A stretch of DNA of 64,000 nucleotides, taken from positions 186,001 to 250,000 of the forward strand of contig CANRKO010000002.1 in NCBI GenBank assembly GCA_947631235.1. The letters run 5' to 3'. The position numbers were made by a program, and so were the translations under genes. Position 1 is the stretch's first letter, and every line of letters starts with the position of its first letter. Positions 1-64,000 of the stretch are shown piece by piece. The DNA comes from an uncultured Clostridia bacterium. GTDB taxonomy: Bacteria; Bacillota; Clostridia; UBA1381. The notes below the pieces were generated by a model, which was not told where the DNA came from, made no database searches, and was given only the letters and a program-made list of their open reading frames with translations.

Positions 1-1131
1 GCGGAAGAAATTCTGGAACGTTATCGTCGCGAGCGTTCTCGACTCGTTTTCGATCTTAACGCCCTCTTTTGCCTCGATAGCCTGGTGCAGACCGTCGCTG
101 TAACGTCTGCCGGGCATTATACGTCCCGTGAATTCGTCTACTATAAGCACTTCGCCGTCCTGCACGACATACTGCTGGTCGCGGTGCATAACGCCGTTCG
201 CCTGCAGCGCCTGGTTAATGTGGTGCTGCAGTTTCATGTTGTTGGGGTCGGAGAGGTTTTCAACTCCGAAACCCTGCTCCGCTTTCTTAACGCCGCGCGG
301 CGTAAGCATAGCCGTGCGCGCCTTTTCGTCAACGATATAGTCCGCGTCGAGATCCTCGTCAAGCTGCTTGTCGTCATGCTCCGTTACGACGTGCTTTTTG
401 AGACGCTTAACAAACATATCCGCCACGCGGTACAATTCGTTCGCGTCCTCGCCCATGCCGGAAATGATAAGCGGCGTTCTCGCCTCGTCGATAAGGATAG
501 AATCGACCTCGTCCACGATGGCGTAATTGTGACCGCGCTGTACCATTTCCTCCTTGTGTACGACCATGTTGTCGCGGAGGTAGTCAAAACCGAGTTCGTT
601 GTTAGTGCCGTAGGTGATGTCGGCGGCGTAAGCCTCGCGTCTTTCGTTTCCGTCGAGGTCGTGTATGATAAGACCGACGCTCATGCCGAGGAAACGGTAA
701 ACCTTACCCATCCACTCGCTGTCTCGCTTTGCAAGGTAATCGTTGACGGTAACGATATGTACGCCCTTGCCGGTAAGCGCGTTAAGATACGCCGGCAGCG
801 TCGAAACGAGCGTTTTACCTTCACCTGTTTTCATTTCCGCGATACGTCCCTGATGCAGTATAACGCCGCCGACCACCTGAACGTAGAAGTGTTTCATGCC
901 CAGAACTCTCCAACTTGCCTCGCGCATTACCGCGAACGCCTCGGGGAGAAGGTCGTCGAGCGTCTCGCCGTTTTTGAGACGTTCCTTAAATTCGGGTGTT
1001 TTCGCTTTAAGCTCCGCGTCCGACAGCTTTTCCATGTCGCTCTCGAGCGCCATAACCTTGTCGGCTATGGGGTAAACCTTTTTAAGTTCCCTGTCCGAAT
1101 ACGAGCCGAATAACTTGTCAAATATGCCCAT
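1..1131 (-). CDS. secA: SecA preprotein translocase ATPase, N-terminal 377 residues (partial)
   Basis: This is the motor ATPase that drives secretory proteins through SecYEG at the membrane. Reading the minus strand from ATG at 1131 gives [18 protein letters not shown], then the Walker A stretch [20 protein letters not shown], the [19 protein letters not shown] box of the first nucleotide-binding fold, and [12 protein letters not shown] just before the window edge. The first 377 codons are open and the gene continues beyond base 1, so about half of a normal SecA is missing here. GAGGAG sits 8 bases before the ATG. It lies downstream of the phosphodiesterase gene on the same strand, but an extended -10 promoter in the gap suggests separate transcription. 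Confidence 0.97.
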
Positions 1132-1205
1132 GCTTATATCTCCTCATTGTATTTTATCCTTAATAAAAAATCCGCCAAAACCGAATTTTTACGTTATCGT
1201 TCTCT

Positions 1206-1211
1206 ATTATA
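1206..1211 (-). promoter_or_regulatory. Candidate extended -10 promoter of secA
   Basis: On the minus strand TATAAT is preceded by TGG, giving the TGnTATAAT form. No good -35 is visible 17 bases upstream. It lies about 75 bases before the secA start. Confidence 0.4.
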
Positions 1212-1282
1212 CCACAAATACGAAATAATTACCACTGTTTTTTGTTAATTTTTTGTAAATACGAAAAATTATTGAATATTGC

Positions 1283-1756
1283 TCACTCAATATCAAGAAT
1301 TTTCGTCGTGACCTTACCGCCGCTGATTTCGGCGACGGCGTAGGTTTTTGAATAGCGCACGCTGCCGGGGTTTAATATTACGGCGTTACCCCAATACTCG
1401 GTGTAGGGCGAGTGCGTGTGACCGAAAATCACAAGCGACGGATTGACCCTTGCGGCACGCGCTTTAAGCGTCGTGAGCGTCGGCTCGTACTTGACGCGCT
1501 GCTCGTGACCGTGCGTTACGAATATCTTCGCCCCTTCAGCCATAATCGTTATCTCCGACGATGCGCGGGAGAGCATATCGTTGTTGCCCTTGACGTAATA
1601 CAGCGGTATGTCGGGGTAAATGTACGACAAGTCCTCCGCGTCGCGCGTGTAGTCGCCGGCGTGGATTATCGCGTAAGGCTTGGGCAAACTGTTTATAATT
1701 TCAATGCACGGGTCGGTATAGCCGTGCGTATCCGAAAAAATCAGTATTCTTTTCAT
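1283..1756 (-). CDS. YfcE/MJ0936-type metallophosphoesterase
   Basis: A 157-residue single-domain calcineurin-like phosphodiesterase, probably cytoplasmic. The metal-binding motifs appear in the usual order: FSDTHGY near residue 10, HAGDYTRD near 33, GNND near 60, VTHGHE near 80 and FGHTHSP near 110. The length matches the small YfcE/YsnB group, which hydrolyses model phosphodiesters and whose natural substrate is mostly unknown. It stands alone on the minus strand, divergent from spoIIE and upstream of secA. Family assignment is firm; the substrate cannot be told from the sequence. Confidence 0.9.
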   Translation of the reverse strand: MKRILIFSDTHGYTDPCIEIINSLPKPYAIIHAGDYTRDAEDLSYIYPDIPLYYVKGNNDMLSRASSEITIMAEGAKIFVTHGHEQRVKYEPTLTTLKARAARVNPSLVIFGHTHSPYTEYWGNAVILNPGSVRYSKTYAVAEISGGKVTTKILDIE

Positions 1757-1808
1757 ATTTATCTCTCCGCGAAACGTGTTTAAAATACTATATCATACGC
1801 ACGCGCCG

Positions 1809-1888
1809 TTGTCAAAGAAAACTGTCGAAATGTTTTTATTATTTGACAACCGTATATGACAAAAAATACGCGCGCGGCGTGTTATAAT
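1809..1888 (+). promoter_or_regulatory. spoIIE promoter with three Spo0A-box-like sites and 21-bp spacing
   Basis: TATAAT lies at 1883-1888 and the nearest -35-like hexamer, ATGACA (1856-1861), is exactly 21 bp upstream, the unusual spacing known for the Spo0A-activated sigma-A promoter of Bacillus subtilis spoIIE. Three 8-mers each match the Spo0A box TTGTCGAA at 7 of 8 positions: TTGTCAAA (1809-1816), CTGTCGAA (1822-1829) and TTTGACAA (1842-1849, reverse orientation). Control by Spo0A~P is inferred. Confidence 0.7.
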
Positions 1889-1943
1889 TGTTCCGTTATA
1901 CATAAGGCGGCAGTCTGCGCCGTCCGACGGAGGAATGATTTAA

Positions 1944-4244
1944 ATGACACAACCCGATATAAAGGATAAAATAAACGCTGAAAATCTCCGCGCTCCGCTG
2001 CTGCGCGACGGGTGGAGGACGGGAATACTGCTGCTCGTCTCGCGTGCGTCGGTGCTGGGAATGTTCCCGTTCGGCACGGCGTTTTTCGCGGCGTGTTTCG
2101 ATAAAAGCATAGCGTATGTGGGAATAGCTTCGATGGCGGTAGGGCTTATGACGTGCGGCGGAAGGAGCGCGGTCGTGAAATATCTCGTCGCCGCGCTCGT
2201 GTACTGGATATACTCACGCGTCAGGAAAAAGGACGGCGATATTTACAACGCCGCCGCGTGCGCCGCGTCGATGCTGATAGGCGGCATAATGTATCTCATA
2301 TACAACTACCAAGGATTTTACGATATCCTTATGCTGCTTGTGGAGTCGGCTGTGTCGGGGCTTATGTACATAATCTTCCGCAAGTCGGAGGAATTTGTCA
2401 CGAGCCGCCGCAGCGGCATGAAAGCGCCGCAGGACGAGCTTATAAGCGTGGCGGTAAGCGTCGGCGTACTGATAACCGGACTGTCGGGAATTGTGTTCCC
2501 GCCCAACATCAGTCTTGCAGATATACTGTCGGTGTACGCGGTGCTGTGTATAGCGTATCACACGTCATTAACGTCGGCGGGCAGCGGGGGACTGAGCATA
2601 GGCTTTTTAACGTCGATGTCGTCGCCGTCGGCAATCGTGACAATGGGCATATTCGGCATAAGCGCGATTTGCGCCAATATTTTAAAAGGTTTCGGCAGGT
2701 TCGGCGCGGCTCTCGGTTTTATGGTGGGCTGCTCGATAGCGTTCCTGTACGTCGGCGGCAGCTTTGAACTCCCCGTGTCGGTAATCGAGGTCGCGCTCGG
2801 CGCGTCGTTTTTCGCGCTCACACCGCGCCGCGTCCACAATATTATCGGCTCGTTTTTCAACCGAACGATACAGCTTGAATCGTTAAGCCCCGACGTGCGC
2901 GTCAAGGAGTACCTCACGATGCGGCTCGAAAAGACAGCCGACGCGTTCAAGAGCCTTGAAGAATGTTTTGAGGAGGTAAGCGAGAAACGGCTCAAATCCT
3001 ACGGCAAAGAGGTCGGCGCACTGCTCGACGAAACAGCCGACCGCGTGTGCGACGGCTGCCCGAACGCGGCGAAGTGCTGGCAGAAGGATTTTGGGCTTAC
3101 ATATAAAAATATTATGCTCCTGCTCACCACAATAGAAGAAAAAGGTATACTCGCGATGGACAACGTACCCGCGTCGTTCCGCGAAAAGTGCATACGCACC
3201 GAACTTTTCGTCGTCGAATTTAATCACGTATACGAGCTTTACAAAAAGCAGTTTGTACGAGTGGGGGAGGCGTGCGAGTCGCGCGACCTCGTGACGCGCC
3301 AATACCGCGAGATAGCGGAGCTTATGGACGAAATGGCGGGCAATATAACCGAGGGGTTCGATTTCCGCGAGCGTGCCGAGGAGGATATTGCGAACGGGCT
3401 TTGCAAAAATGATATAACGGCGTACGAGGTAAACGTCGTTGAGGACGGTCAGGGTAAGTACGAGGTGTTTTTGAGAGTGAACAAGCCGTCCGAAAAGGCA
3501 TTGATTGCGCGTGTGCTTGAAGAAGTCCTCGACGCACAGATGGCGTACGACGAGGAAGGCTCGGGCGCGTACATGCGGTTTTACTCGAAGGCAAAATTCA
3601 GCGTTGACGTCGCGATACGTCAGACGTGCCGCGACTTTTCCGAGGTGTCGGGCGACGGTGCGGACAGCTTTTCGGCGGGCGACTACAAGCGGTACATAAT
3701 AATCTCCGACGGTATGGGCAGCGGCAGCCGCGCTATGGCTGAAAGCCGCATGACGCTAAGGCTTTTGCGCGAGTTTTTAACGTCGGGATTCGGTGTGAGA
3801 ACGGCGATTGACATGATTAACTCCGCGCTGTGCTTAAAGCTTGACGACGAGAGCTTTTCGACGATTGACCTGTTGAGCGTAGACCTTATGACGGGCATAT
3901 GCGAGTTTTTCAAGATAGGCAGCGCGGAAAGCGTGATAATGCACGGCGCGAACGTCGAGACGATATTTTCCGTGTCGCTCCCCGCGGGGATAGCTGGCGG
4001 CATAAACGTCGAGGGGCAGGTGAAAAAGCTCGCCGACGGCGACGTTATACTGATGATGAGCGACGGCATAAGCGAGGCGGGTTACGGCGCGGCGCGAACC
4101 GACTGGCTCAAAAAGGAAATTCAAAAACCGTTCGACGAAATGGACGAAATGGCGCAGTCCGTAATGGACACCGCCGTCAAAAAAAGCCGCGGCTCCGTCC
4201 TCGACGATATGACCGTCGCCGCTGTGAGACTGATTGAAAATTGA
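1944..4244 (+). CDS. spoIIE: Stage II sporulation protein E (membrane PP2C phosphatase)
   Basis: SpoIIE dephosphorylates the anti-anti-sigma factor SpoIIAA at the asymmetric septum and so releases sigma-F in the forespore. The 766 residues fit the family: about ten hydrophobic segments in the first 330 residues, a middle regulatory region with the CDGCPNAAKCW cysteine motif, and a C-terminal PP2C domain. The phosphatase metal motifs are IISDGMGSG near 588, LMMSDGISEAG near 704 and DDMTVAAV near 753. GGAGG precedes the ATG by a normal distance. It is a single-gene unit behind a Spo0A-type promoter. It is the clearest evidence that the organism sporulates. Confidence 0.96.
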   Translation: MTQPDIKDKINAENLRAPLLRDGWRTGILLLVSRASVLGMFPFGTAFFAACFDKSIAYVGIASMAVGLMTCGGRSAVVKYLVAALVYWIYSRVRKKDGDIYNAAACAASMLIGGIMYLIYNYQGFYDILMLLVESAVSGLMYIIFRKSEEFVTSRRSGMKAPQDELISVAVSVGVLITGLSGIVFPPNISLADILSVYAVLCIAYHTSLTSAGSGGLSIGFLTSMSSPSAIVTMGIFGISAICANILKGFGRFGAALGFMVGCSIAFLYVGGSFELPVSVIEVALGASFFALTPRRVHNIIGSFFNRTIQLESLSPDVRVKEYLTMRLEKTADAFKSLEECFEEVSEKRLKSYGKEVGALLDETADRVCDGCPNAAKCWQKDFGLTYKNIMLLLTTIEEKGILAMDNVPASFREKCIRTELFVVEFNHVYELYKKQFVRVGEACESRDLVTRQYREIAELMDEMAGNITEGFDFRERAEEDIANGLCKNDITAYEVNVVEDGQGKYEVFLRVNKPSEKALIARVLEEVLDAQMAYDEEGSGAYMRFYSKAKFSVDVAIRQTCRDFSEVSGDGADSFSAGDYKRYIIISDGMGSGSRAMAESRMTLRLLREFLTSGFGVRTAIDMINSALCLKLDDESFSTIDLLSVDLMTGICEFFKIGSAESVIMHGANVETIFSVSLPAGIAGGINVEGQVKKLADGDVILMMSDGISEAGYGAARTDWLKKEIQKPFDEMDEMAQSVMDTAVKKSRGSVLDDMTVAAVRLIEN

Positions 4245-4323
4245 AAAATATAAAATATGTATTGAATAAAATGGGATTGTATGGTAAAATTAACTTGATA
4301 AATATTGAAAAGCGGATGAAAAT

Positions 4324-4488
4324 ATGAAGATTAAGGATAAAATAAATGAATTTGTAAAGCGTGTTGTTCTTGCGTGGGATTCCGACTACACAAAAGCAAC
4401 GCCGCGCGAGACGGCGGATATGAAACGCGCCGAGGAGGAGTTTGCGAGGGGCGACACCGTTTCGCATGAGGATATTGACTGGGATTAA
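4324..4488 (+). CDS. Small acidic protein of unknown function, 54 residues
   Basis: A short ORF reads MKIKDKINEFVKRV at the start, then a strongly acidic helix-prone stretch and the C-terminus DTVSHEDIDWD. The C-terminal half (MKRAEEEFARGD then VSHEDIDW) recalls the tail of RelB/DinJ-like antitoxins, but there is no N-terminal ribbon-helix-helix and no toxin gene beside it. The ribosome site is weak (AAAGCGG). It sits between spoIIE and the pheS T-box and may be cotranscribed with spoIIE. The function is unknown and the antitoxin resemblance is only an impression. Confidence 0.5.
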   Translation: MKIKDKINEFVKRVVLAWDSDYTKATPRETADMKRAEEEFARGDTVSHEDIDWD

Positions 4489-4512
4489 AAATCACATTTC
4501 CCGAAAAAACAC

Positions 4513-4541
4513 TTGCAATTTCAAAAAATATATGTTACAAT
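4513..4541 (+). promoter_or_regulatory. Promoter of the pheS-pheT operon
   Basis: TTGCAA (4513-4518) and TACAAT (4536-4541) are separated by exactly 17 bp and lie just before the T-box leader. Confidence 0.75.
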
Positions 4542-4559
4542 ACCACCGAATTGAATATA

Positions 4560-4815
4560 AAAAGCGATGAAGGAACAAAGTAGTGCGCGTTTCGCCACAG
4601 AGAGAGCGTAAATTGATGAGCTGGGAGTTTACGCGGTAAGAGCGCGGCGCGAAATTTCATTCCGGAGCCGCGCGGGTGAAACCACAGGCAAGTAGTCCGC
4701 GACGGGTAATGCCGTTATCCATAACAGAGCGCCGAGTAAAATCGGAAGTCGGGTGGTACCGCGGAGTAATATGAGCACACTTCGTCCCAATGCGGGACAG
4801 AGTGTGCTTTTTAGT
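4560..4815 (+). promoter_or_regulatory. T-box leader of pheS (tRNA-Phe sensing)
   Basis: The leader opens with the Stem I signature AGCGATGAAGGAACAAAGTA and carries the highly conserved T-box GGGTGGTACCGCGG at 4751-4764. The likely specifier codon is TTC (4656-4658, followed by A), which is Phe; a second TTC at 4660-4662 is the alternative. A strong terminator follows at 4774-4815. By family rule, uncharged tRNA-Phe pairs with the specifier and the T-box, stabilises the antiterminator and lets pheS be transcribed. Confidence 0.93.
4774..4815 (+). terminator. T-box intrinsic terminator
   Basis: The stem AGCACACTTCGTCCC pairs with GGGACAGAGTGTGCT across a short AATGC loop and is followed by a T-rich run. 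It is the switchable terminator of the T-box. Confidence 0.9.
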
Positions 4816-4841
4816 TTTATTAAAACTGCGTAATTGATGTT

Positions 4842-4906
4842 GTAGGGGCGACCCTTGCGGTCGCCCGCTAAGCCGCATCAAAACGGGCGACCACTGGTCG
4901 CCCCTA
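4842..4906. repeat. Dispersed repeat, GTAGGGGCGACC family
   Basis: A 65-bp unit with two facing palindromes: GTAGGGGCGACC with GGTCGCCCG, then GGGCGACC with GGTCGCCCCTA. Related copies occur near 22545, 22692, 28993, 52600, 53222 and 53403. It sits between the T-box terminator and pheS. Confidence 0.8.
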
Positions 4907-4952
4907 AGCAGTCTAATAAAACAGTCCGCTATACCAAATCGGAAGGAGAAAT

Positions 4953-5975
4953 ATGATGAAACAAAAACTTGAAGAAATCAGAGCGGCGGCGCACGAGGCG
5001 CTCGCGGGCGAGTTGAACCTTGACGCGCTCGAACAGCTCAGGATTAAGTACCTCGGCAAAAAGGGCGAGATTACAGCCGTTTTGAAGGGCATGGGCAAGC
5101 TTACAGCCGAGGAACGCCCCGTAATCGGCGCGCTTGCGAACGAGGTTCGCTCGCAGGTCGAGGGCATGATTGAGACTAAGAAGGCTGAAATTGCCGCGAA
5201 AATCGAGGAAGTAAAGCTTAAAGCCGAGGTAATCGACGTTACGATGCCCGGCAGAGCGCAGGAGCGCGGCGAACTGCACCCGCTGACAAAGGTAATGAAC
5301 AATATCAAGGACACGTTTATCGGCATGGGTTTTGAGATTGCCGACGGTCCGGAGGTGGAACTCGACTACTACAATTTCGAGGCATTGAATATCCCGAAGA
5401 ACCACCCCGCCCGCGACACGCAGGACACGTTCTATGTAAGCGACAACGTCGTTTTGAGAACGCAGACGTCGGGCATGCAGGTGCGCGTAATGGAGAAACA
5501 AAAGCCGCCGATACGCATAATCGCGCCCGGCAAGGTTTACAGAAGCGATGCGGTTGACGCGACGCACTCGCCAGTGTTCCACCAGATCGAGGGACTTGTG
5601 GTCGATAAGGGCGTTACAATGGCTGACCTTAAAGGAACGCTCGAAATGTTCATTCACCGCCTGTACGGCGACGAAACGAAGGTGCGTTTCAGACCGCACC
5701 ACTTCCCGTTCACCGAGCCGTCGGCTGAACTTGATATATCGTGCTTCAAGTGCGGCGGCAAGGGCTGCCAGATGTGCAAGGGCGAGGGTTGGATCGAGAT
5801 ACTCGGCTGCGGTATGGTTCATCCGAAGGTGCTCGCCAACTGCGGCATCGACCCCGAGATTTACTCCGGTTTCGCGTTCGGTATCGGTCTCGAACGAATT
5901 GCGATGGGTAAGTATGATATAAATGATTTGAGATTGTTCTTTGAAAATGATTTGAGATTTTTGAGGCAATTCTAA
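4953..5975 (+). CDS. pheS: Phenylalanyl-tRNA synthetase alpha subunit
   Basis: Catalytic subunit of the alpha2-beta2 enzyme that charges tRNA-Phe. The 340 residues show an N-terminal coiled-coil tRNA-binding arm (about 1-85), class II motif 2 ([19 protein letters not shown], near 195), the [16 protein letters not shown] insertion near 268 and motif 3 ([10 protein letters not shown], near 309). Two ATGs are in tandem (4953 and 4956). GGAAGGAGA at 4941-4949 is better spaced for the second, so two-residue-shorter translation is possible. Transcription is controlled by the T-box. The small P-loop gene starts 3 bases after the stop. Confidence 0.97.
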
Positions 5976-5978
5976 ATC

Positions 5979-6500
5979 ATGGACAAAATTATGATAATCG
6001 GCTTTTCCGGCTGCGGCAAATCGACTCTCGCAAGACGCTTGGGCGCGGCGCTCGGCATAGAGCCGCTGCATTTTGACACGATGCACTGGCTGCCCGGCTG
6101 GGTAGAGAGCAGCGACGAGTACAAAATCGAGCGTGTGCAAAAGGAGCTTGAAAAAGACCGCTGGATAATAGAGGGCAGCTACAGGCGCATACTCTGGAAG
6201 GAGCGCATCGACGCGGCGGACACGGCTATATTCCTCGATTTCAACAGGTTTCTGTGTCTTTACCGCGTGATAAAGCGTCGGATAATGTACGCCGGCAAGA
6301 CGCGTCCCGATATGGGCGAGGGCTGCGAGGAAAAAATTGATTTCGAGTTTCTGCGCTGGGTGTTTTGGGGCGGACGGAAAAAGCGGAAAAGAAATCTGGA
6401 ATTTATGGAGCGTTTGAAAAATATAAAAAGCAAAAACGCGTATACGTTTACAAACCCGAAGGAATTGGAACGATTTGTTCGGGAGGTAGAGGAAATGTAA
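5979..6500 (+). CDS. P-loop nucleotide kinase-like protein (FlaR / topology-modulation family)
   Basis: A 173-residue P-loop protein of the adenylate-kinase-like group often annotated as DNA topology modulation protein FlaR. Walker A is GFSGCGKST at residues 8-16, followed by LHFDTMHWLPGW and WIIEGSYRRILW, both typical of this group, and an Arg/Lys-rich C-terminal half. The phosphoryl acceptor is unknown and the topology name rests on old genetics, so it should not be taken literally. It starts 3 bases after pheS and so is probably translated from the T-box-controlled mRNA. A dispersed palindromic repeat separates it from pheT. Confidence 0.75.
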   Translation: MDKIMIIGFSGCGKSTLARRLGAALGIEPLHFDTMHWLPGWVESSDEYKIERVQKELEKDRWIIEGSYRRILWKERIDAADTAIFLDFNRFLCLYRVIKRRIMYAGKTRPDMGEGCEEKIDFEFLRWVFWGGRKKRKRNLEFMERLKNIKSKNAYTFTNPKELERFVREVEEM

Positions 6501-6520
6501 ATTATGGTTTATTTGTGTAA

Positions 6521-6620
6521 AACCCCTCCGACGCCTTCGGCGCCACCTCCCCTAGTAGGGGAGGCATACTGTGAGGCTCCCATACTAGGGGAGCTGTCAG
6601 CGTAGCTGACTGAGGGGTTT
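6521..6620. repeat. Dispersed palindromic repeat, CTCCCCTAGTAGGGGAG family, inside the pheS-pheT operon
   Basis: About 100 bp bounded by AACCCCTC and GAGGGGTTT, with internal hairpins CTCCCCTAGTAGGGGAG and a TCAGCGTAGCTGA arm. Related copies lie at 24471-24576, 29065-29181 and 53251-53365. Here it lies between two cotranscribed genes and could fold in the mRNA. Confidence 0.85.
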
Positions 6621-6676
6621 ATTGTGCTAAATCACAATTTACCCAACCCAACAATAATCGAAAGGAATGAAAATAA

Positions 6677-9052
6677 ATGAATTTACCGTTAAGCTGGCTT
6701 AACGACTACATGGACATAGACGTTACGCCGAAGGAATATTCGGACAAAATGACAATGAGCGGCTCGAAGGTCGAGGGTTACGAAAGTCTCGGCGACAGCG
6801 TTACGAACGTTGTTACGGGCAAGGTTTTGACCTGCGTAGACCACCCCGACAGCGACCACTTAAAAATCACGACCGTTGACGCGGGCACGGGCGAAACGCT
6901 GCAGATAGTATGCGGCGCGCCCAACTGCAAGGCGGGTATAATCGTACCGGTCGCGCTCGTGGGCGCGGTTTTGCCGGGCGGAAAAATAAAGAAGGGCAAA
7001 ATGCGCGGCGTGGAGTCGTGCGGTATGCTATGCTCGCACGACGAACTCGGCATAACAAAGGAAATGCTCGGCTACGAGCCGGAGTACGGCATACTGATTT
7101 TGCCCGACGACACTCCGATAGGAAAGGACATCCGCGACCTGTTCGGCATGAACGAGACGGTCGTTGAGTTTGAAATCACCTCGAACCGCCCCGACTGTTT
7201 CTCGATAATCGGTCTGGCGCGTGAGAGCGCGTCGACGTTCGGTAAAAAGTTTACGATACCCGAGGTCAAATTCACCGAAACGGACGGCAGCATTAACGAC
7301 GCGATAAGCGTTGAGGTGCTTGACAAGGACAAGTGCAAGCGTTACTGCGCGAGAATGGTAAAGAACGTGAAGATAGGCCCGTCGCCGTCGTGGATGCAGC
7401 AGCGTCTCACCGCGTGCGGCGTGCGCCCGATAAATAATATAGTAGATATTACGAACTACGTCCTGCTCGAATACGGTCAGCCCATGCACGCGTTCGACCT
7501 GCGCGACCTTGCGGACGGCAAGATTATCGTTCGCCGCGCCGACGACGGAGAGGTTATAAAGACGCTCGACGGTCAGGACAGAAAGCTTACGGCGGACGAC
7601 CTCGTGATCGCGGACGGTAAGAGAGCCGTAGCGGTCGCGGGCGTAATGGGCGGCTTTAACAGCGAGGTAAAGGACGACACGACGACCGTTATATTCGAGT
7701 CGGCGACGTTCGACGCCGCGTCGGTAAGACTTACGGCGCAGAGAATAGGTCTGAGAACCGAGGCGTCCTCGCGCTACGAGAAGGGTCTCGACTACAACAA
7801 CACCGTTCCCGCCGTTGAGCGCGCGTGTCAGCTTGTCGAAATGCTCGGCTGCGGTGAAAACGTCGGCGGTATGATAGACGTTATGGGCAACGTAACCGAT
7901 ATGGCATCGCTGCCGTTCAGACCCGACAAGATAAACGCATTCCTCGGCACGGACATTCCGACGGACGACATGGTTAAGATTTTTGACGCGCTCGAAATAA
8001 AGACCGACCTTGAAAACATGACGGTCACACCGCCGTCGTTCCGACCCGACCTCGCGGGCGAAGCCGACATCGCGGAGGAGGTCGCGCGTTTCTACGGCTA
8101 CGACAAAATCCCGACGACGCTCCTTTCGGGCGAAGCGACGTGCGGCAGAAAGAACGACAGACAGAAAATGCAGGACGCAGTCGGCGAAAGCCTCAACGCG
8201 CAGGGCATGAACGAGATATACACATACACGTTCGTAAGCCCGTCGATATTTGACAAGCTTAACATTCCCGCCGACAGCGATTTGAGAAACACGGTAAAAA
8301 TCACGAACCCGCTCGGCGAGGACACGTCCGTTATGCGCACGACGACAATCGCGAGCATGATGGACATTCTGGCGAGAAACTACAACTACAGAAACCCCGC
8401 CGCAAAGCTGTACGAGATAGGTAAGGTGTTTATCCCGACGGGCGGCGAACTCCCCGACGAGCCTTACAAAATCACGCTCGGCATGTACGGCAACAAGTGC
8501 GATTTCTACGATATAAAGGGCATTGTTCAGACGCTGCTCGACGATTTAAAGATTGAAAAGGCAAAGTACGCGGCTGTAACGGACAACCCGACGTTCCACC
8601 CCGGCAGATGCGCGAAGGTTACGGCGGGCGGTAAAACGCTCGGCGTGTTCGGCGAGATACACCCCGCGGTACGCAGAAAATACGGCATCGACACTCCCGT
8701 TTACGCGGGCGAACTCGATTTTGAAAGCGTGTTCGTAAACATCAACACAAATATCAAATTCACAGAGTTGCCGAAATTCCCCGCAGTTACGCGCGATATA
8801 GCGGTTCTGGTGGATAAGACCGTTCCCGTCGCGGACATAGAAGAAATAATAGCGCAGTCGTCGAAGAATTTGGAGAGCATTAAGCTTTTCGATGTGTACG
8901 AGGGCGACAGAATACCCGAGGACAAGAAGAGCGTGGCGTACAGCGTTGTGTACCGTGCGTCCGACAGAAGTCTTACGGGCGAGGAGGTGCAGAAGTCCTT
9001 CGACAAGGCGGTGCGTTCGCTCGAACACAGACTGGGAGCGCAGCTAAGATAA
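6677..9052 (+). CDS. pheT: Phenylalanyl-tRNA synthetase beta subunit
   Basis: Large subunit of PheRS, responsible for tRNA binding and for editing Tyr-tRNA-Phe. At 791 residues it has the full bacterial layout: an EMAP-like tRNA-binding domain (about 40-150, with CVDHPDSDHLKI and VCGAPNC), the B3/B4 editing domain (about 210-380), B5 (about 400-475), the catalytic-like core, and the C-terminal FDX-ACB anticodon-binding domain (from about 697, FPAVTRDIAVLVDK). AAAGG precedes the ATG. It is separated from the P-loop gene by a 100-bp repeat. A hairpin terminator follows. Confidence 0.97.
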   Translation: MNLPLSWLNDYMDIDVTPKEYSDKMTMSGSKVEGYESLGDSVTNVVTGKVLTCVDHPDSDHLKITTVDAGTGETLQIVCGAPNCKAGIIVPVALVGAVLPGGKIKKGKMRGVESCGMLCSHDELGITKEMLGYEPEYGILILPDDTPIGKDIRDLFGMNETVVEFEITSNRPDCFSIIGLARESASTFGKKFTIPEVKFTETDGSINDAISVEVLDKDKCKRYCARMVKNVKIGPSPSWMQQRLTACGVRPINNIVDITNYVLLEYGQPMHAFDLRDLADGKIIVRRADDGEVIKTLDGQDRKLTADDLVIADGKRAVAVAGVMGGFNSEVKDDTTTVIFESATFDAASVRLTAQRIGLRTEASSRYEKGLDYNNTVPAVERACQLVEMLGCGENVGGMIDVMGNVTDMASLPFRPDKINAFLGTDIPTDDMVKIFDALEIKTDLENMTVTPPSFRPDLAGEADIAEEVARFYGYDKIPTTLLSGEATCGRKNDRQKMQDAVGESLNAQGMNEIYTYTFVSPSIFDKLNIPADSDLRNTVKITNPLGEDTSVMRTTTIASMMDILARNYNYRNPAAKLYEIGKVFIPTGGELPDEPYKITLGMYGNKCDFYDIKGIVQTLLDDLKIEKAKYAAVTDNPTFHPGRCAKVTAGGKTLGVFGEIHPAVRRKYGIDTPVYAGELDFESVFVNINTNIKFTELPKFPAVTRDIAVLVDKTVPVADIEEIIAQSSKNLESIKLFDVYEGDRIPEDKKSVAYSVVYRASDRSLTGEEVQKSFDKAVRSLEHRLGAQLR

Positions 9053-9060
9053 ATATTGTG

Positions 9061-9087
9061 CGGCGGTGAGAAATCACCGCCGTATTT
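9061..9087 (+). terminator. Terminator of the pheST operon
   Basis: CGGCGGTGA pairs with TCACCGCCG around a GAAA-type loop and is followed by TATTTCTGTT. The T-run is imperfect. Confidence 0.75.
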
Positions 9088-9151
9088 CTGTTATTAACCC
9101 ATAAAAAACGGCTTAAATAAGCCATGTCATAAAAAATTAACATTTAAAAGG

Positions 9152-9180
9152 TAGACATTTCGATAATTTTTTGATATAAT
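9152..9180 (+). promoter_or_regulatory. Promoter of the NlpC/P60 gene
   Basis: TAGACA (9152-9157) and TATAAT (9175-9180) with a 17-bp spacer, about 36 bp before the chosen start. Confidence 0.65.
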
Positions 9181-9215
9181 ATACTCTGTATTAGTTTGTA
9201 AAAGAGGTGATATGC

Positions 9216-11675
9216 TTGAAATTTTCGATAAAATCCGCGCTGACGGCGGCGGTTATTGCGGCGGCGGTTTCTTCGGGCATATCGGCATACGCCTCGCCCG
9301 TAACCGAAAGAGACGCGCTTGCGGACGCTGTTTCACTGTATGAGACGCTGTCGGGTGAGGAGGTTCAAATTCCCGTCGAGCTTGCGGCGGAAACGGAAGA
9401 TACGGAGCTTTTGAAAGCCGCGCTGCTCGGATACATAAACCTCGACGATACATATTACGTTTCGGAAAACACACACATAAGACGGCAGGACTTCATGTCC
9501 GTGCTTTACAAGACGATAATCCTCTCGGACGACAGCTACATGATGTCCGCCGACGAGGCTGACAATATACTTAACGAATGTTACAACAACGCGTACATAG
9601 ACGACGAAAACAGAATAGCATACGCGTTTATGATAAAGCAGGGGATAATACCCTGCGGCGGCGATACCGACCCGTCGGACGAACTTGACGGGGACGAGTG
9701 CGCCGCGGCTATCCAAAGACTGCGCGACGGATTTCTGCGGGACGTTACCGTGACCGTGGACGGTGCGGACATAACGGTCGGCGCGAATGTAAGCACGGTT
9801 ACGGACGTTTTTGGTGAGCCGAACCGTATAGACAAGACGGAGTACGGCTTTGAATGGTACGTGTACAACTCCGACTATGCGAATTTCTTCATGGTCGGCG
9901 TGCAGGCGGACAGAATATGTGCCGTATTCTCGAACGGCACGGACTTCGCGTTCGGACAGATAACGTCGGGCTGCGACATGGTTTACACAGCCGATTACGA
10001 GGACGACCGTCGGTTCAGGTTTTACCCGACGCCCGACGGCAGGGTTGACAGTATTCTCTACAATCCCGCTTACCGCGGCGAGGACGAGAGCGCGGCGGTA
10101 AAACGCTCGAAGTCGCTTTTGCTGCTCGATATGATCAACGCCAACCGCGCGAAAAACGGCAGAATGATATACGCCGAGGACAACGCGCTGAGCAGCGAGG
10201 CGTGGCTCACCGCGATAGGTACGGAGAACGTGGACGCGGTTACGAAATCGGGCTACGACGTGTTTTCGGTGTACCGCCAGCTTGTGGCTGATGACAGCGG
10301 GATTTTGACGCAGGATACCGACTGTGTAACGCCGGTGGGCGTAAGTTCTTTAAACGAAAACGAGGGCGGCGTGACGGCGTGTATAATATCCGACGCGACG
10401 CGCGAGGTAAGCGCACCCCAAATTACGGCTGCCGAAATCGAGGGCGAGGATTACGATATAAACGGCGTGGACGAGGTGACAACTCCCGTGCTTGTGTCTC
10501 CGAAAACCGAGGACGCGTACAGCGCGGGCGACGATATTACGATAGAACTTGCGATGCAGGCGGCAGAGAAGTACCACATAGAGGTGTTCGACGTGGAAAA
10601 CGACCGCTATGCCGTAAACGAGTACATAGTGACGGACGACACGAGCATAATTCTTCCGCATGAACTTTTCACCGAGGGCTGCGACTATTTGCTTACCGTA
10701 AGTTCCGTGACGGAGGACGGCGAGTCGCTTTCGGCGGAGGAAACGCTCATAAGCTACGGCAGCGCGTACGACAGCGGCGTAAACATAATCGCGCCGTATA
10801 ACGAGGGAATACTTGACGACGACCGCCTCGACATAACGTGGCAGTCGGATATGTACCACGATTTCGGAGTTGACATATACAACGAAAATGACGAGCTTGT
10901 CTGCAGCACTGTTGTGCGCGGTGAGAACGAGGCTCATATAGAAGGGCTCGAGGGCGGCAAATACTTCTTGTACGTATCGGCTCTGCGCCGAGGCACGGAC
11001 GTTGTAAAGGCGCAGGACTGCGTCACGTTTACGGCGAAAATTCCCGAGCCGGTTATAAGTGAAATAATCCTTGACAGGGACGAGGTATATTACTACATCT
11101 ACGAAGACGAGGAAATGGGACTTCTCTATTTCTACGACGAGGAACTTGTGGACGTGGAGGAGGACGGAGAAACCGTAACGAAGAAAAAGATTATACGCAA
11201 GCAGGTTAAGGCGACGAGTGGTTACAAACGGCTTGACGCGTACCGCACAAAGCCGGAGTTCACGACCGGCGACCCGACGATAACGCAGCACAGCGTCATG
11301 TACGACGGAACTCTGGGCGGCGCGATCGTGAGCGAGGCGGCGAAGTACCTCGGTACTCCGTATGTCTGGGGCGGCACATCGCCCGACGGCTTTGACTGCT
11401 CGGGACTTGTGCAGTACGTCATGCAGTCGCTCGGCATAAGCGTTGACCGCGTAGCCGAGGAGCAGTTTAAAAACGGCGTAAGCGTGAACCGCGACGAGCT
11501 GCGGCCGGGCGACCTTGTATTCTTTGAACAGAACGGTTACATTCATCACGTGGGCATATATGCCGGGAACGGCATGATGATCCACGCTCCGCACACGGGA
11601 GATGTTGTGAGATACCAGTCGATAGACACGGATTATTACCGCAGTGAATATGCGGGCGCAAGACGCGTTTATTAA
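9216..11675 (+). CDS. Secreted NlpC/P60 cell-wall hydrolase with CAP-associated N-terminal region
   Basis: Probably a secreted peptidoglycan endopeptidase. I choose TTG at 9216 because GAGGTG (9204-9209) then sits 6 bases away and the product starts MKFSIKSALTAAVIAAAV, a good signal peptide ending in AYA. An in-frame GTG at 9207 is inside that ribosome site. Regions in order: an acidic N-terminal segment; a CAP-associated domain at about 180-270 (VGANVSTVTDVFGEP, EWYVYNSDY); a degenerate CAP-like stretch (LDMINANRAKNG); fibronectin-like beta repeats at about 405-620; and NlpC/P60 from about 690. The triad is visible as Cys in FDCSGLV, His in HHVGIY and His in MIHAPH. The small membrane-protein gene follows without a terminator. 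Confidence 0.88.
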   Translation: MKFSIKSALTAAVIAAAVSSGISAYASPVTERDALADAVSLYETLSGEEVQIPVELAAETEDTELLKAALLGYINLDDTYYVSENTHIRRQDFMSVLYKTIILSDDSYMMSADEADNILNECYNNAYIDDENRIAYAFMIKQGIIPCGGDTDPSDELDGDECAAAIQRLRDGFLRDVTVTVDGADITVGANVSTVTDVFGEPNRIDKTEYGFEWYVYNSDYANFFMVGVQADRICAVFSNGTDFAFGQITSGCDMVYTADYEDDRRFRFYPTPDGRVDSILYNPAYRGEDESAAVKRSKSLLLLDMINANRAKNGRMIYAEDNALSSEAWLTAIGTENVDAVTKSGYDVFSVYRQLVADDSGILTQDTDCVTPVGVSSLNENEGGVTACIISDATREVSAPQITAAEIEGEDYDINGVDEVTTPVLVSPKTEDAYSAGDDITIELAMQAAEKYHIEVFDVENDRYAVNEYIVTDDTSIILPHELFTEGCDYLLTVSSVTEDGESLSAEETLISYGSAYDSGVNIIAPYNEGILDDDRLDITWQSDMYHDFGVDIYNENDELVCSTVVRGENEAHIEGLEGGKYFLYVSALRRGTDVVKAQDCVTFTAKIPEPVISEIILDRDEVYYYIYEDEEMGLLYFYDEELVDVEEDGETVTKKKIIRKQVKATSGYKRLDAYRTKPEFTTGDPTITQHSVMYDGTLGGAIVSEAAKYLGTPYVWGGTSPDGFDCSGLVQYVMQSLGISVDRVAEEQFKNGVSVNRDELRPGDLVFFEQNGYIHHVGIYAGNGMMIHAPHTGDVVRYQSIDTDYYRSEYAGARRVY

Positions 11676-11694
11676 ATTTCAGGGGGTACATAAC

Positions 11695-12345
11695 ATGGCA
11701 ACCGAATTAAAGGCGTGTACAAATCCGCGCTACAGGCGCACAAACGCCGTCATTATCGTAATATGCGCGCTGCTGACGGTATTTTCGCTTGTGATGGCAG
11801 TGGTGAGTATAGTTCAGCAAAAGCTGCTGTTCATGGCGGCGTGGATCATAGCGATGATTTTGCTCGCGACGTATATAATCATACGCGTAAACACAATTTT
11901 TGCAACGTCGATCTCAACGGACACCGTAAACCTTTACATGAAAAACTGGTCGAACGACTTTCTTCCGTACGACTACGGCTACAAAATCAAAATCCTGAGC
12001 GAGTTTATACCGGCGAAAACAAAGACGCTCGAAATACCGATAAACGAGATACGCACCGTAATTATCGGCACGAAGAATTACATAAAGCGCAACACAAGCG
12101 GCGATACCGCGTTCGCGAAGAACATTCGCGCGCTTGAAAACAGCAGGGATTTTTACCGTAAGCGCACCATTTCGTCGATGGATATTTTCTACGTCGAAAC
12201 ACACGACGGTGACTGCTGTTATATGCCGATAGTGCAGTTCGGCACGAAGGAGATTATAAAAATACTTCAGGCGATGCGTTACCGCAACCCCGGTATTGTG
12301 ATAAAGTCAGCCGGCAGAGCGTACAAAAGATTGATTTCGGAATAA
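11695..12345 (+). CDS. Membrane protein of unknown function, 216 residues
   Basis: I do not recognise this family. The start at 11695 (MATELKACTNP) is preferred because AGGGGGT lies 8 bases upstream; the frame is open further upstream into the previous gene. Two hydrophobic helices lie near residues 17-40 and 45-65. A cytoplasmic basic and beta-rich domain of about 140 residues follows. Two-helix-plus-beta layouts of this kind resemble bacterial PH-domain (YcxB-like) proteins, but no diagnostic motif is seen. It starts 19 bases after the NlpC/P60 gene and is probably cotranscribed with it. Confidence 0.75.
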   Translation: MATELKACTNPRYRRTNAVIIVICALLTVFSLVMAVVSIVQQKLLFMAAWIIAMILLATYIIIRVNTIFATSISTDTVNLYMKNWSNDFLPYDYGYKIKILSEFIPAKTKTLEIPINEIRTVIIGTKNYIKRNTSGDTAFAKNIRALENSRDFYRKRTISSMDIFYVETHDGDCCYMPIVQFGTKEIIKILQAMRYRNPGIVIKSAGRAYKRLISE

Positions 12346-12348
12346 TGA

Positions 12349-12374
12349 AAAGCAGCCCTTGGGGCTGCTTTTTA
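12349..12374. terminator. Bidirectional terminator between convergent genes
   Basis: AAAAGCAGCCC pairs with GGGCTGCTTTTT around a TT loop, with A-run and T-run on either side, so it can serve both flanking genes. Confidence 0.85.
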
Positions 12375-13196
12375 CATAATATCGAGATTGCCGTTTTCTA
12401 TCATTCGTATCACGGCGGCAACCGCGTCCTTGTCGCAGCTTTCGCGCATTACACGGTCTGCCGCCGCCTTAACGCAGTCGGCGGCGTTCGCGACCGCGAT
12501 ACCCGTACCCGCCGCCTTGATCATGCCGAGGTCGTTTTCGTTGTCGCCGACGGCTATGACGCGTTTCGGCGGTATGCCGAGGATTTTTGCCAGTCTCAAA
12601 AGACCCGACCCCTTTTCCGCGCCCTTCGGCAAAAGCTCGTAATACCACGGGCTTGACTTCACGAACGTGTAGCTGTCCGAGAACGGCGCGTTATCGACCG
12701 TTTCACGCAGCACGGGCATATTTTCTTCCTCCGTCATAAACAGAATTTTAATCCATTCTTCCTTTATATCGCGATAACCGACAAAATTGTCGGGAAATTC
12801 TTCGAGCCGTTGGTGTTCGAGGACAACATCGTTCACCTTGCAGAAGTACACCTTGTCGGCGGTGCAGACCTCTATACCGACATCGGGGAGAGTCTCGTCT
12901 ATGTACCGTGCGGCGTTTTGCGCGCCCTTGTCGAGTGACCGCGACCAGAGCGTTTCGCCGCTTTCAAAATCGTAAATCACCGCGCCGTTAAAGCATACTG
13001 CGGGCGCGTTCGGCATGATCTGCCTTATTATCGGCTTTGCGCCGAGAGGCACGCGTCCGGTCGCGAACGTGAACAGTCCGCCCTCCGATTTAAAGTATTC
13101 TATCGCGTCGTAATTCCCGCGCGACACGCGCTTGTCGGACGTTAAAAGCGTGTCGTCCAAATCGACGCATAAAAGTATATTGTCGAATTTACCCAT
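12372..13196 (-). CDS. Cof-type HAD-IIB phosphatase
   Basis: A 274-residue cytoplasmic phosphatase of the Cof/YbjI/YwpJ group, which acts on small phosphorylated metabolites. HAD motif I is DLDDTLLTSD (nucleophile Asp12, acid Asp14). A cap domain occupies about 85-190, and motif IV is GDNEND at 217-222. The KGSGL motif before it is also typical. GTAAGGAG precedes the ATG. It is a single gene that shares a terminator with its convergent neighbour. The substrate is not predictable. Confidence 0.92.
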   Translation of the reverse strand: MGKFDNILLCVDLDDTLLTSDKRVSRGNYDAIEYFKSEGGLFTFATGRVPLGAKPIIRQIMPNAPAVCFNGAVIYDFESGETLWSRSLDKGAQNAARYIDETLPDVGIEVCTADKVYFCKVNDVVLEHQRLEEFPDNFVGYRDIKEEWIKILFMTEEENMPVLRETVDNAPFSDSYTFVKSSPWYYELLPKGAEKGSGLLRLAKILGIPPKRVIAVGDNENDLGMIKAAGTGIAVANAADCVKAAADRVMRESCDKDAVAAVIRMIENGNLDIM

Positions 13197-13277
13197 GTTT
13201 TTTCTCCTTACAGCCGTACTTTATACGCATCATATCACATTATTACGAATAAATCCACCCAAAATCGTAAAAAACTG

Positions 13278-13306
13278 TTGAATAAACTGTGAAAATATGT
13301 TATAAT
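13278..13306 (+). promoter_or_regulatory. Promoter of the SNF2 helicase gene
   Basis: TTGAAT (13278-13283) and TATAAT (13301-13306), 17-bp spacer. Confidence 0.75.
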
Positions 13307-13351
13307 TATAAGATACCGAACAATTACACATCAGAGACGAAAGGCGGCAGT

Positions 13352-16300
13352 ATGCGGATTACTGAAAATATGATTAGGACAATCTGCTCACCCACGATGT
13401 ACAAAAGAGGTCTGGAGTATTTCAAGGAGTGGCGGGTACACCTGAGAAAACGCGAGGAAAACTTAATAACCGCAGTCGTGGACGGCGACGAACTGTATAA
13501 CGTAAACGTAAAGCTTGGCGACGGCAAGGTGACTGAATTTTTTTGCACGTGTCCTTACTATGAAACGATGAACGCCGCCTGTAAGCATATAATCGCGGCT
13601 TTAAAGCAGCGTCAGGCGGAACTTGAAGAAGGCGTCGATTTTGTCGATGAAAACGATAAGCTTGCGATGCAGCTTTGCGGCGATTACGTGGCTGCCTCGC
13701 AGGAGAAAAAGCAGCTGCACGCGAAATTTGTGTTTTATATAAGCAAAACAAAGTCGGGCGCGGATTACAGCATGTCGCTCGTCGTGGACGGTATAGAGGT
13801 ACACGGCGTGGAGGAATTTCTCGAAAAGTATATAAAAAAAGAGGAATTCAAGTTTGACCGCTACAACAAATACAATCCGCGCGAGCACGAGTTCCCGCCC
13901 GCGCAGGACGAGCTTATAAAAATACTCGCGGAAACGTACGAGAGCCGCAGCGCGTCGGCGCAGATGTACATGAAGGCGGCTTACCGCGCGTCGTTCGGCT
14001 CTATGGCGGCGCAGCGTATTTTCCCGCTTTTGAACCGTCTCGACTACAGCGTCGTGTTCGACGGTATGACGCTCGGCAGGGTGCGTATAGCGGACGAAAA
14101 TCCCGATATTATAATAGATATAGACGGCGGCGACGGCGAGATCACAATGTCGGTAAGCGAGCGCGGTTTCGCGCTGACACGCGGCGGAGAGTGGTTTTTG
14201 TACGAGAACACCATTTACCGCACCGACGCGGAATGGCGCGGCTACTTTATGCCGATATACCGCGCTCTCGCGTCCGAGGGCAGGACGCAGCTAAGCTTTC
14301 GCGGCGACAACTCCATACTGTTCGCCACGCACGTGCTGCCGCACCTCAGAGACAGACACGGCGTTATCGCACGCGGCATAGACGACCTCGTGATAAGCGA
14401 AAAGCCGTTTTTCGAGATATATTTCGATACGATTGAAAACGGCATAACAGCCGTCGTACTCGCGAAGTACGGCAATTTATCGGTAAAGCTGCCGTCGGAC
14501 GCACCGGCGGACGGCAAAATTGTCGTGCGCGATTTTGAGAGCGAGAAGGCTGTGATGTCCTCGTTTACGGCGTTCGCGGACGATAACGGCACGCTGTCGC
14601 TTTACTCCGACAGGGATATTTACATATTCCTCTCCGACGAAATACCGCGCCTTGAAAAAATGGCAAGACTGTTTTTCTCGGACAGGTTTAAGAATCTCAC
14701 GATTACGGACGACGTGCCCATACGCGCGTCGGTAAGCTACATGTCGCACATAGATCTGCTTGAGGCGGGATTTGAAAGTAACCTCTCATACGAGCAGATA
14801 AGCGGAATACTTAGCGCGGTAAAGCTGAAAAAAAGCTTTTACCGCATGTCGAACGGCAGCTTTATAGACCTTGAACACAGTAAGCAGCTCGGAACGCTCA
14901 ACCTGCTCAACCAGCTTGATTTCACGTATGAGGACTTGCGCGTCGGCACAAAGACGATACCGAAATACCACGCGCTATACCTAAACTCTCTCGACAGCGT
15001 AAAGAAAAACAAGAGTTTTGTGGAGTTTATGGAGGATATGAAAAAGATAGAGCCGACCGTGCCTGAAAATCTCGAAGGCGTTATAAGAGAGTATCAGAGG
15101 GAGGGCATGAAGTGGCTGACGCAGCTTGCATATCTCGGTTTCGGCGGTATACTCGCCGACGATATGGGTCTGGGCAAAACGCTGCAGGTAATCGCGTATA
15201 TTCACGGCATAAAACCTGACAAGCCCTGCCTTATAGTCGCGCCGAGTGCGCTCCTGTATAACTGGCAGAACGAGATTAACAAGTTTATCCCCGACGCAAA
15301 GCAGCTCATAATCGACGGCGTGAGGGAAGAGCGCGAAAAACGCATGAAGGAAATCGACAGCTACGAGTTTATCATAACGTCGTACCCGCTTTTGAGGCGC
15401 GACATCGCCCTTTACGCCGAGAAGGAATTTTCCTACTGCTTTATCGACGAGGCGCAGCACATAAAAAATCCGCGCACGATGAGCGCGCACAGCGTAAAAA
15501 AGATAAACGCGCGTCACAAATTTGCTCTTACGGGTACGCCGATTGAAAATTCGCTTATGGAACTGTGGTCGATATTCGACTTTATAATGCCCGGATACCT
15601 TTACAGCGCACACGAGTTCCGCGCAAAGTATGAAATGCCGCTCGTAAAGGACGGCGACAAGATGACGGCGAACACGTTCCGCGCGAGAATAAAGCCGTTT
15701 ATGCTGCGGCGAATGAAACGCGACGTTTTGACGGAACTTCCCGACAAGATAGAAAACACTATTTACGCGGAACTTACGCCGGAGCAAAAGGACGTGTACT
15801 CCGCCTACCTGTCCGTCGCGAGGGAGCAGACGAGGGAACTTCTCGGAGAAGGCGGGCAGGGCAGAATGAAGATTTTGTCGCTCATTATGAGACTGAGGCA
15901 AATATGCTGTCACCCCGTGCTGTTCGACGAGAATTACAAAAAAGACAGCGCGAAACTCGATTTGCTTTTGGAACTCATATCGAACGCCCGCGGCGCGGGA
16001 CACCGCGTGCTTGTGTTCTCGCAGTTTACGTCGATGCTTTCAATCATAAGCGAAAAGCTTGACGAGGAGGGGTGCGAATACTTTTACCTCGACGGTCATA
16101 CGCCGTCGAAGGAGAGGAGCGAGCTTGCGCGGCGTTTTAACGGCGGCGAGCGCGATGTGTTCCTTATCTCGCTCAAGGCGGGCGGCGTGGGTCTTAACCT
16201 CACGGGCGCGGACACGGTTATACATTACGACCCTTGGTGGAACCCCGCCGTGATGGATCAGGCGTCCGACCGCGCGTACCGCATAGGTCAGACGAAGGCG

Positions 16301-16456
16301 GTACAGATAATGCGCCTCGCGGCAAAGGGTACGATAGAAGAAAAAATAATTCGGCTGCAGGAAAGCAAGCGAAGTCTCGCGGACGATATAGTGCGTGTAA
16401 ACACCGAGACATTCGCCTCGCTCACCGATAGGGAGATACTTTCACTGTTTGAATAA
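13352..16456 (+). CDS. SWIM zinc-finger SNF2-family helicase
   Basis: A double-stranded DNA translocase of the bacterial SNF2/RapA-like class, about 1034 residues. ATG at 13352 follows AAAGGCGG; the upstream 21 in-frame codons would begin at the promoter and are unlikely. An N-terminal SWIM zinc finger has Cys65, Cys67, Cys77 and His79. A SNF2-associated region occupies about 230-540. The helicase core follows: Walker A DDMGLGKT near 605, DEAQ near 699, LTGTPIEN, and in lobe 2 VLVFSQFTSML, GGVGLNLT and DRAYRIGQ. The cellular role (transcription recycling, repair or defence) is not known. The next gene starts 15 bases later. Confidence 0.93.
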   Translation: MRITENMIRTICSPTMYKRGLEYFKEWRVHLRKREENLITAVVDGDELYNVNVKLGDGKVTEFFCTCPYYETMNAACKHIIAALKQRQAELEEGVDFVDENDKLAMQLCGDYVAASQEKKQLHAKFVFYISKTKSGADYSMSLVVDGIEVHGVEEFLEKYIKKEEFKFDRYNKYNPREHEFPPAQDELIKILAETYESRSASAQMYMKAAYRASFGSMAAQRIFPLLNRLDYSVVFDGMTLGRVRIADENPDIIIDIDGGDGEITMSVSERGFALTRGGEWFLYENTIYRTDAEWRGYFMPIYRALASEGRTQLSFRGDNSILFATHVLPHLRDRHGVIARGIDDLVISEKPFFEIYFDTIENGITAVVLAKYGNLSVKLPSDAPADGKIVVRDFESEKAVMSSFTAFADDNGTLSLYSDRDIYIFLSDEIPRLEKMARLFFSDRFKNLTITDDVPIRASVSYMSHIDLLEAGFESNLSYEQISGILSAVKLKKSFYRMSNGSFIDLEHSKQLGTLNLLNQLDFTYEDLRVGTKTIPKYHALYLNSLDSVKKNKSFVEFMEDMKKIEPTVPENLEGVIREYQREGMKWLTQLAYLGFGGILADDMGLGKTLQVIAYIHGIKPDKPCLIVAPSALLYNWQNEINKFIPDAKQLIIDGVREEREKRMKEIDSYEFIITSYPLLRRDIALYAEKEFSYCFIDEAQHIKNPRTMSAHSVKKINARHKFALTGTPIENSLMELWSIFDFIMPGYLYSAHEFRAKYEMPLVKDGDKMTANTFRARIKPFMLRRMKRDVLTELPDKIENTIYAELTPEQKDVYSAYLSVAREQTRELLGEGGQGRMKILSLIMRLRQICCHPVLFDENYKKDSAKLDLLLELISNARGAGHRVLVFSQFTSMLSIISEKLDEEGCEYFYLDGHTPSKERSELARRFNGGERDVFLISLKAGGVGLNLTGADTVIHYDPWWNPAVMDQASDRAYRIGQTKAVQIMRLAAKGTIEEKIIRLQESKRSLADDIVRVNTETFASLTDREILSLFE

Positions 16457-16471
16457 CGGAGGTTTACCGGC

Positions 16472-18118
16472 TTGAAATTCAGAGCAGTACTGAGCGATCG
16501 TTACGATTTGGAGGAAAGAAAAAAGTTTGAGATAAAGGCTTGGCACAAAACCGCGCTGTTTTTTGTAATCATCGCGGCTGTGCTTAATTTGCTTGCCGTT
16601 CTTTACGTGAACGGCGGCAAGGCGATTTTCTTCTGGGACGACGCGACCTACTGGAGCATATCGCGCCGTATAGTGTCGGGCGCGGTGGACAAGGGCGGTT
16701 TCTGGACTAATGTGTATAAATCCGTCGCAGCGGAGGACTACAACTATATAGCCGCGCTGCCGTCGGCGGCGGTGATGAAGATATTCGGCGAGTCGCGGCT
16801 CGCGTACGTGCTGGGGCTTGTAAATATGTACCTTCTGCCGTCGTACGTTATGATTTACCTGCTCGCGAAAAAGGTGAGCAAAGCTCCGAAAATCGCGCTT
16901 ACCGTAACGGCTCTGCTGTTCCCGTGTACGGCGTTTCTGACGTTTATCGGCTTTGTGGACGTCGGGGCGCTTTTGATATGCCTTATCGCGTACTACGCGT
17001 ACTGCCCGAAGGACGGCGCGAGGGACAATCCGTTAAGGTACGTTCTCATAGGCTTGCTGCTCGTGCTTGCCGTGCTGTGGCGGCGGTACTTCGCGTTTTT
17101 CGCGGTGTCGTTCATCGTGGCGATGGTAGCCGACAGCGCACTGTTTAAACGCAAATGGTACGCTCCGGTTATCACGGCTCTTACGGTCTGCGCCGTGCTG
17201 GGGCTGTGCTTTACGGACTTTGTGTTCTACAAGCTTATGGCTGACTACGGCAGTCTGTACGCGGGCTACAAATTCCCCGCGATGACCGATTTTAAACTTA
17301 TAACGAGATATTTCGGTCTGCTGCTTGTAATAACGCTTGCCGTAAGTTCCGTCGCGGCGCATGTGAAGAAAAAGGAAACGCGGACGGTCTTTATGTGGCT
17401 GCAGATAATCGTGTGTCTTGTGATGTTCATTTCGACCCAGACGCACGGACAGCAGCATCTTCTTCTGTATCTGCCGTCGCTAATAATGATTACGCTAATA
17501 ATGATACGGCACATAACGAAGGAATGGATGCTCGTGGGACTTGGCGCACTCGCGCTGCTGCACTCGGTATTCGTGTATATACCGCGTCCGCAGCCGCATA
17601 ATATACAGGAGATAGAGGGTCTCGCAGTCATACCGACATTTTCGATGATACCCGAACGGCGCACCGACACGGACGAGATACTCGCGCTCAAACAAAAGCT
17701 TGACCAAACCGTGCACGAGGGCGACACTCTCGGCGTACTCGCGTCGTCGTTCACGCTGAACGAGGATATTTTAAAGAATGTCGAGCCGTCGCTCGGTATA
17801 GACGAGACGCGTAAAAACTATATCGTGTCGCTCCCGCAGGTCGACTCGCGCGACAGGGATTTAAGCCCGCTGTATACCGTAAATTACGTGCTTGCCGCAT
17901 ATCCCGCACAGACGCACCTCGCGGCGGGAAGTCAGACGGTCGTGGAGGAGGCGGTGCGCAGCTTCGAGGTGTACGCCGACATAGCGACCGCGTACGAGGA
18001 GGTGCCGGAGTGCGAAACGGTCATAGACGGCGTGACGGTAAAGCTCTATCACCGCGTGCGGAACGAGGAACCGAGCGATATAGCCGACTTTGAAAGCAGA
18101 CTGTACGGCGCGAATTAA
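16472..18118 (+). CDS. Polytopic membrane protein, GT-C glycosyltransferase-like
   Basis: A 548-residue protein with about ten transmembrane helices between residues 28 and 370 and a soluble C-terminal part of about 160 residues. The first outside loop carries FFWDDATYW with two Asp at 56-57, as in GT-C enzymes (ArnT/PMT-like), which transfer sugars from lipid-linked donors. That placement is the only basis for the call. Translation starts at TTG 16472, with GGAGG 9 bases upstream. It is probably cotranscribed with the helicase gene. Confidence 0.65.
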   Translation: MKFRAVLSDRYDLEERKKFEIKAWHKTALFFVIIAAVLNLLAVLYVNGGKAIFFWDDATYWSISRRIVSGAVDKGGFWTNVYKSVAAEDYNYIAALPSAAVMKIFGESRLAYVLGLVNMYLLPSYVMIYLLAKKVSKAPKIALTVTALLFPCTAFLTFIGFVDVGALLICLIAYYAYCPKDGARDNPLRYVLIGLLLVLAVLWRRYFAFFAVSFIVAMVADSALFKRKWYAPVITALTVCAVLGLCFTDFVFYKLMADYGSLYAGYKFPAMTDFKLITRYFGLLLVITLAVSSVAAHVKKKETRTVFMWLQIIVCLVMFISTQTHGQQHLLLYLPSLIMITLIMIRHITKEWMLVGLGALALLHSVFVYIPRPQPHNIQEIEGLAVIPTFSMIPERRTDTDEILALKQKLDQTVHEGDTLGVLASSFTLNEDILKNVEPSLGIDETRKNYIVSLPQVDSRDRDLSPLYTVNYVLAAYPAQTHLAAGSQTVVEEAVRSFEVYADIATAYEEVPECETVIDGVTVKLYHRVRNEEPSDIADFESRLYGAN

Positions 18119-18140
18119 CATATTGTTTACAATTTATACG

Positions 18141-18169
18141 TTGACGCGAAACGCGTCGGGGGATATAAT
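18141..18169 (+). promoter_or_regulatory. Promoter of the Yip1-like gene
   Basis: TTGACG (18141-18146), 17-bp spacer, TATAAT (18164-18169). Confidence 0.85.
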
Positions 18170-18200
18170 TCAGTATTATAGCGATAGAGAGGTGTTATGG

Positions 18201-19064
18201 TTGAGAACGTGTATGTATTGCGGCAGAGAACTCGCGAAGGGCGAAAAGTGTACGTGTCCGCAAAGCGTCATGCGGCGCGGCGGAAATGCGCAGAATTCGT
18301 CCGAGACGGGCAAAAGCAGCGCAAACAATAGTCAAAACACACAAAACACACAGTATACGCAAAATCAAGGCACGTCGTACAAAACAGGCTACGCAGGAAA
18401 GGACAGTCCGTTTGAACGCGCGCGCGACAGATACAAAGCGAAACGCGCCGCGAGGGGCGCAAAGCCGCACGGCGGAGTGTGGCGCGACGTACTTTCGGCA
18501 GTCGTTTCACCCGTGGAGGCGGTAACAAATCCGCCGAATTTCGGCAAGGCGGCGATGCTCATAATCGCGGCGGTCATGGGCGCGTTTTTGTGGCTCGGAG
18601 CGTACTTTGTGCTGCGGGGCGGCGGCGTCGGCCCGTTTAAACTCGCGGCGGCGATGATGGGTTTCGGCGGCGGATACCCGCTGATTGCGGAAATAGGATT
18701 GACGCTCCTGTCGGGTGCGGTCGCGGGTGTTATCATGTTCTTCCTGTACACCGGCATATTCTGTTTTATAAGCAGATTTGTGGTGCGTGTCCGTATACCT
18801 TACTGGCAATTCTGCGTAAGGCTTGTTATCGCGTGGCTGCCGTTCACGGCGATATGTATCATAGGCGCGCTTTTGAGCCTTCTGTCACCGCTTACGCTCG
18901 CCGCGCTTATACTGTGCGGCGCGGCGGTTACGGCTGCGCTCACGTACGTGGCGCTCAAAACGGAATGGTACTCCGTGCCGCCGTCAAAGACGCTGCTGTC
19001 CATGCTGCTCGGTTACTTTTTGTTCCTGAGCATCATGCTAAGGCTAATACTGACTATACACTGA
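18201..19064 (+). CDS. Zinc-ribbon membrane protein, Yip1-domain-like
   Basis: A 287-residue membrane protein. The start is taken as TTG 18201, 8 bases after AGAGAGG; ATG 18213 is the alternative, and the frame upstream of the promoter is ignored. The N-terminus is a short zinc ribbon (CMYCGREL then CTCPQ). A polar, Asn/Gln-rich linker with NTQNTQYTQNQ follows, then five to six hydrophobic helices from residue 115 to the end. Zinc ribbon plus Yip1-like membrane domain is a common layout in Clostridia, with unknown function. RidA follows 15 bases later, probably in one operon. Confidence 0.7.
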   Translation: MRTCMYCGRELAKGEKCTCPQSVMRRGGNAQNSSETGKSSANNSQNTQNTQYTQNQGTSYKTGYAGKDSPFERARDRYKAKRAARGAKPHGGVWRDVLSAVVSPVEAVTNPPNFGKAAMLIIAAVMGAFLWLGAYFVLRGGGVGPFKLAAAMMGFGGGYPLIAEIGLTLLSGAVAGVIMFFLYTGIFCFISRFVVRVRIPYWQFCVRLVIAWLPFTAICIIGALLSLLSPLTLAALILCGAAVTAALTYVALKTEWYSVPPSKTLLSMLLGYFLFLSIMLRLILTIH

Positions 19065-19079
19065 AAGGAAATGATATAA

Positions 19080-19451
19080 ATGAAAGAAACAAAAACGACA
19101 AACGCTCCCGCGGCGATAGGACCTTACTCGCAGGCGATAACGGTCGGCAATCTGCTGTTCACGTCGGGGCAAATCCCTATAAACCCCGCGACGGGCGAAA
19201 TACCCGAGGGCGTCGAGGCGCAGGCGGAGCAGGCTCTCACGAACGTGAAAAATCTTATCGAGGCAGCCGGCGGCAGCATAGACAATGTTGTAAAGACCGT
19301 TGTGTTTATAAAGGACATGAACGATTTCGCGAAGATAAACGAAATTTACGCGAAATACTTTACCGAGCCGTACCCCGCGCGCTCATGCGTGGAGGTTGCG
19401 CGTCTGCCGAAGGACGTGCTGCTCGAAGTGGAAACGGTAGTCGAACTGTAA
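19080..19451 (+). CDS. ridA: RidA-family reactive enamine/imine deaminase
   Basis: A 123-residue trimeric deaminase that hydrolyses 2-aminoacrylate and related imines formed by PLP enzymes. Family marks are [12 protein letters not shown] at the start, [15 protein letters not shown], the TLxN-like linker [14 protein letters not shown], and the substrate-binding Arg in [22 protein letters not shown] precedes the ATG. It ends the unit begun at 18201. A palindromic GGGGACACT element follows and probably terminates transcription. Confidence 0.95.
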
Positions 19452-19456
19452 AATAC

Positions 19457-19496
19457 GGGGACACTAAAATGGGGACACTAAAATTTTAGTGTCCCC
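19457..19496. repeat. GGGGACACTAAAA palindromic element, copy 1
   Basis: Two direct GGGGACACTAAAA units, the second completed by TTTTAGTGTCCCC into a perfect hairpin. It lies exactly between the convergent ridA and rlmH genes. Similar copies are at 37487-37548 and 45951-45990. It probably works as a bidirectional terminator. Confidence 0.85.
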
Positions 19497-19497
19497 A

Positions 19498-19971
19498 TTA
19501 TTTATGGTAGCTTTCGTTATTGTTTATTTTAAACGCTCTGTAAATCTGTTCCGCAAGCACGACGCGCATAAGCTGGTGGGGGAGCGTGACGCGTCCGAAA
19601 CTCAGACGCATGTTCGCTCTTTTCTTAACCTCATCGCTCAGCCCGAGCGAGCCGCCTATAATAAACGCGATACCGCTCGACGTCATGGAAATGTCCGCGA
19701 TTTTTGCGGCGATTTCCTCCGACGACATCTCCGTACCCTCTATGCACAGCGCGATAACGTATTCGCTGCCGAGCTTTGCGAGGATTTTTTCGCCCTCTTT
19801 TTTCTTTATGGTCTCGATTTCCTTTTCGGACGCTTTTTCGGGAATTTTCTCGTCCGCTACCTCCGTGACCGTCACCTTCGCGAACCGCGAGAGCCGTTTT
19901 ATGTATTCGTCAACGGCTGCGGTGAAGAATTTTTCCCTGACTTTTCCGACGCATATAATATTTATGTTCAT
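19498..19971 (-). CDS. rlmH: 23S rRNA pseudouridine-1915 N3-methyltransferase
   Basis: RlmH methylates pseudouridine 1915 in helix 69 of 23S rRNA on the assembled 70S ribosome. The 157 residues match the family length, and the SPOUT-fold SAM site is seen as IGGSLGLSDEV, followed by FGRVTLPHQLMRVVLAEQIYRA near the C-terminus. It starts 9 bases after walJ on the same strand. The murA-walJ-rlmH order suggests an operon. Confidence 0.97.
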   Translation of the reverse strand: MNINIICVGKVREKFFTAAVDEYIKRLSRFAKVTVTEVADEKIPEKASEKEIETIKKKEGEKILAKLGSEYVIALCIEGTEMSSEEIAAKIADISMTSSGIAFIIGGSLGLSDEVKKRANMRLSFGRVTLPHQLMRVVLAEQIYRAFKINNNESYHK

Positions 19972-19980
19972 ATTTGCTCC

Positions 19981-20757
19981 TTACAGCGCGGTCGGCTTGT
20001 ACCTGTCCGCGACTTTGAGCGTCACGTCGTTTCCCACGTCAACGCCCGCGTCGGTGAGCAGGTTGTACGTTTCGAGCATCGCGATTTCGGGGCGGTTGTT
20101 CTCCTTGCTCAAATGTCCGAGCGCGATATGCTCCGTGCCGTTTTGCACAAGGAACAGCGCCGCCTTTGATGCAGCCTCGTTCGACAGATGCCCCTTGTCG
20201 CCCATGATACGCCGCTTTACCGGGTACGGGTACGAGCCGTAACGCAGCATCCGCACGTCGTGGTTTGATTCGAGAATGACCTTTTTACTGCCCGCTATGC
20301 GGCTCAAAATCTCATCCGTCATTACGCCTATATCGGTCGCGAGCGCGTATCGCTCGCCGCCGAGTTCAAATGTAAAACCCACGGGCTGCTGCGCGTCGTG
20401 GGGAATAGCGAACGGCGTAACCGCTATCGTGCCGACCTCGGTCGTCACGCCCTCGTTTACGAACCGTATATTTTTATCGTCGATCCTGCCTATATCCATA
20501 CCGGCATGAGTGCCGATCGTCGCGTACACGGGAAGGTTGTAGCGTCTCGACACGACGCCCGCACCCTTCGTGTGGTCGGAGTGCTCGTGCGTTATCAAAA
20601 GCGCGTCGAGACTTTCCGGCGCGACGCCGATAAGGCGCAGCGACTCTTTAAGCCCCGCCCCCGACATTCCGCAGTCTATAAGTATGTTCGTTTCGCCGTC
20701 GGATATGAACGTCGCGTTGCCCGACGAGCCGCTTATAAGTGAAACAAATCTGTTCAT
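19981..20757 (-). CDS. walJ: WalJ/YycJ metallo-beta-lactamase-fold hydrolase
   Basis: A 258-residue MBL-fold phosphodiesterase or nuclease. The zinc motif THEHSDH is at residues 56-62, and the family start SLISGSSGNATFI and the end motif ALGHLSKENNRPE are both present. In Bacillus it sits beside the walRK cell-wall two-component system and is linked to 5'-exonuclease activity. Here walRK is absent and the gene lies between murA and rlmH, with short gaps on both sides (18 and 9 bases). Exact substrate is uncertain. Confidence 0.93.
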   Translation of the reverse strand: MNRFVSLISGSSGNATFISDGETNILIDCGMSGAGLKESLRLIGVAPESLDALLITHEHSDHTKGAGVVSRRYNLPVYATIGTHAGMDIGRIDDKNIRFVNEGVTTEVGTIAVTPFAIPHDAQQPVGFTFELGGERYALATDIGVMTDEILSRIAGSKKVILESNHDVRMLRYGSYPYPVKRRIMGDKGHLSNEAASKAALFLVQNGTEHIALGHLSKENNRPEIAMLETYNLLTDAGVDVGNDVTLKVADRYKPTAL

Positions 20758-20775
20758 CGTCTACCCTTAATCGTT

Positions 20776-22053
20776 TTAATAAATATCGTCCACTACCGTG
20801 ACGCGCCGAATATCGCCGCCGAGCGCGGCAAACTTTTCCTCGAAACTCTCATAGCCTCGGTCAATGTGGTATATATCGGTAATTTCCGTCGTGCCGTCAG
20901 CCATAAGACCCGCGATAATCATCGCCGCGCCGGCACGGAGGTCGGTCGCTTTGACGTGCGCGCCGAGCAGGCGGTCAACGCCGTCCACAATCGCAAGCTT
21001 ACCCTCGACGCGTATGTTCGCGCCCATGCGTTTAAGCTCGTTCACGTATCTGAAACGGTTATCCCAAACACCCTCTCTCGCGGTGCTTGTCCCGCTTATC
21101 GTCGTAAGAAAAGCCACAAGCTGGGGCTGCATATCGGTCGGGAAACCGGGGTAGGGCAGCGCGATAAAGTTTATACGACGCAGTTTTTTGTTCTCGTCGA
21201 CCCACACGCGCACGCTGTCCGTGCCGTCCTCGACGTTTACGCCCGCCTCGATAAGCTTTGCGCTGATTACTTCAAGGTGACGGGGTATGACGTTTTTAAC
21301 GGTAACGTCGCCGCGTGTCGCGGCAGCGGCAATCATAAACGTACCCGCCTCTATCTGGTCGGGAATAATCGCGTACGTGCCGCCGTGCAGATCCTTAACG
21401 CCGCGTATACGTATCGTGTCCGTACCCGCGCCGCGTATGTTCGCACCCATGTTGTTTAAGAAGTTCGCCAAATCAACTATGTGCGGCTCTTTCGCGGCGT
21501 TCTCGATAATCGTAAGACCGTCAGCCGTCGCCGACGCGAGCATGGCGTTTACCGTCGCTCCTACGGAAACGACGTCAAAGAAAATATGTCCGCCGCGTAT
21601 GGCGTCAGCCGAGGCGCTCACAAAGCCGCGTGATGTATCGACGTCCGCGCCGAGAACCTCAAAGCTTTTTATGTGCTGGTCTATCGGTCTCGTGCCGAAA
21701 TCGCAGCCGCCGGGAGGGTCTACTTTAAATTTCGCAAAACGCCCCAAAAGCGCGCCCATGAGGTAACTCGAACCCCTCATTTTACGCGTCAGATCCCTCA
21801 TCGGCTCATAAGAATTTACATTTGTGCAGTCGATTTCGACGGTGTTTCTGTCAATCATGTTAACGTCGGCGCCGAGACGCGACAGTATAGTTAAAAACAG
21901 CTTTACATCTTTTATATCGGGCAGATTTTCGATCCGGCAAACGTCCTTGACGAGTATGCACGCCGGAAGAATGGCTACGGCGGCGTTTTTCGCGCCGCTC
22001 ACGGTCACTTCGCCGTGCAGCCTGTTACCGCCCTTTATCAAGAGTTTCTCCAA
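20776..22053 (-). CDS. murA: UDP-N-acetylglucosamine 1-carboxyvinyltransferase
   Basis: First committed step of peptidoglycan synthesis: transfer of enolpyruvate from PEP to UDP-GlcNAc. I set the start at TTG 22053 (MEKLLIKGGNRLHGEV), with AAAGGGGTG just upstream. The open frame extends 53 codons further but those residues are foreign to the family. The resulting 425 residues are the normal length. The catalytic Cys117 lies in PPGGCDFGTRPID, so the enzyme should be fosfomycin-sensitive in principle. It heads a minus-strand operon with walJ and rlmH. The rpmB gene upstream has its own terminator. Confidence 0.96.
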   Translation of the reverse strand: MEKLLIKGGNRLHGEVTVSGAKNAAVAILPACILVKDVCRIENLPDIKDVKLFLTILSRLGADVNMIDRNTVEIDCTNVNSYEPMRDLTRKMRGSSYLMGALLGRFAKFKVDPPGGCDFGTRPIDQHIKSFEVLGADVDTSRGFVSASADAIRGGHIFFDVVSVGATVNAMLASATADGLTIIENAAKEPHIVDLANFLNNMGANIRGAGTDTIRIRGVKDLHGGTYAIIPDQIEAGTFMIAAAATRGDVTVKNVIPRHLEVISAKLIEAGVNVEDGTDSVRVWVDENKKLRRINFIALPYPGFPTDMQPQLVAFLTTISGTSTAREGVWDNRFRYVNELKRMGANIRVEGKLAIVDGVDRLLGAHVKATDLRAGAAMIIAGLMADGTTEITDIYHIDRGYESFEEKFAALGGDIRRVTVVDDIY

Positions 22054-22166
22054 ATGTGACACCCCTTTGGTTACGTGTAAAAATCCATACATATTTATTC
22101 TATCACAAAAAAAGGTAAATTGCAATTTTTTTGAGAAATTTCTGCCAAAAAAATTGTAAACGCCCC

Positions 22167-22199
22167 GACAGAAAAAAACAGCCTGCCCTTTGGCAAGCT
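22167..22199 (-). terminator. Terminator of rpmB
   Basis: On the minus strand CAGCTTGCC pairs with GGCAGGCTG (one G-T wobble) across AAA and is followed by seven T. Confidence 0.9.
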
Positions 22200-22215
22200 G
22201 CCGCTGTTTCATAAG

Positions 22216-22401
22216 TTAAGCGCGTTCTACCTTTCCGCTGCGAAGGCAATGTGTGCATACGTGTAAAGATTTCGGAGTTCCGTTTACGATAGCCTTTACC
22301 TTCCGAACATTCGGTTTCCAGGTTCTGTTTGAACGTCTGTGCGAGTGGCTGACCTTTATACCGAAGGTTACGCCCTTGCCGCAAACATCGCATTTTGCCA
22401 T
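22216..22401 (-). CDS. rpmB: 50S ribosomal protein L28, zinc-ribbon form
   Basis: A 61-residue ribosomal protein of the large subunit. It begins MAKCDVCGKG, with the start fixed by AGGAGGTG upstream, and keeps four cysteines in two CxxC pairs (Cys4/Cys7 and Cys49/Cys52), so it is the zinc-binding version. It is monocistronic, with its own consensus promoter and terminator, as usual in Clostridia. Confidence 0.97.
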   Translation of the reverse strand: MAKCDVCGKGVTFGIKVSHSHRRSNRTWKPNVRKVKAIVNGTPKSLHVCTHCLRSGKVERA

Positions 22402-22443
22402 TTTCTTACACCTCCTGAATAGCATTTCAAAACATCAAGCAGT

Positions 22444-22472
22444 ATTTTAACACAGTTTCTTTAATAATGCAA
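22444..22472 (-). promoter_or_regulatory. Promoter of rpmB
   Basis: On the minus strand TTGCAT, 17-bp spacer, TAAAAT. Confidence 0.75.
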
Positions 22473-22544
22473 GAGTTTTTTTGAACTTTTTTGAGAATTC
22501 GCGAAAATAATTGCGGAAAGCGGTATCAGCCCCTCTTAATTTTT

Positions 22545-22719
22545 ACGGGCGACCGCAAGGGTCGCCCCTACACTCGTTGTGTGCCGTAGGGGCTGGCGTT
22601 TTGTTACGGCGTTTGTTGCTACGCAACACGCCTACAACACTAGCGTGTTGTTCACCTCGACAGCCCGCGGACAATTTATAAATTGTGTGCCGTAGGGGCG
22701 ACCCTTGCGGTCGCCCGCA
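22545..22719. repeat. Cluster of GTAGGGGC-family repeats between rpmB and DUF5684
   Basis: The 436-bp gap between rpmB and the next gene is mostly repeat. It contains an inverted copy (22545-22570), a diverged GTAGGGGCTGGCG...CGACAGCCCG pair (about 22585-22666) and a clean copy (22692-22719). No gene is seen in the gap beyond the flanking promoters. Confidence 0.75.
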
Positions 22720-22837
22720 TCGCCTTATAACATTCCAATGAAACAAAAAAGTAACAATAAAGTAAACGCCGTGATACCATAGGACGGGAATAATATGTTA
22801 AAATACATATATCCAAGTTTTAAGGAGGTAAATAACA

Positions 22838-23335
22838 ATGGAAAATCTTACATCGGAAGAGTTTGGCTTAGTTGCTCTCTTTGCCGCTATAGGAATTACG
22901 GGAATGCTGTTGATTATTCTTGCATGGTATGTGATTCAGGTAATCGCAAACTGGAAGATATTCAATAAAATGGGTGAACCCGGCTGGAAGGCGATAATTC
23001 CGTTCTACAATTCGTACATCTTATACAAGAAAACATGGGAAACGAAGGTCTTCTGGATTGCGCTTGTAGTAGGATTTATTGCCGGCATGTTCCAGTCGCT
23101 TTCCGAAAGAAGGACGGATCAGGCTGTCATATTCGCATCGATCTCACTGGTATTCTTTATTGCGGCAGCCGTAATCAATATTATCGAGTACAGCAAGCTT
23201 TCAAAGTCGTTCGGACACGGCGCGGGCTTTACCGTAGGTCTTGTGTTCTTAAACCCGATATTCATGCTTATTCTCGGTTTCGGATCGTCGCAGTACATAG
23301 GCAACACAACGGAAATGGCCGACAAACAGGCTTAA
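22838..23335 (+). CDS. DUF5684-type small membrane protein
   Basis: A 165-residue protein with four hydrophobic helices and the marker GEPGWKAIIPFYNSYILYK between the first and second, which is characteristic of DUF5684 proteins. Their function is unknown; some relatives are fused to signal peptidase. AAGGAGG precedes the ATG. It is a single gene flanked by repeats and followed by a terminator. Confidence 0.8.
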   Translation: MENLTSEEFGLVALFAAIGITGMLLIILAWYVIQVIANWKIFNKMGEPGWKAIIPFYNSYILYKKTWETKVFWIALVVGFIAGMFQSLSERRTDQAVIFASISLVFFIAAAVINIIEYSKLSKSFGHGAGFTVGLVFLNPIFMLILGFGSSQYIGNTTEMADKQA

Positions 23336-23345
23336 CAAAAACCGA

Positions 23346-23373
23346 ACGGAGGGCATACGCCCTCTGTTTTTTT
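23346..23373 (+). terminator. Terminator after the DUF5684 gene
   Basis: CGGAGGGC pairs with GCCCTCTG around ATAC and runs into seven T. Confidence 0.88.
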
Positions 23374-23415
23374 GCGCTCATTTTGCAAAAGTTACGAAAA
23401 CTTACTTATTTATTA

Positions 23416-23444
23416 TTGAAAAATCAGGAATAATAATGTATAAT
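23416..23444 (+). promoter_or_regulatory. Promoter of hprK
   Basis: TTGAAA (23416-23421), 17-bp spacer, TATAAT (23439-23444). Confidence 0.8.
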
Positions 23445-23510
23445 ATAAACGGAGATATATGCAGCGGGCAATATCTTCGTACAAAACAGACACGAAAGGC
23501 GGAAACGCAC

Positions 23511-24455
23511 ATGCCAAACGACGAGTATAAAATTCCATTGAACAAAATCATAGAGGAGTTTGACCTTGAAAAAATTTACGAGCCGGCGAACATCGAGGAA
23601 ATATTTATTTCGCACTCCGACATAACGAGACCGGGACTGCAGATTGCCGGCTTTTTCGACTATTTTGACTCCAATCGTATTCAAATAATGGGAAAGGTCG
23701 AGTTTACATACCTTGAGAACTTTTCCGTTGACGAACGCTCGCAAAAGATAGAAAAACTGTTTGCGCAGCATATCCCCGCGCTTATAATCGCACGAGGAAT
23801 GCAGATTTTCCCCGAGATGATGGAACTCGCGGAAAAGCACAGCATACCGCTTTTGAGAACGGAAAGCGGGACGAGTGCGTTTATGAGCGCACTTATCGAG
23901 TACCTTAACCGTCAGCTTGCGCCGAGACTTACGCGCCACGGCGTGCTCGTCGAGGTTTACGGCGAGGGTATACTCATCATGGGCGAGAGCGGCGTCGGAA
24001 AGAGCGAGACGGCTATCGAACTTGTAAAGCGCGGACACCGCCTTGTCGCGGATGACGCGGTGGAGGTAAAGCGCGTCAGCGATAACACGCTTATAGGCAG
24101 CGCGCCCGAAATTATCAGGCATTTCGTGGAGCTGCGCGGAATAGGTATTATAGATGTAAAAGAAATATTCGGTATAGGCTCGGTAAAGGGCGAGGAAAAC
24201 ATCGACATGATCATCCACCTCGAACCGTGGGAGGACGGCAAGCAGTACGACCGTCTCGGCATGGTTGACGAGTTTACGAATATTATGGGCATAAACGTGC
24301 CGTCGCTTACGATACCGGTAAAGCTTGGACGTAATCTCGCGGTTATCGTAGAGGTCGCGGCGATGAACAACAGACAGAAACGCATGGGCTACAATGCCGC
24401 AGTGGAACTTAACAAGCGGCTCATGGAGCATATGGAGAGCCAGTTGAGTTTGTAA
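23511..24455 (+). CDS. hprK: HPr kinase/phosphorylase
   Basis: HprK phosphorylates and dephosphorylates Ser46 of HPr and so sets carbon catabolite repression. The start at 23511 (MPNDEYKIPL) follows AAAGGCGG; the 25 earlier in-frame codons overlap the promoter. At 314 residues it is full length. The N-terminal HprK domain (1-130) is followed by the kinase domain with P-loop GESGVGKSE at 158-166, then GHRLVADDAVEV and the family signature LEPWEDGKQYDRLG. It leads the hprK-PHP-murB-rapZ-yvcK-whiA cluster, a known Firmicutes gene order, although a repeat separates it from the PHP gene. Confidence 0.97.
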   Translation: MPNDEYKIPLNKIIEEFDLEKIYEPANIEEIFISHSDITRPGLQIAGFFDYFDSNRIQIMGKVEFTYLENFSVDERSQKIEKLFAQHIPALIIARGMQIFPEMMELAEKHSIPLLRTESGTSAFMSALIEYLNRQLAPRLTRHGVLVEVYGEGILIMGESGVGKSETAIELVKRGHRLVADDAVEVKRVSDNTLIGSAPEIIRHFVELRGIGIIDVKEIFGIGSVKGEENIDMIIHLEPWEDGKQYDRLGMVDEFTNIMGINVPSLTIPVKLGRNLAVIVEVAAMNNRQKRMGYNAAVELNKRLMEHMESQLSL

Positions 24456-24470
24456 GTGGAACAACCATAA

Positions 24471-24576
24471 GGCTCCCCTACTAGGGGAGTTGTCACACGT
24501 AGTGTGACTGAGGGGTTTTGCGAAAAACCAAACCCCTCCGACGCCTTCGGCGCCACCTCCCCTAGTAGGGGAGGCA
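24471..24576. repeat. Dispersed palindromic repeat, CTCCCCTAGTAGGGGAG family
   Basis: Two facing half-units, CTCCCCTACTAGGGGAG with GTCACACGTAGTGTGAC and AGGGGTTTT, then AACCCCTCC with GCCTTCGGCG and CTCCCCTAGTAGGGGAG. It fills the gap between hprK and the PHP gene. Confidence 0.85.
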
Positions 24577-24622
24577 TACAGATATGGTTGCGACATTACA
24601 GAAAAAGAGGAAATAATAAACA

Positions 24623-25354
24623 ATGAAAATACTGGTAGACACGCACACGCACACGTTAAAGAGTGCGCACGCGTACTCGACAATTCAGGAAAACGCGCGC
24701 CGCGCCGCCGAGGTCGGCATGCAGGCAATCGCGGTGACGGATCACGCGCCGTCTATACCCGACAGCCCGCATGTGTGGAATTTCGTTAATCTTAAAGCGA
24801 TACCCCGCGATATGTACGGCGTAAAAATACTGTACGGCGCGGAGGTCAACATTCTCGACCTCGAAGGCAACATAGATCTCGACGAGGACATTTTGAAGAA
24901 ACTCGACGTTGTGAACGCGAGCATACATAAGGAGTGCTACAGGGATTACGGCGCGAAGGACAACACGAGCGCGTACCTCGCAGTCGTGAACAATCCGCTC
25001 ATAGACGTTATATGCCACAGCGGCTACGCGGATATACCGTATGACTACGACCTTATAACAGACCTCGCGAAGAAAAATCACAAGCTTATGGAGATAAACA
25101 ACCACTCCTTCTACGTGCGCAGACCAAGCATAAAAAACTGTAAGACTATCGCGCGTCTTTGCAAGGAGAAGGGCGTGGGAATAGTAGTGTCGTCGGACGC
25201 GCACATATCATTCGACATAGGCGAGTACGAGCCGTCGCTGGAACTTTTGCGCGAGGTCGACTTCCCCGAAAAGCTCGTGATGAACAGAGATTTAAAATCC
25301 TTTGAGGAATTTATGGAAAACAAGGGCAAGAAATTATATTCGTGGAGTTACTGA
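24623..25354 (+). CDS. PHP-domain phosphoesterase (YcdX-like)
   Basis: A 243-residue PHP-fold hydrolase with a trinuclear metal site. Motif I is DTHTHTL (residues 6-12), motif II is VTDHAPSIPD, motif III is YGAEVNILD, and a late SSDAHISFDIG carries the final Asp and His. Relatives are called phosphatase YcdX, with activity on phosphorylated small molecules. AAAGAGG precedes the ATG. Its end overlaps an upstream in-frame extension of murB, but the chosen murB start leaves a 26-base gap. Confidence 0.88.
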   Translation: MKILVDTHTHTLKSAHAYSTIQENARRAAEVGMQAIAVTDHAPSIPDSPHVWNFVNLKAIPRDMYGVKILYGAEVNILDLEGNIDLDEDILKKLDVVNASIHKECYRDYGAKDNTSAYLAVVNNPLIDVICHSGYADIPYDYDLITDLAKKNHKLMEINNHSFYVRRPSIKNCKTIARLCKEKGVGIVVSSDAHISFDIGEYEPSLELLREVDFPEKLVMNRDLKSFEEFMENKGKKLYSWSY

Positions 25355-25380
25355 CCGCGAAAATGTGTACGGAGGCTGAT

Positions 25381-26280
25381 ATGTTAGACAAGGTAAGACT
25401 TTCGTCCGCAGCGGACGATGTTCGTTACGACGAGCCGATGAGCGCACACACGACCTTCCGCATAGGCGGAACGGCTGACGCGTTCGTGAGCGCGGCGAAC
25501 GCTTTGGAAATAGGCAAGGTAATACATTTTTGCAAGGATACCGACACGCCGTACGTGATAATCGGAAACGGCTCTAATTTGCTTGTCGGCGACGGCGGCA
25601 TACGCGGCGTTGTCATACACATAGGCAAGGCTATGTCGAAGTGCCGCATAGACGGCACGGAGGTGACAGCCGACGCGGGTATACTGATGTCCGCGCTCGC
25701 GCATAATATTTTAGAGGCGCGTCTTACCGGCTTTGAGTTTGCGGCGGGTATACCGGGAACGCTCGGCGGCGGAATATTCATGAACGCCGGCGCTTACGGC
25801 GGCGAACTTAAAGATATAATAGAGACGGTGACGTTTATCGCTCCCGACGGGCTTATAAAGACGGAAACGGCGGATAATCTGGGGTTTGGGTACAGGACAA
25901 GCGTTTTCACCGAGGGCGGCTACACGATTTTGTCGTGTAAAATGCGCCTTGAAGAAGGCGATTACGACGAGATAAAGGAGCGTATGGCAGAACTCAGCCG
26001 CCGACGCGCCGAAAAGCAGCCGCTTACACAGCCGTCGGCGGGCAGCACGTTTAAGCGCCCAGAGGGGTATTTCGCCGGCAAGCTTATACAGGACGCGGGT
26101 CTTATGGGCTGCAAGATAGGCGGCGCGATGGTCAGCGACAAGCACGCGGGTTTTGTCGTGAACGACGGCACAGCGACGGCGAAGGATGTAATGGCGCTGA
26201 TTAAATATATTCAAAAGGCGGTAAACGATAAATTCGGCGTAATGCTGGAGCCGGAGGTCAGATTTATAGGAGAGACGTAA
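25381..26280 (+). CDS. murB: UDP-N-acetylenolpyruvoylglucosamine reductase
   Basis: FAD enzyme that reduces the MurA product to UDP-MurNAc in the cytoplasm. The start at 25381 (MLDKVRLSS) has GGAGG 7 bases upstream. The 299 residues show TTFRIGGTAD, GNGSNLLVGDGG, FAAGIPGTLGGGIFMNAGAYGGE (FAD site) and GSTFKRPEG, the short (type II) MurB layout usual in Firmicutes. rapZ starts one base after the stop, so translational coupling is likely. Confidence 0.97.
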   Translation: MLDKVRLSSAADDVRYDEPMSAHTTFRIGGTADAFVSAANALEIGKVIHFCKDTDTPYVIIGNGSNLLVGDGGIRGVVIHIGKAMSKCRIDGTEVTADAGILMSALAHNILEARLTGFEFAAGIPGTLGGGIFMNAGAYGGELKDIIETVTFIAPDGLIKTETADNLGFGYRTSVFTEGGYTILSCKMRLEEGDYDEIKERMAELSRRRAEKQPLTQPSAGSTFKRPEGYFAGKLIQDAGLMGCKIGGAMVSDKHAGFVVNDGTATAKDVMALIKYIQKAVNDKFGVMLEPEVRFIGET

Positions 26281-26281
26281 T

Positions 26282-27139
26282 ATGCAGTACACAATCGTAA
26301 CCGGAATGTCGGGCAGCGGAAAAACAAAGGTAATACGTTATTTGGAGGACATGGGGTACTTCTGTATCGACAACATGCCCCCCGTTCTCATACCCAAATT
26401 TTCCGAAATGCTCTCGGCTGTGAACGGTAATTTCAACAACGTCGCGCTCGTAATAGACATACGCGTCGGCAATATGATAAACGAGCTGTTAAAGCAGATA
26501 GACGAGCTTAAAAAGAAGGGCTACGACTGCACGCTTTTGTACCTTGACGCGAGCGACGAAACGCTCGTAAAGCGGTACAAGGAGACGCGCCGCTCGCACC
26601 CGCTCGAAGGCGAGGGCGGACTGCTGGAGGCTATACGCACCGAGCGCGGTATGCTGTCCGCGCTGTTTAACGACGCGGATTACGTAATAGACACGTCGGA
26701 TTTGACGGCTGCGCAGCTTTTGTCGAAATTAAAGGAAATTTACGCCCCCGCGTCAACGGGTCAGAGCCTTAAAATAAACGTCATGGCGTTCGGCTACAAG
26801 TACGGCATGCCGCTTGACGCAGACCTTGTTTTTGACGTGCGCTGTTTCCCGAACCCGTTTTACATCGACGAACTTAAACGCCTTACCGGTAACGACAAAG
26901 CCGTTCAGGACTACGTTATGTCGTTCCCGACAGCTGTCGAATTTATGAAAAAACTTGAGGACTTAATGTCGTTTATGATACCTCTCTACATCGAAGAGGG
27001 TAAAATATCGCTCACGATAGCCATAGGCTGCACGGGCGGCAAGCACAGGAGCGTTACAATGACGAACAAACTGGCTGACTATTTGAAGTCGGAAAATTAC
27101 GACGTAAACGTTTCGTACAGGGATTTGGGCAAGGAGTAA
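26282..27139 (+). CDS. rapZ: RapZ/YvcJ nucleotide-binding protein
   Basis: A 285-residue P-loop protein, GTPase in Bacillus (YvcJ) and RNA-binding adaptor in enterobacteria. Walker A is GMSGSGKT (8-15), followed by GYFCIDNMPP and the conserved C-terminal CTGGKHRSVTM with ADYLK. It lies between murB and yvcK with tight spacing. In Clostridia its RNA role is unproved; the cluster links it to cell-wall precursor and carbon control. Confidence 0.96.
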   Translation: MQYTIVTGMSGSGKTKVIRYLEDMGYFCIDNMPPVLIPKFSEMLSAVNGNFNNVALVIDIRVGNMINELLKQIDELKKKGYDCTLLYLDASDETLVKRYKETRRSHPLEGEGGLLEAIRTERGMLSALFNDADYVIDTSDLTAAQLLSKLKEIYAPASTGQSLKINVMAFGYKYGMPLDADLVFDVRCFPNPFYIDELKRLTGNDKAVQDYVMSFPTAVEFMKKLEDLMSFMIPLYIEEGKISLTIAIGCTGGKHRSVTMTNKLADYLKSENYDVNVSYRDLGKE

Positions 27140-27152
27140 GGAGCGGAGCGGA

Positions 27153-28115
27153 ATGTTATCTGATATTCGCGTTGCGGCAATCGGCGGCGGCACGGGGCTG
27201 TCCACCATGCTTAAAGGCTTAAAATTACATACTCACAACATAACGGCGGTCGTGACCGTCGCGGACGACGGCGGCTCGTCGGGGGTACTTCGGAGCGACC
27301 TCGGCATGGCTGCGCCCGGCGATATAAGGAACTGCGTGAACGCGCTCGCGGAGGTCGATCCCGTAATGGGCGAACTTTTGAATTTCCGTTTTAAGGACGG
27401 AAGTCTTAAAGGTCACAGTCTCGGAAATCTCTTTCTCGCAGCGCTTAACGAAACGTCGTCAAGCTTTGACGAAGCGGTAAAGAAATTCAGCCGTCTCGCG
27501 GGCGTTGTCGGAACGGTGTACCCCGTGACGAACGAGGCGGTGACGCTCAGCGCGCTTTTGAAGGACGGCACGGTCATAGAGGGCGAGAGCAACATAGGAC
27601 ACCGTCGGGGCGGACAGTCGTCGCCGATAGACAGAGTGACGCTTACGCCCACTCTTCCGAAACCGGTCGAGGGCGTGATACGCGCTATAGAACGCGCGGA
27701 TATAATAGTAATGGGACCCGGCAGCCTTTACACAAGCATAATACCGAATTTGCTCGTTGACGGCGTCGTTGACGCGATAAAGGCGAGCAAAGCCGTTAAA
27801 ATATACGTATGCAACATAATGACTCAGGGCGGCGAAACGGAGGGTTACACCGCGTCGGAGCATCTGAAGGCGATTGAAAGGCACTCGTACGAGGGTATAG
27901 CGGACGCGGTGATAGCGAACAACGCGCCTGTGCCGGAGAGTCTTTTGGAGCTATACGCGGAGGAACACGCGTCGGCTGTGACGGTGGACGAGGATGAGCT
28001 TGTTAAGCGTGCGGCGCTTGTGCAGGGTAATATGCTGCTCGTAAAGGACGGCAAGGTGCGCCACAATTTCAGCCGTCTTGCGCGAACGATTATGAGGATA
28101 GGCTCGGAATTGTAA
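27153..28115 (+). CDS. yvcK: YvcK/CofD-like gluconeogenesis factor
   Basis: A 320-residue CofD-fold protein that binds UDP-sugars and is needed for growth on gluconeogenic carbon and for cell-shape control in Bacillus. Marks are AIGGGTGLSTMLKGLK at the start, VTVADDGGSSGVLR and MGPGSLYTSIIPNLLV. GGAGCGGA lies before the ATG. It follows rapZ by 13 bases and precedes whiA by 23, in the conserved rapZ-yvcK-whiA order. Confidence 0.96.
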   Translation: MLSDIRVAAIGGGTGLSTMLKGLKLHTHNITAVVTVADDGGSSGVLRSDLGMAAPGDIRNCVNALAEVDPVMGELLNFRFKDGSLKGHSLGNLFLAALNETSSSFDEAVKKFSRLAGVVGTVYPVTNEAVTLSALLKDGTVIEGESNIGHRRGGQSSPIDRVTLTPTLPKPVEGVIRAIERADIIVMGPGSLYTSIIPNLLVDGVVDAIKASKAVKIYVCNIMTQGGETEGYTASEHLKAIERHSYEGIADAVIANNAPVPESLLELYAEEHASAVTVDEDELVKRAALVQGNMLLVKDGKVRHNFSRLARTIMRIGSEL

Positions 28116-28138
28116 AATATACCGAAAGGGATGTGGAT

Positions 28139-28996
28139 ATGTCTTTTTCATCGGATGTAAAGGAAAGACTGTGCCGCGCGGAATTTGTATGCCCGAAGTG
28201 CCGCCTGTACGAGACGGCGGGCGCGCTTGCGTTCGGCGGTAAAATAAGCGACACGGAAATCAAATTCACGACGGAGTGCGGCGCGGCTGTGGAACGCGTC
28301 AAAAAGGATATAGCGGACGAATTCGGCATAAACGTCCGCACGGAACGCGGTACGCGCTCGTATCGCATAACGGTGGACGATATTTACAGCGTAGAAAACA
28401 TAAAAGGCGGTATATCGCCGGCGGGCGGTGTACCGTTTTCGTGTTGCAGGGCGGCGTACGCGCGCGGCGCGTTTCTCGGCGGCGGGTCGGTGACAGACCC
28501 GAATAAAAGCTACCACATCGAATTTGACACACGCGACAAAAACGGCGCGCTGCTCCTGCAAAGGCTCGCGGCCGAGGACGGGTTTGACGTTAAAATAACG
28601 GAGCGTAAGGGCGTTTACGTGCTTTACATGAAGGGCGGCGAAAAAATCGCCGACCTCTTGGGTTACATGGGCGCGGCAACGGGCGCGTTTGAGATGTACT
28701 CGGTGCAGATAGAGCGCGACATGCGCAATAGCGTCAACCGCCGCGTCAACTGCGAGACGGCGAATACCGATAAGTCCGCGCAGGCGTCGTCAAAGCACCT
28801 CACGGCAATCAAGAAGATACGCCGCGCCGGCAAGTGGGACAAGCTGCCCGACGTTTTGAAGGAAATAGGACGGCTGCGCGAGGAGTACCCCGAGGACAGT
28901 CTGAAGGAACTCGGAGAAAAAACAAACCCGCCGATTGGTAAGTCGGGGGTAAATCATAGATTAAACAGAATTTTAATAATAGCCGAAACCCTGTAG
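28139..28996 (+). CDS. whiA: WhiA DNA-binding protein
   Basis: A 285-residue protein with an N-terminal LAGLIDADG-like homing-endonuclease fold that has lost catalysis and a C-terminal helix-turn-helix. In actinobacteria it controls sporulation septation; in Firmicutes it affects cell division and metabolism. ATG at 28139 sits 7 bases after AAAGGGA; a GTG at 28133 is too close. Family marks are RAYARGAFLGGGSVTDPNKSYH, and near the end the SLKELGEKTNPPIGKSGVNHRL recognition helix (residues 256-277). It ends the cluster; repeats follow. Confidence 0.95.
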   Translation: MSFSSDVKERLCRAEFVCPKCRLYETAGALAFGGKISDTEIKFTTECGAAVERVKKDIADEFGINVRTERGTRSYRITVDDIYSVENIKGGISPAGGVPFSCCRAAYARGAFLGGGSVTDPNKSYHIEFDTRDKNGALLLQRLAAEDGFDVKITERKGVYVLYMKGGEKIADLLGYMGAATGAFEMYSVQIERDMRNSVNRRVNCETANTDKSAQASSKHLTAIKKIRRAGKWDKLPDVLKEIGRLREEYPEDSLKELGEKTNPPIGKSGVNHRLNRILIIAETL

Positions 28997-29181
28997 GGGC
29001 GGATATTATCCGTCCGCATTTGCGGCACACCGCCGTAGGGGTGACCCTCGCGGTCGCCCGTTAGCCTCCCTTGTTAAAGGGAGGGGGACCGCCGAAGGCG
29101 GTGGAGGGATTCATTATAAAAATTAGGAAAAGGAATCCCCCAGTCACACTACGTGTGACAGCCCCCTTTGACAAGGGGGCC
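28993..29181. repeat. Two dispersed repeats between whiA and dnaE
   Basis: 28993-29060 holds two GTAGGGGC-family units (one with GGCGGAT...ATCCGTCCGC). 29065-29181 holds a CTCCC-family unit with GCCTCCCTTGTTAAAGGGAGG, GGAGGGATTC and a GTCACACTACGTGTGAC arm, ending CCCCCTTTGACAAGGGGG. This fills most of the gap; no gene is seen in it. Confidence 0.8.
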
Positions 29182-29230
29182 TATATGTCGGTCGCTTTTA
29201 TATATTTTACCCGAAAAAGGAGGAACAACC

Positions 29231-32200
29231 ATGCAATTCTGTCATTTACACACGCACACCGAATACAGCTTACTTGACGGCGAGGCGAGCATAAAAAAGC
29301 TGATTGCACGCGTCAAGGAACTTGGCATGACCTCCTGCGCGATAACCGACCACGGCTCGATGTACGGCGTGGTAGACTTTTACCGCGAAGCGCAGGCGCA
29401 GGGTATACACCCCGTGATAGGCTGCGAGGTATATGTCGCGCCGAGAAAGCACACCGACAAGGTTTACGACATTGACAACAAAAACAGCCACCTCATACTT
29501 TTAGCGGAGAACCAAACGGGCTATCAAAACCTCATAAAGCTTGTGTCAACGGCGTATATAGACGGTTTTTACTACAAGCCGAGAATTGACTTTGAACTCC
29601 TTACGGCGCATCACGAGGGGCTTATTGCGCTCAGTGCCTGCGTTGCGGGCGAAGTGCCGAAGGCTCTTTTGCGCGGCGACTACGACGGCGCGAAGGAAAC
29701 CGCGCTGCGCTACCTCGGCGTAATGGGCGAGGGCAACTATTTCCTCGAAATACAGGATCACGGTCTCGCGGAGGAAAAGCGCATAATCCCCGACATGATG
29801 AGACTGTCGAAGGAAACGGGTATCGGTCTCGCCGCGACGAACGACATACACTACCTCACAAAAAACGACGCGAAGTACCAGGACATTCTGATGTGCATAC
29901 AGATGGAAAAAAAGGTGCAGGATCCCGACCGCATGAAGTTTGAAACGGAGGAATTTTATATAAAGTCGCCGGAGCAGATGGCGGAGCTGTTCGATTACGC
30001 GCCCGAGGCGATAGAAAACACACAGAAAATCGCCGACAGGTGTCACGTTGATTTTGACTTTAACACGCGCCACCTCCCCGCGTACGACGTACCGGACGGC
30101 AAGGACGCGTATGATTACCTCCGCGAGCTTTGCGAGACGGGTCTTGAAAAACGCTACGATCCCGTCACGGACGAGCTTAAAGACCGCCTTAACTACGAGC
30201 TCGGTGTTATAAGCAGCATGGGCTTTGTGGACTACTTCCTCATAGTGTGGGATTTTATAAATTTCGCGAAAAACAACGGCGTAATGGTAGGCCCCGGACG
30301 CGGCAGCGCGGTCGGCAGCCTTGTGTCGTACTGTCTCGGCATAACGAACGTAGACCCGATAAGGTACTCGCTTATCTTCGAGCGTTTCCTAAATCCGGAG
30401 CGTGTGAGTATGCCGGATATAGACATAGACTTCGCGCCTGACGGACGGCAGAAAATCATAGAGTACGTCGTGCAGAAGTACGGCGAAGGACAGGTCGCGC
30501 AGATAGTGACGTTCGGCACAATGAAGGCAAAGCTCGCGATACGCGACGTGGGACGCGCCCTCGACATACCGTACGCCGAGGTTGACAAGGTGGCAAAGCT
30601 TGTGCCGTTCGACCTCAAAATGACGATACGTAAGGCGCTCGACATATCGACAGAGCTTAACGCGCTCTACGAGAACGACCCGAAAATAAAAGAACTGCTC
30701 GACTCGTCAATGGCTCTCGAAGGACTGCCGCGCCACGCGTCAACGCACGCGGCGGGAGTGGTTATTACGAGCGAGCCGCTCGTTAATTACGTGCCGCTCC
30801 AGCTTAACGCCGACAATTTCATACAGACGCAGTTCCCGAAGGACACGGTCGAAAGTCTCGGACTACTCAAAATGGACTTTCTTGGACTTCGCAATCTGAC
30901 GGTAATCGAAAACGCCGTGAAAATCATAAAGAAAACGCGCGGTGTTGACATTGACATAGACAATATAGACTTCAACATAAAAGAGGTGTACGACCTCATA
31001 TCGTCGGGCAACACCGACGGCGTGTTCCAGCTTGAAAGCGCGGGTATGCAGTCGTTCATGCAGGAAATGCGCCCGACGTGCTTTGAGGACGTCACGGCTG
31101 GCATATCGTTGTACCGCCCGGGTCCCATGGAGCAGATACCGCGCTATATCAGCAACAAGGCGCACCCCGAAAAAATCACGTACAAGCACCCGCTGCTCGA
31201 AGGCATATTAAACAGCACGTACGGTTGTATGCTCTATCAGGAGCAGATACTCCAGATAGTGCGCACGCTCGCGGGCTACTCGCTCGGCAGGGCGGACATA
31301 ATGCGCCGCGCGATAAGCAAGAAAAAAGAAGAGCAGATGAAGATTGAGCGTAAAAACTTCATCTACGGCAGCGACGACGGCGAAATACCGGGCTGTATCA
31401 AAAACGGCATAGACGAAGCGACCGCGACGGCTATATTCGACGAGATGAGCGATTTCGCGAATTACGGCTTTAATAAGTCCCACGCGGCGGCATACGCCGT
31501 TGTGGCGTACCAGACGGCGTACCTCAAAAAATTCTATCCCGTCGAGTTTATGGCTGCGCTCATTTCGAGCATAGACGACATCGACAAAATAAACCACTAT
31601 ATACAAAACTGCGCCGACATGGGCATAGACCGTCTGCCGCCCGACGTAAACAAGTCCGAGGATACGTTTACGGTCGAGAACGGCTCGATACGTTTCGGAC
31701 TGTCGGCGGTGAAGAACGTCGGACGCGCAATGATCGTGAGCCTTGTGAACGAGCGTAAGCGCGGCGGCGAATTTAAGAGCTTTTCCGATTTTATAGAGCG
31801 TATGGCGGGCGGCGATATGAACAAGCGCGCACTCGAAGGCCTTATAAACTGCGGAGCGTTCGACTCTATGGGCATTAAGAGGTCGCAGCTGCTCGCTGTT
31901 TACGAAAGCGCGCTGGAGGGTACGGCTAAGGCAGCGCGTGACAACATAGCCGGTCAGGTGTCGCTGTTCGACGACATTGACGACGCGGACGCGGAAATGG
32001 AGTTCCCCGACATAGAGGAGCTTGACAAAAAGACGCTCCTAAAACTCGAAAAACAGTCCACGGGAATGTATTTTTCGGGTCACCCGATGGAGGAGTACGC
32101 CGACAGGATAAAAAAACTCACGCGCTACACCATAGGCGACGTTTTATCGAGCGTTCACCGCGACGAGGACGGCAACTACCGCGCCGCCGAGGGCGGAATA

Positions 32201-32704
32201 AAGGACGACGAGATGATAGTTATATGCGCCGCCGTAGCGTCGAGGAAAAACAAGACGACACGCAGCGCGAACGCGCAGATGGCGTTTCTGACGCTGGAGG
32301 ACATATACGGCTCGGTAGAGTGTATCGTGTTCCCGAAGGTGCTTGCCGAGTATTCGCCCATTCTCACCGAGGACAACCTTATAGCGGTGACGGCGCGGCT
32401 CAGCATACGCGAGGACGAAGAGCCGAAACTTCTGATGCAGTCGGCTATGCCGATAGAGGAAGCGCTCGCGAGTAAAATCGAACCCAAGCGTCTCTATATA
32501 CAGCTCGACACGCGCAGCGAGGAAAATCTCGCGGCTGTGTCCGAGGCTCTCGCGCCGTACGGCGGCGATATGGAGGTGCGGCTGTTCTTCCGTGACACGA
32601 AACAAATCACGCGCGCGCCGCGCAGACTGTACTTTAACGGCACGGCGGGAGCGGTCGAGGATTTGAAATCCGTTTTCGGCGAGGACAACGTGAAAATAAA
32701 ATAA
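29231..32704 (+). CDS. dnaE: DNA polymerase III alpha subunit (DnaE type)
   Basis: C-family DNA polymerase of 1157 residues. AAAAAGGAGG fixes the ATG at 29231; an open upstream frame runs into a repeat. The N-terminal PHP domain begins CHLHTHTEYSLLDGEASI, the polymerase core has GPGRGSAVGSLVSYCLGIT and the metal-binding PDIDIDFAPDGR near residue 395, then a helix-hairpin-helix region and a C-terminal OB fold (about 1000 onward). No epsilon exonuclease domain is inserted, so this is DnaE, not PolC. It is unlikely to be cotranscribed with mtrB, which has its own promoter. Confidence 0.97.
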   Translation: MQFCHLHTHTEYSLLDGEASIKKLIARVKELGMTSCAITDHGSMYGVVDFYREAQAQGIHPVIGCEVYVAPRKHTDKVYDIDNKNSHLILLAENQTGYQNLIKLVSTAYIDGFYYKPRIDFELLTAHHEGLIALSACVAGEVPKALLRGDYDGAKETALRYLGVMGEGNYFLEIQDHGLAEEKRIIPDMMRLSKETGIGLAATNDIHYLTKNDAKYQDILMCIQMEKKVQDPDRMKFETEEFYIKSPEQMAELFDYAPEAIENTQKIADRCHVDFDFNTRHLPAYDVPDGKDAYDYLRELCETGLEKRYDPVTDELKDRLNYELGVISSMGFVDYFLIVWDFINFAKNNGVMVGPGRGSAVGSLVSYCLGITNVDPIRYSLIFERFLNPERVSMPDIDIDFAPDGRQKIIEYVVQKYGEGQVAQIVTFGTMKAKLAIRDVGRALDIPYAEVDKVAKLVPFDLKMTIRKALDISTELNALYENDPKIKELLDSSMALEGLPRHASTHAAGVVITSEPLVNYVPLQLNADNFIQTQFPKDTVESLGLLKMDFLGLRNLTVIENAVKIIKKTRGVDIDIDNIDFNIKEVYDLISSGNTDGVFQLESAGMQSFMQEMRPTCFEDVTAGISLYRPGPMEQIPRYISNKAHPEKITYKHPLLEGILNSTYGCMLYQEQILQIVRTLAGYSLGRADIMRRAISKKKEEQMKIERKNFIYGSDDGEIPGCIKNGIDEATATAIFDEMSDFANYGFNKSHAAAYAVVAYQTAYLKKFYPVEFMAALISSIDDIDKINHYIQNCADMGIDRLPPDVNKSEDTFTVENGSIRFGLSAVKNVGRAMIVSLVNERKRGGEFKSFSDFIERMAGGDMNKRALEGLINCGAFDSMGIKRSQLLAVYESALEGTAKAARDNIAGQVSLFDDIDDADAEMEFPDIEELDKKTLLKLEKQSTGMYFSGHPMEEYADRIKKLTRYTIGDVLSSVHRDEDGNYRAAEGGIKDDEMIVICAAVASRKNKTTRSANAQMAFLTLEDIYGSVECIVFPKVLAEYSPILTEDNLIAVTARLSIREDEEPKLLMQSAMPIEEALASKIEPKRLYIQLDTRSEENLAAVSEALAPYGGDMEVRLFFRDTKQITRAPRRLYFNGTAGAVEDLKSVFGEDNVKIK

Positions 32705-32758
32705 ATCGGTAAAACTAACCAAAAATATCCCTCTGCCAATAATTTAACGCTTTAGGAC

Positions 32759-32787
32759 TTGCAAAATACGAGAAAATATAGTATTAT
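32759..32787 (+). promoter_or_regulatory. Promoter of the mtrB-DUF2007-pfkA unit
   Basis: TTGCAA (32759-32764), 17-bp spacer, TATTAT (32782-32787), about 40 bp before the mtrB start. Confidence 0.75.
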
Positions 32788-32826
32788 ATATAGAGTATAT
32801 TCGAGATTGGACGGGGAGAGATGAGT

Positions 32827-33039
32827 ATGGACGACTATATTGTTATAAAGGCGCTCGAAAACGGCGTCAACATTATAGGGCTGACGAGAGGTAAGGACAC
32901 GAAGTTTCACCATACCGAAAAGCTTGACAAGGGCGAGGTCTACGTGGCGCAGTTCACGGAGGTAACGTCGGCGATCAAGATTAACGGCAAGGCGGAGATA
33001 TACACCAAACACGGCAAAGTGATGTCGGACGAGAGGTAA
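32827..33039 (+). CDS. mtrB: TRAP (trp RNA-binding attenuation protein) homologue
   Basis: TRAP forms an 11-subunit ring that, when it binds tryptophan, wraps RNA with repeated (G/U)AG triplets and shuts down trp genes. ATG 32827 is 8 bases after GGGGAG; the ATG at 32821 is only 2 bases away. The 70 residues follow Bacillus TRAP closely: [40 protein letters not shown]. Of the three RNA-contact residues (Lys37, Lys56, Arg58 in B. subtilis numbering), both Lys are kept but Arg58 is Asn, and the residue equivalent to His51 is Val. No trp gene lies in the window; the neighbours are DUF2007 and pfkA. Confidence 0.92.
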
Positions 33040-33066
33040 ACTTTTCCTTCGCGGGAGGATTTTAAA

Positions 33067-33264
33067 ATGTGGACTGTAATTTATGTATCACAGTCGCCGG
33101 AAACGGCGAAAAAACTTGCGGACGCTCTGGACAAGAACGGCATAGTTTCAAAAATAAGACAGTCGGGCGGCGACGGAGAAAACAAGGGCTGCTGCGAGGT
33201 GCTTGTGCCGGATACCGAACTGGAGGCGGCGCAGGACTTGATTATTGAAAACGATTTATTTTAA
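33067..33264 (+). CDS. DUF2007-type putative signal-transducing protein
   Basis: A 65-residue protein beginning MWTVIYVSQSPETAKKLADAL and ending in VLVPDTELEAAQDLI. The pattern of a beta strand, a helix and a GxxEVLVP strand is that of the DUF2007 family, a small ferredoxin-like fold related to PII-like signalling domains and sometimes wrongly called glutamate decarboxylase. GGGAGGA precedes the ATG. It lies between mtrB and pfkA with short gaps, so the three are probably one operon. No ligand is known. Confidence 0.8.
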   Translation: MWTVIYVSQSPETAKKLADALDKNGIVSKIRQSGGDGENKGCCEVLVPDTELEAAQDLIIENDLF

Positions 33265-33284
33265 ATACGGTGGGAGGACTCAGG

Positions 33285-34262
33285 ATGGAACACAGAAATA
33301 TAAGAACAATAGGCGTGCTTACTTCGGGCGGCGACGCTCCCGGCATGAACGCGGCGATACGCGCCGTTGTAAGAGTGGGCTCGTATTACGGACTTCGGGT
33401 ATTCGGCGTAAAGCGCGGATATAACGGACTTATAAAGGGCGACCTCGTGGAGATGAACGCGAGGAGTGTTTCCGAAACGCTCCAAAGGGGCGGTACGATA
33501 CTGCAAACGGCACGCTGCCTTGAATTTAAGGAAGAAGAGGGCGTTAAGAAGGCTGTCGAGATAGCGAAGGTATTCGGACTTGACGGACTTATCGTAATAG
33601 GCGGCGACGGCTCGTTCCGCGGCGCACGAGATTTGTGCCGCCATGGTCTGCCGACAATAGCCATGCCCGGCACGATAGACAACGACATAAGCTGCAGCGA
33701 GTACACCGTCGGCTATGACACGTGCCTTAACACCGTTAAGGACGCGGTGGACAAGATAAGAGACACCGCGCAGAGCCACGAGCGCTGCTCGATTATCGAG
33801 GTAATGGGACGAGCCGCGGGCTATATCGCAATTCAGGCGGGTATAGCGTGCGGCGCGGAGGTAATCCTTGTGCCGGAGAAGAAATGGAGTTTTGACGAGG
33901 ACGTGCTGCGCCCCATTCTCGAAGGCAAGTCGAGAGGAAGAAAGCACTCGATCATCATCGTTGCCGAGGGTATAGGCGGCGTTATCGAAATGGCGAAGGA
34001 AATCGAGGAAAAGACCGGTATCGAGTCGAGAGCGACGATTTTGGGTCACGTACAGCGCGGCGGCAGCCCGACGGTGCGCGACAGAGTTGTCGCGAGTGAA
34101 ATGGGCGGTATGGCGGTCGAGTTGTTGCTGCAGGGCAAGCAAAACAGAATTGTCTGCATGAGAGACCACATCATCACCGACGTTGACATCGAGGAGGGTC
34201 TCAATATGACGAAGGAACTTCCGCAGCAGCTTGTGGATCTCGCGAAAAAGCTGAGTGTGTGA
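33285..34262 (+). CDS. pfkA: ATP-dependent 6-phosphofructokinase
   Basis: Key glycolytic kinase, fructose-6-phosphate to fructose-1,6-bisphosphate. The start at 33285 (MEHRNIRTIGV) follows GGGAGGA. The 325 residues show the ATP loop TSGGDAPGMNAAIRAVVR, GGDGSFRGA, the catalytic PGTIDNDI, EVMGRAAGYIA, and GHVQRGGSPT. Gly at the GGDGS position marks an ATP-dependent enzyme rather than a PPi-dependent one. It is followed by a terminator-like hairpin before pyk. Confidence 0.97.
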   Translation: MEHRNIRTIGVLTSGGDAPGMNAAIRAVVRVGSYYGLRVFGVKRGYNGLIKGDLVEMNARSVSETLQRGGTILQTARCLEFKEEEGVKKAVEIAKVFGLDGLIVIGGDGSFRGARDLCRHGLPTIAMPGTIDNDISCSEYTVGYDTCLNTVKDAVDKIRDTAQSHERCSIIEVMGRAAGYIAIQAGIACGAEVILVPEKKWSFDEDVLRPILEGKSRGRKHSIIIVAEGIGGVIEMAKEIEEKTGIESRATILGHVQRGGSPTVRDRVVASEMGGMAVELLLQGKQNRIVCMRDHIITDVDIEEGLNMTKELPQQLVDLAKKLSV

Positions 34263-34270
34263 ATATATTT

Positions 34271-34298
34271 AAAGGTGTTGTTTCTGCGGCACCTTTTT
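34271..34298 (+). terminator. Hairpin between pfkA and pyk
   Basis: AAAGGTG pairs with CACCTTT around a 12-base loop and is followed by TTG. It is probably a partial terminator that lets some read-through reach pyk. Confidence 0.6.
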
Positions 34299-34330
34299 GT
34301 ATTATACAAGAAAGGGAGGGTATATAAATT

Positions 34331-36085
34331 ATGAGAAAGACAAAGATAATCTGCACGATGGGACCCGCGACGGAGAGCGAGGACGTACTCCGCGACCTTA
34401 TGATAGCGGGTATGGACGTGGCGAGAATTAACTTTTCCCACGGCACGCACGAGGAAGCGCTCAAAAAGATGAACAGCATAAAAAAGGTACGCGAGGAACT
34501 TGATATGCCCGTCGCGATACTGCTCGACACAAAAGGCCCCGAGGTTCGCATAAAGGACTTTAAGGACGGCAAGGTGGAACTTAAAGAGGGTCAGAAATTC
34601 ACGCTTTGCACCGACGACGTGGAGGGCGACGAAACGCAGGTGTCGATTACATACGCAGACCTCCCCAAAGACGTTAAGGCGGGCAACAGAATACTCATAG
34701 ACGACGGACTTATCGAAATGGAGGTTTTAAGCGTAAACTCCGACCGCATAATCTGTCAGGTTAAAAACGGCGGAATAATTTCGAACAAAAAGGGAGTGAA
34801 TATCCCGAACGTGTCGCTTTCGATGCCGTACATGAGCCAGAAGGACATCGACGATATAATTTTCGGCATAGAGCAGGACGTTGACTTTATCGCCGCGTCG
34901 TTTGTGAGAACGGCGGACGACGTTAAGGAGATAAAGAACCTTCTCCAGCAGCGCGGCGGCAGCGACATAAAGGTAATCGCGAAAATCGAGAACGCCGAGG
35001 GCGTTGAAAACATCGACGCGATCCTCCACGAGTCGCACGGCATAATGGTTGCGCGCGGCGACATGGGCGTTGAGATAGATATGCAGGATTTGCCGGTAAT
35101 ACAGAAACAGCTTATAAAGAAAACGTACCGCGCCGGCAAGGTCGTTATAACGGCGACGCAGATGCTCGACTCGATGATAAGAAATCCGCGTCCGACGAGA
35201 GCCGAGACGACCGACGTCGCGAACGCTATCTACGACGGCACGAGCGCTATAATGCTTTCGGGCGAGACGGCTGTCGGCAAGTACCCCGTTGAGACGGTTA
35301 AGACGATGGCGTCGATAGCGGAGCGCACGGAGAACGATATAGACTACGTAAAGCGTCTCGAAAACATGAACTTTAACTCACGCATGGACATCACGAACGC
35401 TATAAGCCACGCGACCTGCACGACGGCGCACGACCTTCACGCGGCTGCAATCATAGTGCTTACATACGCGGGCGGCACGGCGCGTCAAATCTCGCGTTTC
35501 CGTCCTGCGTGTCCTATCATCGCGCCGACATTGAGCGTAAAGGGACGCAGACAGCTTAACCTTTCGTGGGGCGTAACGCCGATAATGAGCGAGTCGAGAA
35601 GTAACACCGACGAACTTTTCGACCACGCCGTTGAGTGCGCGCAGAAAACGGGTCTTATAAAAGACGGCGAACTTGCCGTAATAACGGCGGGCGTTCCTAT
35701 GGGCGTTGCCGGTACTACGAATATTATGAAGGTGCATCTCGTAGGTCATGTGCTTGTGAGCGGCAAGGGTCTTTCAAGCATCAGCGCGACCGCAAACGTG
35801 TGCGTCGCGACGAGTAACGAAGAGCTTACGCGCGACTTTACGGACGGCGATATAGTCGTTACGAATATGGTGACGAACGACATGATTTCGACGCTGCGCA
35901 AAGCGGCGGGTATCATAAGCGAGGAAACGGGAGAGGCAAACAACGCGCAGGTGCTTGCCGCCGCACTCGACATACCCGTAATCGTCGCCGCGCCGGGCGC
36001 GACAAAGATACTCACCTCCGGCACGACGGTAACGATGGACGCAAAGCGCGGACTTGTTTACTCCGGCACGGAAAAGGTTATATAA
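34331..36085 (+). CDS. pyk: Pyruvate kinase with C-terminal extra domain
   Basis: Last step of glycolysis, PEP plus ADP to pyruvate plus ATP. At 584 residues it is the long Bacillus-type form. Marks are NFSHGTHEEA, IAKIENAEGVENID, MVARGDMGVE and the family signature with TATQMLDSMIRNPRPTRAE. The extra C-terminal domain (about 480-584) resembles the PEP-synthase swivelling domain. At the place where Bacillus has the T-S-H motif this protein reads EANNAQV, so the phospho-accepting-type His is gone and the domain is likely structural. AAAGGGAGGG precedes the ATG. Confidence 0.96.
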   Translation: MRKTKIICTMGPATESEDVLRDLMIAGMDVARINFSHGTHEEALKKMNSIKKVREELDMPVAILLDTKGPEVRIKDFKDGKVELKEGQKFTLCTDDVEGDETQVSITYADLPKDVKAGNRILIDDGLIEMEVLSVNSDRIICQVKNGGIISNKKGVNIPNVSLSMPYMSQKDIDDIIFGIEQDVDFIAASFVRTADDVKEIKNLLQQRGGSDIKVIAKIENAEGVENIDAILHESHGIMVARGDMGVEIDMQDLPVIQKQLIKKTYRAGKVVITATQMLDSMIRNPRPTRAETTDVANAIYDGTSAIMLSGETAVGKYPVETVKTMASIAERTENDIDYVKRLENMNFNSRMDITNAISHATCTTAHDLHAAAIIVLTYAGGTARQISRFRPACPIIAPTLSVKGRRQLNLSWGVTPIMSESRSNTDELFDHAVECAQKTGLIKDGELAVITAGVPMGVAGTTNIMKVHLVGHVLVSGKGLSSISATANVCVATSNEELTRDFTDGDIVVTNMVTNDMISTLRKAAGIISEETGEANNAQVLAAALDIPVIVAAPGATKILTSGTTVTMDAKRGLVYSGTEKVI

Positions 36086-36104
36086 AAGACTGAAGGGAAA
36101 CGAA

Positions 36105-36521
36105 ATGGCGTATACGAGCGAAACATATTTAACGGTGCGCTACGCGGAAACGGATATGATGGGAATAGTGCATCACTCCCGCTACTATCCGTGGTTCGAA
36201 CTGGCGCGTACGGATTATATAAAAAAGACGGGCGAGACGTACAGCGGTATGGAGAAAAAGGGCGTGCAGATGCCGCTTACCGAAACGGGCGCGAAATACA
36301 TTTTCGGGCTTAAATACGAGGACGAGGTTTTGGTAAAGTGCCGTATGACAAAGCTGACGGTCGCACGGTGCGAGTTTGAGTACGAGGTATACAAGTTGCC
36401 GGAAATGAAACTCGCGACGACGGGCAGAACGGCGCACGGCTTTGTGAACGAAAACTTCGTGCCGATAAATCTGAAAAAGGCGCAGCCCGAACTGTGGGAA
36501 AAGCTGCAGGCTCTTATGTGA
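36105..36521 (+). CDS. YbgC/FadM-type acyl-CoA thioesterase
   Basis: A 138-residue hot-dog-fold (4HBT) thioesterase. The catalytic motif is YAETDMMGIVHHSRYYPWFE, with Asp and the following His residues as in YbgC. Start 36105 (MAYTSETY) follows GAAGGGA; 17 in-frame codons upstream lie inside pyk. Substrate chain length is unknown. It follows pyk by 19 bases and the dehydrogenase gene starts 9 bases after it, so cotranscription is likely. Confidence 0.93.
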   Translation: MAYTSETYLTVRYAETDMMGIVHHSRYYPWFELARTDYIKKTGETYSGMEKKGVQMPLTETGAKYIFGLKYEDEVLVKCRMTKLTVARCEFEYEVYKLPEMKLATTGRTAHGFVNENFVPINLKKAQPELWEKLQALM

Positions 36522-36530
36522 GGTGATTGT

Positions 36531-37487
36531 ATGAAGATAGTGATACTCGACGCGAAAACGCTCGGCGACGACATCGAGTTTTCCGCGATAGAGCGGCTCG
36601 GCGACCTCACGGTCTACAAAACGACGTCCGAACTGCAGCTTGCCGACCGCATAAAGGACGCGGAGGTAATAATTGTAAACAAGGTAAAACTCACGAGTGA
36701 AAACCTGCCGCTTGCACCGAAATTAAAGCTTATATGCGTGACGGCGACGGGCTTTGACAACATAGACGTGAACTACTGCTGGCGCAAGCAGATAGGCGTG
36801 TGCAACATAAAGGGCTACTCGACCGACTCCGTCGCGCAGCTTACCGTCGCTATGGCGCTGTCGCTCGTGACGCGGCTCGGAGCGTTTGACAGGTACGTAA
36901 AGGACGGACGGTACACCGAAAGCGGCGTTCAGAACCGTTTAAAGCCGTATTTCCACGAGATAAAGGGTATGACGTGGGGAATAATAGGTTTCGGCAACAT
37001 CGGCGGCGAGGTGGCTCGTATAGCGCGAGGACTTGGATGCAGCGTGCTTGTCACGCCGCATAAGCCGCAGGGTAAATATGACTTTTTCGTAAGTCTTGAC
37101 GAACTTTTGGAAAAATCGGACATAATTTCACTGCACGTACCGCTCACGAGTGAAACGAGGAATATGATAAACCGCGAGCGTATAGCGAAAATGAAGGACG
37201 GCGCGGTGCTTATAAACGTGTCGCGCGGAGCGGTGTGCGACGAGACGGCTCTTACGGACGCGGTAAAGGACGGTAAGATAGGCGGTCTCGGCATAGACGT
37301 GTACTCAAAAGAGCCGCTTGACACCGAAAGCCCGTATAACCGTATCTTAAACGAAAAAAACGTAATATTCACGCCGCACATGGCATGGGGCGCGTACGAG
37401 TCGCGCGTGAGGTGCATAGATGAGGTGGCGAAGAACATAGAGACGTTCATAATGGGCGGCACAAGAAACAGAGTAGATTTACAATAG
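36531..37487 (+). CDS. NAD-dependent D-2-hydroxyacid dehydrogenase
   Basis: A 318-residue oxidoreductase of the GyaR/HprA/LdhA superfamily, reducing a 2-keto acid to its D-hydroxy acid. The Rossmann motif is IIGFGNIGGEVARIARGLG near residue 146. The catalytic Arg is in NVSRGAVCDE, the Glu in YSKEPLD and the His in FTPHMAWGAYE. Which acid is used (glycerate, lactate or another) cannot be read from the sequence. Its stop codon touches a GGGGACACT element. Confidence 0.92.
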   Translation: MKIVILDAKTLGDDIEFSAIERLGDLTVYKTTSELQLADRIKDAEVIIVNKVKLTSENLPLAPKLKLICVTATGFDNIDVNYCWRKQIGVCNIKGYSTDSVAQLTVAMALSLVTRLGAFDRYVKDGRYTESGVQNRLKPYFHEIKGMTWGIIGFGNIGGEVARIARGLGCSVLVTPHKPQGKYDFFVSLDELLEKSDIISLHVPLTSETRNMINRERIAKMKDGAVLINVSRGAVCDETALTDAVKDGKIGGLGIDVYSKEPLDTESPYNRILNEKNVIFTPHMAWGAYESRVRCIDEVAKNIETFIMGGTRNRVDLQ

Positions 37488-37548
37488 GGGACACTAAAAC
37501 AAAAGAACGGGGACACTAAAATTTTAGTGTCCCCATTTTAGTGTCCCC
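37487..37548. repeat. GGGGACACTAAAA palindromic element, copy 2
   Basis: Two direct GGGGACACTAAAA units, then ATTTTAGTGTCCCC and a further TTTTAGTGTCCCC, so both hairpin arms are doubled. It lies exactly between convergent genes and overlaps the last base of the dehydrogenase gene. Confidence 0.85.
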
Positions 37549-37552
37549 GTAT

Positions 37553-38161
37553 TTATTTAAGTTCCGTAAGCGTTATATCCTCCGAGACCCGTATCTTTTC
37601 GCTCTTTGAAATGTCGAAAGTGTACGTGTGGTCGTACGCGACGCTGAGATTTTGCGATATACGCGCTCTGCCTGCGGAGTTCAGGACGGTAAGCTGACCC
37701 TCGCCCTCAGCCACGTATCTGCCCGCCGGTATTTTGTCGGGGCAGGAGTAACTTTCGCCTGCGCTTAACGAGTATTTTTTGCCCTTTTTCGTTTCGCCCG
37801 TATCGGAGTCGCCCGTCTCGCTTTTCTTCGCCTCAATATCGCGGTCAAGCTGCTCGATTTTGCTTTGAAGAGAGCTGATTTCTTCGGTCAGGCTATCGTG
37901 CGTTTTTTTGTATTCCATGTAGTAGCCGTTTACCGTGTTGCGTGTGCTCAAATCCGCGTCAACCGCGCTGATTTGCTCCTTTATTTTTTCCGACTCGGCT
38001 GTGATTGTCTCCGTATCCGCTTTTATGTCGGTCGTTTCCGTTTCAAGCTGTGCCGCCGCCTCGCGTTTCGTGCTCGCGCCGAACGCGAAAATTCCCGCTG
38101 CGGTTGACGCCGCGGCTGTGAACGCGGCGAGCAATATAATAAACAGTTTTTTCTTTGTCAT
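37553..38161 (-). CDS. Membrane-anchored coiled-coil protein, paralogue B
   Basis: A 202-residue protein of unknown function. The start at 38161 (MTKKKLFIILLAAF) follows GAGGTGG. One N-terminal hydrophobic helix (5-25) is followed by a long heptad-rich coiled coil (about 35-120) and a C-terminal beta-rich module beginning IPAGRYVAEGEGQLTVLNS. The same layout and the same GxY module are found in the gene immediately upstream, so the pair arose by duplication. The helix is probably a membrane anchor with the rest outside. It closes the isoprenoid operon on the minus strand. Confidence 0.75.
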   Translation of the reverse strand: MTKKKLFIILLAAFTAAASTAAGIFAFGASTKREAAAQLETETTDIKADTETITAESEKIKEQISAVDADLSTRNTVNGYYMEYKKTHDSLTEEISSLQSKIEQLDRDIEAKKSETGDSDTGETKKGKKYSLSAGESYSCPDKIPAGRYVAEGEGQLTVLNSAGRARISQNLSVAYDHTYTFDISKSEKIRVSEDITLTELK

Positions 38162-38174
38162 ATGCGCCACCTCG

Positions 38175-38987
38175 TCACCTCGGAACAAATTTCGCGCTGC
38201 CGTCAATCTGCACGCGGTCGTCGTTCCTGAGTTCAAACTCCTCGCCGTCGGGGGTAAGCAGCTTGTTAGCCGTTGATTTTCCGCCGCGTGCCACCGCTAT
38301 CGAGCCGGAACCCGTTACGGTGTACTTGCCGGCGGCAATATCCTTGCCGGCGGTGTAGTAGCCGGAGGGCAGTGTTACAATTCTGCCCGACCCGCCGTCC
38401 TGCGCGGCTGTGAGCGAATCGTATTCGGCTTGTTTCTCTTCCGCTTTCTTTAGAAGTTCGTCTCTCTGTTTTTCAAGTTCCGCGTTGCTCTCGTTTATTT
38501 TGTCGAGACCGCCCTGCGTGGTGCGAAATTCGTCGAGTTCCTCGTTTTTTGATTTAAGCTCGCCGCCGAGACGCTCGTTTTCGGCAACGGCGTCGTCATA
38601 CGCGGCTTTTGCCTCAATATACGCGCCGTTGTTTTCGCGGAGCGAATTTAGGGCGCGTTCCGCCGCGCCGTCGCTTTTCGGAATAAAGAACAATGTCAGA
38701 GCCGCCGCGACAATTACCGCCGCGCTCGCGGCGCACGATATTTTAACAAAATTCGACGTAAGGTCGGACGGCAGTGATTTTATACGCTCCGCCGTCTTAA
38801 ACGCAGCGCCGCGTATTCCCGATGCAAATGAACGCAAAAAATCGGGCGCGGTACGTTTTTTTGTCTCCGCGCTGTCATTTTCCGCAGTGGTTGTATCGGT
38901 TCTGCCGCCGTCGGACGCTTTTACCGTTTCGGCAGCGGCGTCGTCCTCGTCGGTGATTATTATGATATTGTCCTTCTCTCTCTCCAA
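38175..38987 (-). CDS. Membrane-anchored coiled-coil protein, paralogue A
   Basis: A 270-residue protein, probably from TTG 38987 (MEREKDNIIIITDEDD) because AAGAGGTG lies 5 bases upstream; the GTG at 38996 overlaps that site. An acidic N-terminal tail is followed by one transmembrane helix (about 85-107), a coiled coil (about 125-195) and a C-terminal module with SGYYTAGKDIAAGKYTVTG and a DGEEFEL strand. That module resembles the end of its downstream neighbour. No enzyme motif is visible. It starts 16 bases after ispE. Confidence 0.75.
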   Translation of the reverse strand: MEREKDNIIIITDEDDAAAETVKASDGGRTDTTTAENDSAETKKRTAPDFLRSFASGIRGAAFKTAERIKSLPSDLTSNFVKISCAASAAVIVAAALTLFFIPKSDGAAERALNSLRENNGAYIEAKAAYDDAVAENERLGGELKSKNEELDEFRTTQGGLDKINESNAELEKQRDELLKKAEEKQAEYDSLTAAQDGGSGRIVTLPSGYYTAGKDIAAGKYTVTGSGSIAVARGGKSTANKLLTPDGEEFELRNDDRVQIDGSAKFVPR

Positions 38988-39003
38988 AAGGAACACCTCT
39001 TAT

Positions 39004-39885
39004 TCAGTTCATTATACTCGTCAGGTACACGTCGCGGAACTGCATCGCAAAGCTGTCCGCGCTCCTTTTCGCCTTGGCGTAGTCGTCGAATATCCCGAAT
39101 ACCGTCGGCCCGCTGCCGCTCATTACCGCGCCGAGCGCGCCGTTCATTATCATCTTCTTTTTTATGCCGCCGACGACTGGATGCAGTTTTACCGTGACGC
39201 TTTCCATGACGTTTGAAAGTTTATCCGCGACCGCGCCGACACTGCCCGACTTAATCGCGCGTATCATGCCGTCCGTGTCGGGGCGCGTCATGTCCTCCGC
39301 GCCGTCGATCTGCTCGTACACCGCTGCCGTCGAAACGCTGACGGGCGGTTTTACGAGAAGAATATGCGCCTTCGGGGCAGGGGGGAGAGGCGTTAAAATT
39401 TCGCCTATACCCTCCGCAAGCTGCGTACCGCCGGTAAAGCAGTACGCCACGTCCGCGCCGAGCGACGCTCCGGCTTGGATTATTTCCTCGCGGCTTAACG
39501 GACAGCCGTAGAGCATATTGAGCGCGCAAAGCACGGCGGCGCAGTTGCCGCTGCCGCCCGCGAGACCCGCAGCCACGGGGATATTCTTATGTATTATTAT
39601 TTTCGCGCCGCTGCGTATCGAAGTGAGCGAGTAAAAAAGCTCCGCAGCCCTGTACGCGAGGTTTTTATTGTTTGTCGGCAGATACTTCAGATTTGTCGAA
39701 ACGGATATTTCGCCGTCGGTTTTGTCGATTATGAGCAAATCAAACAGCGACACCGTCTGCATAATCATCTTTATATCGTGGTAGCCGTCCGCACGCCTTG
39801 ACAGAACGTCGAGCGTGAGGTTGATCTTCGCGTACGACCTTGCTATGGCGCGTCTGCCGGTTATTACTATGTCGTCCGAAAGCAT
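39004..39885 (-). CDS. ispE: 4-diphosphocytidyl-2-C-methyl-D-erythritol kinase
   Basis: GHMP kinase of the non-mevalonate isoprenoid pathway. The start at 39885 (MLSDDIVITGRR) follows AAGGAGTGG. The 293 residues show ARSYAKINLTLDVL near the N-terminus, the ATP loop PVAAGLAGGSGNCAAVL and the C-terminal GAVMSGSGPTVFGIF. It lies 13 bases after tlyA in the order oapA-dxs-tlyA-ispE, so two pathway enzymes share the unit. Confidence 0.96.
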   Translation of the reverse strand: MLSDDIVITGRRAIARSYAKINLTLDVLSRRADGYHDIKMIMQTVSLFDLLIIDKTDGEISVSTNLKYLPTNNKNLAYRAAELFYSLTSIRSGAKIIIHKNIPVAAGLAGGSGNCAAVLCALNMLYGCPLSREEIIQAGASLGADVAYCFTGGTQLAEGIGEILTPLPPAPKAHILLVKPPVSVSTAAVYEQIDGAEDMTRPDTDGMIRAIKSGSVGAVADKLSNVMESVTVKLHPVVGGIKKKMIMNGALGAVMSGSGPTVFGIFDDYAKAKRSADSFAMQFRDVYLTSIMN

Positions 39886-39898
39886 ATTTACCACTCCT

Positions 39899-40699
39899 TT
39901 ACAACACACTGTGCGACTCGTCCGCGACGCGGCGTATCACCTCGTCCGTTATACTATCCTCACATTCGCTCTTTTTGAAATACGCGAGGTACTCTATATT
40001 TCCCTCAGGTCCCTTCACGGGCGAAAATGACAGCCCCGCTGCGTGAAGGTCAATGCTCCGCGCAAAATTGAGCACGTTTTTTATGACCTCGTAATGGACT
40101 TTAATATCCCTAACAACGCCTTTTTTGCCGACCTGTTCGCGCCCCGCCTCAAACTGCGGCTTTATGAGCGCGACTATTTCGCCGTCGTCCGCGAGCAGAT
40201 TTTTCGCCACGGGCAGTACAAGACGGAGCGAAATAAACGACACGTCGATCGACGCGAAATCTATCTTCTCGCCGACGTCCTCCAGTGTGACGTAGCGTAT
40301 GTTCGTGCGCTCCATGTTCACGACGCGCTCGTCCGAACGCAGCTTCCACGCGAACTGACCGTACCCCACATCGACCGCGAACACCTTTTTAGCGCCGTTT
40401 TGCAGCATACAGTCCGTAAAACCGCCCGTTGACGCACCTATGTCCATCGTCACCTTGCCTTCAAGCGACACGGGGAACACACTGAGAGCCTTTTCGAGCT
40501 TTAACCCGCCTCGGCTTACGTATTTGAGCGTTTCGCCGCGAACCTCGGGCGTGACGCGCTCGTCCACCTGCTGACCCGCCTTGTCGCACTTCTGGTTGTC
40601 TATATAAACCTGTCCAGCCATTATGAGCGCCTTCGCGCGCTCGCGGCTCTGCGCCAGCCCCTTGTCCACAAGGAGCGCGTCAAGCCTTACCTTAGCCAT
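39899..40699 (-). CDS. tlyA: TlyA-family rRNA 2'-O-methyltransferase
   Basis: A 266-residue S4-plus-FtsJ-fold protein of the TlyA/YqxC family. In mycobacteria TlyA methylates 16S C1409 and 23S C1920 and confers capreomycin sensitivity. The S4 domain is MAKVRLDALLVDKGLAQSRE through VYIDNQ, and the SAM site is MDIGASTGGFTDCML. Earlier hemolysin annotations of this family are unsupported. It overlaps dxs by 8 bases, so translation is likely coupled. tlyA after dxs is the usual Firmicutes order. Confidence 0.93.
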   Translation of the reverse strand: MAKVRLDALLVDKGLAQSRERAKALIMAGQVYIDNQKCDKAGQQVDERVTPEVRGETLKYVSRGGLKLEKALSVFPVSLEGKVTMDIGASTGGFTDCMLQNGAKKVFAVDVGYGQFAWKLRSDERVVNMERTNIRYVTLEDVGEKIDFASIDVSFISLRLVLPVAKNLLADDGEIVALIKPQFEAGREQVGKKGVVRDIKVHYEVIKNVLNFARSIDLHAAGLSFSPVKGPEGNIEYLAYFKKSECEDSITDEVIRRVADESHSVL

Positions 40700-42557
40700 T
40701 ATTATTTTCCTCTCGCATTGAATTATTCATGTATCCGACTATCGCCGCCGCGTCACAGCCGCAGTACGCGTCAAGCTCGCTGACCGTGCCGTGCGGTATC
40801 GGACTGTCGGGGAACGCGAATATTTTAAGCGTACACTTTATACCGCGCTCGGCGATAAGCGACGCAATCATACTGCCCATACCGCCGATTTTCACGTTGT
40901 CCTCAATCGTTATCACATGACCCGTCTTGACAGCCGACGCGATAACAGTCTCGCCGTCAAGCGGCTTTATCGTCGGCATCGCGAGTATTTCGACCGACCT
41001 TCCCGCGACCGCGGCGACCTCCTCCGCGCGTTTTACCATTCTGCCCGTCGCGACTATCGTAACATCCGTACCCTCGCGTATAAGCTGCGCCTTGCCGAGC
41101 GTGAACGTGCGCGGCACGTTTTCAGCCTCGCACCCGCCGCGAGGATAGCGTATAGCTATGGGCGCGTCGAAGCGGTTGATTGCGAAGTCGAGCATTTCCT
41201 CAAGCTGGTCGAGCGTCGCGGGCGACAGGAGCGTCATGTTGGGCATATGCGTGAGGTAGGAAATATCGTAAACGCCCTGGTGCGTCTCGCCGTCCGCGCC
41301 GACAATGCCCGCGCGGTCAATGGGAAACACGACGTGGAGATTTTGCAGACAAACGTCGTGCAGCGTCTGGTCGTACGCGCGCTGCAAAAATGACGAGTAC
41401 AGAGGTATTACGGGAATGTACCCCGCCGCCGCGAGACCTGCCGACAGCGTTACGCCGTGCTGCTCGGCTATACCCACGTCGAAAAAGCGGTTTTTGTTTT
41501 TCTTCACAAATTCGTCAAGACCCGTGCCGTTCGGCATCGCACCCGTGATAGCGACCACCTTCGGATTTTTTTCGGCTATGCGCACCATAGCCGCGCCGAA
41601 ACGGTCGCTGTACGTTTCGCCCGACTTTGCCGTTTCGCCCGTCTCTTTGTCGAACGGCGAAATGCCGTGGAACTTCTGCGGGTTGCTTTCGGCGGGAGCG
41701 TAGCCCTTGCCCTTCTTCGTCTGAACGTGTATAAACACGGGCTTTTTCTCGCTTTTCACGTAGTCGAAACAGCTTATGAGAGCCTCGATGTCGTGACCGT
41801 CCACAGGTCCCATGTACGTAAAGCCCAAATCGTCGAACATCGTCGTCGGTATTACGAGACGGCGGAAAAACCGCTTTACCTTTTTTATAACCGTCGCTAT
41901 GCCCTTGCCGACGAGCGGGATTTTATTCAGTATCCTTTCAACGATAACCTTTGAATGGAAGTACGCCGGCGACATACGCAGCTTGCGCAGATGCGTCGAT
42001 ACCGCGCCGACGTTTCGGGCTATGGACATGGCGTTGTCGTTTAATATAAGTATTAAGGGCGTGCGCGAGTGACCCGCGTCGTTCATCGCCTCGTACATCA
42101 TGCCGCCTGTGAGCGCGCCGTCGCCGAACACGGAAATGACGTTGTAATCATCGCCGTCAAGGTCGCGCGCCCGCGCTATGCCGAGAGCCGCGCTTATCGA
42201 GGTGGAGCTGTGACCGGTGTCAAACGCGTCGCAGCCGCTCTCGCCGCGTTTCGGGAACCCTGAAAGACCGCCGAATTGGCGGAGCGTATCGAACTTGTCC
42301 TTTCTGCCGGTCAGAATTTTGTGGACGTACGACTGATGCCCCACGTCGAATATTATTTTATCTTTGGGAACGTCAAAAACAGTGTGGAGCGCGACGGTAA
42401 GTTCCACGACGCCGAGATTCGACGCGAGGTGGCCGCCCGTTTTTGACACACTGTCAACAAGAAACTCCCGAATTTCGGCGCACAGCGCGTTAAGCTCGGG
42501 AATTGTGAGGGTTTTTAAGTTTTCCGGCGATTGGATTTTGTCTAATAACTTGTACAT
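40692..42557 (-). CDS. dxs: 1-deoxy-D-xylulose-5-phosphate synthase
   Basis: Thiamine-diphosphate enzyme joining pyruvate and glyceraldehyde-3-phosphate, first step of the non-mevalonate pathway. The 621 residues are full length. Visible are DVGHQSYVHKILTGRKD, the TPP motif GDGALTGGMMYEAMNDAG, and the central EQHGVTLSAGLAA with the catalytic Glu. It starts 3 bases after oapA, so coupling is likely. Together with ispE it shows that the organism makes isoprenoids by the MEP route. Confidence 0.97.
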   Translation of the reverse strand: MYKLLDKIQSPENLKTLTIPELNALCAEIREFLVDSVSKTGGHLASNLGVVELTVALHTVFDVPKDKIIFDVGHQSYVHKILTGRKDKFDTLRQFGGLSGFPKRGESGCDAFDTGHSSTSISAALGIARARDLDGDDYNVISVFGDGALTGGMMYEAMNDAGHSRTPLILILNDNAMSIARNVGAVSTHLRKLRMSPAYFHSKVIVERILNKIPLVGKGIATVIKKVKRFFRRLVIPTTMFDDLGFTYMGPVDGHDIEALISCFDYVKSEKKPVFIHVQTKKGKGYAPAESNPQKFHGISPFDKETGETAKSGETYSDRFGAAMVRIAEKNPKVVAITGAMPNGTGLDEFVKKNKNRFFDVGIAEQHGVTLSAGLAAAGYIPVIPLYSSFLQRAYDQTLHDVCLQNLHVVFPIDRAGIVGADGETHQGVYDISYLTHMPNMTLLSPATLDQLEEMLDFAINRFDAPIAIRYPRGGCEAENVPRTFTLGKAQLIREGTDVTIVATGRMVKRAEEVAAVAGRSVEILAMPTIKPLDGETVIASAVKTGHVITIEDNVKIGGMGSMIASLIAERGIKCTLKIFAFPDSPIPHGTVSELDAYCGCDAAAIVGYMNNSMREENNNG

Positions 42558-42560
42558 AGC

Positions 42561-43151
42561 TTATTTTCTCAGGAAATGCCTGCAAAAGTACATTATCTTT
42601 CCGACGGCGAACACAATCGAGTTGCCGTTCTGCATTGAAACGCCCTTTGACATGGCTTTTCCGCCTATCGTGAGAGCGCCGACGATACCTGTAAGGATAA
42701 GGCTCGGCAGTATTCCCGTCAGCTTAAACACGCTTATAAGCTCGCTTACTATAAGCGTCGTCGTCGCACCGGAAATAATACCCGCGATGTCGCCAATTAC
42801 GTCGCAGCACATATTCGCGAGCTGCGGAGCGTGGCGTATTACCGAAATGCTTTCCTTCGCGCCCTTTACCTTCCTTGCCGCGAGCGAGTGAAACGGATGT
42901 TCCTCCGCGTTCTGAACCGCCGTGCCTATCATGTCGAAGAAGATGTTTACCGCGATTATGACAAACAGCAGCACAAAAGCGAAAAACAGCGTCAATGACT
43001 GCATGAGCACGGACGTTATGAAGCTGAAGAACACCGAAAGCACAAATGACAGTATAAGCACCGTCACCGTCCACTTATGCGACACGGTCACGTTGATTTT
43101 GGGCTGCGGAACACTGAATTTTTTTCGTTTCGGTATGTCGGACTTGTCCAA
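42561..43151 (-). CDS. oapA: OapA-like OLE-RNA-associated membrane protein
   Basis: A 196-residue membrane protein starting at TTG 43151, with AAAGGAGAG upstream. A basic N-terminus (DIPKRKKFSVPQPK) precedes two closely spaced helices (about 25-75). A short cytoplasmic stretch (EEHPFHSLAARKVKGAKES) follows, then two or three more hydrophobic segments. Position is the strongest evidence: it lies directly between the large structured RNA and dxs, exactly where OapA, the protein that carries OLE RNA to the membrane, is found in other Firmicutes. Some annotations call such proteins CorB-like. I infer the identity from context, size and topology. Confidence 0.8.
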   Translation of the reverse strand: MDKSDIPKRKKFSVPQPKINVTVSHKWTVTVLILSFVLSVFFSFITSVLMQSLTLFFAFVLLFVIIAVNIFFDMIGTAVQNAEEHPFHSLAARKVKGAKESISVIRHAPQLANMCCDVIGDIAGIISGATTTLIVSELISVFKLTGILPSLILTGIVGALTIGGKAMSKGVSMQNGNSIVFAVGKIMYFCRHFLRK

Positions 43152-43194
43152 TTTGTTTTCTCTCCTTTATTTTAAAACCGCACCCTGAGGCGTT

Positions 43195-43853
43195 GGTAAC
43201 ATAATAAAAATAGGGTAGTGAACGAAGTAAAGTTTGCGGCTTAGGTCCGGCAGGTTTTCCCGTCGGTCAGCTTCCTCGTCGCCGAGGGAGCGGTTTCCCA
43301 TTAAAGACCGACACCTATACGCCTTTCGGCGTACCGAGTAGCCGGATCGCCACTGAGTCCGCACTGCAATCCTCCGTTCACCCTTTTACGACAGCCTAGA
43401 GGTTTTCCCATACAGCCAAAGCCTTCCGTATCCTCTTTTGCAGAGCATGGTTTCAGCGCGCGATTCCCCTTGTGCCCGATAGGCGCCAAAGTAGGCGAAA
43501 GGTTCTGTTCGCGCATCCGCCACGTCCACTCAAGGCTGGCTACGCTGCCCACAGCCCTCGCGCGGTCTCCTTATGAGAGATACGCGCTACTGACCGCAAA
43601 ACAGGTTTTCCCCTGAGCCGTAACAGCTTACTCCCTTAGGGGGAATGGGCTGCCACAGTCACAGGCCTCCACGGAAAAGGGGGAAGGGTTACTATGCCGT
43701 TAGCAACCGCCCCTAAACCTTAACTCCCAGCATCAGCCCCGAACTGGGCGTTCAAAGCAAAACACCAGAAACTTCATCGATGTGCCATTTGGCGGATTTT
43801 TAGGCCCGCTTTCCGAAAAGCCGTACTGACTAGGATACTGCACCGCTATTACA
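43195..43853 (-). ncRNA. OLE RNA (ornate large extremophilic RNA) candidate
   Basis: About 650 bases with no credible gene, read from a consensus promoter on the minus strand and ending just before oapA. The composition is unlike a coding gene but full of short complementary arms. Examples are CGTACCGAAAGGCGTA-type hairpins, a GGGGAAAACC motif used twice, and a CTGATGCTGGGAG segment that could be a kink-turn. Known OLE RNAs are about 600 bases and sit beside oapA and dxs-type isoprenoid genes in anaerobic or extremophilic Firmicutes, and both neighbours are present here. I could not align it to the Rfam model from memory, so the call rests on size, structure and synteny. Ends are approximate. 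Confidence 0.8.
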
Positions 43854-43860
43854 ATTTATT

Positions 43861-43889
43861 ATCTTATCATACTTAAAGCAAAAAGTCAA
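43861..43889 (-). promoter_or_regulatory. Promoter of the OLE RNA / isoprenoid operon
   Basis: On the minus strand TTGACT, 17-bp spacer, TAAGAT. Expected start of transcription is near 43853, just before the structured region. Confidence 0.8.
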
Positions 43890-43930
43890 ATACGCGCTTA
43901 AAAATAAAGGAATACGAGCCGTAATTTTCA

Positions 43931-43959
43931 TTGACATTGACCGCCAAATATGATTTAAT
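43931..43959 (+). promoter_or_regulatory. Promoter of prfA
   Basis: TTGACA (43931-43936), 17-bp spacer, TTTAAT (43954-43959). It is divergent from the OLE promoter. A TATAAT a little further downstream is an alternative -10. Confidence 0.55.
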
Positions 43960-44000
43960 ATTATTATATAATGCAACAAGGTTCATAAAGGAGAAGGAAT

Positions 44001-45068
<1,068 letters not shown>

Positions 45069-45101
45069 ACGTATACGTAAATCAAAGAAAGGGGAATGAA
45101 G

Positions 45102-45947
45102 ATGCAGAAGTTTGACAACCTCAAAGGTAAAACCGCAGTTATAACGGGCGGCAGCGGCGTGCTGTGCAGCGCGTTCGCGTACGCTTACGCAGAGCAGGGC
45201 ATGAACGTCGCCGTTCTGGGACGCACCATGTCAAAGCTTGAACCGGTGGCGGAGAAGATAACTGCGCTCGGCGGCAAAGGTCTCGCCGTGGCGTGCGACG
45301 TCGTTGACGAGGAAAGCGTCAAAAAGGCGAAAAAGACGGTAAACGACGCGTTCGGCAAGGTCGATATTCTCGTGAACGGCGCGGGCGGCAACCATCCGCG
45401 CGGCAACACCGACAAGGAGCATTATGAGGATGGCGACATGGAAAATCCGAACGTTGTGTCGTTCTTCGATATTCCGAAGGAAAACTTTAATTTTGTGTTC
45501 GACTTAAACCTCGTCGGCACAATCATACCGTCGCAGGTATTCATTCCCGATATGCTCGGCAGGGAAGGAACGTGCGTCATAAACGTCGCGTCAATGGGTT
45601 CGTACCACCCGCTTACGAAGGTGAGCGCGTACAGCGCGGCGAAGGCTGCCGTCGTAAATCTGACGGAGTGGCTCGCGGTGCATTTCGCACCACAGAAGGT
45701 GCGCGTAAACGCCATTGCGCCCGGCTGGTTCTTGACGACGCAGAACAAGACTTTACTTACAAACGAGGACGGCTCGCTCACGGAGCGCAGTAAAAAGGTA
45801 ATCGCGCACACGCCGATGGATCGTTTCGGCGTTCCCGAGGACTTGCTCGGCACGATGCTGTTCCTCGCGGACAGCAGCCTGTCGGGATTTGTGACGGGTA
45901 CGGTCATACCCGTTGACGGCGGACTTCACGCTTACCTCGGCGTGTAA
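45102..45947 (+). CDS. SDR oxidoreductase, D-mannonate oxidoreductase-like
   Basis: A 281-residue short-chain dehydrogenase. The NAD(P) motif is TGGSGVLCSAFA near residue 16, NGAGGNHP follows, and the catalytic Tyr/Lys pair is in SAYSAAKAAV. The long insertion with a PRGNTDKEHYEDGDM-like stretch resembles Bacillus YjmF, which reduces fructuronate to mannonate. No hexuronate gene is nearby, so the substrate is inferred only from that resemblance. AAAGGGG is 7 bases before ATG 45102 (another ATG at 45096). It follows prfA by 33 bases. Confidence 0.85.
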   Translation: MQKFDNLKGKTAVITGGSGVLCSAFAYAYAEQGMNVAVLGRTMSKLEPVAEKITALGGKGLAVACDVVDEESVKKAKKTVNDAFGKVDILVNGAGGNHPRGNTDKEHYEDGDMENPNVVSFFDIPKENFNFVFDLNLVGTIIPSQVFIPDMLGREGTCVINVASMGSYHPLTKVSAYSAAKAAVVNLTEWLAVHFAPQKVRVNAIAPGWFLTTQNKTLLTNEDGSLTERSKKVIAHTPMDRFGVPEDLLGTMLFLADSSLSGFVTGTVIPVDGGLHAYLGV

Positions 45948-45950
45948 TAC

Positions 45951-45990
45951 GGGGACACTAAAAAGGGGACACTAAAATTTTAGTGTCCCC
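45951..45990. repeat. GGGGACACTAAAA palindromic element, copy 3
   Basis: Two direct GGGGACACTAAAA units and one TTTTAGTGTCCCC arm, as in copy 1. It lies between the convergent SDR and L,D-transpeptidase genes. Confidence 0.85.
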
Positions 45991-46005
45991 TTTTGAATTG
46001 TTTGT

Positions 46006-47496
46006 TTAATATACAACAACGGGGTCTCCCGGTGAAACGTTGTTAAAGAGCGTCTGCGCGACGCTGTAGGGAAGGTTGACGCAGCCGTGCGAGCCGCCGC
46101 CTCGGTATATGCTGCCGCCGAACGAGCCGCGCCACGTTGCGTCGTGCAGCCCTATGCCGCCGTTAAACGGCATCCAGTAGGACACGGGCGTTTCGTAATC
46201 CTCGCCCTTTAAAGTGACGTTTTTATCGGTGTACGCTATGCGGTACACGCCCGTCGGCGTGGCGTTGCCCTTGTTGGGGTTGCCGCTTACCATGTCGCTC
46301 GAAACGACGAGAGAGCCGTTTTTGTAGTACCACATATGCTGCGCGCCTATGCTTATTTCAACGTATGTGTTTCCTATGTCGTTCGAGCCGTGCGCACGCG
46401 CCTGCTGTTTGTAAACGGGTTCGCGCTCGACCGTTTCGCCGCCGCGTATTATATCGAGCAGAATACCCGTTTCCTGCGCGTTATTAACGCACCAGCCGTA
46501 ATTGCCGCCCGAAACGGTCACGTCGCTGCCGCCCGTCGTGTGGAACGTGCGCGTGCTGCCTATGGAGTCGTAGCCCTGCGCGAGAGCGTCGATGTACGCC
46601 CTTGCTTTTGCCTCGTCTATACGTATGAGATAGTCGTCCGTAACGGTGAGCCACTCGTTTATCGTCGAACCGTCGAGCAGCGTGGAGGAGTCGCCGTTTA
46701 AGTATGTTATCTTTGTGCCGACATACTTGTTAAGCATGTTGAGCACGCCCTTTATCGTGTCCTCCGCCGCAAGAGACTCGTAGCAATTCTCTTTTTCGAG
46801 CGACATACCCTTGTAAAGACCGTAAATTTTAGGCTTGACTTTTTTATAAAGAGAGTTTAGGCTCACTATTTTTGTGCCGCCGTCGTCTTTAATGGCGTAT
46901 TTGCCGTTCTCGTAGTAAATATTCTGCGCCTTTCCCGCTATATTATCACGCGTTTTTGCCATAAATTCCATTTGCGTAAGACGGTTGTAGAGCGCGTCCT
47001 CGTCGTACGTCACCGCAGCGTTAAGCGGGTACGTGCGCGTTTTGAACGAGCAGCACCACGCGAACGGGTTTTGCTGCGAGCATATTTTTTCAAGACCCTC
47101 CGCGCCGCCGTGAGTGAGGTGGATCTCATCGCCCGTTATCGTCTCCTGCTTGTCGTCCTCTTCAAAGAACGTGAAGGTGTAATTGTCCATATCTTTACCG
47201 ACGGTTTCTTCGGCTTTGGAGACGCTCATATTGGAAACGTCCGTGCCGCCGACGTTCGTGCCGATAAAGAAGTGGCGGCTGTAGAACGCCGCGCCTCCGA
47301 GGTACACGGCAGCCAAAAATCCCGCCGCGCACGATGCGATTATGATTGCTTTTTTAACGTTTACGCTTTTCTTTTTTTCGGGAGCCGCGCCTTCCGTTTC
47401 TTCGCTTTTATTTGCCGCCTCGTCTGCGGCGTCATTGCTTTCGCTCGTTATTTCATCCGTAATTTCCGAGTTGTTTTCCGTTTCATTGCCTTCCAT
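46006..47496 (-). CDS. L,D-transpeptidase with peptidoglycan-binding domain
   Basis: A 496-residue cell-wall enzyme that forms 3-3 peptidoglycan crosslinks or anchors wall proteins. ATG 47496 (MEGNETENNS) follows GGGGGAA. An acidic cytoplasmic tail of about 45 residues precedes one transmembrane helix (about 50-70, KAIIIASCAAGFLAAVYLGG). A YoaR/PG-binding-4-type domain covers roughly 120-340, and the YkuD domain starts near 370 (YVEISIGAQHMWYYKNG). The active site is GIGLHDATWRGSFGG and GGGSHGCVNLP with Cys472. It follows proA by 17 bases, so it may share that operon. Confidence 0.93.
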   Translation of the reverse strand: MEGNETENNSEITDEITSESNDAADEAANKSEETEGAAPEKKKSVNVKKAIIIASCAAGFLAAVYLGGAAFYSRHFFIGTNVGGTDVSNMSVSKAEETVGKDMDNYTFTFFEEDDKQETITGDEIHLTHGGAEGLEKICSQQNPFAWCCSFKTRTYPLNAAVTYDEDALYNRLTQMEFMAKTRDNIAGKAQNIYYENGKYAIKDDGGTKIVSLNSLYKKVKPKIYGLYKGMSLEKENCYESLAAEDTIKGVLNMLNKYVGTKITYLNGDSSTLLDGSTINEWLTVTDDYLIRIDEAKARAYIDALAQGYDSIGSTRTFHTTGGSDVTVSGGNYGWCVNNAQETGILLDIIRGGETVEREPVYKQQARAHGSNDIGNTYVEISIGAQHMWYYKNGSLVVSSDMVSGNPNKGNATPTGVYRIAYTDKNVTLKGEDYETPVSYWMPFNGGIGLHDATWRGSFGGSIYRGGGSHGCVNLPYSVAQTLFNNVSPGDPVVVY

Positions 47497-47513
47497 CACA
47501 TATTCCCCCAAAA

Positions 47514-48761
47514 TTATTCCCTTATTTGTCCGCTGCCGTAAACTATATATTTTATACTTGTGAGAGCCTCAAGTCCCATAGGGCCTCTTGCGTGCATTTT
47601 CTGCGTGCTTATGCCTATCTCCGCGCCGAAACCGAACTCGAACCCGTCGGTAAAGCGCGTAGACGCGTTCACGTACACCGCAGCCGCATCAACCTCGTTC
47701 AAAAATTTCTGCGCGGCGGCGTAGTCGTTCGTCACGATCGCCTCGGAATGTTTCGTGTTGTACTTGTTTATATGCGCTATCGCCTCGTCAACGCCATCAA
47801 CGACCTTTACCGCGATTATATAATCGTTGTACTCGGTATAATAATCCTCGTCGGTTACGTCAAGAACGTCCGCGTAAATATTCTTTGCGTTTTTGTCGGC
47901 TCTTATTTCGACATTTTTTTCTTTCAGCGCGTCAAATATTACCGGAATGAATTTGTCGGCAATTTTTTTGTCAACGAGCAGCGTTTCGGCAGCGTTGCAG
48001 ACCGACGGACGCTGAACCTTCGCGTTCATAACGATTTTTTTCGCCATACCGAGATCGGCCGAGCCGTCAACGTACACGTGGCAGTTACCCGCAGCCGTCT
48101 CGACGACCGGCACGGTCGCGTTATCGACCACCGATTTGATCAGCCCCTTGCCGCCGCGCGGTATGAGCATATCGACATAGCCGTTCATCTTCATAAGCTC
48201 GGCAGCCGTTTCACGCGACGTGTCCTCGATTATGTTGAGACTGCCCTCGGGAAGTCCCGCGCCGTACGCCGCGTCCTGCATTACGCGCATGAGCGCCTTG
48301 TTTGAATTTATCGCTTCACTGCCGCCGCGCAGTATACAGGCGTTCGACGTTTTAAGGCACAATGCCGCCGCGTCGACCGTGACGTTCGGGCGCGCCTCGT
48401 ATATGATTGCGATAACGCCCATGGGAACGCGCTTTTGCCCTATCTCCAGACCGTTTGGACGTTTCCACATCTTGACGACCTCGCCTATCGGGTCGGCGAG
48501 CGATCTTACCTGTCTTACGCCCTCCGCGATACCGTCTATGCGCTCCTTTGTGAGCGTGAGACGGTCAATCATCGCCTCGCGCGTACCCTTTGCGCGCGCG
48601 TTTTTAATATCCTCCGCGTTCGCCGCGATAATCTCGTCTGCGCGGCTCACAAGCGCGGACGCTATAGCATCGAGCGCGTTGTCCTTCGTGACGGTCGAAA
48701 CGCCCGCCATTTTAAACGACGCGTCCTTCGCGAGCGTGCATTTTTCCAAAAGTTCCGTCAT
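47514..48761 (-). CDS. proA: Gamma-glutamyl phosphate reductase
   Basis: Second enzyme of proline synthesis, reducing gamma-glutamyl phosphate to glutamate-5-semialdehyde with NADPH. The 415 residues are normal length. Marks are EARPNVTVDAAALCLKTSNA, LRGGSEAINSN, the catalytic Cys in QRPSVCNAAETLL and FGFGAEIGISTQK near the C-terminus. Its start overlaps the proB stop by four bases (ATGA), so coupling is expected. Confidence 0.97.
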   Translation of the reverse strand: MTELLEKCTLAKDASFKMAGVSTVTKDNALDAIASALVSRADEIIAANAEDIKNARAKGTREAMIDRLTLTKERIDGIAEGVRQVRSLADPIGEVVKMWKRPNGLEIGQKRVPMGVIAIIYEARPNVTVDAAALCLKTSNACILRGGSEAINSNKALMRVMQDAAYGAGLPEGSLNIIEDTSRETAAELMKMNGYVDMLIPRGGKGLIKSVVDNATVPVVETAAGNCHVYVDGSADLGMAKKIVMNAKVQRPSVCNAAETLLVDKKIADKFIPVIFDALKEKNVEIRADKNAKNIYADVLDVTDEDYYTEYNDYIIAVKVVDGVDEAIAHINKYNTKHSEAIVTNDYAAAQKFLNEVDAAAVYVNASTRFTDGFEFGFGAEIGISTQKMHARGPMGLEALTSIKYIVYGSGQIRE

Positions 48762-49576
48762 TCCTCATACCTCTTTTCAAAATTCTTGGACACGAAAAGC
48801 GTGCCGACGCTCTTGCCGTCCAATATATCATATATGCCGTCAATGTTGCTGCTGTTCGCTATAATCATGTGTATACCGGCGTTCGTCGCCTTTTCTGCGG
48901 CGTCGAGTTTCGTAACCATACCGCCCGTACCTCGGTTCGTACCCGCGCCGCCAGCCATGCCCTTTACCGACTCAATGTCGTACACCACGGATAAAAGGTT
49001 CGCGTTTTTGTTCGTGTGCGGGTCGTCGTCGTAGAGACCGTCGATGTCGGAAAAGAGTATCAGCAGATCCGCGTCGACCATGTCGGCTACGACGGCTGAA
49101 AGCGTGTCGTTGTCGCCTATCTCTATCTCGTCGTAGCTTACCGTGTCGTTTTCGTTTATTACCGGTATTATGCCCATTTCGAGCAGCGTGTTTATCGTGT
49201 TCTGAATATTTCTCTTACGTTTCGGCACGGCTATATCCTCGCGCGTCAAAAGCACCTGCGCGACGGTGTTGTTGTAGTCGCCGAACATCTTGTCGTACAA
49301 AAACATCAGCTCGCACTGACCGACCGCCGCGACCGCCTGCTTGCCCTTTGTGTCGTGCGGACGCTCGGTGAGACGGAGTTTACCCATCGCCACGCCTATC
49401 GCGCCCGACGATACGAGTATGATCTCCTTGCCCTTATTTTTAAGGTCGGACAGAACCATCGCGAGACGGTCGGCAAATTTGAGGTTTACCGCGCCCTGAC
49501 TGTATGTGAGCGACGACGTGCCGACCTTTACGACAATCCTATGCGCCGATGCAACGTCCTTTAATATATCTTCCAT
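48758..49576 (-). CDS. proB: Glutamate 5-kinase, short form
   Basis: First and feedback-controlled step of proline synthesis. The start at 49576 (MEDILKDVASAHR) follows GGAGGGA. The 272 residues contain VVKVGTSSLT, LVSSGAIGVAMGKL, NENDTVSYDEIEIGDNDTLS and a late GTGGMVTKLDAA, all amino-acid-kinase motifs. The C-terminal PUA domain of enterobacterial ProB is absent. Short versions exist in Firmicutes. Confidence 0.96.
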   Translation of the reverse strand: MEDILKDVASAHRIVVKVGTSSLTYSQGAVNLKFADRLAMVLSDLKNKGKEIILVSSGAIGVAMGKLRLTERPHDTKGKQAVAAVGQCELMFLYDKMFGDYNNTVAQVLLTREDIAVPKRKRNIQNTINTLLEMGIIPVINENDTVSYDEIEIGDNDTLSAVVADMVDADLLILFSDIDGLYDDDPHTNKNANLLSVVYDIESVKGMAGGAGTNRGTGGMVTKLDAAEKATNAGIHMIIANSSNIDGIYDILDGKSVGTLFVSKNFEKRYEE

Positions 49577-49604
49577 AATTATCCCTCCGGGTATAGATAA
49601 TAGA

Positions 49605-49633
49605 ATTATACAACCGCGGAAATGATTTGTAAA
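49605..49633 (-). promoter_or_regulatory. Promoter of the proB-proA operon
   Basis: On the minus strand TTTACA, 17-bp spacer, TATAAT. Confidence 0.75.
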
Positions 49634-49733
49634 GTACAAAAAGTGACAATTTTATATTTTGTCAGAAAACCGTACAAGTAAGCCGTTTTTGCGGTGCGCG
49701 GCGGAGCAAATTTAAAAATAATTGCTTTTGGTA

Positions 49734-49762
49734 TTGCAAATCGGTGAAAAGCGTTGTATAAT
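49734..49762 (+). promoter_or_regulatory. Promoter of the THF riboswitch / folT transcript
   Basis: TTGCAA (49734-49739), 17-bp spacer, TATAAT (49757-49762). The riboswitch begins about 18 bases after the -10. Confidence 0.8.
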
Positions 49763-49778
49763 ATATCCACAATCGAAC

Positions 49779-49890
49779 ATCAGAGTAGGTGTATGCGCGT
49801 AAAGTGCGGAACGAACGGGGAGTTGTCGTTCCGACGAAAAGCCGTCCGCGTAAGCGGGGGCTTGCGGTGCGTATGCCGCATCCCGCTGAA
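49779..49890 (+). promoter_or_regulatory. Tetrahydrofolate (THF-I) riboswitch
   Basis: The segment follows the THF-I consensus in order: AGAGTAGGTG, then GCGTAAAGTG, a GGAACGA...TCGTTCC hairpin, GGGGAGTTGTCG, ACGAAAAGCC, then GCGGTGCGTATGCCGCATCC ending in CGCT, which pairs with the AGAGTAG end. It is immediately upstream of a FolT transporter gene, the classical target. A GGCAA...TTGCC hairpin with T-runs (about 49910-49938) may be the expression platform. Folate excess should lower folT expression by family precedent. Confidence 0.92.
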
Positions 49891-49958
49891 AAAACAGGAC
49901 ATCTCTTTTTTTGGCAATGTTTGGTTGCCGAAATTTTTATTAAAGAGGTGTTTTTATT

Positions 49959-50516
49959 ATGCTTAAAACGCTTGAAAACTTCAGACAATCGGCGCGTAAC
50001 CTCACAAATACGCGCCACCTTGCGCTCGCGGGCATGCTGCTCGCGATGCACGCGGTACTGGGCGTGTTCAAAATCCCGCTTTTTACGCCCGACAACCGCA
50101 TAACCTTCACATTCGCGGCGACAGCTGCGGCGGGTATAACGCTGGGACCCGTTCCCGCGATGCTCGTCGGGGGACTGGGCGACATACTCGGCTACCTTTT
50201 AAACCCGGGCGGCGGCGCGTACTTTTTCGGCTTTACTGTATCTGCCGCGCTCGGCGGACTCGTTCACGGCGTGCTTTTGTACAAAGCCGAGCCGAAATAC
50301 GCGTTTTTGCGCGTCGTAATCGCGGAGCTTATTATAACTTTATTCATAAATATAATGCTCAATACCTATTGGCTGTCGGTTCTGTACGCGAAGGCGTTCG
50401 CCGTTTTCTCGGCGGCGCGTATCATTAAGAATTTCGCGGCTTTTCCGATACACATACTGATAGTGTTCGCGCTCTACGAGCTTATATATCGCACAAATTT
50501 ATCAAAAAAACTGTAA
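49959..50516 (+). CDS. folT: Folate ECF transporter S component
   Basis: A 185-residue membrane protein that binds folate and works with the shared EcfA-A'-T module. Six hydrophobic segments are visible. The family marks are an N-terminal ALAGMLLAMHAVLGVF helix, IPLFTPDNRITFTF, the PVPAMLVGGLGDILGYLLNP loop and FPIHILIVFALYELIYR near the end. AGAGGTG precedes the ATG. The THF riboswitch upstream supports folate as the substrate. Confidence 0.93.
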   Translation: MLKTLENFRQSARNLTNTRHLALAGMLLAMHAVLGVFKIPLFTPDNRITFTFAATAAAGITLGPVPAMLVGGLGDILGYLLNPGGGAYFFGFTVSAALGGLVHGVLLYKAEPKYAFLRVVIAELIITLFINIMLNTYWLSVLYAKAFAVFSAARIIKNFAAFPIHILIVFALYELIYRTNLSKKL

Positions 50517-50568
50517 CATAAGCGTAAAATTTTGTCGATTTTCCGATAAAATAATTTCCGCTTGTCAC

Positions 50569-50597
50569 TTGCAAAAACATACTATATATGGTATATT
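50569..50597 (+). promoter_or_regulatory. Promoter of prs
   Basis: TTGCAA (50569-50574), 17-bp spacer, TATATT (50592-50597). Confidence 0.75.
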
Positions 50598-50646
50598 TAT
50601 CATGTAAAGTGTGCCACATATGCGAGTGACAAAAAGGAGAATCATA

Positions 50647-51783
50647 ATGACAAACAACTTTATAAGCGACGAAGCCGCTCCCGTTGTGGGAAAGCTGAGC
50701 GTAATCGGCATGAAAGGCTGCGAGGAAATTACATCAAAGATCGACTACTACTTAAAGAACTTCCGCTCCGACGAAAACGAAGAAACATACGTGACGCACG
50801 TAGACTGCCCGAGGTTCGGAACGGGCGAAGCCAAATGCGTGCTCGACGAAACCGTCAGAGGACACGACGTGTACATCATCTGCGACGTGTTCAATTACGG
50901 CGTTACGTACAAGATGTACGGTATGGAAAACCACATGAGTCCCGACGACCACTATCAGGACTTAAAGCGTATCATAGCCGCGATGGGCGGTAAGGCGAGA
51001 CGCGTGACCGTTATTATGACGATGCTTTACGAGGGCAGACAGCACAGAAGAAAGGGCAGAGAGTCGCTCGACGCGGCGATCATGCTCCACGAGCTTGTGA
51101 ACATGGGCGTAAGCAACATAATCACGTTCGACGCGCACGACCCGAGAATTTCAAATTCGATACCGCTTGCGGGCTTTGACGACGTACAGGCGACGTACCA
51201 GATGATAAAGACGCTCACGAGGAACGTCCCCGACATATCGCTCAACAAGTTCGACACGATCGTCATTTCTCCCGACGAGGGCGGTATGCAGAGATGTATG
51301 TACTATTCGTCGGTATTAAAGCTCGACCTCGGTATGTTCTATAAGCGCCGCGACTATTCGCGCGTCGTAAACGGCAAAAACCCGATAGAAGCGCACGAGT
51401 ACCTCGGACGCGAGGTCACGGGCAAGGACGTTATCATCGTTGACGACATGATTTCGTCGGGCGAGAGTGTTATAGACGTAGGAAGAAAGCTGAAGGCTGA
51501 CGGCGCGAAGAGAATATTCGTGTTCTCGACGTTCGGACTGTTCGTAAACGGTCTCGAGGGTATTGACCGCGCCTACGAGGAAGGCGTAATAGACAAGATA
51601 TTCACGACAAACCTCATATACAGAAATCCCGACCTTGCGTCGCGCGAGTGGTACTGCGAGGTCGATATGTCGAAATATATGTCGCTCCTCATAGACACGC
51701 TGAACCACGACGAGACGATTTCCAAGCTGCTCGACCCCGTCAACAAAATCAACGCGCTCGTCGAGAAATTCAACAATAAGTAA
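50647..51783 (+). CDS. prs: Ribose-phosphate pyrophosphokinase, long clostridial form
   Basis: Makes PRPP from ribose-5-phosphate and ATP for nucleotide, His and Trp synthesis. ATG 50647 (MTNNFISDEA) follows AAAAAGGAG. At 378 residues it is about 60 longer than classical Prs and has an N-terminal extension. Marks are MTMLYEGRQHRRKGRESL, ITFDAHDPRI, SPDEGGMQRC and the PRPP loop VIIVDDMISSGESV. The long variant is common in Clostridia. The nucleotidyltransferase gene follows after 24 bases. Confidence 0.93.
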   Translation: MTNNFISDEAAPVVGKLSVIGMKGCEEITSKIDYYLKNFRSDENEETYVTHVDCPRFGTGEAKCVLDETVRGHDVYIICDVFNYGVTYKMYGMENHMSPDDHYQDLKRIIAAMGGKARRVTVIMTMLYEGRQHRRKGRESLDAAIMLHELVNMGVSNIITFDAHDPRISNSIPLAGFDDVQATYQMIKTLTRNVPDISLNKFDTIVISPDEGGMQRCMYYSSVLKLDLGMFYKRRDYSRVVNGKNPIEAHEYLGREVTGKDVIIVDDMISSGESVIDVGRKLKADGAKRIFVFSTFGLFVNGLEGIDRAYEEGVIDKIFTTNLIYRNPDLASREWYCEVDMSKYMSLLIDTLNHDETISKLLDPVNKINALVEKFNNK

Positions 51784-51807
51784 TCGTAAGACCATAGGAG
51801 AAAGAAA

Positions 51808-52563
51808 ATGCAGTGTGTACTGTTGGCTGCGGGCTACGCCACGAGACTGCGCCCGCTTACGGATAATATGCCGAAGGCTCTTCTGCGTCTCGGCGACAAG
51901 ACTATCCTCGAAATGGTGACGGATAAGATTGACGAGGTGGGCGAGGTAGAAAATATCTACATCGTCACGAACGAAAAATTCCACGCGCAGTTTGAGGAGT
52001 GGGCGAAAACCGAGTACAAGGGCGGCAAAACGGTCAAGGTGTTGAACGACCATACAACCTCGAACGAGAACCGTCTCGGCGCGATAGGCGATTTGAAGTA
52101 CGTTATTGATAATGAGAATATCGACGATGAAATTCTCGTAATGGCGAGCGATAATATATTCGATTTCCCGCTTACCGACTTTACCGCGAAATACCGTGAA
52201 ACGGGCCGCGACATGATTTGCGCCCACACGATAGAGAACAAGAACGACCTTCATTCGATGGGCGTTGTGGAACTTGACGGAAACGGCAAGGTTATAAGCT
52301 TTGAGGAAAAACCCGAAAAGCCGAAGTCGGATCTGGGCGTTCCGCCGTTTTATCTGTATAAGAGGGACACGCTGCCGCTTATCGGCAAGTATCTCGCCGA
52401 GGGCAATAACCCCGATGCGCCCGGGCATTTTATACCGTGGCTCATAGGGCAGCGCGACGTGTACGCGTACGTGTTCGACGCGGTGAGAATAGACATCGGT
52501 ACGCCCGAAAGCTATTACGACGCGTGCGAGAGATTGGAAAAGGGAATATTGTTTCAAAAATGA
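51808..52563 (+). CDS. Sugar-nucleotide nucleotidyltransferase
   Basis: A 251-residue GT-A-like NTP transferase of the RfbA/GlmU group, cytoplasmic. The pyrophosphorylase signature LAAGYATRLRPLTDNMPKAL is at residues 5-24. The metal-binding MASDNIFDFP and the sugar-site SFEEKPEKPKSDLG are also present. It lacks the left-handed beta helix that GlmU would have. The sugar is unknown. It is followed by a terminator and seems to share the prs transcript. Confidence 0.9.
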   Translation: MQCVLLAAGYATRLRPLTDNMPKALLRLGDKTILEMVTDKIDEVGEVENIYIVTNEKFHAQFEEWAKTEYKGGKTVKVLNDHTTSNENRLGAIGDLKYVIDNENIDDEILVMASDNIFDFPLTDFTAKYRETGRDMICAHTIENKNDLHSMGVVELDGNGKVISFEEKPEKPKSDLGVPPFYLYKRDTLPLIGKYLAEGNNPDAPGHFIPWLIGQRDVYAYVFDAVRIDIGTPESYYDACERLEKGILFQK

Positions 52564-52564
52564 G

Positions 52565-52590
52565 AAAATCACCCCTTGGGGTGATTTTTT
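52565..52590 (+). terminator. Terminator after the nucleotidyltransferase gene
   Basis: AAAATCACCCC pairs with GGGGTGATTTT around TT and ends in a T-run. Confidence 0.9.
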
Positions 52591-52599
52591 GTGGGAGTG

Positions 52600-52681
52600 C
52601 GAGGGACGTCGAGGGCGCCGTCCCCTACGACCGTATTTTATAAATTGTGCGCCGTAGGGGCTGGCGCCCTCGACAGCCCGT
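52600..52681. repeat. Diverged GTAGGGGC-family repeat
   Basis: CGAGGGCGCCGTCCCCTACGAC faces GTAGGGGCTGGCGCCCTCGAC, so the two halves form a long hairpin. Confidence 0.7.
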
Positions 52682-52738
52682 TTATGTAGGTGCGGCACAC
52701 AAAATTTCCAGAAATTTACATTTTTTTCGTAAAACCCC

Positions 52739-52767
52739 TTTACATTTTCAAAAAACAATGGTATACT
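52739..52767 (+). promoter_or_regulatory. Promoter of the candidate rod-like RNA
   Basis: TTTACA (52739-52744), 17-bp spacer, TATACT (52762-52767). The predicted start, near 52774, coincides with the base of the long hairpin. Confidence 0.7.
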
Positions 52768-52773
52768 AACCAT

Positions 52774-52985
52774 ACCACATTATTTTATCGTTGTGCGCGA
52801 AAGCGCGTGACACTGTTTTTTAATACATGTTTTTAGGACATTCCGGATGGGATATTTTATACTAAAACTCAAAAAACAAAGAATGCATTGAAAAATGCCG
52901 GCTTTGTATATTTGAGAACTTTGTTTTTTGTGTTGTAAGCAAAATATTCCACAGTGTTTCAAATAACGATAAAATGTGTGGTAAC
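52774..52985 (+). ncRNA. Candidate rod-shaped non-coding RNA, possibly 6S-like
   Basis: About 212 bases, AT-rich against the GC-rich surroundings, fold back on themselves. CCACA with TGTGG and ATTTTATCGTT with AACGATAAAAT form a closing stem. ACACTGT with ACAGTGT follows, then a large internal bubble. GATATTTT with AAAATATT and CAAAAAACAAAG (52870-52881) with CTTTGTTTTTTG (52919-52930) form the distal arm. A GCGCGAAAGCGC hairpin interrupts the 5' side. A promoter lies at exactly the right distance, and a strong terminator lies 24 bases beyond. Size, rod shape and internal bubble suggest 6S RNA. A miniature inverted-repeat element is the alternative. Confidence 0.5.
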
Positions 52986-53008
52986 ATTAAATCTAAGCCG
53001 CGTTTTTG

Positions 53009-53042
53009 TGCGTGGTATAGATTTATACCACGCATTTTTATT
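53009..53042 (+). terminator. Strong intrinsic terminator
   Basis: TGCGTGGTATA pairs perfectly with TATACCACGCA around a short loop and is followed by TTTTTATTT. No ORF precedes it, which supports an RNA gene upstream. Confidence 0.85.
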
Positions 53043-53062
53043 TGTTTAGGGAGGTGCATGAC

Positions 53063-53200
53063 ATGAACGAGTATGAGGAAATGTACAAGACGCTGTTTAA
53101 TAAGATTACGGACGTTATCGAGGAACTTAAAGAGGTTCAGAAACAGACCGAGGAAATGTACATAAAAGCCGCAGATAAAAAGGATGCTCCCGAAGGTTGA
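53063..53200 (+). CDS. Small helical protein of unknown function, 45 residues
   Basis: A short ORF with a good ribosome site (AGGGAGGTG, 6 bases before ATG). The product begins MNEYEEMYKTLFNKITDVIE, is almost entirely charged helix with a heptad-like pattern, and ends KKDAPEG. Similar short proteins seem widespread in Clostridia, but I know no function. Its last codons overlap the 5' arm of a terminator. It lies directly after the terminator of the candidate RNA, so it probably depends on read-through or an unseen promoter. Confidence 0.6.
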   Translation: MNEYEEMYKTLFNKITDVIEELKEVQKQTEEMYIKAADKKDAPEG

Positions 53201-53219
53201 TACCTCGGGAGTTTTTTTG
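53188..53219 (+). terminator. Terminator of the 45-residue ORF
   Basis: CTCCCGA pairs with TCGGGAG and runs into seven T. The 5' arm lies inside the coding sequence. Confidence 0.85.
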
Positions 53220-53221
53220 TT

Positions 53222-53430
53222 CGGGCGAACACGGTTCGCCCCTACGGTGAGCCTCCCCTACTAGGGGAGGTGGCGGCGGAGCCGACGGAGGTGTTTTGAA
53301 ACGACTATAAAAATAAACCCCTCAGTCACACTGCGTGTGACAGCTCCCCTAATAGGGGAGCCATACGGCGGGCAGCGCACATTGCAAACATCCCCTCAAT
53401 ACGTAGGGGCGACCCTTGCGGTCGACCGTT
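53222..53430. repeat. Three dispersed repeats before the GH2 gene
   Basis: The 323-bp gap holds a GGGCGAAC...GTTCGCCCCTA unit (53222-53246) and a full CTCCCCTACTAGGGGAG-family unit with a GTCACACTGCGTGTGAC arm (53251-53365). A GTAGGGGCGACC copy (53403-53430) follows. Apart from the GH2 promoter nothing else is seen. Confidence 0.8.
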
Positions 53431-53458
53431 TGCGTGAAATTGCGCGCAATGTTCATGC

Positions 53459-53487
53459 TTGTAAATTGCGGCGTATTGTGGTAGAAT
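53459..53487 (+). promoter_or_regulatory. Promoter of the GH2 gene
   Basis: TTGTAA (53459-53464), 17-bp spacer, TAGAAT (53482-53487). Confidence 0.65.
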
Positions 53488-53523
53488 GGTAATAGGTAAA
53501 AAAGTAACGGGGAGGGGTACAGT

Positions 53524-56500
53524 GTGAAAAAAATCCTATCAATACTGCTTACGGCGGCAATGATGCTGCAGTGCGGCATTACCGCGGCTCACGCGGCGGA
53601 AACGTACACGCTGCCCGACGCGCCGTCGGCTGATTACAATTTTAATCCCGACTGGAAATTCTCAAAGCCGTATTCGTCAACGTGGCCCTTAAACGACGCT
53701 GTTGACACTACGGTTGACGCGGCGGGTCATAAATTCTACGAGGTCGCCTTTGACGACAGCTCGTGGAAGGACGTGTCGCTGCCGCACACGTTTAACGACG
53801 AGGACTCGTTCCGCAACGTCGCGAACGATGCGGGCGACGGCGGCTCTTACAGGGGTATCGCTTTTTACAGAAAGCATTTTAAAATCCCGTCGGAGCACAG
53901 CGGCAAAAAGGTCATTATCGAATTTGAAGGCGCGCGCCAGGGTACGTATGTGTACGTAAACGGCACTATGGCGGGCTATTACGAGGCGGGCGTGTCGCCG
54001 TTCGGCATGGATATTACGAAGTACGTAAATTACGGCGGCGACAACGTTATCGCGGTCGCGCTCGACAACACGTCCTCACGCGGTATGACGCAAATCATAG
54101 CCGAAACGAAACCGGGGTCGAAACCGGGCGCGAACGACGGCGCGGCGTTCCAGTGGAACACGAAGGACTTTAACCCCGACATGGGCGGACTGACGAGAGA
54201 TGTAATTCTCCATATCAAGGACAGCGTGTACGAGACGCTGCCGCTCTATTCAAATCTGCGCACAAAGGGCAGCTATATTTATGCGGACAACTTCAACATA
54301 CGCGGCAAAAGCGCGGACATTCACGTTGAAACCGAGGTAAGGAACGAAAGCGGCGCGGCTGCCGATGTGACGCTGGAGACGGTCGTCGCGGACAACGACG
54401 GAAAGGTCGTCGCCACAATGACCTCGGAGACGGCGAAGGTCGAGAGCGCGTCGGACACGGACAAGAATTACGATTTGTCCATAGTTCCCGCCGACGCGTA
54501 TGACGAAAACCCGTCGGCGACGAGTACGGCGTCGCTTGAAACGGCTGTATTGACCGCGTCGGCGCCGGCGTCAAATCTGCGGTTCTGGTCGCCCGACGAC
54601 CCGTACCTTTACACGGTGTACACGATTGTAAAGGTCGGCGGTGAGGTAAAGGACGTTACGAAAACAGTCACGGGCTTTAGGAAGGTCGAGGCAAAGGGCG
54701 GCACGGACGGCGGCGTGTTTATTAACGACAAGTATTACTGGCTCACAGGTTACGCGCAGAGGAGCGCGAACGAGTGGGCGGCGATAGGCGTGGCGAACGA
54801 CTGGCTAAAGGATTACGACGCGCAGCTTATACGCGAGAGTAACGCCAATTTCATACGCTGGATGCACATCGCGGCGCAGCCCGCGGACATACGCTCGTTT
54901 GACAAATACGGCATAGTCTGCGTTCAGCCCGCCGGCGACAAGGAGGGCGACGTGAGCGGCAGACAATGGGATCAGCGCGTCGAGGTAATGCGCGACACGA
55001 TTATTTATTTCCGCAACAGCCCCTCGATCGTGTTCTACGAGTCGGGTAACAGCGCGAACTCTGCCGAGCATATGAAGGAAATGACGGAGCTTAAAAAAGC
55101 GCTTGACCCGCACGGCGGACGGTACATAGGCTCGCGCAGCATAATTGACGCGGCGACCGTCGCGGAGTCGGAGTACGTCGGCACGATGCTCGGCAGAAAC
55201 GTCTGGAACGGTAAGGAGTTTACCGACGAGGGCAAGGCTGCGCGTGACGCGAGGGTGATTGTTGAGACGGAGTACCACCGCGAGGAGTCGCCCAGACGCG
55301 TATGGGACGATTATTCGCCGCCCGACTTCGACTATAAAAACGCGTTCTCCGGCGGTTCAAAGGTAAGCTACAAGGACGCGTACGATCTGACAGCTGAGGA
55401 TTTCGTGCTGTCAGACGCGGCGGCGTACAACGAGTTTTACTCGCAAAGCACGCAGGTAAACAGCGCGAACCCGTTCTACGGCGCGGCTGCGGCTCTTTGC
55501 TGGTCGGACTCTAACCAGCACGGCAGACAGCAGGGTACGGAAAACGCGCGCATGAGCGGACGCGTTGACCCCGTAAGAATAAAAAAGCAGAGTTTTTACG
55601 CGTATCAAGTAATGCAGTCGGATAAGCCGTCGCTCTACCTTGTGGGTCACTGGAACTACCCGACCGATAAAAACGCGTATGTGTACGAGGAAAAGGACGA
55701 TTCGTTCGCGTACACGGGCACGACGGCGCTCCGTGACGCGGAGCATAAGACGGTTTACGTTATCGCGTCGAATGTAGCGAGCGTGAAACTGTTTGTAAAC
55801 GGCGAGGAAAAGGGAGAGTGCAAGGAGCCGGCAAACGGGTTTGTGTACTCGTTCCCGAATATCGACGTTACGCAGCACGGCTATATCGAGGCGGTCGGCT
55901 ATGACGGTGCGGGTAATGAGCTTGTGCGTCAGCGCATAGACACCGCGGGCGAGCCGGCACAGATACGCCTTACGCCCGTGACGGGCCCCGAGGGCTGGCT
56001 TGCCGACGGCGCGGATATTGCGTATGTGGACGTTGAGGTCGTTGACGAAAACGGAAACGTATGTCCGCTTGATTACGACAGGATTGATTTTGAGGTCACG
56101 GGTAACGCCGTGATGCTCGGCGGTTACAACAGCGGCATTAAGGATTTGAACCACTCGAATAATTACGTGTACGCCGAGTGCGGCACGAACCGCGTATTTC
56201 TGCGCTCGACGCGTGAGGCGGGCGAGGTCACGGTAACCGCTAAGCGTGCGGGCTTGCAAAACGTGTCGGTAAAGCTGAACACTAAGGACTTTGCGGCGAC
56301 CGACGGACTGACGACGACAATGCCGCAGACGCGCCCTCAGGGCATATCAGCCGAGCCGCCCAAGACCGAAACGGCAGCAGCGCCTATGCAAAGGCTGGCA
56401 AAGACGTTTAAGGTTATGTTCGGCGTGAACACCGGCGTAAAACAGGCGCAGACGAGCGAGAAAAAGACGGTCGTAATTGTCGCGGACGGTAAGGAACTTG

Positions 56501-56790
56501 ACGCTGACGCGTACAAAATGGAAGGCGTGTACGGCGATATAGGCGCGGTTCTCGACGCGCTCGGCGTGGATTACAAGATAGACGGCGAGACGCTTAAAGC
56601 ATCGTATAACGGAAACACGATTGAAACGACCGTAAAGCACTCTGAGATGATTGTAAACGGCGAGCCGTCCATTATAAACGACTGGCCCGAAATTATTGAC
56701 GGCGTGTTCTACGCGGAAATAAGCGCGGTCGCGTCAAATCTCGGACTTAACGTTAAGGAAAGCGAGGGCAGGTACGAAATATGGAAATAA
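53524..56790 (+). CDS. Secreted GH2-family glycoside hydrolase with copper-amine-oxidase-N-like tail
   Basis: A 1088-residue secreted enzyme of the beta-galactosidase/glucuronidase class. It starts at GTG 53524 after GGGGAGGGG and has a signal peptide (MKKILSILLTAAMML to AHAA). A jelly-roll sugar-binding domain (about 70-235), an Ig-like domain and the TIM barrel (about 395-700) follow. Then come DUF4982-like and Ig-like domains, and a final domain of about 100 residues resembling copper-amine-oxidase N domains (DGKELDADAYKMEG, VDYKIDGETLKASYNG). The usual NHPSxxxWSxGNE acid/base motif reads NSPSIVFYESGNS, so the canonical Glu is Ser; a Glu lies four residues earlier. A possible nucleophile is in VETEYHREE near 581. 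Confidence 0.9.
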   Translation: MKKILSILLTAAMMLQCGITAAHAAETYTLPDAPSADYNFNPDWKFSKPYSSTWPLNDAVDTTVDAAGHKFYEVAFDDSSWKDVSLPHTFNDEDSFRNVANDAGDGGSYRGIAFYRKHFKIPSEHSGKKVIIEFEGARQGTYVYVNGTMAGYYEAGVSPFGMDITKYVNYGGDNVIAVALDNTSSRGMTQIIAETKPGSKPGANDGAAFQWNTKDFNPDMGGLTRDVILHIKDSVYETLPLYSNLRTKGSYIYADNFNIRGKSADIHVETEVRNESGAAADVTLETVVADNDGKVVATMTSETAKVESASDTDKNYDLSIVPADAYDENPSATSTASLETAVLTASAPASNLRFWSPDDPYLYTVYTIVKVGGEVKDVTKTVTGFRKVEAKGGTDGGVFINDKYYWLTGYAQRSANEWAAIGVANDWLKDYDAQLIRESNANFIRWMHIAAQPADIRSFDKYGIVCVQPAGDKEGDVSGRQWDQRVEVMRDTIIYFRNSPSIVFYESGNSANSAEHMKEMTELKKALDPHGGRYIGSRSIIDAATVAESEYVGTMLGRNVWNGKEFTDEGKAARDARVIVETEYHREESPRRVWDDYSPPDFDYKNAFSGGSKVSYKDAYDLTAEDFVLSDAAAYNEFYSQSTQVNSANPFYGAAAALCWSDSNQHGRQQGTENARMSGRVDPVRIKKQSFYAYQVMQSDKPSLYLVGHWNYPTDKNAYVYEEKDDSFAYTGTTALRDAEHKTVYVIASNVASVKLFVNGEEKGECKEPANGFVYSFPNIDVTQHGYIEAVGYDGAGNELVRQRIDTAGEPAQIRLTPVTGPEGWLADGADIAYVDVEVVDENGNVCPLDYDRIDFEVTGNAVMLGGYNSGIKDLNHSNNYVYAECGTNRVFLRSTREAGEVTVTAKRAGLQNVSVKLNTKDFAATDGLTTTMPQTRPQGISAEPPKTETAAAPMQRLAKTFKVMFGVNTGVKQAQTSEKKTVVIVADGKELDADAYKMEGVYGDIGAVLDALGVDYKIDGETLKASYNGNTIETTVKHSEMIVNGEPSIINDWPEIIDGVFYAEISAVASNLGLNVKESEGRYEIWK

Positions 56791-58175
56791 AGAAGATTTT
56801 AGCCGCAGCTTTGACCGTCGGCGCAGTTGTGACGTGCGCCGCGTCGGCGTATGCGGCAGACGATGTTATATACGAAAGCGGCAGAACGGAAGCAACGTCC
56901 GAAGCCGTTGATTTGGACGGCTGGGGCGAGGAGCTTTTCACAAAGGCGATATTCGAGGCTGACGTGCAGTTTAAAGCCCCCGACGCGGGAATAACGCTGC
57001 GCTCGGCTGACAACAAAAAGGGCGGCACGTCGATACGCGCCGTTATGCGCAACGACGTGCTCACCATGGCTGCGTACGGCGGCGTAGAGGGTAACTACAT
57101 CTATTACAACCCCGTTGACACGAACGCGACGTACCACATAAAGCTTATCGGCACATACGGCACGGCGAACGGTATAATCGACATGGTAGCCGAAACGCTC
57201 GGCGAGAACGGCGAGGTGACGGAAACGAAAAACGCGTATCTGATACTGATGAACGAGATGTACGCGTCGTCGGGCGTTGGACCCGAGCATATCCGAGTTG
57301 AGCCGAATACCGTTGTGGATAACGTAAAGGTCACGGTTTTAAAGCCCGACGCGATTGAATTCGTGTCGCCGCCGCAGACGGTGACAGCCGCGAGCGCGAC
57401 ACAGTTACAGACGAGATTTTTACGCGAGGGCGAACCGCTTGAATACGACGCTCCCGTTGAATATTCTGTAAGCAGTTGGACAAACGTGGCGGCTGAGCAG
57501 CAGGTTGCTTTAGAAAGCGCGGCGGAAATATCCGACGACGGTGTGCTTACTGTTTCGGATTCGGCGAACGAGGGCGACAGCGTTACCGTAACGGCGAAAA
57601 GCGGCGGCATGAGCGCGGAAACGACGATAACAGTAGCGTCGAGCGATATATTCACGCTCAACACCGCGCTGATGAGCGAGGACGGAAAGACGCTCGAGGC
57701 GGTAAACGCGGTTAAAAATTATTTCGTGAACGGTAACGCCGTGTTCGCCGTGGCGGTGTACGACGACGCGGGAGTTTTAAAGGGCTGCTTTACAAAGTCC
57801 GTACCGGCAAAATCCGTGCCGTTAAAGACGGCGACAGACATAAATTTGGGTTACACGCTGCCGGAGGAATTTAACCCCGACGCGTGGACGATAGAAATTT
57901 ACGCGTGGAGCGACAGCGCGCCGTGCGACGTGCCGGAGGTTTACGAGAATGAGATCGCAGTGCGGAAATTCTTTGAGGATAACGGCGGCGCGGTGGAGTG
58001 GCTCGGCGAGCATGAAACGGTCGCGGGAATGTTGAACGGTCACACCGCGCTCATGCAGACGGGGTCGGAAATCGTGTACGTGGACGGCGAAAGGTATACG
58101 CTGCCCATAGCCGTGTACATAGACGACGCGTGGACGACACGCGCCCACTCAAAGCTTGTCGGACTTATGAGATAA
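56781..58175 (+). CDS. Secreted protein of unknown function, 464 residues
   Basis: I do not recognise this protein. It starts with MEIKKILAAALTVGAVV and a signal peptide ending ASAYA, then a beta-rich region of about 170 residues resembling a laminin-G/concanavalin fold (ITLRSADNKKG, NGIIDMVAETLGENG). A bacterial Ig-like segment follows (about 205-285, ISDDGVLTVSDSANEGDSVTVTA, given in part), then an unassigned beta domain. Its start overlaps the end of the GH2 gene by 10 bases and the ribosome site lies inside that gene, so the two are coupled and probably serve the same extracellular substrate. A terminator follows. Confidence 0.8.
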   Translation: MEIKKILAAALTVGAVVTCAASAYAADDVIYESGRTEATSEAVDLDGWGEELFTKAIFEADVQFKAPDAGITLRSADNKKGGTSIRAVMRNDVLTMAAYGGVEGNYIYYNPVDTNATYHIKLIGTYGTANGIIDMVAETLGENGEVTETKNAYLILMNEMYASSGVGPEHIRVEPNTVVDNVKVTVLKPDAIEFVSPPQTVTAASATQLQTRFLREGEPLEYDAPVEYSVSSWTNVAAEQQVALESAAEISDDGVLTVSDSANEGDSVTVTAKSGGMSAETTITVASSDIFTLNTALMSEDGKTLEAVNAVKNYFVNGNAVFAVAVYDDAGVLKGCFTKSVPAKSVPLKTATDINLGYTLPEEFNPDAWTIEIYAWSDSAPCDVPEVYENEIAVRKFFEDNGGAVEWLGEHETVAGMLNGHTALMQTGSEIVYVDGERYTLPIAVYIDDAWTTRAHSKLVGLMR

Positions 58176-58178
58176 CAA

Positions 58179-58211
58179 AAAACGGATTTGCTTAACGGCA
58201 AATCCGTTTTT
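58179..58211. terminator. Bidirectional terminator between convergent genes
   Basis: AAAACGGATTTG pairs with CAAATCCGTTTT around an 8-9 base loop, with A and T runs outside, serving both the secreted-protein gene and leuA. Confidence 0.9.
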
Positions 58212-58222
58212 AAATTTCTGTT

Positions 58223-59878
58223 TTATTCAGCCGAGAGCATTCTGTTCACAGCCGATATGAGCGCGTAGATCGACGCGGTGTTGATGTTGCCGTCAACGCC
58301 TGCGCCCCAGTACACGCCGTCGCCGATATGGATTGAAATGTACGCCGCCGCTCTCGAATCGGACGCGCGTTCGAGCGCGTGTTCGTCGTAGGAGCTTATC
58401 TCGAACCGCTTGCCGAGATACGGACGGAGCGCGTTGCAGAGCGCGTCCAGGGGACCGTTGCCCGTACCGCTTATCGACGACACCTTGCCGTCCGTTTCAA
58501 TCGTAGCCGACAGCGTTGTTTTCTCGCCGTCCTCGCCGGAACGGTAGAAACGCAGTTTTATCGGTTCGGACGTGTTCACATACAAATCCTTGAACGCCTG
58601 ATGTATCTCGTGGTTTGAAAGCACCGTCTGCTTTTCGTCCGACATATCGTTAATAATGCTCGAGAACTCGACGAGCATCTTCTTGGGCAGTCTGTAACCG
58701 TACTTGTTTTCCATGATAAAGCTTACGCCGCCCTTACCCGACTGGCTGTTGATGAGGATAGGCTCGTACTTTCTGCCGATGTCCGACGGGTCGATCGTGA
58801 GGTACGGGTTAGCCCACTTGTTGTCGGGGCTTATGCCGAAACGATCCATGCTCTTTTTGATTGCGTCCTGGTGCGAACCCGAAAACGCCACGTACGCCAT
58901 CGAACCGGCGTAGGGGTGTCTGGGGTGAATGGGGATTTTGTTGTATTTCTCGAACACCTCGATAAGTTCGTCTATGTTTTCGAGGTTCAGCATCGGGTCG
59001 ATACCCTGACAGAACATATTGAGCGCGACCGTGATAATATCGGTGTTACCCGTTCTCTCGCCGTTGCCGAATATCGTTCCCTCAACTCTGTCCGCGCCCG
59101 CCAAAAGCGCAAGTTCGCTTGACGCTACGCCCGTTCCGCGGTCGTTGTGCGCGTGTACGCTTATAACGAGGTTCTCGCGGTGGTGGAGGTGTTTGCACAT
59201 ATACTCTATCTGGTCGGCGTACACGTTCGCGGTCGCGACCTCAATTGTCGAGGGCAGATTTATTATAACCTTGTTGTCAGCCGACGGCTCGAACACGTCT
59301 ATGACCGCGTTGCACACCTCGGCGGCGTAATCCGGCTCGGTGCAGGTAAAGCTTTCGGGCGAATACTCGTAGCGGATATTGCCGTCAAGCTTGCCCGAAA
59401 CAAGGCTCTTTACGAGCTTTGCGCCGTCAACGGCAAGCTGCTTGATCTCGTCCTTGTTCTTGTTGAACACAACGTCGCGCTGGAGCGTCGAGGTTGAGTT
59501 GTAGAGGTGGATAATGGCGTTTTTCGCGCCTTTGACAGCCTCTATCGTCTTTTCGATTATGTGCGTTCTCGCCTGCGTGAGTACCTGAATTGTAACGTCG
59601 TCGGGAATGAGTCCCTCGTCGATAAGGCGGCGGCAGAATTCAAACTCCGTGTGCGACGCGGCGGGGAAACCGACCTCAATCTCCTTAAATCCAATCTTTA
59701 CGAGGAACTTAAAGAACTCAATCTTTTCCTCGGTCGTCATGGGGGAGTAGAGCGCCTGGTTACCGTCGCGCAGATCCACGCTGCACCATACCGGCGCGTG
59801 CGTGATTTCCTTATCGGGCCACTCGCGGTTTTCGAGCGGCACGGGATGGTACATTTTCTGATATTTTTTGTAATTCAT
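58223..59878 (-). CDS. leuA: 2-isopropylmalate synthase
   Basis: First step of leucine synthesis, condensing acetyl-CoA with 2-ketoisovalerate. ATG 59878 (MNYKKYQKMY) is preceded by AAAGGAG. The 551 residues are the longer LeuA type, with an N-terminal extension. The HMGL-like barrel carries VDLRDGNQALYSPM and the metal motif SVHAHNDRGTG, and GNGERTGNTDI follows. The C-terminal regulatory LeuA-dimer domain (about 430-551) carries leucine feedback in this family. A leucine-rich leader peptide and an intrinsic terminator lie upstream, indicating attenuation. Confidence 0.96.
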   Translation of the reverse strand: MNYKKYQKMYHPVPLENREWPDKEITHAPVWCSVDLRDGNQALYSPMTTEEKIEFFKFLVKIGFKEIEVGFPAASHTEFEFCRRLIDEGLIPDDVTIQVLTQARTHIIEKTIEAVKGAKNAIIHLYNSTSTLQRDVVFNKNKDEIKQLAVDGAKLVKSLVSGKLDGNIRYEYSPESFTCTEPDYAAEVCNAVIDVFEPSADNKVIINLPSTIEVATANVYADQIEYMCKHLHHRENLVISVHAHNDRGTGVASSELALLAGADRVEGTIFGNGERTGNTDIITVALNMFCQGIDPMLNLENIDELIEVFEKYNKIPIHPRHPYAGSMAYVAFSGSHQDAIKKSMDRFGISPDNKWANPYLTIDPSDIGRKYEPILINSQSGKGGVSFIMENKYGYRLPKKMLVEFSSIINDMSDEKQTVLSNHEIHQAFKDLYVNTSEPIKLRFYRSGEDGEKTTLSATIETDGKVSSISGTGNGPLDALCNALRPYLGKRFEISSYDEHALERASDSRAAAYISIHIGDGVYWGAGVDGNINTASIYALISAVNRMLSAE

Positions 59879-59931
59879 AAAACCGACTCCTTTCATTCGG
59901 GGTACATTGCGAGCCCGCCGCGATATTCATC

Positions 59932-59962
59932 AAAAAAGCTGAGCCACGCAATGGGACCCAGC
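59932..59962 (-). terminator. Attenuator terminator upstream of leuA
   Basis: On the minus strand GCTGGG pairs with CTCAGC and is followed by six T. The bases just after the leader stop, AAGCTGA and GCAATGG, are complementary to TCAGCTT and CCATTGC in this same hairpin, so two exclusive folds are possible. Confidence 0.7.
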
Positions 59963-60018
59963 ATAATTCCGATACTTAAACAGTACAGAAAAACCAAACT
60001 GAAGACACCATTGCCCGT

Positions 60019-60069
60019 TCAGCTTAGAAGTAGGAGAGTATTTAATTTTGCGGACATTGTGTAACGCAT
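60019..60069 (-). CDS. leuA leader peptide (16 residues, Leu-rich)
   Basis: The peptide is MRYTMSAKLNTLLLLS with four Leu codons in a row (CTC CTA CTT CTA), all different, just before Ser and TGA, plus one earlier TTA. AGAGGTG lies 7 bases before its ATG and a consensus promoter 30 bases upstream. The layout is that of a classical leader-peptide attenuator: ribosome stalling at Leu codons under leucine shortage would change downstream folding and allow leuA transcription. Too short for standard gene finders. Confidence 0.8.
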   Translation of the reverse strand: MRYTMSAKLNTLLLLS

Positions 60070-60098
60070 AATTAACACCTCTTTCATGTACTTATGTT

Positions 60099-60127
60099 AT
60101 TTTACAATAAAAATCCTTATATGTCAA
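60099..60127 (-). promoter_or_regulatory. Promoter of the leuA leader
   Basis: On the minus strand a perfect TTGACA, 17-bp spacer and TAAAAT. Confidence 0.88.
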
Positions 60128-60187
60128 CATCTTTTTTGAATTTGAGCGCATAAAAAGAGAATATCGGCAAATTCGATATAAATGTAT

Positions 60188-60216
60188 TTGCATTTTCATA
60201 AGCTTTGTTGTAAAAT
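60188..60216 (+). promoter_or_regulatory. Promoter of the DUF3737 gene
   Basis: TTGCAT (60188-60193), 17-bp spacer, TAAAAT (60211-60216). Confidence 0.75.
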
Positions 60217-60242
60217 ATATATAGATTTTGTAACGGGAGAAT

Positions 60243-61085
60243 ATGGATATGCAAATTTACATAAACGAAACGACCGACGAGGAGCGCGCTTTTTACGGCA
60301 TAAGCGGCGCGCGTCTCGTAAACTGCGCGTTCGCGGGCGAGGCGGACGGCGAGTCGGCACTCAAAGAAACATCCGACCTTGAGATAGAGGGCTGCACATT
60401 TAGGCTTCGCTATCCGCTGTGGCATACGCGCCGTGCCGTTATAACGGACTGCGAAATGACCGACACGTGCCGCGCCGCGCTTTGGTACGACACGGACATT
60501 GAAATCAAAAACACGCGTCTCGGCGGCATCAAGGCGCTGCGCGAGTGCGACAATATAACGCTCGAAAAGTGCGGCATCAACTCCGTGGAGTTCGGCTGGT
60601 TCTGCCAAAACGTAAGGCTCACGGACTGTACGCTCACGTCCGAATATCCGTTCATGCGCTGCCGAAACGTGGAAATCGAAAACCTGCATATGACGGGCAA
60701 GTACTCGTTCCAGTACGTCGAGAACATGACGATACGCAATTCCGTACTCGACACGAAGGACGCGTTCTGGCACAGCAAAAACGTGACGGTGTACGACAGC
60801 GTCGTAAACGGCGAGTACCTCGCGTGGTACAGCGAAAATCTGCGCCTTGTACGCTGCAAAATAAAGGGTACGCAGCCGCTTTGCTACGCGAAAGGGCTTG
60901 TACTGGAGGACTGCGAGATGATTGACTGCGACCTGTCGTTTGAAAAAAGCGACGTGACCGCGACCGTAAAGGGCGGCATCACAAGCGTTAAAAACCCCTA
61001 CGGCGGCAGCATTACCGCCGACGGTATAGGCGAGATAATCATCGACGACGAAAAAAGCCGCTGCAAAATCAATATCGACAGATAA
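60243..61085 (+). CDS. DUF3737 right-handed beta-helix protein
   Basis: A 280-residue protein made of short parallel-beta repeats, such as LEIEGCTFRLRYPLWH, NITLEKCGINSVEFGW, VRLTDCTLTSEYPFMR and NVTVYDSVVNGEYLAW, spaced about 20-22 residues apart. This is the DUF3737 pattern, with recurrent Cys, Trp and Phe in the turns. There is no signal peptide, so it should be cytoplasmic. Relatives are widespread in gut Firmicutes and Bacteroidetes and have no proven function. Start 60243 is 3 bases after GGGAG; ATG 60249 (9 bases) may be the real start. A terminator follows. Confidence 0.85.
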   Translation: MDMQIYINETTDEERAFYGISGARLVNCAFAGEADGESALKETSDLEIEGCTFRLRYPLWHTRRAVITDCEMTDTCRAALWYDTDIEIKNTRLGGIKALRECDNITLEKCGINSVEFGWFCQNVRLTDCTLTSEYPFMRCRNVEIENLHMTGKYSFQYVENMTIRNSVLDTKDAFWHSKNVTVYDSVVNGEYLAWYSENLRLVRCKIKGTQPLCYAKGLVLEDCEMIDCDLSFEKSDVTATVKGGITSVKNPYGGSITADGIGEIIIDDEKSRCKINIDR

Positions 61086-61173
61086 CAACATTTTTTTACA
61101 TACTATAATAATGAGAAAATACCGACTGTTTTGGCGACCAAACGCCGACGTATTACGAGGAATAATATCACAA

Positions 61174-61211
61174 AAAACACCTCTCTCGAATAATTGGGAG
61201 AGGTGTTTTAA
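61174..61211 (+). terminator. Terminator after the DUF3737 gene
   Basis: AAAACACCTCTC pairs with GAGAGGTGTTTT around a 14-base loop. The remaining gap up to 61422 holds a poly-G tract and the next promoter. Confidence 0.85.
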
Positions 61212-61313
61212 TTTGCGTCAATATGGGGAGGGGGTACAATAAAAATACAATAAAAATTTGTAGAAAAATGTAAAATTACAACAAAATGTTGTGAATAATG
61301 CACAAAAAAACTC

Positions 61314-61342
61314 TTGACAATCTTGCTGTTTTATGGTATATT
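61314..61342 (+). promoter_or_regulatory. Promoter of the vWA surface-protein gene
   Basis: TTGACA (61314-61319), 17-bp spacer, TATATT (61337-61342). Confidence 0.85.
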
Positions 61343-61379
61343 TGCCGTATATTATAAATTAAACCCTCTCGTAAAAAAC

Positions 61380-61389
61380 GGGGGGGGGG
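61380..61389. repeat. Homopolymeric G10 tract in the 5' leader of the surface-protein gene
   Basis: Ten G in a row between the promoter and the ribosome site (AAGGAG, 61408-61413). Such tracts are prone to slippage, and they are also prone to sequencing error. Confidence 0.85.
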
Positions 61390-61422
61390 TGTTAAATCAC
61401 ATTATTTAAGGAGTAGCGAACC

Positions 61423-64000
61423 ATGAAAACAAGCAGATTAAGACCCAAATTTAAAATTGCGGCGCGCCGTTTCACGGCGGGCTTGATTTGTATGTTCACC
61501 ATGATTTCAATGATGAATATTGCGCTTCCCGTTTCGGCGGCGGAAGGTGATTCGGCGGCAATGCATTATATTGTCCGCGCGTGGCGTTCCGACGGCAGCT
61601 ATGAGCAAAAAAACGGTTACGTTTACCAAAAGGGTACAGGCGGATATGAATGGACCGGTGAATTGAAACCGGAACAAGGCGTACCGGACACCCTTATAGT
61701 AACGCCGAGCAATTTCGGTGTCAGCGACGGGGAATTTCAGGGCTTTTCGATTTCCTCCGGACAGGATGCCGCGTCGATCAATAAAGACGGCAATTTGGTT
61801 ATAAAGTACAACCCCGATGTGCACGTTGTAAAGGCGCACGCGTTTTTTAAGAACGCGGGCGTGCAGGTCGCGGGCTCGGAAGATGAAGCTGTTTACGGTG
61901 GAGCTGCAGGCTTAAACGATCCCGAACAGGACACCGCCGCGGCATGGGGCTATCCTGAGGGAACAAAGGACGCGGCTACAACCGCTGATTTGTCCAAAAC
62001 TCCCATAACCGAAAATATCGACGGTAAAGATGTATATATAATGAAAAGCGCTGAAGGCTCGGAAGCTGCGGCGAAGGCAAAAGTAGAAGAGCGCTTAGCA
62101 AACAATGAAATTACGGTAAGCGGCAGTACCGAAGGAAGTATCGACTGGGAAACAATCAAACTTACCGACGCTAAGGTTTACAAGACCACAGACGGCTTGC
62201 ACACGGATAAAACGGCTTCCGTTATAAGCGAGGACGAGCGTACATATCAGCTCGATTTGGAGTCCTGGTTCGTCGGCAACAACAAGGCGGATGTAGGTCT
62301 TATTCTTGACGCGTCGGGAAGTATGGCGTTCTCGTCCGCGAGCGACGCAGACGAGGGATTTGAAAAGATTGAAACCACCGGTAAAATGTTTGGAGGCAAT
62401 GATACTAAGGATGATCCTAAACTGACAGACAGAGAAACCATCATAAGTAAAGCTTCCGATACAGGTACCGAAATGGAGGAAGGAAAACAAATCCTTACGG
62501 ACGATGAAGTCAATCAGATTTTCAGAGATCACGTCCCCGGCGAGAGTCAGGGTACTGTAGATCCGACCAAATACACAGACAATTCATCTCTCAGCTACAC
62601 GGGTTACAGCTACTACATATTCGACAAGCGCGCGACCACAAACGAGTACGTGCCCATAGGCTACTGGGACGGCAAGACGGTGCATTATACGAACGAAGAA
62701 CCGACAGAACCGGACGATGAAGGTATGCCCGGACGCGATAGTCTTGTGGGATATTATGATATGCAGAAGGAAACACTATTTTATGCCGACTCATCACATA
62801 ATGCCGATGCAAGAACATGGGGAATAAACCGTATAAAGATGGACTCTGACGGCAGTGCGTTAGAGTCCAATGGAAAGTATGCGAGAAGTATTGCATCAGT
62901 CAGCGCCAGCGATATAAACTTTAGTGACTCCGGCACCGATATAGATGACAATTCACCCACAACAACTAAGGATGACGCGCCTTGGAATCAATTAAACTGG
63001 GATGAAAGTCACGGCTTTAACGTATCGTATGGTAAAAACAGCACGGATAGGAATAAATCACTTCTCCTTGGTCAAGTGGGAAGCAAAAGCTTTACCGTAT
63101 CTTTTACTTTAGCTTCAAGGCATAAATACGGCACGAATACAGAATATAATGAGAAAGAAAGTAAACCTACAGGCGCAAGCCATAATAACCAAGAAGATCA
63201 AATATTATATATAGGTCCGCTTAGCAATCCCGATAAAAATTATGTAAATATACACAGAGGAAACACCAGTAGTGACACAAGACTGAAAATTGGCAGCGGC
63301 GGTGACGGAACTGACAGTTCAATTTACAGCATAAAGGATTTTGACACGATTGTCGATAAAAATACGCCGATTACATACACGCTTACATTTAATTATGACG
63401 CAAGTACAAGCAAAACAAATGTAAAAGTATACAAAGACGGCGAAACCGCCGCATTGCCGGAGAGTGATGGCGGTCATGTTCCCGGCGAAAGCGGATATAA
63501 TATAGATTTGCCTGAAAACTGCTGCGTTATTCTCAACGGTTTGCAAGACACCTACGACGGACAGGATTTGTACGTCGACAACGTATACATATTCAATGAG
63601 GCGCTGTCGTCAAGTGACGTTAAAACGCTTTACAACGATTATCAAAACAACGCCGATGTAAAGGAAACGGGTACGACACAGGCGCAGCCGTGGACGCTTA
63701 CGCCGACGCCGGACACTCCGGATGATCCCGGACTGCACTATTTCACCGTGGGCGAAAGCACATCGGCAACGGCGAGACTCGATGATGATATAACCAAAAC
63801 ATCCGCAGCGGACAGAGCGGGATGGTACTACGTAACTTCGGACTCGACTTGGAAGGATATTCTTGAAGTAGGCACGGCGAAATACATGCACGCGCTTAGA
63901 AATGACGTGCGCGAAGGTAATAAGTACTATTACAACGGCTACAATACCGATACCACGGATGTAACCGCCGAAGGCAAACTCAATGACGAAGTCGACAAGG
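61423..64000 (+). CDS. Large secreted von Willebrand A-domain protein (partial, first 859 residues)
   Basis: The frame is open from ATG 61423 to the window end. A signal peptide with a Tat-like or long basic start (MKTSRLRPKFKIAARRF) ends in LPVSA. A beta-rich N-terminal region follows, then the first MIDAS motif of a vWA domain, VGLILDASGSM, with Asp296-Ser300. Instead of continuing, the vWA fold is interrupted after about residue 304 by a large insert. The insert contains a laminin-G/concanavalin-like domain (VSFTLASRHKYG, then LYVDNVYIFNEALSSSDVKTLY near 720). Later text (GWYYVTSDSTWKD) may re-enter vWA-type sequence. Such proteins are adhesins or pilus tips. From about 62870 to 63600 the DNA is less GC-rich than its neighbours, hinting at separate origin of the insert. 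Confidence 0.82.
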   Translation, partial: MKTSRLRPKFKIAARRFTAGLICMFTMISMMNIALPVSAAEGDSAAMHYIVRAWRSDGSYEQKNGYVYQKGTGGYEWTGELKPEQGVPDTLIVTPSNFGVSDGEFQGFSISSGQDAASINKDGNLVIKYNPDVHVVKAHAFFKNAGVQVAGSEDEAVYGGAAGLNDPEQDTAAAWGYPEGTKDAATTADLSKTPITENIDGKDVYIMKSAEGSEAAAKAKVEERLANNEITVSGSTEGSIDWETIKLTDAKVYKTTDGLHTDKTASVISEDERTYQLDLESWFVGNNKADVGLILDASGSMAFSSASDADEGFEKIETTGKMFGGNDTKDDPKLTDRETIISKASDTGTEMEEGKQILTDDEVNQIFRDHVPGESQGTVDPTKYTDNSSLSYTGYSYYIFDKRATTNEYVPIGYWDGKTVHYTNEEPTEPDDEGMPGRDSLVGYYDMQKETLFYADSSHNADARTWGINRIKMDSDGSALESNGKYARSIASVSASDINFSDSGTDIDDNSPTTTKDDAPWNQLNWDESHGFNVSYGKNSTDRNKSLLLGQVGSKSFTVSFTLASRHKYGTNTEYNEKESKPTGASHNNQEDQILYIGPLSNPDKNYVNIHRGNTSSDTRLKIGSGGDGTDSSIYSIKDFDTIVDKNTPITYTLTFNYDASTSKTNVKVYKDGETAALPESDGGHVPGESGYNIDLPENCCVILNGLQDTYDGQDLYVDNVYIFNEALSSSDVKTLYNDYQNNADVKETGTTQAQPWTLTPTPDTPDDPGLHYFTVGESTSATARLDDDITKTSAADRAGWYYVTSDSTWKDILEVGTAKYMHALRNDVREGNKYYYNGYNTDTTDVTAEGKLNDEVDK

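Follow-up and report, generated by a model that had tools for sequence, protein, structure and literature searches.

A full-length OLE RNA gene behind a promoter-like site of its own precedes oapA and isoprenoid genes in an uncultured Clostridia bacterium

The window, the whole stretch of 64,000 nucleotides that was analysed, carries on its minus strand an OLE RNA followed by oapA, dxs, tlyA and ispE. A scan of the whole window with Rfam 15 placed OLE (RF01071) at 43862-43196 on the minus strand (667 bases, E 1.5e-117), with model positions 1-616 of 616 aligned and a score of 411.9 bits against a gathering score of 50. Hence, the block of about 650 gene-free bases that a first-pass annotation had taken for an OLE-type RNA is indeed OLE, and the covariance-model comparison that it had proposed gave a significant match. 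Since the start of the Rfam match overlaps the -10 hexamer of the upstream promoter-like site, the true 5′ end of OLE probably lies near 43854 rather than at 43862. On the same strand follow the frame of a 196-residue membrane protein, with a TTG start behind AGGAG, assigned to OLE-associated membrane protein A (oapA, 42561..43151), then dxs (1-deoxy-D-xylulose-5-phosphate synthase, 40692..42557; TIGR00204, 754.4 bits), a tlyA-family rRNA methyltransferase gene (39899..40699; TIGR00478, 282.8 bits) and ispE (CDP-ME kinase, 39004..39909; TIGR00154, 239.5 bits). Both the membrane-protein frame and the isoprenoid setting had been read in the same way from the sequence. prfA, divergent from OLE, starts at 44001. 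Downstream of ispE, at 37553-38996 on the minus strand, lie two frames that possibly belong to the same operon; their matches are coiled-coil-like, and none to a family is above cut-off.

Upstream of OLE, a consensus scan found TTGACT and TAAGAT, 17 bp apart and with an extended -10 (TG), at 43861..43889 on the minus strand, which is the promoter named in the first-pass annotation. Alone, this match is weak: over 5.2 kb, the scan gave 8 consensus matches including this one, where shuffles would give 3.3. It does recur: TTGACTTTT and a -10-like hexamer, read by eye, precede OLE in 15/15 non-duplicate loci from genera g1 and g6 and the named kin with upstream sequence. In three loci from the family's other genera (L011, L013 and L021), the -35 reads TTGACA or TTTACA, again by eye, and not TTGACTTTT. 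Judged from sequence, the promoter-like site is conserved in the genus. The gene order oapA-dxs-tlyA-ispE is found in 14 of the 15 named contigs with OapA, L040 being cut inside ispE, and the remaining contig (L048) ends inside dxs. The titles of these 15 contigs are mostly those of Clostridia MAGs, several of them marked Lapin (taken to mean rabbit) and one naming goat duodenum. The upstream neighbour of OLE varies: it is prfA in L036-L040, while L044 has proB-proA and L045 a divergent nusB-xseA-ispA cluster (both named by eye). Given the promoter and the divergent neighbours, we infer that OLE heads its operon in the window's clade.

A terminator scan of the 44 bases between the OLE match and oapA returned no terminator-like site on the minus strand, in line with what had been noted earlier. 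By eye, a residual stem between OLE and oapA (GCCUCA/UGCGGU) has a mismatch in the window and is paired in L036-L039, and hairpins followed by T runs stand between the two genes in L027, L029 and L022; partial termination may occur there in relatives. Polycistronic OLE transcription has been reported for Halalkalibacterium halodurans (PMC12265935), and by analogy the OLE transcript of the window would read through into dxs-ispE.

The product of the 42561-43151 frame matches Pfam CNNM with 26.3 bits (E 6.9e-6; cut-off 28.4), or 29.0 bits in a six-frame search, and no other Pfam domain was found in this frame. CNNM matches 11 of 24 aligned OapA members at E 0.01, and weak CNNM similarity has been reported for OapA (PMC11332333). 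The AlphaFold model (13 rows) is poor, with a mean pLDDT of 54.7, and a PDB sequence search gave nothing useful (best E 0.13). As for position, oapA is the gene directly downstream of OLE in 28 of the 30 loci from relatives, the exceptions being L016, which ends at a contig edge, and L007, where a glycosyltransferase gene is found instead (by eye); it also lies at most 1.5 kb from OLE in all of the best-scoring 30 of 289 loci phylum-wide. Of 61 related genomes, 44 have OLE and 42 have OapA, with both in 42, neither in 17 and OapA only in none; the two genomes with OLE only (G055 and G060) have it at contig ends. The agreement, 59/61, has a Fisher P of 3e-13 for genomes that are related to one another. 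Based on the weak CNNM similarity, the place after OLE and the co-occurrence, the frame very probably encodes OapA, as the first-pass annotation had suggested. Like known OapA, it would be a short membrane-type protein right after OLE with weak similarity to the CNNM domain, and it differs, in a comparison confined to the loci examined, by its predicted TTG start. In G037, a full OLE (L007, G037:C6) lies without adjacent oapA, and the oapA of that genome is on another contig (G037:C21:82584-83096). Because the two genes occupy separate contigs there, the OLE-oapA linkage is not obligatory.

The predicted start of oapA is TTG in 42/44 loci of the order and in 32/34 after removal of duplicates, L009 having ATG and L017 GTG. 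A second rule, based on the Shine-Dalgarno sequence, gave TTG in 29/30 non-duplicate loci; it dropped 4 of the 44 loci (L002, L005, L009 and L018), and both ratios are given since L009, with its predicted ATG, is among those lost. The neighbouring genes have predicted ATG starts in 48/48 cases (dxs 24, tlyA 6, ispE 6, prfA 6, sdr 6). In the best-scoring 30 of 289 loci phylum-wide, TTG was predicted 11 times, ATG 18 times and GTG once. The predicted TTG start is thus held in the order but not universal, a small new observation; in the literature, judged by titles, we found no OLE paper on the oapA start codon. bS21 acts in translation initiation. It also binds OLE (PMC12054373), and initiation at UUG could for these two reasons respond to OLE-held bS21, a selected UUG start keeping oapA translation low to match the co-transcribed RNA. 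We regard this reading as doubtful; if true, it would be an undescribed feedback from OLE onto its own partner OapA.

The fold of the RNA was assessed in an alignment of 35 OLE sequences (the window, 4 named kin and 30 other relatives, several of them mutually close). RNAalifold gave 150 consensus pairs, 69 of which have both sides changed with the pair kept in at least one sequence. The secondary structure is conserved and supported by covariation. The segment GGCACAUCGAUGAAG (43772..43786, minus strand), with 13 of 15 positions invariant in the alignment, is taken as P4a / J4a/5 and would then fall in the region where OapA and OapC contacts have been reported (PMC12265935, PMC9723947). In the same manner, a hairpin located by the Rfam match and the alignment (43271..43290, minus strand), whose loop CGGCGACG is kept in the 35 sequences, is taken as P13, the region of the reported OapB site (PMC12265935, PMC9723947).

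The 5′ and 3′ ends of the RNA come together in a terminal helix, in which duplex folding pairs AAUAG, a bulged C and GGU (43842..43850, minus strand) with ACCCUAUU (43209..43216, minus strand). For 37 distinct end pairs, matched ends have a mean of -12.1 kcal/mol as compared to -7.3 kcal/mol for mismatched ones, and a mean as low as the matched one arose in 0/20,000 permutations (P 5e-5, a figure that ignores kinship among the sequences). This folding covered 52 loci, with 24 of the 76 left out because the landmark patterns failed in them. All 52 gave a pairing (-5.7 to -24.9 kcal/mol), in a shifted register in L024 and L050; duplex folding always draws one, and the permutation serves as the control. 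We take the terminal helix for P1, named as part of domain 2 in PMC12265935. This covarying helix is missing from the RF01071 match line, where both termini of OLE stand unpaired.

The 3′ strand of the terminal helix might also pair with the Shine-Dalgarno sequence of oapA, in which case folding of OLE would switch oapA translation on. Some loci (e.g. L002-L005, L010 and L017) do show strong complementarity between tail and ribosome-binding site, at -8.2 to -13.6 kcal/mol. However, over the 45 of 63 loci that were readable, matched tails and ribosome-binding sites average -6.7 kcal/mol against -6.4 kcal/mol for mismatched ones, giving a permutation P of 0.16, and the window itself reaches just -4.2 kcal/mol. 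Such a strand exchange is not supported by these values and is highly unlikely.

In the window's genome, oapB is flanked by frames that we take to be map and infA, the position that oapB also has in Bacillus. The frames after oapC are presumably rpsL and rpsG. OapB (87 aa, L052:4841-5104) matches PDB 7k9b, ‘OLE-associated protein B’, with E 5e-14, and OapC, an 80-aa L7Ae protein (L032:1495-1737), matches YbxF (4lck) with E 2e-11; bS21 is also encoded in the assembly (87.7 bits). By sequence match, then, the genome encodes OapB, OapC/YbxF and bS21, partners of the OLE RNP, the first two being the genes for which the first-pass annotation had advised a search outside the window.

The full RF01071 model aligns with the window without a large deletion, and insertions are located in the P7-P9 region. 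Because the putative P13 hairpin is kept and P7-P9 is not shortened as compared to the Rfam consensus, the window OLE is of the full-length type described by Fernando and Breaker 2024 (PMC11332333), and not variant 1 or 2, under our putative placement of the helix names. In L015, L017 and L018, a large additional insertion separates the P7 region of OLE from the P9 region (alignment columns 301-400). The score of 411.9 bits is below that of full-length matches in the order's other families (469.5-513.9 bits), and the titles of the relatives' records point to gut-type metagenomes, both of which would fit a degenerate, non-working relic of the variant 1 or 2 type. Against such decay, nothing large has been deleted relative to the Rfam consensus, the conserved nucleotides and the terminal helix are retained, promoter and oapA are conserved, and the genome has both OapB and OapC, which PMC11332333 describes as mostly absent from the variant clades; we therefore reject this reading as very improbable. 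The readings of the block as a different large RNA (RNase P, group II intron, ROOL or GOLLD) or as a long oapA-dxs 5′ leader of the riboswitch kind, which its size and its place upstream of a metabolic operon would suit, are refuted to near certainty by the full-length OLE match, and the better match to another family that would have counted against OLE in the first-pass annotation was not seen, no other Rfam family overlapping 43862-43196 in the scan of both strands.

The stretch is therefore a genuine and complete OLE RNA, a further member of a well-described family. With known full-length OLE RNA (RF01071, PMC11332333) it shares sequence, secondary structure, size, adjacency to oapA and the isoprenoid genes, and also the presence of OapB, OapC and bS21 genes in a genome in which no CorC/HlyC protein was found. 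It differs in leading its unit behind a promoter-like site of its own, divergent from prfA (as also in L036-L040), and in its predicted L9.3 palindrome, GGCGCC and not GGCC, for which GAUC and AGCU are the switches given in PMC12286853. OLE RNA is not rare: we found it in 289 of 398 genomes sampled across the phylum, and 2,822 Bacillota matches are given in PMC11332333.

With regard to Mg2+ exporters of the MpfA type, no CorC_HlyC domain was detected in the window's assembly, which is 86.34% complete, and the sole CNNM match in this genome is OapA itself. Among the 61 relatives, CorC_HlyC occurs in 6 of 44 genomes with OLE and in 16 of 17 genomes without it (Fisher P 5.5e-9, only a guide since the genomes are related). 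The exclusion is also seen inside genus g18, where G047, G053 and G059 have CorC_HlyC without OLE and the other members have OLE without CorC_HlyC. PF03471 can occur in other transporters; the frames that hold 29 of the 31 CorC_HlyC matches measure 410-463 aa, which is compatible with MpfA. As compared to MpfA / CorC-type Mg2+ exporters, OapA would share the distant CNNM relation but is without the CBS/CorC part, and among the 61 relatives the distribution of the CorC-type proteins is the opposite of that of OLE. An anticorrelation of OLE with MpfA-type proteins has been reported for Bacillota (PMC11332333), and the one observed here repeats that pattern within one order.

Two copies of L9.3 form a kissing loop, the tetranucleotide of which switches among the palindromes GGCC, GAUC and AGCU (PMC12286853). 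In the window, a loop search in the isolated P9 arm put a self-complementary GGCGCC in the apical loop (L9.3, 43482..43487, minus strand), as a predicted RNA-RNA kissing contact. In this isolated arm, the open loop lies 3.1 kcal/mol above the minimum-energy fold, the deepest loop of which holds no palindrome, so the use of GGCGCC as the dimer contact is a prediction. The search favours palindromes, opening up to 5 kcal/mol and keeping loops that hold one, which biases its comparison with shuffles. With it, 62/62 arms accommodated a palindrome at the P9 apex; they were read from 65 loci, three of which (L062, L077 and L082) have no P9 by pattern. By the same search, the L9.3 loop holds GGCC in 28 of 35 loci of the order. 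GGCGCC is found in the window and in L036, L037 and L039, AGCGCU in L027 and L029, and UGCGCA in L044. These GCGC cores lie beyond GGCC, GAUC and AGCU, the tetranucleotides named in PMC12286853.

An unconstrained run considered the deepest minimum-energy loop of 57 distinct arms, 49 of which have loops of at least 4 nt. Palindromes of at least 4 occurred in 46/49 (22.2 expected, largest shuffle 33) and of at least 6 in 13 (1.3 expected, largest shuffle 7). In an earlier run on 34 distinct arms, taking the most central minimum-energy loop, extended by two bases per side, palindromes of at least 4 were found in 25/34, with 15.2 expected and 26 as the largest of 1000 shuffles, not beyond chance, and palindromes of at least 6 in 7/34 (3.8 expected, largest shuffle 10). 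All these runs treat related sequences as independent.

Overall, we are highly confident that the window holds a full-length OLE gene that leads the oapA-dxs-tlyA-ispE unit and has a sigma-70-type promoter of its own. This promoter would drive OLE as the leader of the polycistronic transcript, from which, by analogy with Halalkalibacterium halodurans and cryo-EM work, the RNA would be cut with processing of its 3′ end. As in other species, OLE could then fold and dimerise via the L9.3 kissing loop, here GGCGCC, and would be tethered to the membrane by OapA while carrying OapB, OapC and bS21. The particle, again by analogy with other species, may support stress and Mg2+ tolerance, and it may replace an MpfA-type exporter, not found in the window's assembly. 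Few structured RNAs in bacteria are as large as OLE or, in any species, as poorly understood in their biochemical act; for such an RNA, each complete and well-placed example aids comparative work. The OLE gene of the window is in itself unsurprising, a good further example of a known family. The order offers a clean natural comparison, as close relatives have either OLE with OapA or a CorC-type protein, rarely both, which mirrors, within one order, the mutual replacement proposed in the literature.

Elsewhere in the window, the other matches at the Rfam gathering level are a T-box at 4558-4792 and a THF riboswitch at 49779-49890, both on the plus strand. The THF riboswitch precedes a membrane-type frame at 49959 that, by eye, is folate-transporter-like.
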